Shown piece by piece: positions 1 through 42,263 of a stretch of 42,263 nucleotides of DNA (position 1 is its first letter; every line of letters starts with the position of its first letter). The stretch is from Intrasporangium chromatireducens Q5-1 (GTDB lineage Bacteria; Actinomycetota; Actinomycetes; Actinomycetales; Dermatophilaceae), in NCBI RefSeq assembly GCF_000576575.1, contig NZ_AWQS01000014.1:1-42263 (forward strand), in the 5' to 3' direction. Position numbers and translations under genes: made by a program. A model generated the notes under the pieces. The model was given only the letters and a program-made list of their open reading frames with translations. It did not search any database and was not told where the DNA came from.

Positions 1-1949
<1,949 letters not shown>

Positions 1950-1959
1950 GTCCCCGGCC

Positions 1960-2024
1960 CGTATGCCGCTCAGCTCGCCACGCGCGAACGGCGCGGTGAG
2001 CTGGTGCTGGCCCAGCGGCATACG
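1960..2024. repeat. REP-like inverted repeat between guaB and guaB3
   Basis: An 11-bp perfect inverted repeat (CGTATGCCGCT at 1960-1970, AGCGGCATACG at 2014-2024) encloses a second pair, CAGCTC at 1971-1976 and GAGCTG at 1998-2003. It starts 11 nt after the guaB stop codon. The outer arms are the same as those in each unit of the 17.5-18.6 kb array, so this is a solo member of that repeat family. It may act as a guaB terminator or mRNA 3' stabiliser. It is not followed by a T tract. Confidence 0.75.
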
Positions 2025-2056
2025 GACGACGGCGCGAGCCGGCCCCGCGCGGTCGA

Positions 2057-2062
2057 TAGGCT
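2057..2062 (+). promoter_or_regulatory. -10 element of guaB3 (leaderless)
   Basis: TAGGCT lies 6 nt before the GTG at 2069. The same hexamer at the same spacing precedes guaA. It predicts a guaB3 transcript independent of guaB that begins at or next to the start codon. No -35 consensus is seen. Confidence 0.5.
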
Positions 2063-2068
2063 GACCGG

Positions 2069-3190
2069 GTGACCGAGATCGAGATTGGCCGCGGCAAGCG
2101 CGGCCGGCGTGCCTACTCCTTCGACGACATCGCCGTCGTGCCCTCGCGGCGCACGCGCGACCCGGAGGAGGTCTCGGTCTCCTGGCAGATCGACGCCTAC
2201 CACTTCGACATCCCCGTCATGGGCGCGCCGATGGACTCGGTCATCTCGCCCGACACGGCGATCGAGCTCGGCCGGCTCGGCGGCCTGCCCGTCCTCGACC
2301 TCGAGGGGCTGTGGACCCGCTACGACGACCCGCTGCCGCTCCTCGAGGAGATCGCCGGGCTCGAGCCGCTCCGCTCGACGGCCCGGATGCAGGAGATCTA
2401 TGCCGAGCCGATCAAGTCCGAGCTCATCACGCAGCGGCTGCAGGAGCTGCGCGCGGCCGGGGTGACCGTCGCCGGGGCGCTGTCGCCCGCCCGGACGCAG
2501 CAGCACTGGAAGACCGTCGTCGACGCCGGGGTCGACCTGTTCGTCATCCGCGGCACGACCGTCTCGGCCGAGCACGTCTCCGGTCAGGCCGAGCCGCTCA
2601 ACCTCAAGCGGTTCATCTACGAGCTCGACGTGCCGGTCATCGTCGGCGGCGCCGCGTCGTACACCGCGGCGCTGCACCTGATGCGGACCGGTGCGGCCGG
2701 CGTCCTCGTCGGGTTCGGCGGGGGAGCGGCGCACACGACCCGCGCCACCCTCGGCATCCACGCGCCGATGGCCTCCGCTGTGGCCGACGTCGCGGCGGCG
2801 CGCCGCGACTACCTCGACGAGTCGGGTGGCCGCTACGTGCACGTCATCGCCGACGGCGGGGTCGGGACGTCGGGCGACGTCGTCAAGGCGATCGCCTGCG
2901 GTGCCGACGCGGTCATGCTCGGCGCCGCGCTGGCCCGGGCGACCGATGCCCCGGGCCGTGGGTTCCACTGGGGCCCCGAGGCGCACCACCCACAGCTACC
3001 GCGCGGCGAGCGGATCCAGCTGGGACGGCAGGCGACGCTCGAGGAGGTCCTTGTCGGGCCGAGCCGCAGCGCGGACGGCACGACGAACATCATCGGTGCG
3101 CTCCGGCGCGCCATGGCCACGACCGGCTACTCCGACGTCAAGGAGTTCCAGCGGGTCGAGGTCGTCGTCGCGCCCTACGGCGGCCGCTGA
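2069..3190 (+). CDS. guaB3: GuaB3 family IMP dehydrogenase-related protein
   Basis: A 373-residue IMPDH/GMP-reductase superfamily barrel without CBS domains, found next to guaB in most actinobacteria. The N-terminal YSFDDIAVVPSRRTRDP and the C-terminal glycine-rich phosphate loops are intact. At the place of the IMPDH catalytic cysteine (GPGSICTTR) this protein has GGGAAHTTR, so residue 222 is His rather than Cys. GuaB3 proteins of cyanobacteria have been reported to act as GMP reductases. Whether actinobacterial members lacking the cysteine do so is unclear, and a regulatory or altered role is possible. The GTG start is set by a -10-like TAGGCT 6 nt upstream. Family secure, reaction unknown. 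Confidence 0.93.
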   Translation: MTEIEIGRGKRGRRAYSFDDIAVVPSRRTRDPEEVSVSWQIDAYHFDIPVMGAPMDSVISPDTAIELGRLGGLPVLDLEGLWTRYDDPLPLLEEIAGLEPLRSTARMQEIYAEPIKSELITQRLQELRAAGVTVAGALSPARTQQHWKTVVDAGVDLFVIRGTTVSAEHVSGQAEPLNLKRFIYELDVPVIVGGAASYTAALHLMRTGAAGVLVGFGGGAAHTTRATLGIHAPMASAVADVAAARRDYLDESGGRYVHVIADGGVGTSGDVVKAIACGADAVMLGAALARATDAPGRGFHWGPEAHHPQLPRGERIQLGRQATLEEVLVGPSRSADGTTNIIGALRRAMATTGYSDVKEFQRVEVVVAPYGGR

Positions 3191-3424
3191 GGCCGCTCAG
3201 GTCGACGCGCCCCCGGCGAGCGACTCGCGGTGCGCCGGGCCCGAATAGGTTTTGGCGGGCCGACCCCCTAGAGTTGTCGCGGGTTGGTTCTTGCGTTTTT
3301 GCATCATGAGTAGTCGGTCCCGCCGGGGCCTGCAGTTATTCCTGAGAAGACGAGTCACAGGCATCACACCTCGGACCGCTCCGAAAGTCGGTGCGGACTC
3401 CATTCCTCAGAAGGCAGGTTCACC
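3191..3424 (+). promoter_or_regulatory. cold-shock gene promoter and long 5' leader
   Basis: This 234-bp gap holds no gene. TAGAGT at 3269-3274 is a candidate -10, giving a leader of about 145 nt before the cold-shock gene. Long structured leaders are characteristic of cold-shock mRNAs. The leader is visibly less GC-rich, with T runs around 3290-3300, than the rest of the window. GAAGG at about 3411 is the likely ribosome-binding site. The exact transcript start is unproven. Confidence 0.45.
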
Positions 3425-3631
3425 ATGGCTACTGGCACCGTGAAGTGGTTCAACTCCGAAAAGGGCTTCGGCTTCATCGCTCCCGACGACGGCTCCGCCG
3501 ACGTGTTCGCCCACTACTCGGCGATCAACTCGGGCGGCTACCGCTCGCTCGACGAGAACGACAAGGTCGAGTACGAGACCCAGCAGGGCCCGAAGGGTCC
3601 GCAGGCCGCGAACATCACCGTTCTGCGCTGA
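3425..3631 (+). CDS. Cold-shock protein, CspA family
   Basis: A 68-residue single cold-shock domain (OB fold) that binds single-stranded RNA/DNA and acts as an RNA chaperone. It begins [10 protein letters not shown]. The RNP1 motif KGFGFI (about residues 14-19) and RNP2 motif DVFAHY (about 27-32) are both present, and the length is exactly that of actinobacterial CspA. It is a single-gene unit with a long leader upstream and a strong hairpin downstream (3677-3709). Codon use is that of a highly expressed gene. It could equally be named cspA, B or E, since paralogues cannot be told apart from the sequence alone. Confidence 0.97.
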
Positions 3632-3676
3632 CTCTGGGCTGACGCTGCGCCGAGACTCCTCGGCACGAGCATCCAC

Positions 3677-3709
3677 GACCGCCGTCCGACGTCTCGTCGG
3701 GCGGCGGTC
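3677..3709 (+). terminator. Hairpin downstream of the cold-shock gene
   Basis: A 13-bp stem (3677-3689 pairing with 3697-3709, one G-U in RNA) with a 7-nt loop lies about 45 nt after the stop codon. A short pyrimidine-rich run follows rather than a T tract, as is usual for high-GC actinobacterial terminators. Confidence 0.65.
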
Positions 3710-3795
3710 GTCGTCTTCCCGGCCCGAACAGCCGGCCACGGGGGGCCCGCGCGCCGCGATGTGACCGGCCGGTAGCCTTTGCCGGCGCGGCCTCC

Positions 3796-3801
3796 TACAG
3801 T
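3796..3801 (+). promoter_or_regulatory. -10 element of the GMC oxidoreductase gene
   Basis: TACAGT lies 6 nt before the ATG at 3808. It matches TANNNT, and the spacing is the same as at guaB, guaB3 and guaA, predicting a leaderless transcript. There is no ribosome-binding site upstream of this start. Confidence 0.45.
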
Positions 3802-3807
3802 TCTCCC

Positions 3808-5493
3808 ATGAGCCGCGCGCACGACCACGACGTCATCGTCATCGGCTCGGGTTTCGGCGGGTCCGTCGCGGCCCTCCGGCTCGCGGAGAAGGGCTACGAC
3901 GTCCTCGTCTACGAGGCGGGGCGGCGCTTCGCGGACGAGGACTTCGCCAGGACCAGCTGGGACCTGCGGCGCTACCTCTGGGCCCCGGCGCTCGGCTGCT
4001 ACGGCGTGCAGCGGATCCACCGACTCCCGCACTGCCTCGTCCTCGCCGGTGCCGGGGTCGGCGGCGGGTCGCTCAACTACGCGCAGACGCTCTACGTCCC
4101 GCCGAAGCCGTTCTTCACGGACCCGCAGTGGTCCGGCATCACCGACTGGGAGGCCGAGCTGGCGCCCCACTACGCCACGGCGCAGCGCATGCTCGGGGTG
4201 GTCGAGAACCCGTGCGACGGCCCCGTCGAGCGGCTGATGCGCGACACCGCGGTCGAGCTGGGCACCGGCGCGTCGTTCCGGCGCACGCCCGTCGGCGTCT
4301 TCTTCGGCGAGCCGGGCCGGCGCGTCCCCGACCCGTACTTCGGCGGCGAGGGGCCGGACCGCACCGGCTGCACCCAGTGCGGCAACTGCATGGTCGGCTG
4401 CCGGGTGGGCGCCAAGAACACGCTCGTGAAGAACTACCTCGCGCTCGCGGAGCGCCGCGGCGTCGTGATCGAGCCGCTACGCACCGTGACGTCGGTGCGC
4501 CCGCTCGATCCCGCCCACCCCGACGAGGGGTATGCCGTTCACACCGTCCGCACCGACGCGCACCGTCGCGGCCGGCGCGATCCGCGGGCCGCGACGGCCC
4601 GGCACGTGGTCGTCGCGGCGGGCGCGTGGGGGACCGCCCAGCTGCTGCAGACGCTCAAGGCGACCGCCCTGCCGGGCATCTCCGACCGGCTCGGGTGGCA
4701 GACCCGGACGAACTCGGAGGCGCTCGGTGGCGCGATGACCGTCCGGGTGCCACGCGACGTCGACCTGACCAGGGGCGTGGCGATCACATCGAGCTTCCAC
4801 GTCGATGAGACGACCCACGTGGAGAACGTCCGCTACGGCAAGGGCTCCAACGCGATGGGCCTGCTCGCCGTGATGCAGGTCGACGGCGGCGGCAGGGTGC
4901 CGCGGCCGGTGCGCTTCCTCGCCTCGGCGCTGCGCCACCCCGGCGACTTCGCGAGGTCGCTGTCCGTGCGGCGCTGGAGCGAGCGGACGGTCATCGCGTT
5001 GGTGATGCAGACGGTGGACAACTCCATCGTCGTGAGCCGGCGGCGCGGCTGGTTCCGCTGGCACCTCACCTCCGAGCAGGGCCACGGTGAGCCGAACCCG
5101 ACCTGGATCCCGCAGGGCAACCGTGCGGTACGGGCGCTTGCCCGGGGTCTGGAGCGCGCCACCGGCGAGCGGTCGCGGCCGGGCTCGTCGATCGGGGAGA
5201 TCCTCGACATCCCGATGACCGCCCACTTCCTCGGCGGGGCCGTCATCGCGGAGTCGCCCGACCGGGGTGTCGTCGACCCCTACCAGCGACTCTGGGGCTA
5301 TCCGGGGATCAGCGTGGTGGACGGTTCGACGGTGTCGGCGAACCTCGGGGTCAACCCGGCCCTGACGATCACGGCCCAGGCGGAGCGGGCGATGGCGCTC
5401 TGGCCGCGCCGGGGTGAGCCGGACCGGCGCCCGAAGCAGGGCGAGCCGTACGTGCGGCTCACGGAGCGTGTGGCGGCCGGTGCCGACGGCTGA
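3808..5493 (+). CDS. GMC-family FAD oxidoreductase with a four-cysteine cluster
   Basis: A 561-residue flavoprotein of the glucose-methanol-choline oxidoreductase superfamily, closest in pattern to ChoD-type putative cholesterol oxidases. The N-terminal dinucleotide fold has GSGFGGS at residues 13-19 after a hydrophobic strand. A second FAD contact is the GAGVGGGSLNYA segment. The C-terminal GMC signature VDGSTVSANLGVNPALT is present. Between them lies a Cys188-x2-Cys191-x2-Cys194-x3-Cys198 cluster, which looks able to hold an iron-sulfur centre and is typical of this subfamily but absent from classical secreted cholesterol oxidases. There is no signal peptide, so it is probably cytosolic. 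The true substrate (a sterol or other alcohol) is not deducible. A hairpin follows the gene. Confidence 0.88.
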   Translation: MSRAHDHDVIVIGSGFGGSVAALRLAEKGYDVLVYEAGRRFADEDFARTSWDLRRYLWAPALGCYGVQRIHRLPHCLVLAGAGVGGGSLNYAQTLYVPPKPFFTDPQWSGITDWEAELAPHYATAQRMLGVVENPCDGPVERLMRDTAVELGTGASFRRTPVGVFFGEPGRRVPDPYFGGEGPDRTGCTQCGNCMVGCRVGAKNTLVKNYLALAERRGVVIEPLRTVTSVRPLDPAHPDEGYAVHTVRTDAHRRGRRDPRAATARHVVVAAGAWGTAQLLQTLKATALPGISDRLGWQTRTNSEALGGAMTVRVPRDVDLTRGVAITSSFHVDETTHVENVRYGKGSNAMGLLAVMQVDGGGRVPRPVRFLASALRHPGDFARSLSVRRWSERTVIALVMQTVDNSIVVSRRRGWFRWHLTSEQGHGEPNPTWIPQGNRAVRALARGLERATGERSRPGSSIGEILDIPMTAHFLGGAVIAESPDRGVVDPYQRLWGYPGISVVDGSTVSANLGVNPALTITAQAERAMALWPRRGEPDRRPKQGEPYVRLTERVAAGADG

Positions 5494-5509
5494 TCAGGCA
5501 GGTTTGGGA

Positions 5510-5545
5510 GGCTGGGGTCGCCACCCCTCAGAGACAACCCCAGCC
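5510..5545. terminator. Hairpin between GMC gene and ABC exporter
   Basis: A 9-bp perfect stem, GGCTGGGGT (5510-5518) with ACCCCAGCC (5537-5545), has an 18-nt loop. It lies 17 nt after the GMC stop codon and faces the convergent ABC exporter operon, so it could terminate from both sides. The rest of 5494-5668 shows no gene. Confidence 0.55.
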
Positions 5546-5668
5546 CCTGATGGCGGACCGCAACCGGTCGGAACCGGCCCGCACATCAGCGACGACGCCG
5601 CAACCACGTAGGGATGCGTGCCGTCGCCACCATCCTTCCATGCTTGGCCGTGTTTCGCTCCAGATGTC

Positions 5669-7456
5669 TCAGCCGTGGGCCGGCTCGCGCTCGTCGCGCC
5701 ACGACCGCCACAGCGCCGCGTAGGCACCGTTTGCCTCGAGCAGCTCGTGGTGGGACCCGATCTCGCTCACCAGCCCGTCCTCGATGACACACACCCGGTC
5801 GGCGTCGTGCGCCGTCATCAGCCGGTGAGCGATCGCGACGACCGTGCGCCCGTCGACGACCGCCGCGAGGGACCGCTCGAGGTGGCGGGCGGCCCGAGGG
5901 TCGAGCAGCGAGGTCGCCTCGTCGAGGACCAGCGTGTGCGGGTCGGCCAGGACGAGCCGCGCGAGCGCGAGCTGCTGGGCCTGTGGCTCGCTCAGCCGGT
6001 GGCCGCCCGACCCGACGACGGTGCCCAGGTGCTCGGGCAACCGGTCGGCCCACCCGAGGGCGTCGACGGCGGCGAGGGCGTCGCGCAGCTCGTCGTCGGA
6101 GGCCGCCGGCCGCGCGAGGCGCAGGTTGTCGGCCAGGGAACCGACAAAGACATGGTGCTCCTGCGTGACGAGGGCGACCTGTCCCCGCAGCTGCGCCAGC
6201 TCGAGGTCGACGAGCCGCACGCCGCCGACGTCGACCCGCCCCGCACGGGGACCGTCGATGCCGGCCATCAGCCGCCCGAGCGTCGACTTGCCCGCGCCCG
6301 ACGGGCCGACGATGGCCAGCCGCTCACCCGGCCGCAGGTCGAGCGACACACCCTTCAGCACATCGCGACCGGACCGGTAGGCGTAGTGGGCCCCGTCGAC
6401 GGTGAGCCGGTCGTCGGCAGGCACCTCGCCCGTCGCGGACCGGTCGGGTGGCACGTCTCCGACCCCGATGACCCGCGCGAGCGACGTCGCGCCGACCTGG
6501 ACCTCGTCGAGCCAGGAGATCAGCTCGTCGAGCGGGCCCGCCATCTGCTGGACGTAGAGCGCCACGGCGGTGACGGTGCCGGCGGTGGCGAGGTCGTTCG
6601 TGATGAGCCAGCCGCCCCAGAGCAGGGTCGCCGCGACGGGCAGGTAGAACGCGACCTCGACCGCCGGGAACCACCGCATCCGCAGCCGGAGGGTGTAGAG
6701 CTCGGCGTCGTAACAGTCCGCGAGAGCCGCGTCCATGCGCCGACGCCGCCGCCGGCCCAGCCCCAGTGCGTCGACGGTCCGCGCGCCCTCGGTCGACTCC
6801 GTGACGACCCCGCCGAGCACGGCATACGTCGCCCGCTCCCGGAGGTAGCCCGCGGGGGCGAGGCGCAGGTAGCGCCGCGTCGAGGCCCACAGCAGCGGGG
6901 CACCGACGACGACCGGCAGCGCGACGAGCCAACCCGTCGCGAACGCGGCGACGAGGGTGATCGCCGTCGTGACCGACCCCACGAAGACCGCGGGGATCCC
7001 GAAGCGCAGGACGTGCGAGAGCGCCTCGACGTCGTTCGTCGTCCGCGACACGAGGTCACCGGTGCCGGCACGCTCGACGGTCGAGAGCGGGAGGCCGACG
7101 ACCCGGGACATGAACTGCTCGCGCAGCTCCGCGAAGATCGTCTCGCCCATGACGAACGAGGCGCGCCGGGCGAACCAGGTCAGGACGGTCTGGACGACGA
7201 CGGCCACCGCGATCCACAGGGCGAGCCGGTTGACGACCGCGATCGAGCGGTGGCCGGTGATCTCGTCGACGAGCAGCCCGATGACGCGTGGCGCGACGAG
7301 GGCCGCGAGGGCGGCGACGGCGTGCATCGCCACGACGCGCACGATCGCGCTGCGGTGCCGGGTGAGCAGGCCGCGGGTGTGGGCGCGCACCGACGCGGTG
7401 GTCGCGACGGGCAGCGTGCGGCTCACCGGGTCGGTCGCGGGGGTCGCGGTCGGCAT
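5669..7456 (-). CDS. ABC exporter half-transporter with consensus Walker A
   Basis: A 595-residue fused membrane-ATPase half-transporter (type IV/ABCB fold) with six predicted membrane segments in the first ~330 residues. The nucleotide-binding domain has a perfect Walker A (GPSGAGKS, 384-391), Walker B LVLDE (Asp512, Glu513) and a normal H-loop histidine in VVAIAHRL. The ABC signature is degenerate: LSEPQ at 488-492 instead of LSGGQ. The upstream partner gene has the opposite pattern, so the two most likely form a heterodimer with one catalytic site. The ATG shares one nucleotide with the partner's stop codon (TGATG), indicating translational coupling. The exported substrate (lipid, peptide or drug) is unknown. 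Confidence 0.92.
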   Translation of the reverse strand: MPTATPATDPVSRTLPVATTASVRAHTRGLLTRHRSAIVRVVAMHAVAALAALVAPRVIGLLVDEITGHRSIAVVNRLALWIAVAVVVQTVLTWFARRASFVMGETIFAELREQFMSRVVGLPLSTVERAGTGDLVSRTTNDVEALSHVLRFGIPAVFVGSVTTAITLVAAFATGWLVALPVVVGAPLLWASTRRYLRLAPAGYLRERATYAVLGGVVTESTEGARTVDALGLGRRRRRRMDAALADCYDAELYTLRLRMRWFPAVEVAFYLPVAATLLWGGWLITNDLATAGTVTAVALYVQQMAGPLDELISWLDEVQVGATSLARVIGVGDVPPDRSATGEVPADDRLTVDGAHYAYRSGRDVLKGVSLDLRPGERLAIVGPSGAGKSTLGRLMAGIDGPRAGRVDVGGVRLVDLELAQLRGQVALVTQEHHVFVGSLADNLRLARPAASDDELRDALAAVDALGWADRLPEHLGTVVGSGGHRLSEPQAQQLALARLVLADPHTLVLDEATSLLDPRAARHLERSLAAVVDGRTVVAIAHRLMTAHDADRVCVIEDGLVSEIGSHHELLEANGAYAALWRSWRDEREPAHG

Positions 7457-9168
7457 CAGGCGTCCTCCCCTCGGACGACGGTCGAGCGGTATGGCGCGTG
7501 CTCGGCGAGGAGGGCGCGGTGCGTCCCGGACGTGGTGGCCCTGCCGCCCTCGAGGAAGACGACGTGGTCGGCCTGCTCGAGCAGGAGGGGGCTGGCGGAC
7601 ATGACGACGGTGGTCCGGCCCCGGCGGGCCTCGGCGAGCCGCGCCGCGATGCGCGCCTCGGTGTGGGCGTCGACCGCGCTCGTCGGCTCGACGAGGACCA
7701 GGATGTCGGCCTCGGTGAGCAGTGCCCGGGTCAGGGCGAGCCGCTGGCGCTGGCCGCCGCTGAACGCCCGGCCGCGCTCCTGGACCTCGCTGTGGACGCC
7801 GTCGGGGAGCGCCTCGAGGATGTCCTCGCCACTCGCCACCGACAGTGCCGTGAGGACCGCCGCGTCGCCGTGCACGCCGCGGGGGTCGAGCTCGTCGCGC
7901 AGCGTCCCGGTGAACAATCGGGGGTCGGTCTCGGAGACGACGATGCGGCTGCGGACGTCGGTGAGGGAGGCATCGGCCAGGCGGGTGCCACCGAGGCGTG
8001 CCTCGGTCGGCACGGGGCCGAACCGGCCCAGCCGATCGGCGAGTGCAGCGGACTCCTGCGGGTCGGCGGACACGACGGCGGTCAGGCGGCCGGGCTCGAT
8101 GCGCACCCCGCTCTGCGGATCGAACAGGGGCGCCGGCCCGGTCGGCAGCGGAATGGCCTCCGACCCGTCACGGTCATCGGGCTCGACGGAGAGCACCCGG
8201 AGCAGCTTGCCCGCGCCGATGTGGGCGCGGGTCGCCCGGTCCACCATCTCGGTCGCGGTGCGCAGCGGGATGACGAGGAACGCGGTGTAGCCGTAGAACG
8301 CGACGAGTTGCCCCGGGGTGATCTCGCCGTCGATGGCGAACCGCGCCCCGAGCCACACGACGACGAGCACGAACAGCCCGGGCAGCAGGACCTGGGCGGC
8401 GTCGAGCGCTGCCTGGTAGCCCGCCACGCGGTTGCCCGCGCGCCGCACATCCTGGGACTGAGCGGCATACCGGCCGAGGAAGGTCTGCTCGCCGCCGATG
8501 CCGCGCAGCACTCGCAAGCCGGCCACGGTGTCGGCCCCGAGGCCGATCAGCTTGCCCGACTCCTCGCGCTGGGCGAGCTGGCGTCGCTGGAGCGGCCGGA
8601 CGATGAAGCTGAGGCAGGCGACGAGCACCGGCACGCCGATGAGGACGACGAGACCGAGCGGGCGGGACGCGTCGAGCAGGATGAGGGCCACGACGACATA
8701 GCTCGCGACGGCACCGACGAAGCGGGCGCTGATGTCGTAGATGCCGCCGATCCGCATCGCGTCGGAGGACACGCTCGCGACGACGTCGCCCACCGGCACC
8801 GTCCGGGGGAGTGCCTCGCCGGTGTCGGCGGCCTGGTGGCCGACGAGCTGGGCCGAGCGGAACGCGCCCTGCAACCAGTTGAGCACCGAGAAGCGGTGCC
8901 GCAGCACTCCGGCGGCGGCACTGAGCAGGATGAGCCCGAGGAGGGCGGCGCACCAGCGCAGCAGCGCCTCGGAGTCACCGCCGAGGATGCCCTCGTCGAT
9001 GGCGCGGCTCATGACCGCCGGGAAGAGCGCCTGGCTGACCATCCACACGACGCCGAACGTCACCGCCACCACGAGGGTGCGCCACTGGAGCCGGCCGACC
9101 CAGCGCAGGTAGGCGGTCGCGCTCGTCAGGTCGGGAGTGCCGGGATCGGCGTAGGGCAGGCGGATCAC
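7456..9168 (-). CDS. ABC exporter half-transporter with degenerate ATPase site
   Basis: First gene of the exporter pair: 570 residues, with an N-terminal six-helix membrane domain and a C-terminal nucleotide-binding domain. The ABC signature FSGGQ is canonical (469-473). Walker A is absent, since the segment AVVSADPQESAAL stands where GxxGxGKS should be. The Walker B aspartate is replaced by valine in LVEPTSAVD, and the H-loop reads MSASP without histidine. This subunit can therefore supply the signature motif to the partner's Walker A but is unlikely to hydrolyse ATP itself. I chose the GTG at 9168 because TACCGT lies 6 nt upstream and homologous proteins begin near IRLPYADPGTPD. An in-frame GTG at 9204 is the alternative. 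Confidence 0.9.
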   Translation of the reverse strand: MIRLPYADPGTPDLTSATAYLRWVGRLQWRTLVVAVTFGVVWMVSQALFPAVMSRAIDEGILGGDSEALLRWCAALLGLILLSAAAGVLRHRFSVLNWLQGAFRSAQLVGHQAADTGEALPRTVPVGDVVASVSSDAMRIGGIYDISARFVGAVASYVVVALILLDASRPLGLVVLIGVPVLVACLSFIVRPLQRRQLAQREESGKLIGLGADTVAGLRVLRGIGGEQTFLGRYAAQSQDVRRAGNRVAGYQAALDAAQVLLPGLFVLVVVWLGARFAIDGEITPGQLVAFYGYTAFLVIPLRTATEMVDRATRAHIGAGKLLRVLSVEPDDRDGSEAIPLPTGPAPLFDPQSGVRIEPGRLTAVVSADPQESAALADRLGRFGPVPTEARLGGTRLADASLTDVRSRIVVSETDPRLFTGTLRDELDPRGVHGDAAVLTALSVASGEDILEALPDGVHSEVQERGRAFSGGQRQRLALTRALLTEADILVLVEPTSAVDAHTEARIAARLAEARRGRTTVVMSASPLLLEQADHVVFLEGGRATTSGTHRALLAEHAPYRSTVVRGEDA

Positions 9169-9174
9169 CAGCCG

Positions 9175-9180
9175 ACGGTA
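9175..9180 (-). promoter_or_regulatory. -10 element of the ABC exporter operon
   Basis: On the minus strand TACCGT lies 6 nt before the GTG at 9168, matching the TANNNT-N6-start pattern seen at guaB and guaA. It predicts a leaderless exporter mRNA and supports the downstream start. Confidence 0.4.
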
Positions 9181-9212
9181 GCGCCGAGGACCGACACGGC
9201 TCACCCCATTTT

Positions 9213-9638
9213 CTACGGCTGTAGTGGTCCGGGTGCATCTGGCGAGGCGGGTGGTCGGGCGTCGTCGCCATCGCCGTCGCCGTCGGCGCCGCCGTCACGC
9301 GCCAGCGCCTCGGATAGCTCGTCGACGATGAGCAGGTCCGTGCGGACGTTGCGGTGCCGGTAGGCCGACCGGCCGACCAGCTGGGCCGTCACCGGCGAGG
9401 TGAAGAACTGCGTCGCACCGACGAAGACGAGCGTCGTCACCGCCGCCCAGGTGCGCAGCGTCAGCGACAGCCCCATGAGGACGAGGATGAGCCCGAGGGT
9501 CTGCGGCTTCGTCGCCGCGTGCAGACGCGACAGGGTGTCGGGGAAGCGGACGAGCCCCACTGCTCCCGCGAGGCACATGAACGCGCCGAGGAGCAGGCAG
9601 ACCCCTCCAGCGGCGTCGAGCACGGTGGACCAGGTCAC
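9213..9638 (-). CDS. mnhG: Mrp-type Na+/H+ antiporter subunit G
   Basis: A 141-residue membrane protein with three hydrophobic segments in the first ~95 residues and the family pattern GxVGLVRFPDTLSRLHAATKPQTLG. It is the last gene of the Mrp operon. Subunit G is a small membrane subunit needed for assembly and activity of the multisubunit cation/proton antiporter. The GTG start overlaps the mnhF stop codon by four bases (GTGA). The C-terminus is extended beyond the usual family end by a polar, Asp/Gly-rich stretch (GADGDGDGDD) and Pro residues, encoded by near-trinucleotide repeats around 9262-9300. This may be a disordered cytoplasmic tail. Confidence 0.93.
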   Translation of the reverse strand: MTWSTVLDAAGGVCLLLGAFMCLAGAVGLVRFPDTLSRLHAATKPQTLGLILVLMGLSLTLRTWAAVTTLVFVGATQFFTSPVTAQLVGRSAYRHRNVRTDLLIVDELSEALARDGGADGDGDGDDARPPASPDAPGPLQP

Positions 9639-9910
9639 GGCGCCTCCCGGTCGGAGTCGTGCGACATGAAGCGGGCGATGGCGACGCCACCCACGAAGCT
9701 GACGATGCCGAGGACCATGAGCAGGGGCAGGCTCGTCGCCCGCTTGTGCCAGGCCGCCTCCATGCCGACCCCGGCGATGACGATGACGAGCAGGATGTCG
9801 GTCGCGATGAGCCGGTCGAGGTTGGTCGGCCCGCGGTAGACGCGGTAGAGGACGAGGGCCGCGGCGGCGGCGAGCATGAGCATCCCGGCGATGGCGAAGG
9901 CGGCGGTCAT
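9635..9910 (-). CDS. mnhF: Mrp-type Na+/H+ antiporter subunit F
   Basis: A 91-residue protein with three transmembrane segments. The conserved YRGPTNLDRLIATD motif follows the first helix and is diagnostic of MnhF/MrpF. Length is normal for the family. The ATG overlaps the mnhE stop codon in an ATGA, and the stop overlaps the mnhG start in a GTGA, so translation is coupled on both sides. It acts in the cytoplasmic membrane as part of the Mrp complex; the individual role of F is in assembly and ion transport. Confidence 0.95.
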   Translation of the reverse strand: MTAAFAIAGMLMLAAAAALVLYRVYRGPTNLDRLIATDILLVIVIAGVGMEAAWHKRATSLPLLMVLGIVSFVGGVAIARFMSHDSDREAP

Positions 9911-10491
9911 GCGAGCTCCTCCTCGCGCTTGCGCCGCTCGAGGTCGGCGATCTCCTCGTCGGACCCGAGGGCCCGCACCACCCGCTCCTCGACCCGGTAG
10001 ACGTGGGCGCGGCCCTCCTCGATCGCACCCGGTCGACCGACGTCGAGCAGGTGCAGGAACAGCGTCGAGGTCGACCGGCGCGCGTCGAGCACGACGGAGC
10101 CGGGGACGAGCGCGTTGAGCTCCGCCGTGATGGTCAGGTAGAAGTCGGAGCGTGAGCGCAGCGGCACCTCGATGACGGCGTTGCGCGGCCGCTTGGGGCT
10201 GAAGGCGAGCCGCGTCACCTGGATCGAGGCGACGACGAGGTCGATGAAGAACCGCAGGATGAGGTGGGCGACGCGCAGCGGCCGGGGGTGACCGGCGAAC
10301 TCGATGGACGGCAGCGGGAAGGCCAGGGTGACGACGAGGCCGACGATGAGCCCGTTGACGATGTTGCCCCAGGTGATGCGGTCCCACAGGAAGAGCCACG
10401 CGACCGCCACGGCGATGATGGCCCGCGGCTGGAAGCCACCGCGGCGCGAGGCCCGGTGGCGGCGGCCCTGCTTCGTCGGCCGGTCCGTCAT
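9907..10491 (-). CDS. mnhE: Mrp-type Na+/H+ antiporter subunit E
   Basis: A 194-residue protein. A basic N-terminus is followed by hydrophobic helices (AIIAVAVAWLFLWDRITWGN) and a cytoplasmic C-terminal domain with the family signature LTAELNALVPGSVVLD (seen here as TITAELNALVPGSVV). The tail is strongly charged (RRKREEELA). The ATG is set by ATGA overlap with the mnhD stop codon. An in-frame extension upstream within mnhD is not used. Structural subunit of the membrane antiporter complex. Confidence 0.94.
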   Translation of the reverse strand: MTDRPTKQGRRHRASRRGGFQPRAIIAVAVAWLFLWDRITWGNIVNGLIVGLVVTLAFPLPSIEFAGHPRPLRVAHLILRFFIDLVVASIQVTRLAFSPKRPRNAVIEVPLRSRSDFYLTITAELNALVPGSVVLDARRSTSTLFLHLLDVGRPGAIEEGRAHVYRVEERVVRALGSDEEIADLERRKREEELA

Positions 10492-12110
10492 CGGCGCACC
10501 TCCGGTGGGAGCACGCTGGTGATGTAGGGGGTCCGCTGCTTGAGGTCGGCCGCGGCGCGCTGGGTGTAGGCGAACAGCGGTCCGGCTGCAAGCGTGATCA
10601 CCAGACCGACCGCGGTCATCGTCGCCGTCGCAGCGAGCATGAGCGGCGGCATGGCCCGGCTCGTCGACGGCGTCTCGGTCAGCACGGTGGTCCGCGCGGT
10701 CGCCGGGTCGACGTCGGCCGGCACGCCGACGCTGCCCGACGCGAGCGCGGCGGCCACCTCGGCCGGGGCCGGCGTCTCGGCGATGGGCCGCCAGAAGGCC
10801 TGGCTCCACACCTTGGCCAGCGCGTAGAGGGTCAGCAGGCTGGTCACGATGCCGCCCGCCACGAGGGCCCAGGACAGGGGGGTGCCGAACTCGATGCCGG
10901 CGTGGAACAGCCCGATCTTGGCGAGGAACCCGGACAGCGGCGGGATGCCGGAGAGGTTCATCGCCGCGACGAAGAAGAGGATGGACAGGACGGGGGACGC
11001 GACGGCCAGGCCGGCGAGCCGGTCGAGCGACGTGGTGCCGCCCAGCCGTTCGACGAGCCCGGCGATGAGGAACAACGCGGTCTGGATCGTGATGTGGTGC
11101 ACGACGTAGAAGATGGCGCCTGCCATGCCGTGGGCCGTCCCGAGCGCGATGCCGAAGACCATGTAGCCGATGTGGCTGACGAGGGTGAACGACAGGATGC
11201 GCTTGAGGCCGGACTGGGAGACGGCGCCGAGGATGCCGATGACCATCGTCAGCAAGGCGGCCCACATCAGCAGGCCGTGCAGCGGCGACTCGGGGAACAG
11301 GAGCGTCTGCACCCGGATCATCGCGTAGACACCCACCTTCGTCAGCAGCCCGGCGAAGACGGCCGTGACCGGCGCTGGCGCGGTGGGGTAGCTGTCCGGC
11401 AGCCAGGCCGAGAGCGGGAAGACGGCGGCCTTGATCGCGAACGCGGTGAGCAGGCAAAGCTGCAGCACGAGCAGCACCCCCGGCTCGACCCCCCCGAGGC
11501 GGATCGCGAGCTGGGCGAGGTTGACGGTGCCGGTCGCGGCATACGTCGCGGCGATCCCGATCAGGAAGATCGACGAGGAGATCAGGCTGACGACGACGTA
11601 GGTGGTGCCGGCGTGGATGCGCTGCTCGGCGCCGCCCAGCGTCAGCAGCACATAGGAGGCGTAGAGCAGGATCTCGAAGCCGACGAAGAGGTTGAACAGG
11701 TCACCGGCGAGGAAGGCGTTGCTGACGCCGGCCGCCAGGACCAGGTAGGTCGGGTGGAAGATCGTCATCGGGGTGTCCGTCTCGTCGTCCTCCTGTCCCT
11801 GGGCAATAGAGAAGATCAGGACGACGAGAATGACGACCCCCGACACGAGCAGCATCAGCGCGCTGAGCCGGTCGGCGACGAGCGAGATGCCGAGCGGCTC
11901 CTTCCAGGCGCCGACCCAGAGCACCTGTGGGCCCTGGCGGTCCGTCACGACGACGAGGATCGCGGCGACGACGACGAGTCCGGTCAGCGCGACGGTGCTG
12001 GTGACCCGCTGGAGCAGGGGCGAGCGGCGCACGGCGAGCGAGAGGGCCGCACCGAGGAGGGGAAGCAGGACCGGCAGCGGGACGAGGTTGGCCGCGACGT
12101 CGTCGATCAT
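10488..12110 (-). CDS. mnhD: Mrp-type Na+/H+ antiporter subunit D
   Basis: A 540-residue polytopic protein with about 14 hydrophobic segments, homologous to the proton-pumping subunits NuoL/M/N of complex I. The diagnostic stretches GDLFNLFVGFEILLYASY, the lysine-containing LTKVGVYA helix and SHIGYMVFG are present, including the conserved membrane glutamate and lysines of the proton path. A hydrophilic insertion before the last helix (about residues 455-500, rich in Ala, Pro, Thr) is longer than usual. The ATG at 12110 is fixed by ATGA overlap with mnhC. It provides one of the two antiporter-like modules of the complex. Confidence 0.96.
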   Translation of the reverse strand: MIDDVAANLVPLPVLLPLLGAALSLAVRRSPLLQRVTSTVALTGLVVVAAILVVVTDRQGPQVLWVGAWKEPLGISLVADRLSALMLLVSGVVILVVLIFSIAQGQEDDETDTPMTIFHPTYLVLAAGVSNAFLAGDLFNLFVGFEILLYASYVLLTLGGAEQRIHAGTTYVVVSLISSSIFLIGIAATYAATGTVNLAQLAIRLGGVEPGVLLVLQLCLLTAFAIKAAVFPLSAWLPDSYPTAPAPVTAVFAGLLTKVGVYAMIRVQTLLFPESPLHGLLMWAALLTMVIGILGAVSQSGLKRILSFTLVSHIGYMVFGIALGTAHGMAGAIFYVVHHITIQTALFLIAGLVERLGGTTSLDRLAGLAVASPVLSILFFVAAMNLSGIPPLSGFLAKIGLFHAGIEFGTPLSWALVAGGIVTSLLTLYALAKVWSQAFWRPIAETPAPAEVAAALASGSVGVPADVDPATARTTVLTETPSTSRAMPPLMLAATATMTAVGLVITLAAGPLFAYTQRAAADLKQRTPYITSVLPPEVRR

Positions 12111-12625
12111 GACCGCTCCTCGGCGAGCTCGTCCGACGTGGTCGTCGACTCCTCGCCGACGTCGAACGTCGCCGACGGCTCGTCGAGGTCGGCCAGCTCC
12201 TGCAGCTGCTCGTCCTCGATGTCGTCGGGCACGTTGTCGGTGCCCGACACCTGCCAGAGCCGGTAGGACAGCGCGAGGAGGAAGCCGATCGTCGCGAGGG
12301 AGATGACGATGGCCGTCAGCACCATGGCCTGGGGGAGCGGGTCGCTCATCTCGGTCGCGGGGGTGCCGTAGAAGGGCGGCTTGCCAGACGCGCCGCCCGA
12401 GACGAGGAAGAGGACCGAGACGCCGTTGCCGATCAGGAGGGTGCCGAGCAGCACCCGGACGAGGCTGCGGTCGAGCAGGAGGAAGACGCCGGCCGCCACG
12501 AGGACCGCGACGACGACGACGAGGACGAGGTTCGGGGCGAGACTGCTCGAGATCGTAGGCTCGCCGGCCGCGGGCGCGGGCGCGAGGCGCTCGAGGACGA
12601 GTTCGGCCATCGTTCGCGGCGGCAT
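12107..12625 (-). CDS. mnhC: Mrp-type Na+/H+ antiporter subunit C
   Basis: A 172-residue NuoK-like subunit with three transmembrane helices. The core includes LLGTLLIGNGVSVLFL and DPLPQAMVLTAIVISLA, the classic MnhC motifs. Family members are usually about 110-130 residues. This one has an extra N-terminal ~25 residues and an acidic, Ser/Thr-rich C-terminal tail of about 40 residues (IEDEQLQELADLDEP...), probably cytoplasmic. The ATG at 12625 shares one base with the mnhA stop (TGATG). A second ATG at 12610 is possible. Cytoplasmic membrane complex. Confidence 0.94.
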   Translation of the reverse strand: MPPRTMAELVLERLAPAPAAGEPTISSSLAPNLVLVVVVAVLVAAGVFLLLDRSLVRVLLGTLLIGNGVSVLFLVSGGASGKPPFYGTPATEMSDPLPQAMVLTAIVISLATIGFLLALSYRLWQVSGTDNVPDDIEDEQLQELADLDEPSATFDVGEESTTTSDELAEERS

Positions 12626-15471
12626 CAGACCTCCGCCTCCGCACGGCGTTCGGCGGAGATCTGCCGGTCGATCCCGGTGCCGAGGCTGCGGACGATGTCG
12701 AGCATCATGCCGAAGACGATGAGATAGACCCCCATGTCGAAGATGGCCGAGGTGACGAGGTGGACCTCGCCCCACGGCGGCAGGGTGAAGTCGAAGACGG
12801 CGGACTGCAGGATCGTGCCGCCGAAGGCGAGGGGCGCGAGGGCCGCGAGCACGACGATGAGCAGGCCGATGCCGACGGCGAGGCCGGCGTCGAACGGGGC
12901 CGCCTCGTCGAGCTCGTAGCGGCCACCGGCGAGGTAGCGCACGACGAGGGCGAGACCGGCGACGAGGCCGCCGGCGAAGCCGCCACCCGGGAGGTTGTGC
13001 CCCGAGAAGAGGACGTAGAGGGACACGGCGATCATGATGTGGAAGATCAGCCGGGTGACGACCTCGAACATCACGGACCGGCGCTCCCGCCGCAGCGTCC
13101 GCCCACCGCGCAGCCAGGTGCCCCTCGTCGGCTCGGTCGGCGCGATGGCCTGCTCGCTCGCCGTCGACAAGCGGGTGTTGCGCGTCTTGACGAAGATGAG
13201 GCTCGCGATGCCGGTCGCGGCCGCGACGAGCACCGACACCTCGCCGAGGGTGTCCCAGGCGCGGATGTCGACGAGCGTGACGTTGACGATGTTGCTCCCG
13301 TGGCCGAACGAGTGGGCCTGCTCGGGGAAGTCGATCGAGACGGGGACGACGTGTCGGGCCGCGCTCGCGACGAGGATGACGGCGGCGACCGACGCCCCGA
13401 AGGCGATGCCGAGCAGCACCCGCAGCCGGCGTCGGAGCGAGCGCTCGTGCCGCTCGAAGCGGGTCGGCAGCCGGCGCAGCGCGAGGACGAAGACGACGAG
13501 CGAGACCGTCTCGACGAGCATCTGCGTGATGGCGAGGTCGGGGGCGCCGTGCAGGATGAACAGGGTCGACACCCCGTAGCCGGTCACCCCGACCAGCATC
13601 ACCGAGGCGAGCCGCCGGTCCGTCAGCAGGACGAGGACGCACGCGACGACGATGACGGCGCCGACGACGGCCTGCGCGGGCGTGTCCCACAGTCGCACCG
13701 GGCCGACCGAGCCGCGGAGCAGCGCGGCCATCCCGGGCAGCGCGACGAACACGAAGACGATCGTGGCGAGGTAGAACGGCAGCGAGCCCCGCTGCGTCCG
13801 CGCCGTCACCTCGACGGCCCCCACGTCCAGGCCGCGCATGAACCGCGCATAGGCGCGCTCGCCGTCGACGAGGGGCGGCACGGCGCGCTGGACGCGCCCG
13901 ACGCGGTCGCGCCAGACGAAGAGGCCGACGCCGATGGCGATGGCGAGAGCCGACAGCCCGAGCGCCGGGGTGAAACCATGCCACAGGGCGAGGAGGGCGG
14001 GCGGTGCCCCGCGAACGAGCTGCTGCGCGTACGGCAGGAGCCAGGGGTGCTCGAGCGGGGCGAGCAGCCCCACGAGGAGGGAGCCCACGCCGAGCAGGAG
14101 CGGGGCGAGCAAGAACCCGGGATGGGGCACGCGGACGGGGGTGAGCGGCATACCCGGCTTTCGGGCGAAGGCGCCCCAGACGAACCGCGTGCTGTATGCG
14201 ACGGTGAGGATCGACCCGACCACGAGCGTGACCGTCATGAGCCAGCCCCAGGCGGCCGCGAACGGCACGCCGTCGGAGGCGGCCTCGAGCCCGGCCTGGA
14301 GCGCTGCCTCCTTGGCGACGAAGCCGGCGAGGGGCGGGATCCCGGCCATCGACAGGGCCGCCAGCACCGCGGGCACGGACAGCGGCAGCAGCCGGCGGCC
14401 CACCCCGGACAGCTCGCGCAGGTCGCGGGTGCCGGTCGACCGGTCGATCACCCCGACGGTGAGGAAGAGGGTCGACTTGAAGAAGGCGTGGGACACGACG
14501 AGGGCAAGGGCCGCGAGGCCGCCCTCGCGAGTGCCGAGGCCGGCGAGGGCCACCATGAACCCGAGCTGGCTCACCGTGCCGTAGGCAAGGAGCAGCTTGA
14601 TGTCGTACTGGCGCAGGGCGCGCCAGCCACCCACGAGCATCGTGAACAGGCCCAGCCCGACCGTCAGGGCGTGCCAGCCCGGCGCCCCCGCGAAGGCCGG
14701 CGCGAGAAGGGCGACGAGGTAGACGCCGGCCTTGACCATGGCGGCGGCGTGCAGGTAGGCGCTGACCGGGGTCGGGGCCGCCATGGCCCCGGGCAGCCAG
14801 AAGTGGAACGGCACGAGGGCAGACTTGCTGAGCGCGCCGACGAGCAGCAGCACGACGGCGCCGATGGTGACCGCATCCAGAGCCGGTGGGTGGGCGACGA
14901 CCTCGCTGATCCGGTAGCTGTGCCGCACGCCGAGGGCGATGATGCCGACGAGCATGGCGAGCCCGCCGAGCGTCGTGACGATGAGTGCCTGCATCGCCGC
15001 GCGGCGGTTGGTCGAGCTCGCCGGGTTGTGCCCGATGAGCAGGTAGGAGAAGACGGTCGTCAGCTCCCAGAAGACGTAGAGGACGAGGAAGTTGTCGGTC
15101 AGGACGAGGCCCAGCATGGCGCCGGCGAACGCGGTGAAGACCGCGGTGAACCGCCAGAGCGTCGGGTCGGTCGCCGTGAAGTACCAGCGGCAGTAGAAGA
15201 GCACGAGCGCGCCGACGCCGGTGACGAGCAGGGCGAGCACCCAGGACAGCGTGGTGAGGCGGAAGTCGAGGTCGAGGCCGAGCCCCGGCACCCAGCTGAC
15301 GCGCTGGACCGGCCCGTTGCCGGCGCGGACGTCGGCGGCGACGGACAGCAGCCAGGCGAGGGCACTGGCGGGGGCGAGGGCCAGCACGAGGAAGGCGTTC
15401 CGGCCCAGGAACCTGACGAGGACCGGGGCAACTGCCGCGGCGACGAGGTGCACGAGCAGCAGTTGCACCAC
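12625..15471 (-). CDS. mnhA: Fused Mrp-type Na+/H+ antiporter subunit A/B
   Basis: A 948-residue protein with about 20 membrane helices and first gene of the operon. The N-terminal part is the NuoL-like subunit A (ELTTVFSYLLIGHN, HAAAMVKAGVYLVALL, GTVSQLGFMVALAG). The middle carries the MrpA-specific C-terminal domain (GAPDLAITQMLVE). The last ~150 residues are a complete MnhB domain (FSGHNLPGGGFAGGL). No separate mnhB exists, so the gene order is A/B-C-D-E-F-G, the usual actinobacterial fused form. The start is one of two adjacent GTG codons (15471 or 15468) after a GAGGGG ribosome-binding site. The complex exchanges cytoplasmic Na+ (or K+) for protons and supports pH and salt homeostasis. 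Confidence 0.96.
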   Translation of the reverse strand: MVQLLLVHLVAAAVAPVLVRFLGRNAFLVLALAPASALAWLLSVAADVRAGNGPVQRVSWVPGLGLDLDFRLTTLSWVLALLVTGVGALVLFYCRWYFTATDPTLWRFTAVFTAFAGAMLGLVLTDNFLVLYVFWELTTVFSYLLIGHNPASSTNRRAAMQALIVTTLGGLAMLVGIIALGVRHSYRISEVVAHPPALDAVTIGAVVLLLVGALSKSALVPFHFWLPGAMAAPTPVSAYLHAAAMVKAGVYLVALLAPAFAGAPGWHALTVGLGLFTMLVGGWRALRQYDIKLLLAYGTVSQLGFMVALAGLGTREGGLAALALVVSHAFFKSTLFLTVGVIDRSTGTRDLRELSGVGRRLLPLSVPAVLAALSMAGIPPLAGFVAKEAALQAGLEAASDGVPFAAAWGWLMTVTLVVGSILTVAYSTRFVWGAFARKPGMPLTPVRVPHPGFLLAPLLLGVGSLLVGLLAPLEHPWLLPYAQQLVRGAPPALLALWHGFTPALGLSALAIAIGVGLFVWRDRVGRVQRAVPPLVDGERAYARFMRGLDVGAVEVTARTQRGSLPFYLATIVFVFVALPGMAALLRGSVGPVRLWDTPAQAVVGAVIVVACVLVLLTDRRLASVMLVGVTGYGVSTLFILHGAPDLAITQMLVETVSLVVFVLALRRLPTRFERHERSLRRRLRVLLGIAFGASVAAVILVASAARHVVPVSIDFPEQAHSFGHGSNIVNVTLVDIRAWDTLGEVSVLVAAATGIASLIFVKTRNTRLSTASEQAIAPTEPTRGTWLRGGRTLRRERRSVMFEVVTRLIFHIMIAVSLYVLFSGHNLPGGGFAGGLVAGLALVVRYLAGGRYELDEAAPFDAGLAVGIGLLIVVLAALAPLAFGGTILQSAVFDFTLPPWGEVHLVTSAIFDMGVYLIVFGMMLDIVRSLGTGIDRQISAERRAEAEV

Positions 15472-15513
15472 GGCGGCCCCTCGGTCGTCGGTCTGGTCAG
15501 GAGTTCGGGTGCC

Positions 15514-15519
15514 ATTCTA
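15514..15519 (-). promoter_or_regulatory. Candidate -10 element of the mnh operon
   Basis: On the minus strand TAGAAT (five of six matches to TATAAT) lies 42 nt before the mnhA GTG, leaving a leader of about 35 nt that contains the GAGGGG ribosome-binding site. No clear -35 is seen at the expected spacing. Confidence 0.35.
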
Positions 15520-15567
15520 GGTGCCGTCGGAGGGCGGCCCTGACGCGCGGGGCTGGTCGGCAGGCTC

Positions 15568-16278
15568 TCAGAACGTGACGAAGGTGTTCTTGGCGATGAA
15601 GAAGCCGCGCTCGTAGTCGGTGTCGATGCACGTCACCCCGACCTCCTCGCTGAGGCAGCTGAACGGCGAGTCCGGCACGACCGTCGCCGAGCCGTAGGCC
15701 AGCTTCGGCGCGCCTGCGGCACCGTCGAGCTCGCCGCCGCAGACGGGCAGCGCCCCGAGGTCGGTCAGCTTGACGCCGCGGACCCGGTCGCCGGCGGCGG
15801 CGGTGTCGCTGGCGTCGCCGGCGTCGCCGGGGCAGAGGCGGCTCGGCACCTTGATGCGACCCTTGTCGACCTCGCACCCGGCCACGACGGCCGCGTTGCT
15901 GATGTCGCACTGGATGTTGCCGCTCGGGCTGCGGAAGGTGCCGTGGATCGACCCGTCCACCCGGGCCTTGGCGAACCGGGCCTTCGCCTCCGCATAGCTG
16001 TGCGGCGCGCCGCGCTGGTGGCCGACGGCCAGGGAGGTCGGCAGGGGAGCGGTCGGCCGGGGGCCGGTCGGGGTCGGTGCGGTGCCGGTCCGGATCGGTG
16101 TGCCCGTCGCCGGGGCGCCATCGGGTGATGTGGCGGCCCCCGTCTCACCGGTCACCGTGACGGTGACAGTGGTCGCGGCCGCCGGACGGGCGCTCGTCGA
16201 GCAGCCGCCGATCGTCGCCATCCCGGCGGTGGCGAGGAGCACCGCGGCACAGGTGGTGGCGGTCTGGCGGGCGGTCAT
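15568..16278 (-). CDS. Secreted lipoprotein with SPSGNIxC-type domain
   Basis: A 236-residue exported lipoprotein. The ATG at 16278 gives a standard lipoprotein signal peptide ending in the lipobox IGGC at about residues 23-26, so the mature protein is lipid-anchored outside the membrane. A Thr/Pro/Ala-rich linker follows, then a C-terminal domain of about 140 residues with FRSPSGNIQCDI, several spaced cysteines and a final GVTCIDTDYERGFFIAKNTF. This resembles the DUF6636-type domain common in actinobacteria. Function is unknown. It lies divergently from SURF1 with 71 bp between the starts. An upstream in-frame ATG at 16317 would spoil the signal peptide and was rejected. Confidence 0.85.
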   Translation of the reverse strand: MTARQTATTCAAVLLATAGMATIGGCSTSARPAAATTVTVTVTGETGAATSPDGAPATGTPIRTGTAPTPTGPRPTAPLPTSLAVGHQRGAPHSYAEAKARFAKARVDGSIHGTFRSPSGNIQCDISNAAVVAGCEVDKGRIKVPSRLCPGDAGDASDTAAAGDRVRGVKLTDLGALPVCGGELDGAAGAPKLAYGSATVVPDSPFSCLSEEVGVTCIDTDYERGFFIAKNTFVTF

Positions 16279-16337
16279 GGCCGTCGAGTGTGGCACGGGC
16301 CGCCCCGGGCGGGACAAATCGAGCGGGGTCGGTGACT

Positions 16338-16343
16338 TACCCT
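16338..16343 (+). promoter_or_regulatory. -10 element of the SURF1 operon (leaderless)
   Basis: TACCCT lies 6 nt before the GTG at 16350, again the TANNNT-N6-start arrangement. It supports this start over the in-frame upstream ATG at 16290. Confidence 0.45.
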
Positions 16344-16349
16344 TGGGGC

Positions 16350-17117
16350 GTGTCCGCAGGCCCGTTCCGACCTCGCTGGATCGGGCTGTTCCTGATCCTC
16401 GTCGTCGTGGTCTCCGCGTGCACCCTCCTCGGGATGTGGCAGCTCGGCGTGGCCCAGGACAAGGGGCGGGCCGAGACCGTCGCCGCCGCGTCCAAGCTGC
16501 AGCGCGAGCCCCTCGAGCAGGTGACGCAGCCGCACTCCGCGTTCGAGGCCGACTTCTCCAACCGGCCGGTCTCGGCCGTCGGCACGTATGACGCCAACGG
16601 CCAGATCCTCGTCGTCGACCGGCGGCTGGACGGCCGCGCCGGCTCCTGGGTCGTGACCCCCCTGCGGACCGCGGAGGGCACGATTGCGGTGCTGCGCGGC
16701 TTCGTCGAGGGCACGCCCGGCACCCCGCCCGCTCCGCCGACCGGCACCGTGTCGATCCTCGGCACGCTGGGCCCGGGTGAGTCGCCGCGAGCCGACGCGG
16801 CCGCGCTGCCCCAGCCGCAGCGCCACTCGATCGACCTCGCCGCCCTCGTCAACGAGTGGCCGGGCGAGCTCTACAACGTCGTCCTGCTCGCCTCGAGCGA
16901 GTCCGCCGACGGGACCCCGGTCGACCCGGCTTCGGCCGGGCTGAGCCGGGTGCCACCGCCCGAGCTGCCGTCGCACCTCAACGTCAGGAACGCCGCCTAC
17001 GCCATCCAGTGGTGGGTCTTCGGGCTCTTCGCCGTCTGGATGTTCGTAAAGATCGTCAGAGCCGAGTGGCTGGCGCAGCGCCAGCCGGTTGCACCCAAGG
17101 AAGAGGCCCACGCGTGA
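16350..17117 (+). CDS. SURF1 family cytochrome c oxidase assembly protein
   Basis: A 255-residue membrane protein with the SURF1 plan: one N-terminal helix (WIGLFLILVVVVSACTLLG), an extracytoplasmic domain with GTYDANGQILVVDRRLDGRAG and TPLRTAEG motifs, and one C-terminal helix (YAIQWWVFGLFAVWMFV). SURF1 proteins help insert heme a into cytochrome aa3 oxidase. The GTG at 16350 is preferred because it gives a normal SURF1 N-terminus and has a -10-like TACCCT 6 nt upstream. It overlaps the next gene by four bases (GTGA), so the two are translated together. Confidence 0.93.
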   Translation: MSAGPFRPRWIGLFLILVVVVSACTLLGMWQLGVAQDKGRAETVAAASKLQREPLEQVTQPHSAFEADFSNRPVSAVGTYDANGQILVVDRRLDGRAGSWVVTPLRTAEGTIAVLRGFVEGTPGTPPAPPTGTVSILGTLGPGESPRADAAALPQPQRHSIDLAALVNEWPGELYNVVLLASSESADGTPVDPASAGLSRVPPPELPSHLNVRNAAYAIQWWVFGLFAVWMFVKIVRAEWLAQRQPVAPKEEAHA

Positions 17118-17509
17118 GCACCTACCCGACCAAGCTGGCCAAGCCGAAGCAGATCCGCACGGCCCTGTCCATCTACCGCGTCATGGCGATCGTCGCCGGC
17201 ATCGCGCTGTTCATCCTCATCGCCGAGATGGTGATGAAGTACGCGATGCACATGGACAACTTCCTCACCGAGAACTGGAGCTACATCCACGGGTTCATCT
17301 ACATGGCCTACGCCGCGTCGGTGGCCAACCTGGGCCTCAAGTGCGCCTGGTCGCTGTGGCGGATCGTCAAGAACCTGCTCGTCGGGTTCGTGCCAGTGCT
17401 CCCGTGGGTCGTCGAGCCGAAGGTCAACCGTGAGACGCACGCGCTCCTCCAACGCGCCTACGTCGCGGACGACGTGACCGGCGCCGCCGCTGGCGGCCAG
17501 GCGGTCTGA
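17114..17509 (+). CDS. DUF3817-type small integral membrane protein
   Basis: A 131-residue protein with three hydrophobic segments (YRVMAIVAGIALFILIAEMV, then an IHGFIYMAYAASVANLG helix, then LVGFVPVLPWVVEPKV). The HGFIYM and FVPVLPW motifs are those of the DUF3817 family, which in actinobacteria commonly sits beside SURF1 and guaA, as here. No biochemical role is established to my knowledge. The GTG start overlaps the SURF1 stop. The stop codon at 17507-17509 is directly followed by the palindromic repeat array, which would therefore form the 3' untranslated region of this mRNA. Confidence 0.9.
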   Translation: MSTYPTKLAKPKQIRTALSIYRVMAIVAGIALFILIAEMVMKYAMHMDNFLTENWSYIHGFIYMAYAASVANLGLKCAWSLWRIVKNLLVGFVPVLPWVVEPKVNRETHALLQRAYVADDVTGAAAGGQAV

Positions 17510-17510
17510 C

Positions 17511-18592
17511 GTCGGTTGGTGGCCTTTCGACGTTCCCCAACGTCGACGGGCCACCGTCGGAAACTGGCCTTTCGTCGGTTCGTGGCCTTTCGACGTTCCC
17601 CAACGTCGAAGGGCCAGTTCGCGTCGAAGGGCCAGTTCGCGTCGACGGGCCACAAACCGACGGTGTCGTATGCCGCTCACCGCGGAACCGCGGGGACGCG
17701 CGGTCCCAGCTCAGCGGCATACGGCATCCGGCTTGCCGTCGGAAACTGGCCTTTCGTCGGTTGGTGGCCTCTCGACGTTCCCTAACGTCGAAGGGCCAGT
17801 TCGCGTCGACGGGCCACAAACCGACGGTGTCGTATGCCGCTCACCGCGGCACCGCTGGGACGCGCGGTCCCAGCTCAGCGGCATACGGCATCCGGCTTGC
17901 CGTCGGAAACTGGCCTTTCGTCGGTTGGTGGCCTCTCGACGTTCCGCATGTCGAAGGGCCAGTTCGCGTTGACGGGCCACAAACCGACGGTGTCGTAAGC
18001 CGCTCGCCGCGGACCGCGGGGGCGTGTGGTCCCAGCTCGGCGGCATACGGCATCCGCTTGCTGTCGGAAACTGGCCTCTCGACGTTCCCCAATGTCGAAG
18101 GGCCAGTTCCCGTCGACGGGCCACGAACCGACGGTGTCGTACGCCGTTCACCGCGGCACCGCGGGGGCGTGCGGTCCCAGCTCGGCGGCATACGGCATCC
18201 GGCTTGCTGTCGGAAACTGGCCTTTCGTCGGTTCGTGGCCTTTCGACGTTCCGCACGTCGAAGGGCCAGCTCGCGTTGAAGGGCCACAAACCGACGGTGT
18301 CGTATGCCGTTCACCGCGGAACCGCGGGGGCGTGCGGTCCCAGCTCGGCGGCATACGGCGTCCGGCTTGCTGTCGGAAAGTGGCCTTTCGTCGGTTGGTG
18401 GCCTCTCGACGTTCTCTAACGTCGAAGGGCCAGTTCATGTCGACGGGCCACAAACCGACGGTGTCGTATGCCGCTAACCACGGAACCGCGGGGACGCGCG
18501 GTCCCAGCTCGGCGGCATACGGCATCCGGCTTGCTGTCGGAAACTGGCCCTTCGTCGGTTCGTGGCCTCTCGACGTTCCGCCGGCTCAGCGG
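17511..18592. repeat. Tandem array of about six 163-bp nested-palindrome units
   Basis: The repeating point CGTATGCCGCT (or a variant) recurs at about 17667, 17831, 17994, 18138, 18301 and 18465, giving spacings of 164, 163, 144, 163 and 164 bp. Each unit has two stems. Stem A is built from GTCGGTT(C/G)GTGGCC and its inverse GGCCACRAACCGAC, around an inner CGACGTT/AACGTCG pair. Stem B is bounded by CGTATGCCGCT and AGCGGCATACG and encloses CCGCGG and GGGAC/GTCCC pairs. The 144-bp unit lacks about 19 bp between two TGGCC words. The first unit carries a perfect duplication of an 18-bp module (17605-17622 and 17623-17640). There is no convincing gene on either strand and no unique spacers, so it is not CRISPR. 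The array fills the gap from one base after the DUF3817 stop to the guaA promoter. Confidence 0.92.
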
Positions 18593-18618
18593 CCTGCAGG
18601 ACCATCGGGCTGGGTCGG

Positions 18619-18624
18619 TAGGCT
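18619..18624 (+). promoter_or_regulatory. -10 element of guaA (leaderless)
   Basis: TAGGCT lies 6 nt before the GTG at 18631, identical in hexamer and spacing to guaB3. It sits 27 bp beyond the end of the repeat array, so guaA transcription probably starts after the array rather than through it. Confidence 0.5.
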
Positions 18625-18630
18625 TCCGTC

Positions 18631-20229
<1,599 letters not shown>

Positions 20230-20297
20230 CCTGCTGCCCATCGGCGGGTGGGAGCAGGCACACAGCACGAGGGGAGCGGGCGCACAGGCGGCGTCGT

Positions 20298-20303
20298 TAG
20301 CGT
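20298..20303 (+). promoter_or_regulatory. -10 element of the PAP2 gene (leaderless)
   Basis: TAGCGT lies 7 nt before the ATG at 20311. This pattern argues for that ATG over the in-frame GTG at 20302, which overlaps the hexamer. Confidence 0.4.
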
Positions 20304-20310
20304 GAGTGAC

Positions 20311-21018
20311 ATGGCGACCGGCACGGGCACCCAGCGCGCAGGTGGAGCTGCGCCGGGCCTGCGGCCGGCCTCACGGACGCGGCGGGTCCTCGACGTGGTC
20401 GTGCCGGCGCTGCTGCTGACCGCCTTCGCGCTCCTCACCGTCGAGGTCGTGCGGGACGGGGCCGTCGTGCGGCTCGACGACCTGGTCCGCGACTGGACCC
20501 CCGGGCAGGGCAACGGACCGATGGTGCCCGACCTCCTCGGGCTCGTCGTCGTCGACATCGCCACCCCACCCGTCTGCGTCGCGGCGGTGCTGCTCCTCGG
20601 AGCCGTGCTCTCGCTGCGCACCGGCCGCTGGGCGCCGCTGGTCCTGACCGGTGCGGCCATCGCGCTGCTCACCGCCACGGTGCTGCTCGGCAAGGAGCTC
20701 ATCGACCGACAGGCACCCGACTACGTGGGAGTGGCCGGCGCCGGGGGCGCCTTTCCCTCCGGTCACACCGCCACCGCCATCATCTGCGCGGGTGTCGTGG
20801 CCGAGCTCGTCTCGCACGCACGACCGGCCCGCCGCAGGCTGGCGTGGCTGCTCGCCGCCGGGTGGACGCTTCTCGTCGCGGTGGCGTTGCTGTGGCTGCA
20901 CTTCCACTGGCTGAGCGATGTGCTCGGTTCGCTGCTCCTCGGGTCGGCGCTCCTGTGGCTGCTGCTGCGGTGGCCGCTCCGGCTGGGCGACGGCCTGCAG
21001 CGGGTCAGCGGCCGGTAG
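20311..21018 (+). CDS. PAP2-family membrane phosphatase
   Basis: A 235-residue integral membrane phosphatase of the type 2 phosphatidic acid phosphatase superfamily. About six hydrophobic segments are seen. The active-site motifs are KELIDRQAP (motif 1, with Gln-Ala instead of the usual Arg-Pro continuation), FPSGHT (motif 2) and HFHWLSDVLG (motif 3, catalytic His with Asp). The substrate is probably a lipid phosphate such as phosphatidic acid or an undecaprenyl or prenyl diphosphate, but cannot be fixed from sequence. The start was chosen from the TAGCGT-N7-ATG arrangement. The 3' end overlaps the convergent secreted-protein gene by 14 nt. Confidence 0.9.
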   Translation: MATGTGTQRAGGAAPGLRPASRTRRVLDVVVPALLLTAFALLTVEVVRDGAVVRLDDLVRDWTPGQGNGPMVPDLLGLVVVDIATPPVCVAAVLLLGAVLSLRTGRWAPLVLTGAAIALLTATVLLGKELIDRQAPDYVGVAGAGGAFPSGHTATAIICAGVVAELVSHARPARRRLAWLLAAGWTLLVAVALLWLHFHWLSDVLGSLLLGSALLWLLLRWPLRLGDGLQRVSGR

Positions 21019-21469
21019 CCGCGATGTAGACCGCGGCGTTCCCGTTCGGGTTGACGAGGACGGCCGGGGCCAGGCACCGGTCGGGAAGGGTGACCCGCGC
21101 CTTGATCGCGGCGTCGCCAGCAGCGCTGAACGGCACGGCCGTCGTCGTGGCGACGGCCGTCCCGTTGCAGGCGACGGTCGCCGACACGGTCCGGACGGGG
21201 CCGACGCCGACGCCCGGGATCAGCAGCCCGTCGAGCGAGACCTTGACGGTGCCGTCCGACGCGAGCTTCGCCTCGCCGGACGTGATGACCCACGGTGCGC
21301 CGCCACGGACGGCTCCGAAGAGCGGCGGGTCGCTGAGGACGCTGCCCTGCATGGGGGCCTTGAGCAGGTCGGTGCTCGCACCCCCCGCCACGGCGGCCGT
21401 GCCACCGAGGAGGGTGGCCGCCGCGAGGGCGCCGAGGGTGAGTGAGGCTCGTCGGGTCGGTCGGTGCAT
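21005..21469 (-). CDS. Secreted protein of unknown function
   Basis: A 154-residue protein with a clear Sec signal peptide (a basic RPTRRAS start, then a hydrophobic LTLGALAAATLLGGTAAVAGG stretch, probable cleavage near AGGA). The mature part is about 120 residues, predicted mostly strand, with two cysteines (VACNGT and DRCLAP) that could form one disulfide. No recognised domain. AGGAAG about 10 nt before the ATG at 21469 is a good ribosome-binding site, so longer in-frame starts were rejected. It converges on the PAP2 gene and overlaps it by 14 nt, so its stop codon lies inside the PAP2 coding end. Confidence 0.8.
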   Translation of the reverse strand: MHRPTRRASLTLGALAAATLLGGTAAVAGGASTDLLKAPMQGSVLSDPPLFGAVRGGAPWVITSGEAKLASDGTVKVSLDGLLIPGVGVGPVRTVSATVACNGTAVATTTAVPFSAAGDAAIKARVTLPDRCLAPAVLVNPNGNAAVYIAATGR

Positions 21470-21624
21470 GGTCGTGCTCGCTTCCTGTTCCGCGGACGGG
21501 TTCTCGCGACTCTCGAGCGGGCGCCGGGATGGCGACCGAGAGGCGCTGTTGACGGACACGAGGTAGCCCGGCGAGAGGTTCAGTGGGCCCCGCCCGGCAC
21601 CCGGGGCACGGTGAGCGGGTGCGG

Positions 21625-21638
21625 GCTGAGCGGCATAC
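21625..21638 (-). repeat. Solo 14-bp repeat word upstream of asnB
   Basis: GCTGAGCGGCATAC, the inverse of GTATGCCGCTCAGC, ends 6 bp before the asnB -10 hexamer. It is one of seven exact dispersed copies of GTATGCCGCT(C/G)AGC in the window and may overlap the asnB promoter. The gap 21470-21657 holds no other feature I can see. Confidence 0.6.
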
Positions 21639-21644
21639 GGCCAT

Positions 21645-21650
21645 TAGGGT
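21645..21650 (+). promoter_or_regulatory. -10 element of asnB (leaderless)
   Basis: TAGGGT lies 7 nt before the ATG at 21658. The ATG must be the true start because the mature AsnB nucleophile is the cysteine at residue 2. Confidence 0.5.
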
Positions 21651-21657
21651 TGTCGCC

Positions 21658-24333
21658 ATGTGCGGGATCGCGGGATACGTCGGCTTCGAGGCGGACGAGG
21701 CGCTGCTGCGCCGGATGAACGACTGCCAGCGCCACCGTGGTCCGGACGGCGAAGGCATCCTCATCGACGGTCGCGGGGGGCTCGCGCACCGGCGCCTGTC
21801 CATCATCGACGTGGCCCACGGCCAGCAGCCGATGAGCACCGCCGACGGCCGGTTCACGATCGCCTACAACGGCGAGGTCTACAACTACCTCGACCTGCGC
21901 GCCCAGCTCGAGGAGCTCGGCCACACGTTCACGACCGACAGCGACACCGAGGTGGTCCTCGAGGCGTTCGCCGCCTGGGGATCCGATGCGTTCGACCGCT
22001 TCAACGGGATGTTCGGCCTGGCCATCTGGGACCACCAGAACCGAACGATGACCCTCGCGCGCGACCATTTCGGCATCAAGCCCCTTTATGTATGCCGCTC
22101 AGCGGGCAGCGGTGCCGACGGCGGGGACGCGTGGTTGTTCAGCTCCGAGATCAAGCCGCTCCTGCAGTCGGGGCACTACGAGAAGCGGCCGAACGACCGC
22201 ACCATCTACCGCTACCTGCGCTTCCGGATCCACGAGGACGGCCGGGAGACGTTCTTCGACGGGATCGAGCGGCTCGAGCCGGGCGAGATGATGACGATCG
22301 GCGAGGACGGGCGCGCGGAGCGGCGCACCTTCACCCGGCTGCGTGAGGAGCTGGCCGAGCTGGCGTCGGTGCAGCGGCCCTACGACGAGTCGACGGCGGC
22401 GGAGTATCGCGAGCGGCTCGTCGAGGCGGTCCGGCTCCGGCTCCAGTCGGAGGTCCCGGTCGGCACGTCCCTGTCCGGGGGCCTCGACTCGTCGGCGGTC
22501 GCCGTCATCATCAACCGGTTGATCAACTCGGGCGACCGGACGACGGAGTCCGTCGGGCAGCAGCAGAACACCTTCAGCGCCGTGTTCCCCAACTCGATCA
22601 ACGACGAGGAGCGCTACGTCGACGACGTCCTCGACATCTGCCGCGGCCACGTCGACGGGCACAAGATCAAGCCGACGGCCTCCGAGTTCAAGGCCGACCT
22701 GCGCGACTTCGTGCGCACCCAGGAGGAGCCGCTCATCTCGAGCGGGCCCTACGCCCAGTACCAGGTGATGCGCGAGGCGACGAAGCACGTGACCGTGCTG
22801 CTCGACGGCCAGGGCGCCGACGAGATGATGGCCGGCTACGTGCCGTACTACTTCGTCTACCTGCGCCAGCTACGCGCCCAGGGTGCCCGCAAGGCGGCGA
22901 CCGAGCTGTCGAAGTCGCTCGACGTGCTCTACCGGCTCGGCCGGTTCAAGCTCAAGGCGAAGCTGCGCGGCCGCCGTGACGTCCCGACGACCCAGCTGCT
23001 CGGCCGCGACTTTGTCGGCGCCCACCAGGGGGAGCGCTACGTCGTCGAGCAGGCGAACCTCAAGAAGCGGCTCATCGAGGACCTCTTCGTCGGTTCGCTG
23101 CCGTCGCTGCTGCGCTACGAGGACAAGAACACGATGCGGTTCTCCCTCGAGGGACGGGTGCCATTCCTCGACAAGGAGGTCGTGAAGTTCATCTTCTCGC
23201 TGTCCGACGAGGCGATCATCAAGGACGGGTGGAACAAGCGCATCCTGCGTGACGCGACCCGCGACCTGCTGCCTGACTCGATTCGTCGGCGGCGCAACAA
23301 GATCGGCTTCACGACGCCTCAGGGCGAGTGGTTCATGACCCTGAAGAACCACTTCTACGGGATCTTCCTGTCCGAGTCGTTCGCGAACCGGCCCTACTTC
23401 AACCAGACCGAGGTCCTGCACGCGTTCGAGGGCTGGATCAAGGGGACCAACGACGTCGACTCGATGACGTTCTGGCGCCTGATCAACCTCGAGCTCTGGC
23501 TGCAGGAGTACTTCGACGAGCAGCCCAGCGCCGACACGGTCGCCGTGCAGAGCCAGCCGAAGACGGACTACGAGCCGAACGCGCGCAAGTCGCTCGACCT
23601 GACGCTCGACTCCGGGGAGGTCGTGCGACGCTATCCGCTCCGGACTGAGCTTTACGCCCGCGAGGACGACCTCGACGAGAAGACCCTGGGCTACATCGAG
23701 CGGTTCTTCGCCGGTCTGCCGTCGGCGCCGCCCGAGCACGAGGTGGCCACGAAGGGCCGCTGGTACTTCTTCATCTCGGAGAAGATCGTCGCGATCACGC
23801 AGGGGCGGTCCTACTTCATCTGGGACATCAAGGTGTCCCGCCCAGCCCGGGTCCTCTCCCGCTACGTCACCCGCACCCCGGCGGGCATCGGGCTCGGCTC
23901 GCCGTTCACGATGCAGCTCGCGATCCAGGAGGCGGGGCTGCCGAAGGTGCTCTATGCCGCGGCCGGCGGCGCGGTCGGCAAGCTGGTCGGCAAGCGGGGG
24001 ATGTTCTACGACCTCGTCGGGGGCGACATCCGGGCCATCGACGGGCCGACCGAGTACTCCGTCTACCCAGCGAACGTCTCGGCCAAGCTGGCGCCGAAGG
24101 ACCCGGACGCGGTGGCCGCGCGACTGTCGGCGGCGATCCGGGCTCGTGTCCCCGAGCCGTGGCGGTCGACGTTCGGCGGGACCGTGGTCATGGACGCCAA
24201 CGACATCGGCCGCAACGTCCTCGGCAAGGACGCGCCCGGGACCAAGGAGCGCTACGAGGCGATGTTCGCCGACAACCCGCTCGGGCAGGGCTCCGAGCAG
24301 ACGCCGATGGCGGTCGTCTTCGAGCAGCCCTGA
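21658..24333 (+). CDS. asnB: Asparagine synthetase fused to an F420-ligase (CofE)-like domain
   Basis: An 891-residue protein; usual AsnB is about 600-650. Residues 1 to ~210 form a class II glutamine amidotransferase with nucleophile Cys2 (MCGIAGY), RHRGPDG and YNGEVYN. The synthetase domain has the ATP-pyrophosphatase loop SGGLDSS at 273-279 and GQGADEMMAGY. From about residue 640 to the end lies an extra domain: ISEKIVAITQGR, RTPAGIGLGSPFT (739-751), IDGPTEYS (about 794-801), LAPKDPDAVAARL and VVMDANDIG (843-851). These resemble the coenzyme F420-0:L-glutamate ligase (CofE) family. The fused enzyme could amidate or ligate an unknown acid rather than make free asparagine. The start is certain because Cys2 must follow Met. 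The 14-bp repeat word is embedded at 22090-22103. AsnB part certain; CofE-like call moderate. Confidence 0.9.
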   Translation: MCGIAGYVGFEADEALLRRMNDCQRHRGPDGEGILIDGRGGLAHRRLSIIDVAHGQQPMSTADGRFTIAYNGEVYNYLDLRAQLEELGHTFTTDSDTEVVLEAFAAWGSDAFDRFNGMFGLAIWDHQNRTMTLARDHFGIKPLYVCRSAGSGADGGDAWLFSSEIKPLLQSGHYEKRPNDRTIYRYLRFRIHEDGRETFFDGIERLEPGEMMTIGEDGRAERRTFTRLREELAELASVQRPYDESTAAEYRERLVEAVRLRLQSEVPVGTSLSGGLDSSAVAVIINRLINSGDRTTESVGQQQNTFSAVFPNSINDEERYVDDVLDICRGHVDGHKIKPTASEFKADLRDFVRTQEEPLISSGPYAQYQVMREATKHVTVLLDGQGADEMMAGYVPYYFVYLRQLRAQGARKAATELSKSLDVLYRLGRFKLKAKLRGRRDVPTTQLLGRDFVGAHQGERYVVEQANLKKRLIEDLFVGSLPSLLRYEDKNTMRFSLEGRVPFLDKEVVKFIFSLSDEAIIKDGWNKRILRDATRDLLPDSIRRRRNKIGFTTPQGEWFMTLKNHFYGIFLSESFANRPYFNQTEVLHAFEGWIKGTNDVDSMTFWRLINLELWLQEYFDEQPSADTVAVQSQPKTDYEPNARKSLDLTLDSGEVVRRYPLRTELYAREDDLDEKTLGYIERFFAGLPSAPPEHEVATKGRWYFFISEKIVAITQGRSYFIWDIKVSRPARVLSRYVTRTPAGIGLGSPFTMQLAIQEAGLPKVLYAAAGGAVGKLVGKRGMFYDLVGGDIRAIDGPTEYSVYPANVSAKLAPKDPDAVAARLSAAIRARVPEPWRSTFGGTVVMDANDIGRNVLGKDAPGTKERYEAMFADNPLGQGSEQTPMAVVFEQP
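22090..22103 (+). repeat. 14-bp repeat word inside asnB
   Basis: GTATGCCGCTCAGC occurs in frame inside asnB just after the KPLY motif, within the segment VCRSAGSGADGGDAW that precedes FSSEIKPLL. This surface loop is variable in AsnB proteins, so the word may be a tolerated insertion. Confidence 0.5.
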
Positions 24334-24349
24334 TCCCACGCACCCTCCC

Positions 24350-24487
24350 CGTCGAGTGAGCGCAAACTCTGGTTCCCGCCCGTCGAGTGAGCGCAAACTC
24401 CGGAGTTAGGACTCACTCGACGGTTCGCAACCGCAGTTAGGGCTCACTCGACGGTTCGCAAGCGGAGTTCCGGCTCACTCGACGGGG
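24350..24487. repeat. Cluster of inverted CGTCGAGTGAG repeats
   Basis: Two forward copies of a ~30-bp unit starting CGTCGAGTGAGCGCAAACTC (24350 and 24380) are followed by three inverse copies of CTCACTCGACG (about 24412, 24443 and 24475). The two inverse full units read CGGTTCGCAA(C/G)CG(C/G)AGTT. The middle holds the palindrome AACTCCGGAGTT. The whole could fold into a large cruciform between asnB and the phosphoketolase gene, acting as a terminator or as a separate REP-like family. It shares no obvious word with the 17.5-kb array except GTCGA. The rest of 24334-24564 shows no gene. Confidence 0.8.
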
Positions 24488-24564
24488 TGGGGTGCTCTGG
24501 ACAGTGGCGGCGGGCGGCGAATGTTGCCATGGTGGAGGGGCGTCGCCCGTCCCGAGGAGGCCCG

Positions 24565-26961
24565 ATGCGCACGCTCAGCCCGACCCAGCAGGCCCAGCCG
24601 TTGGACGAGGAGGCGCTCCAGACTGTCGATGCCTACTGGCGTGCCTGCAACTACCTCGCCGTGGGGCAGATCTACCTGCTCGATAACCCCCTGCTGAAAG
24701 TGCCGCTCCTGCCGGAGCACATCAAGCCCCGGCTGCTCGGCCACTGGGGCACTACGCCGGGCCTGAACCTCGTCTACGCCCACTGCAACCGGGTCATCCG
24801 CGAGCGCGACCTCGACATGATGTACATCATCGGCCCGGGCCACGGCGGCCCGGCCATCGCGGCGAACGCCTGGCTCGAGGGCAGCTACACCGACCACTAC
24901 CCGGACGTGCGCCAGGACGAGACGGGGATGAGGCGGCTGTTTCGCCAGTTCTCCTTCCCCGGCGGCATCCCCAGCCACGTGGCGCCGGAGATCCCGGGCT
25001 CGATCCACGAGGGGGGCGAGCTCGGCTACTCGCTCGCGCACGCTTTCGGGGCCGCCTTCGACAACCCGGACCTCGTGGTCGCGTGCGTGGTCGGCGACGG
25101 CGAGGCCGAGACGGGCGCCCTCGCCACGTCGTGGCAGTCCACCGCCTTCCTCGACCCGGCCCGGGACGGAGCGGTCCTGCCGATCCTGCACCTCAACGGC
25201 TACAAGATCGCCAACCCCACCGTGCTCGCGCGGATCGGCGACGAGGCGCTGACCCGCCTGCTGGAGGGGTGCGGGTGGCAGCCGTACCTCGTCGAGGGCG
25301 ACGACCCAGAGCACGTCCACCAGGCGCTCGCCCGCACGCTGGACACGGTCCTCGACGAGATCGCTGACATCCAGAGGGAGGCTCGCTCTGGGGCGGAACA
25401 ACCGCGTCGCGGCGAGGACGGCTGGCGGCCGTGGCCCATGATCGTGCTCCGCACCCCCAAGGGCTGGACCGGGCCGCACACCGTCGACGGCAAGCAGGTC
25501 GAGGGCACCTGGCGGGCCCACCAGGTGCCCCTCGCCGAGGTGCGGAACAATGCCGCGCATCTCGGCATGCTCGAGGAGTGGCTGCGCAGCTATCGCCCGG
25601 ACGAGCTCTTCGACGATGACGGGGCCCCCACAGCACAGCTGACCGCCTGGGCGCCGGACGGGGACCGGCGGATGGGCTCCAACCCGCATGCCAACGGCGG
25701 CCGTCTGACGCGGGACCTCGAGCTGCCCGACTTCCGCGAGTACGGCGTCGACATCGACGGCCACGGTCGCACGACGAGCGAGAGCACCAAGGTGTTGGCG
25801 CGCTGGCTCGCCGAGGTGATGCGTCGCAACCCGGAAACTTTCCGCCTGTTCGGCCCCGACGAGACGGCCTCGAACCGGCTCGATGCCGTCTACGACGTCA
25901 CGGGCAAGACGTGGGGCGCCCGCGTTCTGCCCGTGGACGAGAACCTCGCCGTTGACGGGCGGGTCATGGAGGTGCTGTCCGAGCACCTCTGCGAGGGCTG
26001 GCTCGAGGGCTACCTCCTCACCGGCCGGCACGGCCTCTTCAGCTGCTACGAGGCGTTCGTCCACATCGTCGACTCGATGTTCAACCAGCACGCCAAGTGG
26101 CTCAACACCTCCCGGCGCATCGGGTGGCGGGCACCCATCCCGTCGCTGAACTACCTGCTCACGTCCCATGTGTGGCGCCAGGACCACAACGGCTTCTCGC
26201 ACCAGGACCCCGGCTTCATCGACCATGTCGTCAACAAGAAGGCGGCCGTCATCCGGGTCTACCTGCCCCCGGACGCGAACTGCCTGCTCTCGGTCGCGGA
26301 CCACTGCCTGCGCAGCCGCGACTACGTCAACGTCGTCGTCGCCGGGAAGCAGCCGGAGCTGGTCTGGCTCACCATGGCGGAGGCGGCTGCCCACTGCGCG
26401 AGGGGCCTAGGTGTCTGGGACTGGGCGAGCAACGACGACGGCAGCCCCGATGTCGTGCTGGCCTGCGCGGGCGACGTGCCGACGCTCGAGACGCTCGCTG
26501 CGGCGGACCTGCTCCGACAGGACCTGCCCGACCTTCGGGTGCGCGTCGTCAACATCGTCGACCTGATGCGCCTGCAGCCGCCGAGTGAGCACCCGCACGG
26601 CATGCCGGACCCGGAGTACGACGCCGTCTTCCCGCCCGACGTGCCGGTGATCTTCGCCTACCACGGGTACCCGTGGCTGATCCACCGGCTCGCCTACCGC
26701 CGCCACAACCACGACCACCTGCACGTGCGCGGCTATAAGGAGGAGGGCACGACGACGACCCCCTTTGACATGGTCCTGGTCAACGACCTCGACCGGTACC
26801 ACCTCGTCATGGACGTCATCGACCGCGTGCCAGGCCTGGCCGCCCGGGCCGCGGTGGTGCGACAGCAGCTCGTCGACAAGCGCGCCGAGCACCGTCGGTA
26901 TGTCCGCGAGCACGGCACCGACATGCCGGAGGTCGCTGACTGGCTCTGGCCGGAGCGATGA
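24565..26961 (+). CDS. xfp: Phosphoketolase (xylulose-5-P/fructose-6-P)
   Basis: A 798-residue thiamine-diphosphate enzyme that splits xylulose 5-phosphate (and often fructose 6-phosphate) with phosphate to acetyl phosphate plus glyceraldehyde 3-phosphate or erythrose 4-phosphate. Seen are GPGHGGP (90-96), [16 protein letters not shown], the ThDP-binding GDGEAETG (177-184), [20 protein letters not shown], and the C-terminal [14 protein letters not shown] and [15 protein letters not shown]. Length is normal. The ATG at 24565 follows AGGAGG at 24555-24560; an upstream in-frame GTG at 24487 lies in the repeat zone and was rejected. No acetate kinase or phosphotransacetylase gene is adjacent, so it stands as a single-gene unit. 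Confidence 0.96.
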
Positions 26962-27043
26962 GAGTCCCGGCCGTCGCGCGTCAGGGGCAACGCCTCCTCT
27001 TGGGAGACGACCTGTCCGAGCGAGTGGATGGAGCCGACCAGCC

Positions 27044-28123
27044 CTAGCCGACGGGTTCGGCGTCGTCGAGATGGGCGTCGCCGGGCTCCTGCTTGGGGCT
27101 GAACCACCAGATGACCCAGCCGACCAGCCCGAGCGGCACCTCGAAGAAGTGGGTGAAGAGCGAGAAGAGCACCACGCCCGCCGTCGCCTGGGCCGGGTCC
27201 GCGCCCCACCCGACGAGCACGGCGGCCGTGCCGGCCTCCGTGACACCGAGCCCGCCGGGGGTGATCCCCACGGCGGTCAGCAGCCGGCCGACCGTGTAGG
27301 CCCCGAACATGTAGGCGAACGGCATCTGGACGCCCATCGAGTTGAGGCAGAACCAGAACAGGATGTAGTAGACGCCGAAGAACCCGACCAGCCCGTAGGT
27401 CATCTCGAGCCACCCGTAACGGACGATGTCGATGATCCGGCGGCGCAGGTCGGTGATCGCGAACTCGAGGTCGACGTCCTTCTTGCGTCGTCGCCGCAGC
27501 GGCCCGGAGATCTTCATCAGCCAGCGACCGAGCTTGTGCGCGAAGCTTTCCGAGGCCAAGGCGCCCCAAAAAGCCACGACGACACTGACGCCGATGAGGG
27601 CACCGAGGATCGCCGCTTGTGCGACAAGCGGATTCAGGTGTCCGATGCCGATGATGATTGCGACGATCCCGACGACCGGCAGCACGACGCGGGCCAGCAC
27701 GTTCCAGACCCCGGTGACGATCACCATCGTCGAGATGTCGCGCCGCAGGAAGCCCCACGACCGCAACTGCTTGTACGTCACGACGACCCCTGCCGCGCCT
27801 CCACCCGGCAGCAGGTTGCCGATCGAGCTGCCGCACGCGTTGACGATCATCGCCTGCACGTGCCCCAGCCCCTTGAGGGACCCGGTGTAGAGGAAGGTCA
27901 CGAGCCACAGCCCCGAGATCATCAGGACGGTCAGCCCGACCACGGTGCCGAGCTGCAGCTGTGAGAGCAGGTGCCACACGTCGGTCCACGTCGTGTGCGC
28001 CACCTTCGGCAGCCCCCACCAGAGGAGGAACACCGCGAGGCCCACGCCGACGACGAACTGCGCGAGACGCCATACGATCGAGCGCCCGTGGGACACCTCG
28101 CGGGTCGTTGGGGGCGCGCTCAC
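27044..28123 (-). CDS. Flippase-like membrane protein (LPG synthase TM / UPF0104 family)
   Basis: A 359-residue polytopic protein with about eight hydrophobic segments. It belongs to the lysylphosphatidylglycerol synthase transmembrane-region family, which includes flippase-like proteins acting on envelope lipids. The conserved glycine-rich LLPGGGAAGVVVTYKQL and ITPGGLGVTEAGTAAVLV motifs are present. The cytosolic middle loop is highly basic (RRRRKK). No aminoacyl-transferase domain is attached. Its GTG start overlaps the stop codon of the deacetylase gene by four bases (GTGA), so the two are co-translated. It converges on the phosphoketolase gene with 82 bp between, where no clear hairpin is seen. 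Confidence 0.88.
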   Translation of the reverse strand: MSAPPTTREVSHGRSIVWRLAQFVVGVGLAVFLLWWGLPKVAHTTWTDVWHLLSQLQLGTVVGLTVLMISGLWLVTFLYTGSLKGLGHVQAMIVNACGSSIGNLLPGGGAAGVVVTYKQLRSWGFLRRDISTMVIVTGVWNVLARVVLPVVGIVAIIIGIGHLNPLVAQAAILGALIGVSVVVAFWGALASESFAHKLGRWLMKISGPLRRRRKKDVDLEFAITDLRRRIIDIVRYGWLEMTYGLVGFFGVYYILFWFCLNSMGVQMPFAYMFGAYTVGRLLTAVGITPGGLGVTEAGTAAVLVGWGADPAQATAGVVLFSLFTHFFEVPLGLVGWVIWWFSPKQEPGDAHLDDAEPVG

Positions 28124-29061
28124 GTGAGTCCCTCGAAAACATCAGTCCGTATGCCGCTGTGTTTCCTTCCAGCGGCCCTACCCTTCCGCGTTCCCTCCCC
28201 ATCGAGAGCGCGATCCCCACGATCGAGAGCACAGTCCCCGTTCTCGTCGGGGGGGTGCGTAATCCCATGTGCCTCGGCCGTCGCATCGACGTACCACTCC
28301 CGGCCGAAGACCAGGTCGTAGAGCGGCCGGGGGATCCGCAGGAAGGCCGCCAGCGTGCGGTCGGCGCCGCCGTCGGCGCTTGCCTGGGAGGCGTGGGCCC
28401 GCATCGAGGCGCGCTTGGCAACGATGTGGCGACGAACGCTGATCCGGTGGGTGATGTCCCGGCGCGCCGAGAAGGCCCGGTTGAACGAGTTGCGGTCGAA
28501 CTCCGGCGGGAAGCGGTAGACCTTCGCGGCGAGGTCGATGGCCCGGCGGATCGTGTCGCGGGGCACCGTCGCCTGCAGGACGCGGCGGGTGCCGGCGAGC
28601 TCGGCGGCCCGCATCCCGACCTCGTGGGCCTTGACGTGGTCGGGGTGGCCGTAGCCGCCGTTCGGGTCGTAGGTGAGCAGGACGTCGGCGTCCTCCTCGG
28701 TGAGGATGGCCGCGAGCCGGGCGGCCGCCTCGTCGGTGTTGGCGCGCACGAACCGTGTCGCGCCCGGTGGATCGGGGGGTGCGTGCGGCCCGAGCCCGCT
28801 GTCGGCATAGCCGAGGTGCTCCACGCGAGCCACCCCGAGCGCCCGGGCGCTCGCCTCGAGCTCGCCCATGCGGCGGACGGCCAGCCCGCCGTCACCGGCG
28901 TACTCCGTGGCGGCGAGTCCCTCACCACCGTCGGTGGCCACGACGAGCACGACCCGGTGCCCCTCGGCGGCCGCGCGCGCCATCGTCCCCGACGTGAGGA
29001 GGGCCTCGTCGTCAGGGTGCGCGTGGAATGCGAGGAGCGTGTGCGGCATACGTTCGTCCAT
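28120..29061 (-). CDS. LmbE/PIG-L family zinc-dependent deacetylase
   Basis: A 313-residue cytosolic enzyme of the LmbE/PIG-L N-acetylglucosaminyl deacetylase family, which also includes MshB and Mca. Zinc and catalytic residues are seen in FHAHPDDEAL (about residues 12-21) and YDPNGGYGHPDHV. It probably removes an acyl group from a sugar or glycolipid; it is not clearly MshB or Mca. The last ~45 residues are charged, low in conservation, and partly encoded by the REP-like element at 28148-28176, so the natural C-terminus may have been lengthened by that insertion. The start is at 29061 or an in-frame ATG at 29049. It is coupled to the flippase gene downstream, and the glycosyltransferase starts 25 bp away on the other strand. 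Confidence 0.88.
   Translation of the reverse strand: MDERMPHTLLAFHAHPDDEALLTSGTMARAAAEGHRVVLVVATDGGEGLAATEYAGDGGLAVRRMGELEASARALGVARVEHLGYADSGLGPHAPPDPPGATRFVRANTDEAAARLAAILTEEDADVLLTYDPNGGYGHPDHVKAHEVGMRAAELAGTRRVLQATVPRDTIRRAIDLAAKVYRFPPEFDRNSFNRAFSARRDITHRISVRRHIVAKRASMRAHASQASADGGADRTLAAFLRIPRPLYDLVFGREWYVDATAEAHGITHPPDENGDCALDRGDRALDGEGTRKGRAAGRKHSGIRTDVFEGLT
28148..28176. repeat. REP-like element at the deacetylase 3' end
   Basis: CGTATGCCGCT at 28148-28158 belongs to the dispersed repeat family. GCCGCTG (28153-28159) and CAGCGGC (28170-28176) form a 7-bp stem with a 10-nt loop. It lies inside the coding end of the deacetylase gene, about 25 bp before its stop. Confidence 0.6.
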
Positions 29062-29086
29062 CTTTGCGCATGACAGAGTGTTCCCC

Positions 29087-30358
29087 GTGAAGGTGGCGCT
29101 CCTGTCCGACTGTTACCTGCCGCGCCTCGGCGGGATCGAGGTGCAGACCCACGACCTCGCCGGCCAGCTGGTGGCGCTCGGACACGAGGTCGAGGTGTTC
29201 ACGGCGACACCCGGTCCAGAGGGGGAGATGCACGGTGCGGTGACGGTCGTCGACGGCATCCCGGTGCATCGGCTGGCCATCCAGCTGCCCTGGGAGCTGC
29301 CGGTCAATCCCAGGGCACCGAAGGAGCTGCGACGGCGGCTCGTGTCCGGCGGCTTCGACGTGGCCCACGTCCAGACCGGCGTGGTCAGCCCCTTCGCCTG
29401 GGACTGCACGCGGGTCACGGTCGGGCTCGGCCTGCCGACCGCCATGACGTGGCACTGCATGCTCGGGCCGGTGACGTCCCTGTTCCGCGCCGCCCGGTTC
29501 GTGCGGCGGTGGGCCGACCGGGGGGTGGCGATGTCGGCCGTCTCGGAGGTGGCCGCCGAGCCGTTGCGCCGGGTCGTCGGTGCGGCCGGCGACGTGACGG
29601 TCCTGCCGAACGGGATCGACGTCGCCCGCTGGCGCCCTTCGACCCCGTCGGATACTGGCCTTTCGACGGGAACTGGCCTTTCGACGGGGTCAACCGTCGA
29701 AAGGCCACGAACCGACGAAGGGCCACGAACCGTCGAGAGGCCACGAACCGACGAGGGGCCACGAACCGTCGAAGGGCCACGAACCGACGAGGGGCCACTC
29801 CGGCTGGTCACCGCGATGCGGCTGGCGCCGCGCAAGCGGCCCACGGCCCTTGTCGACCTCGTCCGTCGGGCCGCCGACGCCGCCGGACCCGGCTCGCTCG
29901 ACCTGACGATCCTCGGGGAGGGGCCGGAGCGCCGCAAGATCGAGGCCCAGCTGCGCACGCACGGGCTCGACTGGGTCCACCTGCCCGGACGGGTGCCCCG
30001 TGACGAGCTCGCCACGCGTTATGCCGCGAGCGACGTCTACCTCTCGCCGACGAAGCTCGAGTCGTTCGGCATCGCGGCCCTCGAGGCCCGCACCGCCGGC
30101 CTGCCGGTCGTCGGCCGGGCAGGCTCCGGCATCGGCGAGTTCGTCACCGACGGCGTCGGCGGCCGCATCGTCGGCGACGACGCGGAGATGGCACGGGTCA
30201 TCGCGGAGCTGGCTGCCGACCGCGACGCCGTCGACCGGATGCGTCGCTGGAACCTCGACCACCCGCCGACCCAGGACTGGCCCGCGGTGGTCGCCCTTGC
30301 GGTGGCGGAGTACGACCGGGCCCGTGCCCTCGCGCGGCTCGGGAGCGCCCGCCGGTGA
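29087..30358 (+). CDS. GT4-family glycosyltransferase with repeat-expanded linker
   Basis: A 423-residue GT-B fold retaining glycosyltransferase. The N-terminal domain starts MKVALLSDCYLPRLGGIE, as in PimB'/PimA-like enzymes. The C-terminal nucleotide-sugar domain has LRLVTAMRLAPRKRP, LGEGPERRKIE and SPTKLESFGIAALEARTAGLPVV, with the conserved Glu of the EX7E motif. The two domains are joined at about residues 186-236 by a polar repeat (RTDEGP/RTVERP hexapeptides) encoded by five 18-nt units. These units share sequence with the 17.5-18.6 kb array, and the frame is kept. The GTG at 29087 matches family starts. Its stop overlaps the NUDIX start. It is probably a mannosyl- or other hexosyltransferase acting on an envelope acceptor; the donor is unknown. 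Confidence 0.92.
   Translation: MKVALLSDCYLPRLGGIEVQTHDLAGQLVALGHEVEVFTATPGPEGEMHGAVTVVDGIPVHRLAIQLPWELPVNPRAPKELRRRLVSGGFDVAHVQTGVVSPFAWDCTRVTVGLGLPTAMTWHCMLGPVTSLFRAARFVRRWADRGVAMSAVSEVAAEPLRRVVGAAGDVTVLPNGIDVARWRPSTPSDTGLSTGTGLSTGSTVERPRTDEGPRTVERPRTDEGPRTVEGPRTDEGPLRLVTAMRLAPRKRPTALVDLVRRAADAAGPGSLDLTILGEGPERRKIEAQLRTHGLDWVHLPGRVPRDELATRYAASDVYLSPTKLESFGIAALEARTAGLPVVGRAGSGIGEFVTDGVGGRIVGDDAEMARVIAELAADRDAVDRMRRWNLDHPPTQDWPAVVALAVAEYDRARALARLGSARR
29653..29797. repeat. In-frame 18-nt repeat module inside the glycosyltransferase
   Basis: Two copies of ACTGGCCTTTCGACGGG (29654 and 29672) are followed by five 18-nt units of the form GGCCACGAACCG(A/T)CGARR at 29703, 29721, 29739, 29757 and 29775. 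The word GTCGAAAGGCCACGAACCGAC is the exact inverse of GTCGGTTCGTGGCCTTTCGAC in the 17.5-kb array, so the two loci share one repeat family. Because 18 is a multiple of three, copy-number change keeps the reading frame. Confidence 0.88.
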
Positions 30359-31062
30359 AGTCGAACGTCCCCGGTGGGGTCCGCGTGGTCGCCGTGCCCG
30401 GCGTCGGCACGCCCACGGCCGTCGGCCGGATCGCCCACGGTCAGCATCCCGAGACGCTCCTGCACGCGGCAGGGTGGGTGGCCCATGCTCCCGAGTCAGC
30501 GTCCGTCGCCACGGACGGCGCGCTCGAGCTGGCGTACCGCGTGAGCCCGCTCAGCGGCATACCCCCTCGTGTCGAGGGACGCCGTCGCGACCGGGACGTG
30601 CCCGCCGACGCGGTCGGGGAGGCCTACCAGCGGGTTGCGGCGTACGCGCTCGTCCTGAGCCGGGAGGGCGTGCTGCTCACGGAGTTCACCGCGCAGACGC
30701 ACGTCGCGGGGGAGTGGGGCCTGCCCGGTGGGGGCCTGGAGGCGGGCGAGACGCCAGTCGACGGCGTGCTGCGCGAGGTGTGGGAGGAGACCGGGCAGCA
30801 GATCGTGCTCGGTGAGCTGATCGCGATCCAGTCGAGCCACTGGGTGGGCCGGGCGCCGTCGCGGGTCATCGAGGACTTCCACGCCATCCGGATCGTCTAC
30901 CGCGCCGTGTGCCCCGACCCGACCGAGCCGGTCATCCACGACGTCGGCGGCACGACCGGCGACGCACGGTGGGTGCCGCTCGACCGGGTCCAGGACCTGC
31001 CGCTGACCCGGTCGTGGCAGGAGTTCGAGGCCCTCGTCGGGGGCGGCCCGACGCCACCGTAG
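30355..31062 (+). CDS. NUDIX hydrolase
   Basis: A 235-residue protein. The C-terminal NUDIX domain carries a full Nudix box, GGGLEAGETPVDGVLREVWEETGQ, whose Glu residues bind Mg2+ for cleavage of a nucleoside-diphosphate-linked substrate. The N-terminal ~80 residues are not recognised and contain the dispersed 14-bp word at 30549-30562 in frame (VSPLSGIP). The GTG start overlaps the glycosyltransferase stop by four bases, so the two genes are coupled; a nucleotide-sugar substrate would fit this context, but that is inference. The TAG stop is also the start of the next gene's -10 hexamer. Confidence 0.9.
   Translation: MKSNVPGGVRVVAVPGVGTPTAVGRIAHGQHPETLLHAAGWVAHAPESASVATDGALELAYRVSPLSGIPPRVEGRRRDRDVPADAVGEAYQRVAAYALVLSREGVLLTEFTAQTHVAGEWGLPGGGLEAGETPVDGVLREVWEETGQQIVLGELIAIQSSHWVGRAPSRVIEDFHAIRIVYRAVCPDPTEPVIHDVGGTTGDARWVPLDRVQDLPLTRSWQEFEALVGGGPTPP
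30549..30562 (-). repeat. 14-bp repeat word inside the NUDIX gene
   Basis: GCTCAGCGGCATAC, the inverse of GTATGCCGCTGAGC, is an exact copy of the dispersed word, here translated as part of VSPLSGIP upstream of the Nudix domain. Confidence 0.55.
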
Positions 31063-31065
31063 GAT
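31060..31065 (+). promoter_or_regulatory. -10 element embedded in the NUDIX stop codon
   Basis: TAGGAT lies 7 nt before the ATG at 31073, and its first three bases are the NUDIX stop codon TAG. It predicts a leaderless transcript for the small membrane protein gene. Confidence 0.4.
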
Positions 31066-31072
31066 CGCGGCC

Positions 31073-31426
31073 ATGGACGTCCTCCAGAAGATCATCCTTG
31101 TCCTCCACCTGCTCGGCATGGCCGCGATCGTCGGCGGCTGGCTCGCCGCACGCAAGGGCCGGACGATGTCGGAGGTCGTGGTCTGGGGCGCCCGCGCGCA
31201 GATCGTCACCGGGCTCATCCTCGTCGGCCTCGCCGAGGCGACGAAGGACGAGGGGAGTGCGCTCAACTACACGAAGATCGGCATCAAGCTGCTCGTCGCC
31301 GTGATCGTGGTGGCCTTCGCCGAGATCGGCCGGGCCCGCGCCAAGCGGAACGAGTCGTCCTCGACGGCGCTCGACGCGGCGGGGATCGGGGGCGTGCTCA
31401 ACGTCCTCGTCGCCGCCCTGTGGTGA
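31073..31426 (+). CDS. Small integral membrane protein, unknown function
   Basis: A 117-residue protein with about four hydrophobic helices (IILVLHLLGMAAIVGGWLAA; VVVWGARAQIVTGLILVGLA; KIGIKLLVAVIVVAFAEI; GVLNVLVAALW). No family motif that I can name with confidence. The histidine in the first helix and conserved small residues recall small actinobacterial membrane proteins with no assigned role. The start is supported by TAGGAT 7 nt upstream. The next gene begins one base after the stop codon (TGAGATG), so the two form a unit. Confidence 0.8.
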   Translation: MDVLQKIILVLHLLGMAAIVGGWLAARKGRTMSEVVVWGARAQIVTGLILVGLAEATKDEGSALNYTKIGIKLLVAVIVVAFAEIGRARAKRNESSSTALDAAGIGGVLNVLVAALW

Positions 31427-31427
31427 G

Positions 31428-31643
31428 ATGCGCTGGAACGTCGGCGTCCTCGCGGGGCTGCTGATCGGCCTCGCCTGGCTCGCGGGCGGCGTCGTCACCT
31501 ACGTCATCGGCCGGCGCAACGCGCGCCGCTCGGAGCGGGAGGGGGCGGGCGGGTCCGCCGTCATCGGCATCTTCCTCATCGTCGTGGGCGCGCTGACGCT
31601 GTTCGCCACCTTGTTGCTCGCCGTCGTCCCGGGCAACGACTGA
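31428..31643 (+). CDS. Two-helix membrane protein, unknown function
   Basis: A 71-residue protein with two hydrophobic helices (VGVLAGLLIGLAWLAGGVVTYVIG and AVIGIFLIVVGALTLFATLLLAVV) joined by a short basic loop RRNARRSEREG. No known domain. It begins one base after the stop codon of the preceding gene, so it is probably translated from the same mRNA. A hairpin of the dispersed repeat family follows its stop. Confidence 0.72.
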   Translation: MRWNVGVLAGLLIGLAWLAGGVVTYVIGRRNARRSEREGAGGSAVIGIFLIVVGALTLFATLLLAVVPGND

Positions 31644-31666
31644 CCTCCTGCGCGCCCCATCAGCCC

Positions 31667-31702
31667 GTATGCCGCTGAGCCGGCTGGCGCTGGCCCGCTC
31701 AG
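31667..31702. terminator. REP-like hairpin between convergent genes
   Basis: GTATGCCGCTGAGC (31667-31680) begins the element. CTGAGC (31675-31680) pairs with GCTCAG (31697-31702) around a GC-rich loop. It lies between two convergent genes and reaches 4 bp into the minus-strand gene, so it could terminate both. It is nearly identical over about 36 bp to the element at 33574-33610. Confidence 0.6.
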
Positions 31703-32997
31703 TCCCGCGCGTATCCGGCGCCCAGTGCGATCGGCAGGGACTGCGGACCTGCTGAGTTGACGCGCATGGCCTTGTAGATGCCGCCCGTCTCGACGTCCCA
31801 GACGAGCAGGTAGTCCCCGCCTCCGGCGAAGGCCGAGAGGTGCAGGTAGCGTCCCGATGGATCCCACCCGACCGGGCTGACGGGGAAGCCCGAACGACTG
31901 GTCAGCACCTTGACCGGCGCCCGACCGGCGGCGTGCGCCTGTCCGAGGTCGGCCACGACGATCGACGTTCCGTCCGCCCCGATCGCGACCCGGTCACCGG
32001 CCGACTTCACCACACCGGTCGGCGTGCCGAGCCCTGAGCCCAGATTGGTGCTCGTCACACCGGAGGGCCCGTACCGGTTCACGACCAGGGCGCCGTCGCG
32101 CCCCGCCCGTGCCCCGTATCGCGAGTCGTTCTCCTGACCCATCGTGCGTCGTACCCGCCCGGTCGTCAGGTCGATGTGCCAGCTGGCCAGTGCGGAGTGG
32201 GCGATGACTGCTCCGACATCGTCGACGGACCATCCGGCCGAGGTGAGGCCCGGGTCGGGCACGGCCAGGGAATGGACGGCATGGGTGACGAGGTCGACCA
32301 CCACGACTCCGCCCGGTTGAGCGAAGACGAGCTCGCTGCCATCCGCGGACAGCGGCGTTCCCGATCCGGCCGAGACCTTCTCCGCCTGCTCGGCGGTCAG
32401 GGTGACGGAGTCGACGGCGACCAGATCACTCCCGATCTGGATCACGAGGTGGTACGTCGAGGCCGGCGGGCGCACCTGGTCGCCCTCGAGGTAGACGGCA
32501 GTGACCGCAGGAAGAAGCGGAGCCACCGGCCTCGCGGACAGTCTGGAGCCGGAAGGGCTCGACATGAGCACGTGGTCACCGGCATCGAAGTTCGGCAGGT
32601 CGGCGTACTGGGTGACATCCGGCAGGCGGATCTGGAGCGTCCCGCCGGCGCCGGGAACCCAGCCCCGGGGGTCGATCCAAGGCGCCGGTTGGGTGATCGT
32701 CGCCGCGTCTGAGGTCGGTGGCGGAAGCGTGGGGACCCGGATCGGCGCGGACGCCCGCGTGGTCCGTGCGGGGACCGGCTGCATGCCGCGGTCGACGCCG
32801 TGAGACCCGATCCATTGCCAGCCGGCGCCCAGTGCCAGCACGGCGGCGACCACGGCGGCGAGGACGACTCGGAGCCTGCGCTGGTGCTGGGCCCCACGCC
32901 ACGCGGTCTGGGTGAAGTCGACCTCCGGTACGTCCGCGACGACCTCGTCGAGCAGGAGACCCAGGCGGCTACGACTCCCCGCGGGACGCTCGTTCAT
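31699..32997 (-). CDS. Membrane-anchored propeller-like protein, possible sigma-factor partner
   Basis: A 432-residue protein: a cytosolic N-terminus of about 40 residues, one transmembrane helix (RVVLAAVVAAVLALGAGWQWI, about 43-63), a Pro/Thr-rich linker, then a large extracytoplasmic domain with repeated VAxDxxTL-, GxxLVVNRYG- and DPSGRYLHLSAF-like strands, suggesting a beta-propeller. The ATG overlaps the stop codon of the sigma factor gene (ATGA), the arrangement of sigma factor and cognate anti-sigma or sensor. The N-terminus lacks a clear zinc anti-sigma motif (HxxxCxxC), so an anti-sigma role is only an inference from context. Function otherwise unknown. Confidence 0.75.
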   Translation of the reverse strand: MNERPAGSRSRLGLLLDEVVADVPEVDFTQTAWRGAQHQRRLRVVLAAVVAAVLALGAGWQWIGSHGVDRGMQPVPARTTRASAPIRVPTLPPPTSDAATITQPAPWIDPRGWVPGAGGTLQIRLPDVTQYADLPNFDAGDHVLMSSPSGSRLSARPVAPLLPAVTAVYLEGDQVRPPASTYHLVIQIGSDLVAVDSVTLTAEQAEKVSAGSGTPLSADGSELVFAQPGGVVVVDLVTHAVHSLAVPDPGLTSAGWSVDDVGAVIAHSALASWHIDLTTGRVRRTMGQENDSRYGARAGRDGALVVNRYGPSGVTSTNLGSGLGTPTGVVKSAGDRVAIGADGTSIVVADLGQAHAAGRAPVKVLTSRSGFPVSPVGWDPSGRYLHLSAFAGGGDYLLVWDVETGGIYKAMRVNSAGPQSLPIALGAGYARD

Positions 32998-33506
32998 GAC
33001 GACTCACCTCCAGTCGTGAGCGGCGCGAGGTGCGGTACCAACGTCCTGATCCGGGACAACGCGTCGTGCGTCTGGCTCTTGACCGTGCCGACCGAGATCC
33101 CGAGGATCGCTGCTGTCTCGGCCTCGCTCCGATCCTCGAAGAACCGCAGGACGAGGACCGCCCGCTGTCGTGGCGCCAGACGGCTGAGGGCCCGCTCGAG
33201 GTCGACCTTCGCCTCGACGCTCGTGTCGTGAGCGGCGTACGGGGTGGGCTCCGGGGGAGTGAGGGTGACCCGCTCCCGGCTGGTGCGCCGCCACGACGAG
33301 ATTGCGTCGCGGTAGAGCACCCGGCGCACGAAGGCGTCCGGGTGCTCGTGCCGGATCGTCTCCCACCGCAGCGCGAGTTTGATGAGGGCCTGCTGCACGA
33401 GGTCCTCGGCCTGATGGCGGTCGCCGCACACCAGATAGGCGGCGCGCAACAGCCCGTGCTGTCGGGCGCGCACGTACTCGGCGAACTCCGCGTCCATCGG
33501 TTTCAT
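32994..33506 (-). CDS. SigE-family (ECF-type) RNA polymerase sigma factor
   Basis: A 170-residue sigma-70-family factor of the actinobacterial SigE subgroup. Region 2 is at about residues 8-80 (LLRAAYLVCGDRHQAEDLVQQALIKLALRW, with the conserved DLVQQ-type core contact). Region 4 is at about 105-155 (LAPRQRAVLVLRFFEDRSEAETAAILGISVGTVKSQ). It would direct RNA polymerase to its own set of promoters. GAGAGGGGG lies about 8 nt before the ATG at 33506; a second ATG at 33497 is possible. The stop overlaps the start of the membrane protein gene downstream, indicating co-translation and a probable regulatory pair. Confidence 0.93.
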   Translation of the reverse strand: MKPMDAEFAEYVRARQHGLLRAAYLVCGDRHQAEDLVQQALIKLALRWETIRHEHPDAFVRRVLYRDAISSWRRTSRERVTLTPPEPTPYAAHDTSVEAKVDLERALSRLAPRQRAVLVLRFFEDRSEAETAAILGISVGTVKSQTHDALSRIRTLVPHLAPLTTGGESS

Positions 33507-33573
33507 GCCCGGCCCCCTCTCTAGAGCATGAACGCTCCGAAGGGCCCGTGGGGTTGGGTCGGCACAAACGCCG

Positions 33574-33610
33574 GTATGCCGCTGAGCCGGCTGCCGCTGG
33601 CCGGCTCAGC
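33574..33610. terminator. REP-like hairpin overlapping the amidohydrolase stop codon
   Basis: GTATGCCGCTGAGC occupies 33574-33587. A perfect 10-bp stem, GCTGAGCCGG (33581-33590) with CCGGCTCAGC (33601-33610), has a 10-nt loop, and the TGA stop of the minus-strand amidohydrolase (33606-33608) lies inside the stem. It is likely a terminator for that gene. Confidence 0.65.
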
Positions 33611-35168
33611 CGCGCTCGTGGACCAGCGCGCCGCCGACCCAGGTCTGCTCGATGCCGGCGTCGCGGATCGCCGCGGGGTCCCGTCGCTCCAGCTCGAAGA
33701 CGTTGCGGTCGACGCAGATGAGGTCGGCGAGCTGCCCCGGGATGAGTCGGCCGACGTCGCGGCGGCCGGCCGCCCGCCACGACCCGACGGTGTGGGCGCG
33801 GACGGCCTCGGCGAGGCTGATCCGCTCGTCGGGCTGCCACCCGCCCGGCGGGACGCCGTCGGCGCGCTGCCGGGTCACGGCCGCGTGCAGAGCGTGGAAG
33901 GGGTTCGGCTCCTCGACCGGGGCGTCGGAGCCGAACGCGAGCGCCACCCCGGCGTCGAGCATGGAGCGCCAGGCATAGGACCGGAGCGGCCGGGGCCCGA
34001 TGACCGAGTCGACGACCTCGAGGTCGGTGGTGCAGTGCGTCGGCTGCATCGACGCGACGACCCCCAATCGGGCGAACCGCTCGATGTCCGCGGGGAGCAC
34101 GTGCTGCGCGTGCTCGACCCGGAGGATGGCCTTTCGAAAGCGGGGCCGCAGCTCGGCGTAGGCGTCGAGCACGAGCCGGTTCGCCTCATCGCCGATCGCG
34201 TGGGTGCACACGTCGAGCCCTGCCTCGAGGGACGTGCGGATCCGTTGCAGGAGAACGGGATACGGGGTCACTGCGAGGCCGCACGACCCGTGTCCGAGGA
34301 ACGGCTCGGTCATGTGGGCCGTGCGCGACCCGAGCGCCCCGTCGGCAAAGAACTTGACCGGGCCGACCCGGAGCCGGTCGTCGCCGTCACCGGCGCGGCG
34401 GCCCTCGTCGATGGCCAGCTCGAGGTCCGGGTCGCGGACGCACTTCGTGACGCGAAGCTGGAGCGAGCCGGCCGCGTGCAGGTCCGCGTAGCCCTGACGC
34501 ACCTCTTCGCCGTCGATGTCGGTGATGGCCGTGAGGCCGGCCGCGAGCAGGCTCCGCTGGACAGCCGCCAGGGCCTCCCGCACGGTGCGGGCGTCCGGGA
34601 CCGGCGTCGGCACGAGCTCGATCGCATCGTCGTAGAGCACCCCCGTGGGCTCCCCGGCCCGGTCCCGGTCGATGCGGCCGCCGACCGGGTCGGGAGTGGC
34701 GCGGCTGATCCCCGCCGCGACGAGCGCCGCCGAGTTGACCCACGCCGAGTGCCCGTCGACACTCGGCAGGACCGCCAACCGGCCGCCGGTGACCCGGTCG
34801 AGGGACCAGCGGTCCGGGCCCGGACCGGTCCACCGGTTCCGGTTCCACCGCCCGCCCCGCACGTCGGCGCCCGAGGGCAGCTGTGCGGCATACCTCTCGA
34901 CGAGCGCGAGCGCCTCGTCGAGCGAACCGGTCTCGCGCAGGTCGACGGCGATGGACTCCTCCGCCAGCCAGCCGGTGTGGAGGTGCGCGTCGTGCAGGCC
35001 GGGCAGGACGACCGCGCCGGGCAGGTCGACGACCGTGCTCGTGCCGCCGTCGAGCGCCGCTGCCCCGACAGCGACGATGCGCTCTCCCTCGACGAGCAGG
35101 GCATCGGTCCAAGGCTCCTCGGGGGCGCCGGTCCAGATTCGGGTGTGGCGAAAGAGGGTCCGGCTCAT
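33606..35168 (-). CDS. Amidohydrolase family 3 (YtcJ-like) metalloenzyme
   Basis: A 520-residue amidohydrolase-superfamily protein of the exoenzyme/YtcJ type. The metal-binding HxH is seen in HDAHLHTGWL (His62, His64). Further family marks are VKFFADGALGSRTAHM, the later histidines in THAIGDEAN and RVEHAQHV, and the catalytic aspartate in FGSDAPVEEPNPF. It would hydrolyse an amide or similar bond of an unknown small molecule in the cytosol. The ATG overlaps the stop of the pterin dehydratase gene (ATGA), which excludes longer in-frame starts. The stop codon sits inside a repeat-family hairpin. Confidence 0.93.
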   Translation of the reverse strand: MSRTLFRHTRIWTGAPEEPWTDALLVEGERIVAVGAAALDGGTSTVVDLPGAVVLPGLHDAHLHTGWLAEESIAVDLRETGSLDEALALVERYAAQLPSGADVRGGRWNRNRWTGPGPDRWSLDRVTGGRLAVLPSVDGHSAWVNSAALVAAGISRATPDPVGGRIDRDRAGEPTGVLYDDAIELVPTPVPDARTVREALAAVQRSLLAAGLTAITDIDGEEVRQGYADLHAAGSLQLRVTKCVRDPDLELAIDEGRRAGDGDDRLRVGPVKFFADGALGSRTAHMTEPFLGHGSCGLAVTPYPVLLQRIRTSLEAGLDVCTHAIGDEANRLVLDAYAELRPRFRKAILRVEHAQHVLPADIERFARLGVVASMQPTHCTTDLEVVDSVIGPRPLRSYAWRSMLDAGVALAFGSDAPVEEPNPFHALHAAVTRQRADGVPPGGWQPDERISLAEAVRAHTVGSWRAAGRRDVGRLIPGQLADLICVDRNVFELERRDPAAIRDAGIEQTWVGGALVHERG

Positions 35169-35521
35169 CCGTTCGGCAGGTCCGGTCCCCGCTCGGGGTC
35201 GACGTTCGGCGCCTGCATGGGGGTGCCGGTGCGGTTGGCGATCGTGCTGATCCGGCGGGCCAGCTCGACGTCGCGCGACGTCAGGTGACCGACGTCGTGG
35301 CTGGTCGTGCGGATGACGACCTCGCCGTAGCGGACGTCGACGTCGGGGTGGTGGTTCAGCTCGTCGGCGACCTGTGCGATCTCCGGCAGCAGGGCCGCCC
35401 CCCGCGAGAAACCGCTCGTCTCGAGGACGGTCATGAGGGAGTCGCCGACCTGCCGCCACCCCTCGAGGCCCTCGGCGTGCGCCAGCTCGTCCGGACTGAT
35501 GGGTGCGTTCGGGTCACTCAT
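35165..35521 (-). CDS. 4a-hydroxytetrahydrobiopterin dehydratase (PCD/DCoH)
   Basis: A 118-residue protein of the pterin-4a-carbinolamine dehydratase family. The signature ELNHHPDVDVRYGEVVIRTTSH is complete, with Asn56-His57-His58-Pro59 and the second-site His/Asp in SHDVGHLTSRD. These enzymes dehydrate 4a-hydroxytetrahydropterin after aromatic amino acid hydroxylation or serve other pterin roles; no hydroxylase gene lies nearby. A short C-terminal tail of about 18 residues follows the family core. It is translationally coupled to the amidohydrolase. A weak CAGGCT 6 nt before the ATG could be its own -10. Confidence 0.92.
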   Translation of the reverse strand: MSDPNAPISPDELAHAEGLEGWRQVGDSLMTVLETSGFSRGAALLPEIAQVADELNHHPDVDVRYGEVVIRTTSHDVGHLTSRDVELARRISTIANRTGTPMQAPNVDPERGPDLPNG

Positions 35522-35540
35522 CGTCCCAGCCTGTCACAGC

Positions 35541-36533
35541 TCAGGCGGTCGGGACGAGGATGACCTTGCCGGTCGTCCGGCGGCCCTCGAGCGCGTCGTA
35601 GGCGGCGGCGGCCTCGTCGAAGGGATAGCGGCCGCCGATCTCGACCTCGAGGGTGCCGTCCGCGATCGCCCCGAGGACCTCGCGCGCCCGCCACTCGAGC
35701 TCGTCGCGGGTCTGGACGTAGTGCGCGAGCGTCGGCCGGGTGATGAAGAGGGACCCGGCCCGGTTGAGGCGCTGCAGGTCGAAGGGCGGCACCTGGCCGC
35801 TCGCGCCCCCGAAGAGGACGAGCATCCCGCGGGGCCGCAGCGAGCCGAGCGAGGCGTCGAAGGTTGCCTTGCCGACACCGTCGTAGACGACGTCGACGCC
35901 GCGGCCCGCCGCCTCACGGACCGCCGCCGCGAGGTCCTGGGTGCTCGAGTAGTCGATGGTGTGCGCGGCGCCGCGACGGCGGGCGATCTCGAGCTTCTCC
36001 TCCGAGCCCGCGGTCGCGATGACGGTGACGCCCTTGGCGGTGAGCAGCTGCACGAGCAGCTGGCCGACACCACCCGCGGCGGCGTGCACGAGGGCGATGT
36101 CGCCCTCCTTGGCGGGGAAGGTCGACGTGACGAGGTAGTGCGCCGTCAGGCCCTGAAGCATGGCGGCGGCCGCGGTCTCGAGGTCGACCCCGTCGGGGAC
36201 TGGGACCAGGTCGTCGGTGCGGCGGTTGACGACGGAGGCCTCGCTGCCCCCCGCCTGCGCCCAGGCGACGTGGTCACCGACGCTGAAGCCATCGACCCCG
36301 TCGCCGAGGGCGGTCACCGTGCCGGCGCCCTCCTCACCGAGGACGAACGGCGTCGGCGTGGGGTAGACGCCCTGTCGCTTGTAGACGTCGATGAAGTTGA
36401 CCCCCGCGGCGGCCACCTCGACCTGGACCTCACCGGCACCGGGTGGCGTCACCTCGATGTCCTGCACCTCGAGGACGCTGCCGTCCCCGGGCTTCGTGAC
36501 GATGACGGCGCGCGCGGTGGTCGTGGTGGTCAT
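35541..36533 (-). CDS. Quinone oxidoreductase (zinc-free MDR family)
   Basis: A 330-residue NADPH-dependent medium-chain dehydrogenase/reductase of the quinone oxidoreductase (QOR/zeta-crystallin) type. The signature GVNFIDVYKRQGVYP is complete, the Rossmann loop AAAGGVGQLLVQL binds NADPH, and no zinc-ligand cysteines are seen. It reduces quinones or enones in the cytosol. The ATG at 36533 is supported by TAAGGT 7 nt upstream, and that hexamer includes the TAA stop of the GNAT gene. The stop is 20 bp before the pterin dehydratase start, so read-through to that gene is likely. Confidence 0.95.
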   Translation of the reverse strand: MTTTTTARAVIVTKPGDGSVLEVQDIEVTPPGAGEVQVEVAAAGVNFIDVYKRQGVYPTPTPFVLGEEGAGTVTALGDGVDGFSVGDHVAWAQAGGSEASVVNRRTDDLVPVPDGVDLETAAAAMLQGLTAHYLVTSTFPAKEGDIALVHAAAGGVGQLLVQLLTAKGVTVIATAGSEEKLEIARRRGAAHTIDYSSTQDLAAAVREAAGRGVDVVYDGVGKATFDASLGSLRPRGMLVLFGGASGQVPPFDLQRLNRAGSLFITRPTLAHYVQTRDELEWRAREVLGAIADGTLEVEIGGRYPFDEAAAAYDALEGRRTTGKVILVPTA

Positions 36534-36540
36534 GCAGGCC

Positions 36541-36546
36541 ACCTTA
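36541..36546 (-). promoter_or_regulatory. -10 element of the quinone oxidoreductase, overlapping the GNAT stop
   Basis: On the minus strand TAAGGT lies 7 nt before the ATG at 36533. Its first three bases are the TAA stop of the upstream GNAT gene, the same stop-codon promoter arrangement as at 31060. Confidence 0.4.
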
Positions 36547-37062
36547 TGACCGGGCCAGCCGCTCCAGCGCGTCGCCGTCGACCCGGAACGTCGTCCACTC
36601 CTCCTGGGCGACCGCGCCCTGTGACCGGTAGAACTCGATCGACGGGGTGTTCCAGTCGAGCACCCACCACTCGAACCGGGTCCAGCCCCGCTCGAGGCAG
36701 AGCTGGGCGAGGCGGACGAGGAAGGCCTTGCCGATGCCGCGGCCGCGCTGCTCCGGCTCGACGAAGAGGTCCTCGAGCCAGATGCCGTGCCGCCCGGTCC
36801 ACGTGGAGAAGCTGACGAACCAGATCGCCATCCCGACGACCCGGCCGTCCCCCTCCGCGACGTGGGCGTAGGCCGCCGGGCTGCCGTCGCTGGGGAAGAG
36901 CGCCTCGCGGAAGTGCTCGGGGGTCGCGGTCGCCGACTCCGGCTCCCGCTCGTAGGCCGCGAGCTCGCGGACGAGCCGGAGGAGGTCGTCGACGTCGTCG
37001 ATCGTCGCTTCGCGGATGCTGAAGCCGGGGGTGGGGGAGGTCGCCGTCACGGGGCCCATCAT
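36544..37062 (-). CDS. GNAT N-acetyltransferase, spermidine/diamine acetyltransferase-like
   Basis: A 172-residue GNAT-fold acetyl-CoA-dependent transferase. The acetyl-CoA loop is EQRGRGIGKAFL, preceded by the strand IWLEDLFVEP. FEWWVLDWNTPSIEFYRSQGA matches the pattern of eukaryotic-type SAT1/SAT2 (diamine acetyltransferase) proteins, so polyamines or thialysine-like amines are possible substrates. The start is uncertain: two adjacent ATG codons (37062, 37059) and a GTG at 37050 are plausible, and a longer GTG at 37092 runs toward the repeat element. The stop codon forms part of the next gene's promoter. Confidence 0.88.
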   Translation of the reverse strand: MMGPVTATSPTPGFSIREATIDDVDDLLRLVRELAAYEREPESATATPEHFREALFPSDGSPAAYAHVAEGDGRVVGMAIWFVSFSTWTGRHGIWLEDLFVEPEQRGRGIGKAFLVRLAQLCLERGWTRFEWWVLDWNTPSIEFYRSQGAVAQEEWTTFRVDGDALERLARS

Positions 37063-37096
37063 CCCCGGCGCCCGCTGCGCGACGTCGAGCACGTCC

Positions 37097-37155
37097 GTAT
37101 GCCGCTCAGCCCGCTCACGCTCGGCCGGCTCGCTCCCGTTCGCGCTGGCTCGGGC
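37097..37155. repeat. REP-like element between SRPBCC and GNAT genes
   Basis: GTATGCCGCTCAGC (37097-37110) is an exact copy of the dispersed word. The following GC-rich stretch can pair weakly (GCCCG at 37109-37113 with CGGGC at 37151-37155). It lies 19 bp beyond the SRPBCC stop codon on the minus strand. Confidence 0.5.
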
Positions 37156-37173
37156 GCTGGGCGGCGTCGGCCG

Positions 37174-37614
37174 TCAGGTCGGGCGCTCGAGGTCGGCCTT
37201 GAGACCCTGCAGCGTCTCGGTCACGAGGCCGTCGATGACGCGTCGGCGGATGAAGCCGGGCAGCGGCAGGTTGTGGTGGATCGTGAGCTCGAAGTCGACG
37301 ATGCTGGTATCGACTCCCGCGGCCCGCACCAGGTAGCGGCCTTCCTGCCCGGTCTGCAGCCGGCCCTCGAGCAGGCTCCAGTTGAGCCCGTCGGGCGTAT
37401 GGGTGTAGGCCAACGTGTAGCGGTCGGTGCCGACGGCGGTGCTCGCCGCGAACCGCGCCGTTTTCGGCAGGCCCTCGCTCGTCGTCTCGAGCACCTGCGC
37501 CTCCCGGATCGACGGTGACCAGCGCGCCTGCCCGGCCACGTCGCGCACGGCGGCGAGAACCTGCTCCGCTGGCGCGCTGATGGTCAGCTCATGTCGGGCG
37601 GTGTCCGTCGGCAT
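37174..37614 (-). CDS. SRPBCC (START/polyketide cyclase-like) family protein
   Basis: A 146-residue protein with the helix-grip SRPBCC fold pattern typical of small actinobacterial lipid- or ligand-binding proteins (an N-terminal HELTISAPAEQVLAAVRDV, a central AQARWSPSIREA stretch, and a C-terminal amphipathic helix RRRVIDGLVTETLQGLKADLE). It probably binds a hydrophobic ligand; an enzymatic role is possible. AGGAGGGAGCC precedes the ATG at 37614, a strong ribosome-binding site. It overlaps the 3' end of the acyltransferase gene by 26 nt, so the two are in one operon and possibly one lipid pathway. Confidence 0.88.
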   Translation of the reverse strand: MPTDTARHELTISAPAEQVLAAVRDVAGQARWSPSIREAQVLETTSEGLPKTARFAASTAVGTDRYTLAYTHTPDGLNWSLLEGRLQTGQEGRYLVRAAGVDTSIVDFELTIHHNLPLPGFIRRRVIDGLVTETLQGLKADLERPT

Positions 37615-39055
37615 GGCGGCTCCCTCCTCGTGTGCCGGACCGGCCCATCCGGACGAGCCGGTGCAGCTCGTCCTCGAAGGCGGCGACGAGCCGCTCGGGG
37701 TCGGGCACGACCGATGCGTCGCTCAGGAAGCCGACCTGGACGTTGCCGGCGTAGGTGAAGATGCAGATCCCCAGGATCTGGCGCCCGGACCCGGGCACCC
37801 AGCCGAGGACACCGGTCACCGCGGTGCCGGCGAGGTAGCGGACCGAGTCGGGGCCATGGACGTTGGTGGTGACGCCGATGGTCTTGTTCGCGAAGAAGTC
37901 GACGACGTGCCGTCCGAGCTCTGGGGTGAGCCGGCCGATGACGTTGATCAGCCCGTAGGTCAGGACGGGCTCCGGCGACGCCTTGATCCAGTCCATCCGG
38001 CGCTTCGACTCGGCGAGCCGAGCCAGCGGGGCACCGAGGGCGCTGGGGAGGCGGAGGAAGACGAGGGCGAACTCGTTCCCGAGCTCGGGTGGCAGCGGCT
38101 CGTCGGGCGGCCGGACGTTGACCGGCACCATCGTGGTGAGGTCGACGGGGTCGGTGCGGCGCTCGAGCTGGTAGGTGTGCAGGGCGGCGGCGGTCGCGCT
38201 GATGAGTACGTCGTTGAGCGTCGCCCCGGAGAGGCGGCGCACGTCCGTCAGCCCGCGGATCGGCAGGCGCTCGCTCCAGGCGACGCGCTTGGGCGGCCCC
38301 GGCTCTCCCGCGAGGGGGCTGGGCGGGTTCGAGCTGAACAGCAGCACGGCGGCGACCTCGGCGGTGCGCCACGCGAGCCGCGTGGCCTCGGCGAGGCGGT
38401 GGCGCGAGGTGAGGGTCCCGGCCCCGCGCAGGCCGAGTCGACCCAGCCTGACGGGGACCGTCAGCACGGACGTGGCGAGCGACAGCGGCCAGGCCCGCGT
38501 CTGCTCGGGCGGCAGCGACACGTCCACGTCGAGGTCGTCGTCGGCGACCCGGCCGCGGGCGTCCTCGGTCAGGGACAGGAGCACCCGGGCCAGGGCCAGA
38601 CCGTCCGCGAGGGCGTGGTGGCTGCGGCACACCAGGGCCGCGCCGGACCCGTACCCCTCGACGAGGTGCAGCTCCCACAGCGGGTGGGAGCGGTCGAACG
38701 GCAGCGCCAGTCGTTCGTCGATGTAGGACTGCAACGCGCCGTCATCGCCAGGCGGGGGCAGCACCACCCGAGCGACGTGCCGGTCGAGGTCGAAGTCCGC
38801 GTCGTCCGTCCAGGACGGGCCGCCGAGCGGCCCGCGAGGCGGGAGCGGCCGCTGCCGGAAGACCGGGTAACGGGCCACGACGCGGTCGCGCACGAGCCGC
38901 CGGACCTCGTCGAAGTCCGGGACCCCGTCGAGGAAGAGGACCGATGCGACGACCATGAGGTTGTTGGGGCGGTCCATCTGGAGCCACATCGCATCCACCG
39001 GGCCGACCCGTCGGCGCGATGCCCCACCTGCCCCCGGACCCGCTGGCTGCTTCAC
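37589..39055 (-). CDS. Wax ester synthase/diacylglycerol acyltransferase (WS/DGAT) family
   Basis: A 488-residue acyl-CoA-dependent acyltransferase that would form triacylglycerols or wax esters for storage, probably at the inner face of the membrane. The catalytic HHxxxDG is intact (His146, His147, Asp151, Gly152 in CRSHHALADGLA). The N-terminal LQMDRPNNLMVVASVLFLDG and the C-terminal NVRPPDEPLPPELGNEFALVFLRLP and TNVHGP motifs agree with the family. AGGAGG ahead of the GTG at 39055 supports this start. A much longer open frame continues upstream antisense to pcrA but is not coding. It is divergent from pcrA with 108 bp between them. Confidence 0.93.
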   Translation of the reverse strand: MKQPAGPGAGGASRRRVGPVDAMWLQMDRPNNLMVVASVLFLDGVPDFDEVRRLVRDRVVARYPVFRQRPLPPRGPLGGPSWTDDADFDLDRHVARVVLPPPGDDGALQSYIDERLALPFDRSHPLWELHLVEGYGSGAALVCRSHHALADGLALARVLLSLTEDARGRVADDDLDVDVSLPPEQTRAWPLSLATSVLTVPVRLGRLGLRGAGTLTSRHRLAEATRLAWRTAEVAAVLLFSSNPPSPLAGEPGPPKRVAWSERLPIRGLTDVRRLSGATLNDVLISATAAALHTYQLERRTDPVDLTTMVPVNVRPPDEPLPPELGNEFALVFLRLPSALGAPLARLAESKRRMDWIKASPEPVLTYGLINVIGRLTPELGRHVVDFFANKTIGVTTNVHGPDSVRYLAGTAVTGVLGWVPGSGRQILGICIFTYAGNVQVGFLSDASVVPDPERLVAAFEDELHRLVRMGRSGTRGGSRHADGHRPT

Positions 39056-39148
39056 GGTCCCTCCTGACTCCGCCCCAGCCTGCACCCTGCCGCCGAGGAG
39101 AGCCCGGGCCGTTGGTCCCGCCGTGCCGGCGCTGTCCCCGACGGGACG

Positions 39149-39154
39149 TAGGGT
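39149..39154 (+). promoter_or_regulatory. Candidate -10 element of pcrA
   Basis: TAGGGT lies 9 nt before the ATG at 39164, slightly further than the N6/N7 group, so the transcript may carry a leader of one to three bases. The 108-bp divergent gap (39056-39163) presumably also holds the acyltransferase promoter, which I cannot place. Confidence 0.3.
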
Positions 39155-39163
39155 TGGCTCATC

Positions 39164-41635
39164 ATGAGCACGCTGTTCGACGACCTGTTCGGCTCCGACC
39201 CGACCGCCGCGTCCGGCGGCCCCGATGTCACCGAGCGAGGCGTGCCGACCTGGGCCGAGGCGGCCGCACGCGGGCCCGCGGCGGCCGGTGAGCGGCATAC
39301 GGGCGCCATCGACCCCGAGCAGCTGCTCACGGGGCTCAACCCCCAGCAGCGTGAGGCCGTCGTGCACGAGGGCACCCCGCTGCTCATCGTGGCGGGCGCC
39401 GGCTCGGGCAAGACGCGCGTGCTGACCCACCGCATCGCGTGGCTCCTCGGCGAACGGGGAGTGCAGCCGGGCCAGATCCTCGCGATCACGTTCACCAACA
39501 AGGCCGCCGCCGAGATGCGTGAGCGGGTCGCGGCGCTCGTCGGTCCCCGAGCCCGGGCCATGTGGGTCATGACGTTCCACTCGGCGTGCGTGCGCATCCT
39601 GCGGCGCGAGGCGACGAAGGTCGGCATGAAGTCGACCTTCTCCATCTATGACGCGGCGGACAGCCAGCGGCTGATGAGCCTCGTCGTCCGCGACCTCGAC
39701 CTCGACCCGAAGCGCTACCCGCCGCGCACCTTCTCGGCGCTCGTCAGCAACGCGAAGAACGACCTCATCGACGAGGAGTCCTACGCCCAGCAGGTCGCCG
39801 AGGGCGACCACTACCACCGGACCGTCGCCGAGGCCTACACCCAGTACCAGCGCCGGCTGCGCCAGGCCAACGCGCTCGACTTCGACGACATCATCATGAT
39901 GACGGTCAACATCCTGCAGGCCTTCCCCGACGTGGCCGAGTACTACCGGCGCCGGTTCCGGCACATCCTCGTCGACGAGTACCAGGACACCAATCAGGCG
40001 CAGTACCAGCTGATCCGCGAGCTCGTCGGGGAGGTGCGGCACGGCGGCGAGTACACGGTGCCACCGGCCGAACTCTGCGTGGTGGGCGACTCCGACCAGT
40101 CGATCTACGCCTTCCGCGGCGCCACGATCCGCAACATCCTCGAGTTCGAGCAGGACTACCCCGACGCGCGCACCATCCTGCTCGAGCAGAACTACCGCTC
40201 GACGCAGCGCATCCTGCGCGCCGCCAACGCCGTGATCGCCCGCAACGAGGGCCGGCGGGCCAAGAACCTCTGGACCGACTCCGGCGACGGCCCGCTCATC
40301 GTCGGCTACGTCGCCGACAACGAGCACGACGAGGCGGCCTTCATCGCCAAGACCATCGACGACCTCGCCGACGAGGGGGTCCGGCCGGGCGACGTCGCCG
40401 TCTTCTACCGGACCAACGCCCAGAGCCGCGCCGTCGAGGAGGTCCTCGTCCGGGTCGGCCTGCCCTACAAGGTCGTCGGCGGCACCCGGTTCTACGAGCG
40501 CAAGGAGATCAAGGACGCGCTCGCCTACCTCCGCGTCGTCTCCAACCCGACCGACACGGTCAACCTGCGACGCATCCTCAACACCCCCAAGCGCGGCATC
40601 GGTGACCGCGCCGAGGCGTGCGTCGCAGCGCTCGCCGAGCGCGAGCGGATCCCGTTCGTCGCGGCGCTCGGCCGGGCCGAGGACGCGCCGGGCATCGCGA
40701 GCCGGTCGGTGGCCGCGATCAAGGGCTTCACCGACCTGCTCGAGCGGCTCCGTGAGGTCCGCGAGAGCGGCGACGGCATCGCGGTGCTCCTCGAGGCGGT
40801 CCTCGAGCAGAGCGGCTACCTCGCCGAGCTGCGGGCGAGCCATGACCCGCAGGACGAGACCCGGGTCGAAAACCTTGCGGAGCTCGTCGCGGTCGCGCAG
40901 GAGTTCGACGACCGCAAGCTGCGCGAGCGCGAGGAGTCCGGCGGGGAGCTGCTGCCCGGCCAGGAGCCGGAGGACGTCGGTCCGGCGAGCGACCTCGAGG
41001 AGTTCCTCGAGCAGGTCTCGCTCGTCGCGGACGCCGACGAGATCCCCGACGCGCCGGAGGGGGCCGACGGCGAGCCGGCCGAGGACCAGGGGGTCGTCAC
41101 GCTGATGACCCTGCACACGGCCAAGGGCCTCGAGTTCCCGGTCGTCTTCCTGACCGGGCTCGAGGACGGGACGTTCCCCCACATGCGGTCGCTCGGCGAC
41201 CCCACGGAGCTCGAGGAGGAGCGCCGGCTGGCCTACGTCGGCATCACCCGGGCTCGGCAGCGGCTCTTCCTGTCCCGTGCCTCGGTCCGGTCCGCGTGGG
41301 GCGCCCCCCAGTACCACCCGGCCTCGCGCTTCCTCGACGAGATCCCGGGTGATCTCGTCGACTGGCAGCGGCTCGGCACGTCCTTCAGCGGCGCGCGCGG
41401 CTCAGGTCAGCCGGCGGTCGCGACGCTGGCCGCCCGTCCCGGCGTCCGCAGCCCGGGCAAGCGGCCGATCATCGCGCTGCACTCCGGCGACCGCGTCACC
41501 CACGACGCGTTCGGCCTCGGCACGGTCGTACGTGTCGAGGGAGAGGGGGACAAGGCGATGGCGCATGTCGACTTCGGTGCCGACACGGGCACGAAGCGGC
41601 TGTTGCTGCGCTACGCACCGCTCGAGCGGCTCTGA
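39164..41635 (+). CDS. pcrA: ATP-dependent DNA helicase PcrA/UvrD
   Basis: An 823-residue superfamily 1A 3'-5' helicase acting in nucleotide excision repair and removal of protein blocks from DNA. Motif I is GAGSGKT (78-84), motif II DEYQDT (271-276), and motif III SDQSIYAFRGA. Motif IV/V (TLHTAKGLEFPVVFLTGLE) and motif VI (RRLAYVGITRARQRL) are intact. The C-terminal Tudor-like part GDRVTHDAFGLGTVV, which contacts RNA polymerase in PcrA/UvrD, is present. A long non-conserved N-terminal extension (about 45 residues) contains the word AGCGGCATAC at 39291-39300 in frame. The ATG follows TAGGGT by 9 nt. Very secure. Confidence 0.97.
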   Translation: MSTLFDDLFGSDPTAASGGPDVTERGVPTWAEAAARGPAAAGERHTGAIDPEQLLTGLNPQQREAVVHEGTPLLIVAGAGSGKTRVLTHRIAWLLGERGVQPGQILAITFTNKAAAEMRERVAALVGPRARAMWVMTFHSACVRILRREATKVGMKSTFSIYDAADSQRLMSLVVRDLDLDPKRYPPRTFSALVSNAKNDLIDEESYAQQVAEGDHYHRTVAEAYTQYQRRLRQANALDFDDIIMMTVNILQAFPDVAEYYRRRFRHILVDEYQDTNQAQYQLIRELVGEVRHGGEYTVPPAELCVVGDSDQSIYAFRGATIRNILEFEQDYPDARTILLEQNYRSTQRILRAANAVIARNEGRRAKNLWTDSGDGPLIVGYVADNEHDEAAFIAKTIDDLADEGVRPGDVAVFYRTNAQSRAVEEVLVRVGLPYKVVGGTRFYERKEIKDALAYLRVVSNPTDTVNLRRILNTPKRGIGDRAEACVAALAERERIPFVAALGRAEDAPGIASRSVAAIKGFTDLLERLREVRESGDGIAVLLEAVLEQSGYLAELRASHDPQDETRVENLAELVAVAQEFDDRKLREREESGGELLPGQEPEDVGPASDLEEFLEQVSLVADADEIPDAPEGADGEPAEDQGVVTLMTLHTAKGLEFPVVFLTGLEDGTFPHMRSLGDPTELEEERRLAYVGITRARQRLFLSRASVRSAWGAPQYHPASRFLDEIPGDLVDWQRLGTSFSGARGSGQPAVATLAARPGVRSPGKRPIIALHSGDRVTHDAFGLGTVVRVEGEGDKAMAHVDFGADTGTKRLLLRYAPLERL

Positions 41636-41672
41636 GGCACGTCAGGCCGGCCGGTCTGGCCGAGCCCGTGCC
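41636..41672. terminator. Weak hairpin between convergent pcrA and M23 peptidase genes
   Basis: GGCACG (41636-41641) can pair with CGTGCC (41667-41672), with GGCCGGCC words inside. It lies immediately after the pcrA stop and before the convergent peptidase stop, where a two-way terminator would be expected. Low confidence. Confidence 0.3.
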
Positions 41673-41692
41673 GGGCGCGCCGAGCCACGGGG

Positions 41693-42263
41693 TCAGAGCT
41701 GCACGCCCTTCTGGGCGAGCCACGGACGCGGCGACACCGAACCGGCGCCCTGCGGGTGGATCTCGAGGTGCAGGTGCGGCCCGGTCGAGTGGCCGGTGTT
41801 GCCGCTGTAGGACACGACCTGGCCCGGCTCCACCTCGTCGCCGATGCTGACGAGCAGGCGGCTGTTGTGGGCATACCACGACACGGTGCCGTCCCAGTAG
41901 CGGATCTGGACCATGTAGCCGTAGCCCTGGTTGGACCACCCGGAGAAGATGACGGTCCCCGTCGAGAGCGCGTGCACGGGGGTGCCGACTGGGGCGGCGA
42001 GGTCCTGGGCCGGGTGCATGCGGCCCCAGCGCCAGCCGAAGCCGGACGTGAGCGTGTAGTTGGCGATGGGAGAGACCCAGCGCTGCGCCTTCTGCCGGGC
42101 CGCCTCGGCAGCCTTCTTGGCGGCCTGGGCCTTCTTGGCCGCTTCCGCCTGCTCGGCGGCCCGGGCGCGCTCGGCGGCTGCCACGGCGCTGTCGACGTCG
42201 GCGGCCTTCTGGTCCGCCAGGCTCACGACGCTCGCGACGGCGGCCCGGGAGGCGTCCCGCGAG
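41693..42263 (-). CDS. Partial M23 family metallopeptidase (LytM/peptidoglycan hydrolase)
   Basis: A protein of at least 190 residues, open to the window edge, so its N-terminus lies outside. The visible start is an Ala/Glu/Lys-rich coiled coil (AAAERARAAEQAEAAKKAQAA). The C-terminal LytM domain follows, with the zinc ligands HPAQD and HLHLE and the typical GWSNQGYGYMVQIRY and GDEVEPGQVVSYSGNTG segments. Such proteins cleave peptide crosslinks in peptidoglycan outside the membrane or, if inactive, activate amidases; both metal sites look intact. A coiled-coil plus M23 layout suggests a division or cell-separation role (EnvC/RipA-like). An internal GTG at 42226 is not needed as a start. Confidence 0.9.
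   Translation of the reverse strand, partial: SRDASRAAVASVVSLADQKAADVDSAVAAAERARAAEQAEAAKKAQAAKKAAEAARQKAQRWVSPIANYTLTSGFGWRWGRMHPAQDLAAPVGTPVHALSTGTVIFSGWSNQGYGYMVQIRYWDGTVSWYAHNSRLLVSIGDEVEPGQVVSYSGNTGHSTGPHLHLEIHPQGAGSVSPRPWLAQKGVQL

Follow-up and report, generated by a model that had tools for sequence, protein, structure and literature searches.

An asparagine synthetase fused to a CofE-fold domain of a distinct subfamily in Intrasporangium chromatireducens and its relatives

Introduction

The gene described here raises the question of why an asparagine synthetase would carry at its C-terminus a domain that resembles a ligase of coenzyme F420 synthesis, and what such a domain might do. 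The gene lies in a 42,263-nucleotide stretch of DNA from Intrasporangium chromatireducens Q5-1 (contig NZ_AWQS01000014.1, positions 1 to 42,263), which is referred to as the window. A sequence-only reading of this DNA had proposed that a complete AsnB is followed by about 250 residues resembling CofE (F420-0:L-glutamate ligase) and that the two form a dedicated enzyme making an amidated or glutamylated product other than plain asparagine.

Results and Discussion

A complete AsnB is followed by a CofE-fold domain

The fusion frame is uninterrupted over 891 residues, as judged from the ORF translation and the start base, and contains all of the motifs that had been quoted for it (SEKIVAITQGR, RTPAGIGLGSP, IDGPTEYS, LAPKDPD, and VVMDANDIG). 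Profile searches identified residues 1–616 as a full AsnB with GATase_7 and Asn_synthase matches, scoring 401.7 bits against TIGR01536 (cut-off 267.1), and residues 635–891 as a second domain, so the proposed layout of a complete AsnB plus an extension was borne out. The full-length structural model (pLDDT 86.4, pTM 0.74) has two confident parts on either side of the linker listed in Table 1, with a second low-confidence stretch at residues 797–806, within the CofE-like domain and between its AIDG and KLAPKDPD motifs.

Table 1. Coordinates of the fusion gene, its parts, and neighboring genes in the window
Feature	Position	Strand	Basis or remark
guaA	18631..20229	+	upstream of the fusion in the window and in 25/47 fetched fused loci
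Whole fusion gene	21658..24333	+	891 aa plus stop; ATG at 21658, stop 24331-24333
Class-II glutamine amidotransferase part of AsnB	21658..22164	+	Cys2; GATase_7 at residues 44-169
Asn_synthase	22402..23505	+	ATP-loop SGGLDSS at residues 273-279; DGQGADE at 383-389
Linker, residues 623-633	23524..23556	+	pLDDT <50 between two well-modelled parts
CofE-like domain, residues 635-891 (257 aa)	23560..24330	+	profile, alignment, model, structure search
SEKIVAITQGR motif	23776..23808	+	S, E, K, A, Q, G, R invariant throughout alignment A1 (47 members)
Subfamily-specific stretch between first CofE motif and Asp motif; hydrophobic helix	23878..24027	+	alignment, model
AIDG; Asp795 invariant in A1, candidate metal ligand	24034..24045	+	alignment; CofE equivalence inferred
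KLAPKDPD, aligned to LLPPLDPD of CofE	24085..24108	+	alignment
DAND; Asp846 aligned to Asp of DTNG in CofE	24193..24204	+	alignment
LPG_synthase_TM	27044-28123	-	profile search
PIG-L deacetylase	28120-29061	-	profile search
GT4 glycosyltransferase	28997-30358	+	profile search

When searched alone, the CofE-like domain of the window matched PF01996 as its sole Pfam family, with an E-value of 9.3e-4 but a score of 19.2 bits that is below the curated cut-off of 25; thus, the expected match exists, and a plain cut-off scan would miss it. An NCBIfam scan of the same domain returned nothing, as did a phmmer search of it against PDB sequences, and phmmer searches with single domains found no CofE. 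A scan of a genome collection yielded 75 loci, the source of the 46 relatives that were aligned with the window domain to give the 47 members of alignment A1. Every A1 member matched PF01996 at E≤0.1 (best 4.8e-20) and none matched any other Pfam family. The NCBIfam CofE model was matched by 29 of the 47 members (best E 6.7e-13), and TIGR04132, the folate gamma-glutamate ligase model, was matched by 24 (best E 1.1e-5), the window domain itself having no TIGR04132 match. The motifs SEK..A..QGR, AIDG, KL.PKDPD, and D.ND are invariant in A1, and core motifs are altered in the more distant relatives L109–L116. With the A1 profile as query, an hmmsearch of PDB sequences put the three CofE entries at the top (E 3.8e-5 to 4.6e-5).

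The AlphaFold2 model of the domain (pLDDT 87.7, pTM 0.86) yielded five Foldseek matches at E<0.001, all of them CofE (best E 1.6e-7). Its structural match to a CofE crystal structure reached Z 13.8 (187 aligned, rmsd 3.7), versus Z 4.3 for the best unrelated chain, and the RidA, chorismatase-like, and capsid rows at Z 4.3 and below were treated as background. Thus, the proposed resemblance to CofE stands, with PF01996 matched throughout A1 and significant CofE matches in the structural searches. A profile-profile alignment by hhalign against ten FbiB sequences was weak (61.5% probability over 47 columns), and canonical FbiB formed a clade separate from the CofE-like subfamily (100 on a quick tree, the source of all tree results given here). 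The domain resembles CofE and the FbiB N-terminal domain (PF01996; PDB 2PHN, 7ULD) in fold, first motif block, DPD and DxN motifs, and size class, but it has only 13–20% identity to them in structural alignments, falls below the Pfam cut-off, belongs to its own clade, has a subfamily-specific central stretch and a shorter C-terminal part, and its subfamily is found in genomes without CofD and canonical CofE. The C-terminal part of CofE carries the F420 contact R234 (PMC10861534), and by sequence alignment the window domain is ~50 residues shorter than CofE after the DxN motif, so that it may lack the R234 region and the domain-swapped hairpin. On this evidence, we take the domain to belong to a distinct subfamily that shares both fold and common ancestry with CofE.

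Fused, adjacent, and stand-alone forms

Among the 75 loci, the gene is fused in 46 (L002–L047 without L031, plus L070), the hosts being mostly Intrasporangiaceae, Dermacoccaceae, Sinomonas, Tersicoccus, and Microlunatus, together with one Coriobacteriia bin, another actinobacterial bin, and one Firmicutes bin. L031, from a Saccharibacteria bin, is cut at a contig edge and an AsnB stopping at query residue 583 is present on another contig, so this locus is probably fused too. Thus, the spread of the fusion, a point raised by the sequence-only reading, takes in Actinobacteria, one Firmicutes bin, and probably one Saccharibacteria bin. In the remaining 28 loci, which come from Clostridia and some uncultured bacteria, the gene stands alone, although this is uncertain for L065 and L071, as both reach a contig edge. 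The stand-alone clostridial protein is ~235 aa, and there was no open frame >272 aa among the 34 carriers found in 391 genomes from the class to which the clostridial genome G272 belongs (E≤1e-20). Carriers made up 14/246 genomes of the phylum sample (E≤1e-10) and 48/149 genomes, or 19/53 genera, of the sample from the window's family (E≤1e-20). All three counts include the center genome of the sample, which is in each case a carrier.

AsnB and CofE-like genes also occur side by side as separate genes. In L127, an AsnB gene directly abuts a stand-alone CofE-like gene, while in four loci of the window's own family (L187–L190) the two are neighbors at the place corresponding to the fusion, in the vicinity of genes for GuaA, LPG_synthase_TM, PIG-L, and GT4 (a search for guaA failed in L189, as did one for LPG_synthase_TM in L190, where the CofE-like gene was missed by gene calling and placed by tblastn). 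The adjacency of these separate genes supports a shared pathway for AsnB and the CofE-like protein. The unfused genes of L187–L190 are divergent from the fusion (38–41% identity for AsnB and 32–36% for the CofE-like gene), whereas guaA, found in three of the four loci, is 81–82% identical to that of the window. Thus, the fusion did not simply descend from such copies at this site, and the separate genes may have been replaced by the fused form instead of giving rise to it there. The CofE-like gene of the clostridial loci has no AsnB beside it. An AsnB match at E≤1e-20 was obtained in 22 of the 32 searched genomes, four being of the fused or related type.

The AsnB half and its erosion

Cys2, the glutaminase motifs, and the SGGLDSS ATP-loop are all present in the AsnB half of the window, as in AsnB generally (TIGR01536; E. 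coli AsnB, 1CT9). It differs from E. coli AsnB in its C-terminal fusion, in the motif erosion of its relatives, in having DGQGADE at the position of SGEGSDE, and apparently at the aspartate site. In the LLRYEDKN region, where that site is located, neither of the two possible alignments puts an Asp at the expected place, the placement being ambiguous by one residue. AsnB enzymes of the DGQGADE motif type are widespread and some of them may make asparagine, so plain asparagine is a possible product of the AsnB half. According to PMC8554201, peptidoglycan-amidating AsnB enzymes also lack the aspartate-site residues, and AsnB/LtsA are AsnB homologues whose amidation target is mDAP instead of aspartate; their likeness to the fusion is one of AsnB homology.

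The AsnB glutamine-site motifs are changed or lost in 15 of the 46 fused relatives, four of which also have a changed or lost ATP-loop, and the CofE-like part of these eroded relatives is 70–88% identical to that of the window. L031 was left out of this count as its contig holds almost no AsnB part, L016 lacks the first residues in its frame (probably a frame break) and was not counted as eroded, and several gene starts were chosen by motif. Eleven of the eroded copies, from Terrabacter, Terracoccus, Humibacillus, Intrasporangium flavum, and an Intrasporangiaceae strain, keep Cys2 and mostly the ATP-loop (SGGVGS in L012); RLSIID is gone and YNGE has become LDGE in nine copies, FDGE in L010, and LDGD in L012. 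Their identity to the window is 42–51% for the AsnB part (residues 1–545) versus 80–88% for the CofE-like part. Cys2 is lost in the other four copies: in L024 and L025 it is replaced by Ser and the ATP-loop is broken (AsnB 44–46%, CofE-like 74–77%), and in L027 and L028 nearly all AsnB motifs are gone (AsnB 21.5–22.6%, CofE-like 70%). The halves of intact relatives are usually alike in identity to the window, such as 78% and 77% for L019, with exceptions in L030 (AsnB 76% vs. CofE-like 88%) and Sinomonas (~63% vs. 58%). Except for L027 and L028, the eroded copies have guaA upstream within the fetched locus (13/15). It was unexpected that the eroding half is AsnB.

On the quick tree, the eroded state requires six changes, at least two of which are forced by well-supported branches. 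NG86 dN/dS values of eight eroded pairs were 0.16–0.61 for AsnB vs. 0.07–0.14 for the CofE-like part, and those of six intact pairs were 0.10–0.36 vs. 0.05–0.16, the 0.36 being a doubtful value from L015/L016 that is probably affected by the L016 frame. Four eroded pairs show clear relaxation of AsnB, and the values of the remaining four (0.16–0.18) fall within the intact range. Since AsnB dN/dS is <1 in all eroded pairs and half of them are as constrained as the intact ones, the AsnB part keeps a role and is not simply dispensable. Four of the seven searched genomes with an eroded copy (G003, G013, G014, and G015) have a second, intact AsnB of the DGQGADE type, which is again fused in G013 and G015, while G001, G002, and G004 have no AsnB besides the eroded copy at E≤1e-10.

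Gene neighborhoods

Within the window's family, the LPG_synthase_TM/PIG-L/GT4 set is found, whole or in part, near both fused and unfused forms. By tblastn, the window-family surroundings were not found in the fetched loci of Sinomonas, Tersicoccus, Flexivirga, Leekyejoonella, and Microlunatus, and the set was rejected as a generally conserved context, being confined to the window's own family. The neighborhood set comprised 66 loci, 60 of them from clostridial sets; its gene calls were mechanical, some short neighbors are probably spurious, and most neighbor names come from one HMM-scanned representative per family (the names yggT, ftsZ, ftsL, PHP, and FTHFS were assigned by eye, and no NCBIfam model matched the yggT-like gene). 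In 13 loci of one clade (68–98% identity), murB is directly downstream, followed in most of them by PHP, RapZ/YvcJ, YvcK, and WhiA relatives, YvcJ being a RapZ relative, and glmS is directly upstream in five loci. L066 is located 271 bases before mraZ, which is followed by rsmH and a PBP, L127 is beside divIVA and near yggT-like and ftsZ-like genes, and a neighbor of L075 resembles formate-tetrahydrofolate ligase (FTHFS). Among 28 distinct operon-like neighbor families, the recognized envelope genes are murB, glmS, and a weak VanW-like gene, a minority of the others having been scanned, and on the quick tree the murB context requires a single origin and the glmS context three changes. With so few recognized envelope families and a single origin of the murB context, the envelope role suggested by the neighborhood is a lead that may be due to chance. 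The carriers differ in cell-wall type. In Bacillus subtilis, GlmS, YvcJ, and YvcK/GlmR interact around UDP-GlcNAc (PMC7525490).

Possible functions of the fusion

Our preferred reading, which we hold tentatively, is that an AsnB-type amidotransferase in an accessory role is combined with an amide ligase that has the CofE fold and belongs to a separate subfamily with no name of its own, with an envelope precursor as the leading candidate acceptor. For the ligase chemistry, substrate class, order of steps, and loss of AsnB activity, we infer the following. A glutamine-dependent AsnB-type amidotransferase would be joined via a short flexible linker to the ligase, whose domain most likely binds a nucleoside triphosphate and a divalent metal via conserved Asp residues, as CofE does. 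By the same analogy, the ligase would phosphorylate a small-molecule carboxylate and then couple it to an amino group, a cell-envelope precursor being the leading candidate for the acceptor. In an accessory step, the AsnB half would amidate a carboxylate, either that of aspartate or that of an intermediate in this pathway; AsnB catalysis seems to have been abandoned in some lineages that retain the ligase. CofE uses NTP and two metals to form an acyl phosphate that is attacked by an amino group (PMC10861534, PMC8498797); the conserved Asp residues of the domain would fit this mechanism, and parts of the substrate pocket differ. A more specific proposal, which we regard as decidedly improbable, places the subfamily in the metabolism of cell-wall precursors as a new amide ligase, which in Clostridia would work next to the GlmS-YvcJ-YvcK control module and in Micrococcales would be joined to an amidating AsnB. 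By analogy with CofE, which attaches glutamate to the F420-0 lactyl carboxylate, such a ligase would link an amino acid to a carboxylate on an envelope precursor, of the UDP-MurNAc type or another, as part of an undescribed wall or glycolipid modification. A replacement of MurC at the lactyl carboxylate was also considered and was dropped, as MurC is above cut-off in 22/22 genomes.

The CofE fold would fit a reading of the domain as the organism's own F420-0:glutamate ligase in place of FbiB. In the window's genome, a profile search of the contigs found no FbiB and no PF01996 match besides the fusion, and the fusion is the only Asn_synthase at E≤1e-10; the stand-alone asnB and cofE for which the sequence-only reading had suggested a check elsewhere in the genome were not found. 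The absence of FbiB is unreliable, however, as the CofD match of this genome is a 41-position piece running off the end of contig C326, and FbiB may fall in the assembly gap. In 12 of 17 carrier genomes, a canonical FbiB/CofE match of >100 bits lies beside CofD (CofD, TIGR01819, is above cut-off in 11), and neither CofD (TIGR01819) nor canonical CofE was found in four carriers (G254, G103, G007, and G008, the last being the chromosome record of Sinomonas sp. R1AF57 that holds L041). CofH is above cut-off in only three of the 17, so F420 production by the others is not implied, and G254 has two CofH-type matches slightly below cut-off. The domain also appears to be short in the C-terminal part where CofE contacts F420. 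It is extremely improbable that it substitutes for FbiB, and F420 ligation is unlikely to be its general role. A gamma-glutamate ligase for folate or another pterin, like FolC2, is very unlikely as well. This idea draws upon the TIGR04132 matches of 24 A1 members, the FTHFS-like gene beside L075, and the Chlamydia COG1478 member CT611, a CofE-family ligase outside F420 synthesis that complements folC according to PMC1971073. The window domain lacks a TIGR04132 match, however, and an ordinary FolC is above cut-off in 17/17 carriers, for which reason a replacement of FolC was rejected. The acceptor is thus probably something other than F420-0 or folate.

The notion of a dedicated joint enzyme was only partly upheld: the pairing is real and recurrent, but a joint product is called into question by the 15/46 copies with eroded AsnB motifs and by the clostridial genes that have no AsnB beside them. 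A glutamylated product, in particular, would be an analogy to CofE. In a single machine, ammonia from the glutaminase would be used at the CofE-like site, or the two halves would act sequentially on the same molecule, and the fusion, the repeated adjacency, and the constraint on the AsnB part even where its motifs have changed are all consistent with this. Yet the CofE-like part has been kept despite the loss of Cys2 in four loci and the changed glutamine-site motifs in 11 more, and the loss of Cys2 weakens an ammonia-coupled bifunctional enzyme as a general mechanism. Thus, we consider a single machine unlikely. A non-catalytic nucleotide or metabolite sensor is quite unlikely; the domain has only a partial CofE motif set, and a regulatory role of this kind is described for YvcK, a member of the CofD family (PMC7525490, PMC6171935), but the core motif residues are invariant over the 47 A1 members, fused or not, and not in all distant members.

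Among the literature matches listed, which cover titles and abstract openings with subscription papers mostly outside, no paper on the AsnB-CofE fusion or on the CofE-like subfamily was found, and the subfamily is apparently unstudied. The main new points are its separation from F420 genes, its recurrent pairing with AsnB, and the finding that AsnB motifs have eroded repeatedly in proteins that retain the CofE-like domain. A PF01996 match may mislead annotators to "F420 ligase" in bacteria that show no F420 pathway, when what is present is a coherent subfamily of Clostridia, Actinobacteria, and others that is set apart from the roles of F420 ligase, FolC, and MurC. With its link to AsnB in Actinobacteria and the erosion of AsnB, the function of this widespread gene, including the amide ligase that we tentatively prefer, is directly testable in a few strains.

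F420 biosynthesis genes in carrier genomes

CofD and canonical FbiB were both found in the assemblies of nine of the 17 carrier genomes scored for F420 biosynthesis markers (G001-G006, G009, G011, and G012), and none of these same nine assemblies yielded a CofH match over the cut-off.

Fused and stand-alone CofE-like genes in other genomes

The two Microlunatus relatives of the fusion gene (L027 and L028) retain a CofE-like domain of 70% identity in the same frame as an AsnB part that is almost unrecognizable at ~22% identity. An apparent fusion of the actinobacterial type was also encountered in a Saccharibacteria bin, with its parts on two contigs (locus L031, genome G290), which looks like either a transfer or a binning error. 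At two loci with a stand-alone CofE-like gene, this gene is coupled with a PF14397 (sugar-transfer associated ATP-grasp) gene (L062, 4597-5604; L068, 6883-7905), the gaps between the two genes being 1 and -1, respectively. A class III aminotransferase lies closely 3' of three more distant CofE-like genes (L109-L111; HMM on L111 only).

DNA repeats in the window

Repeats near guaA and the fusion gene and within the GT4 glycosyltransferase frame
Feature	Window position	Repeat unit	Location
Tandem array	17622-18579	six units of ~164 bp, 87% matches	directly 5' of guaA
31-bp repeat	24400-24485	31 bp, 2.8 copies	just 3' of the fusion gene
18-bp repeat arrays	29654-29798	18 bp	within the GT4 glycosyltransferase frame

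The 18-bp arrays contribute a repetitive stretch to the GT4 glycosyltransferase protein and, by eye, resemble portions of the units in the 17.6-18.6 kb array.
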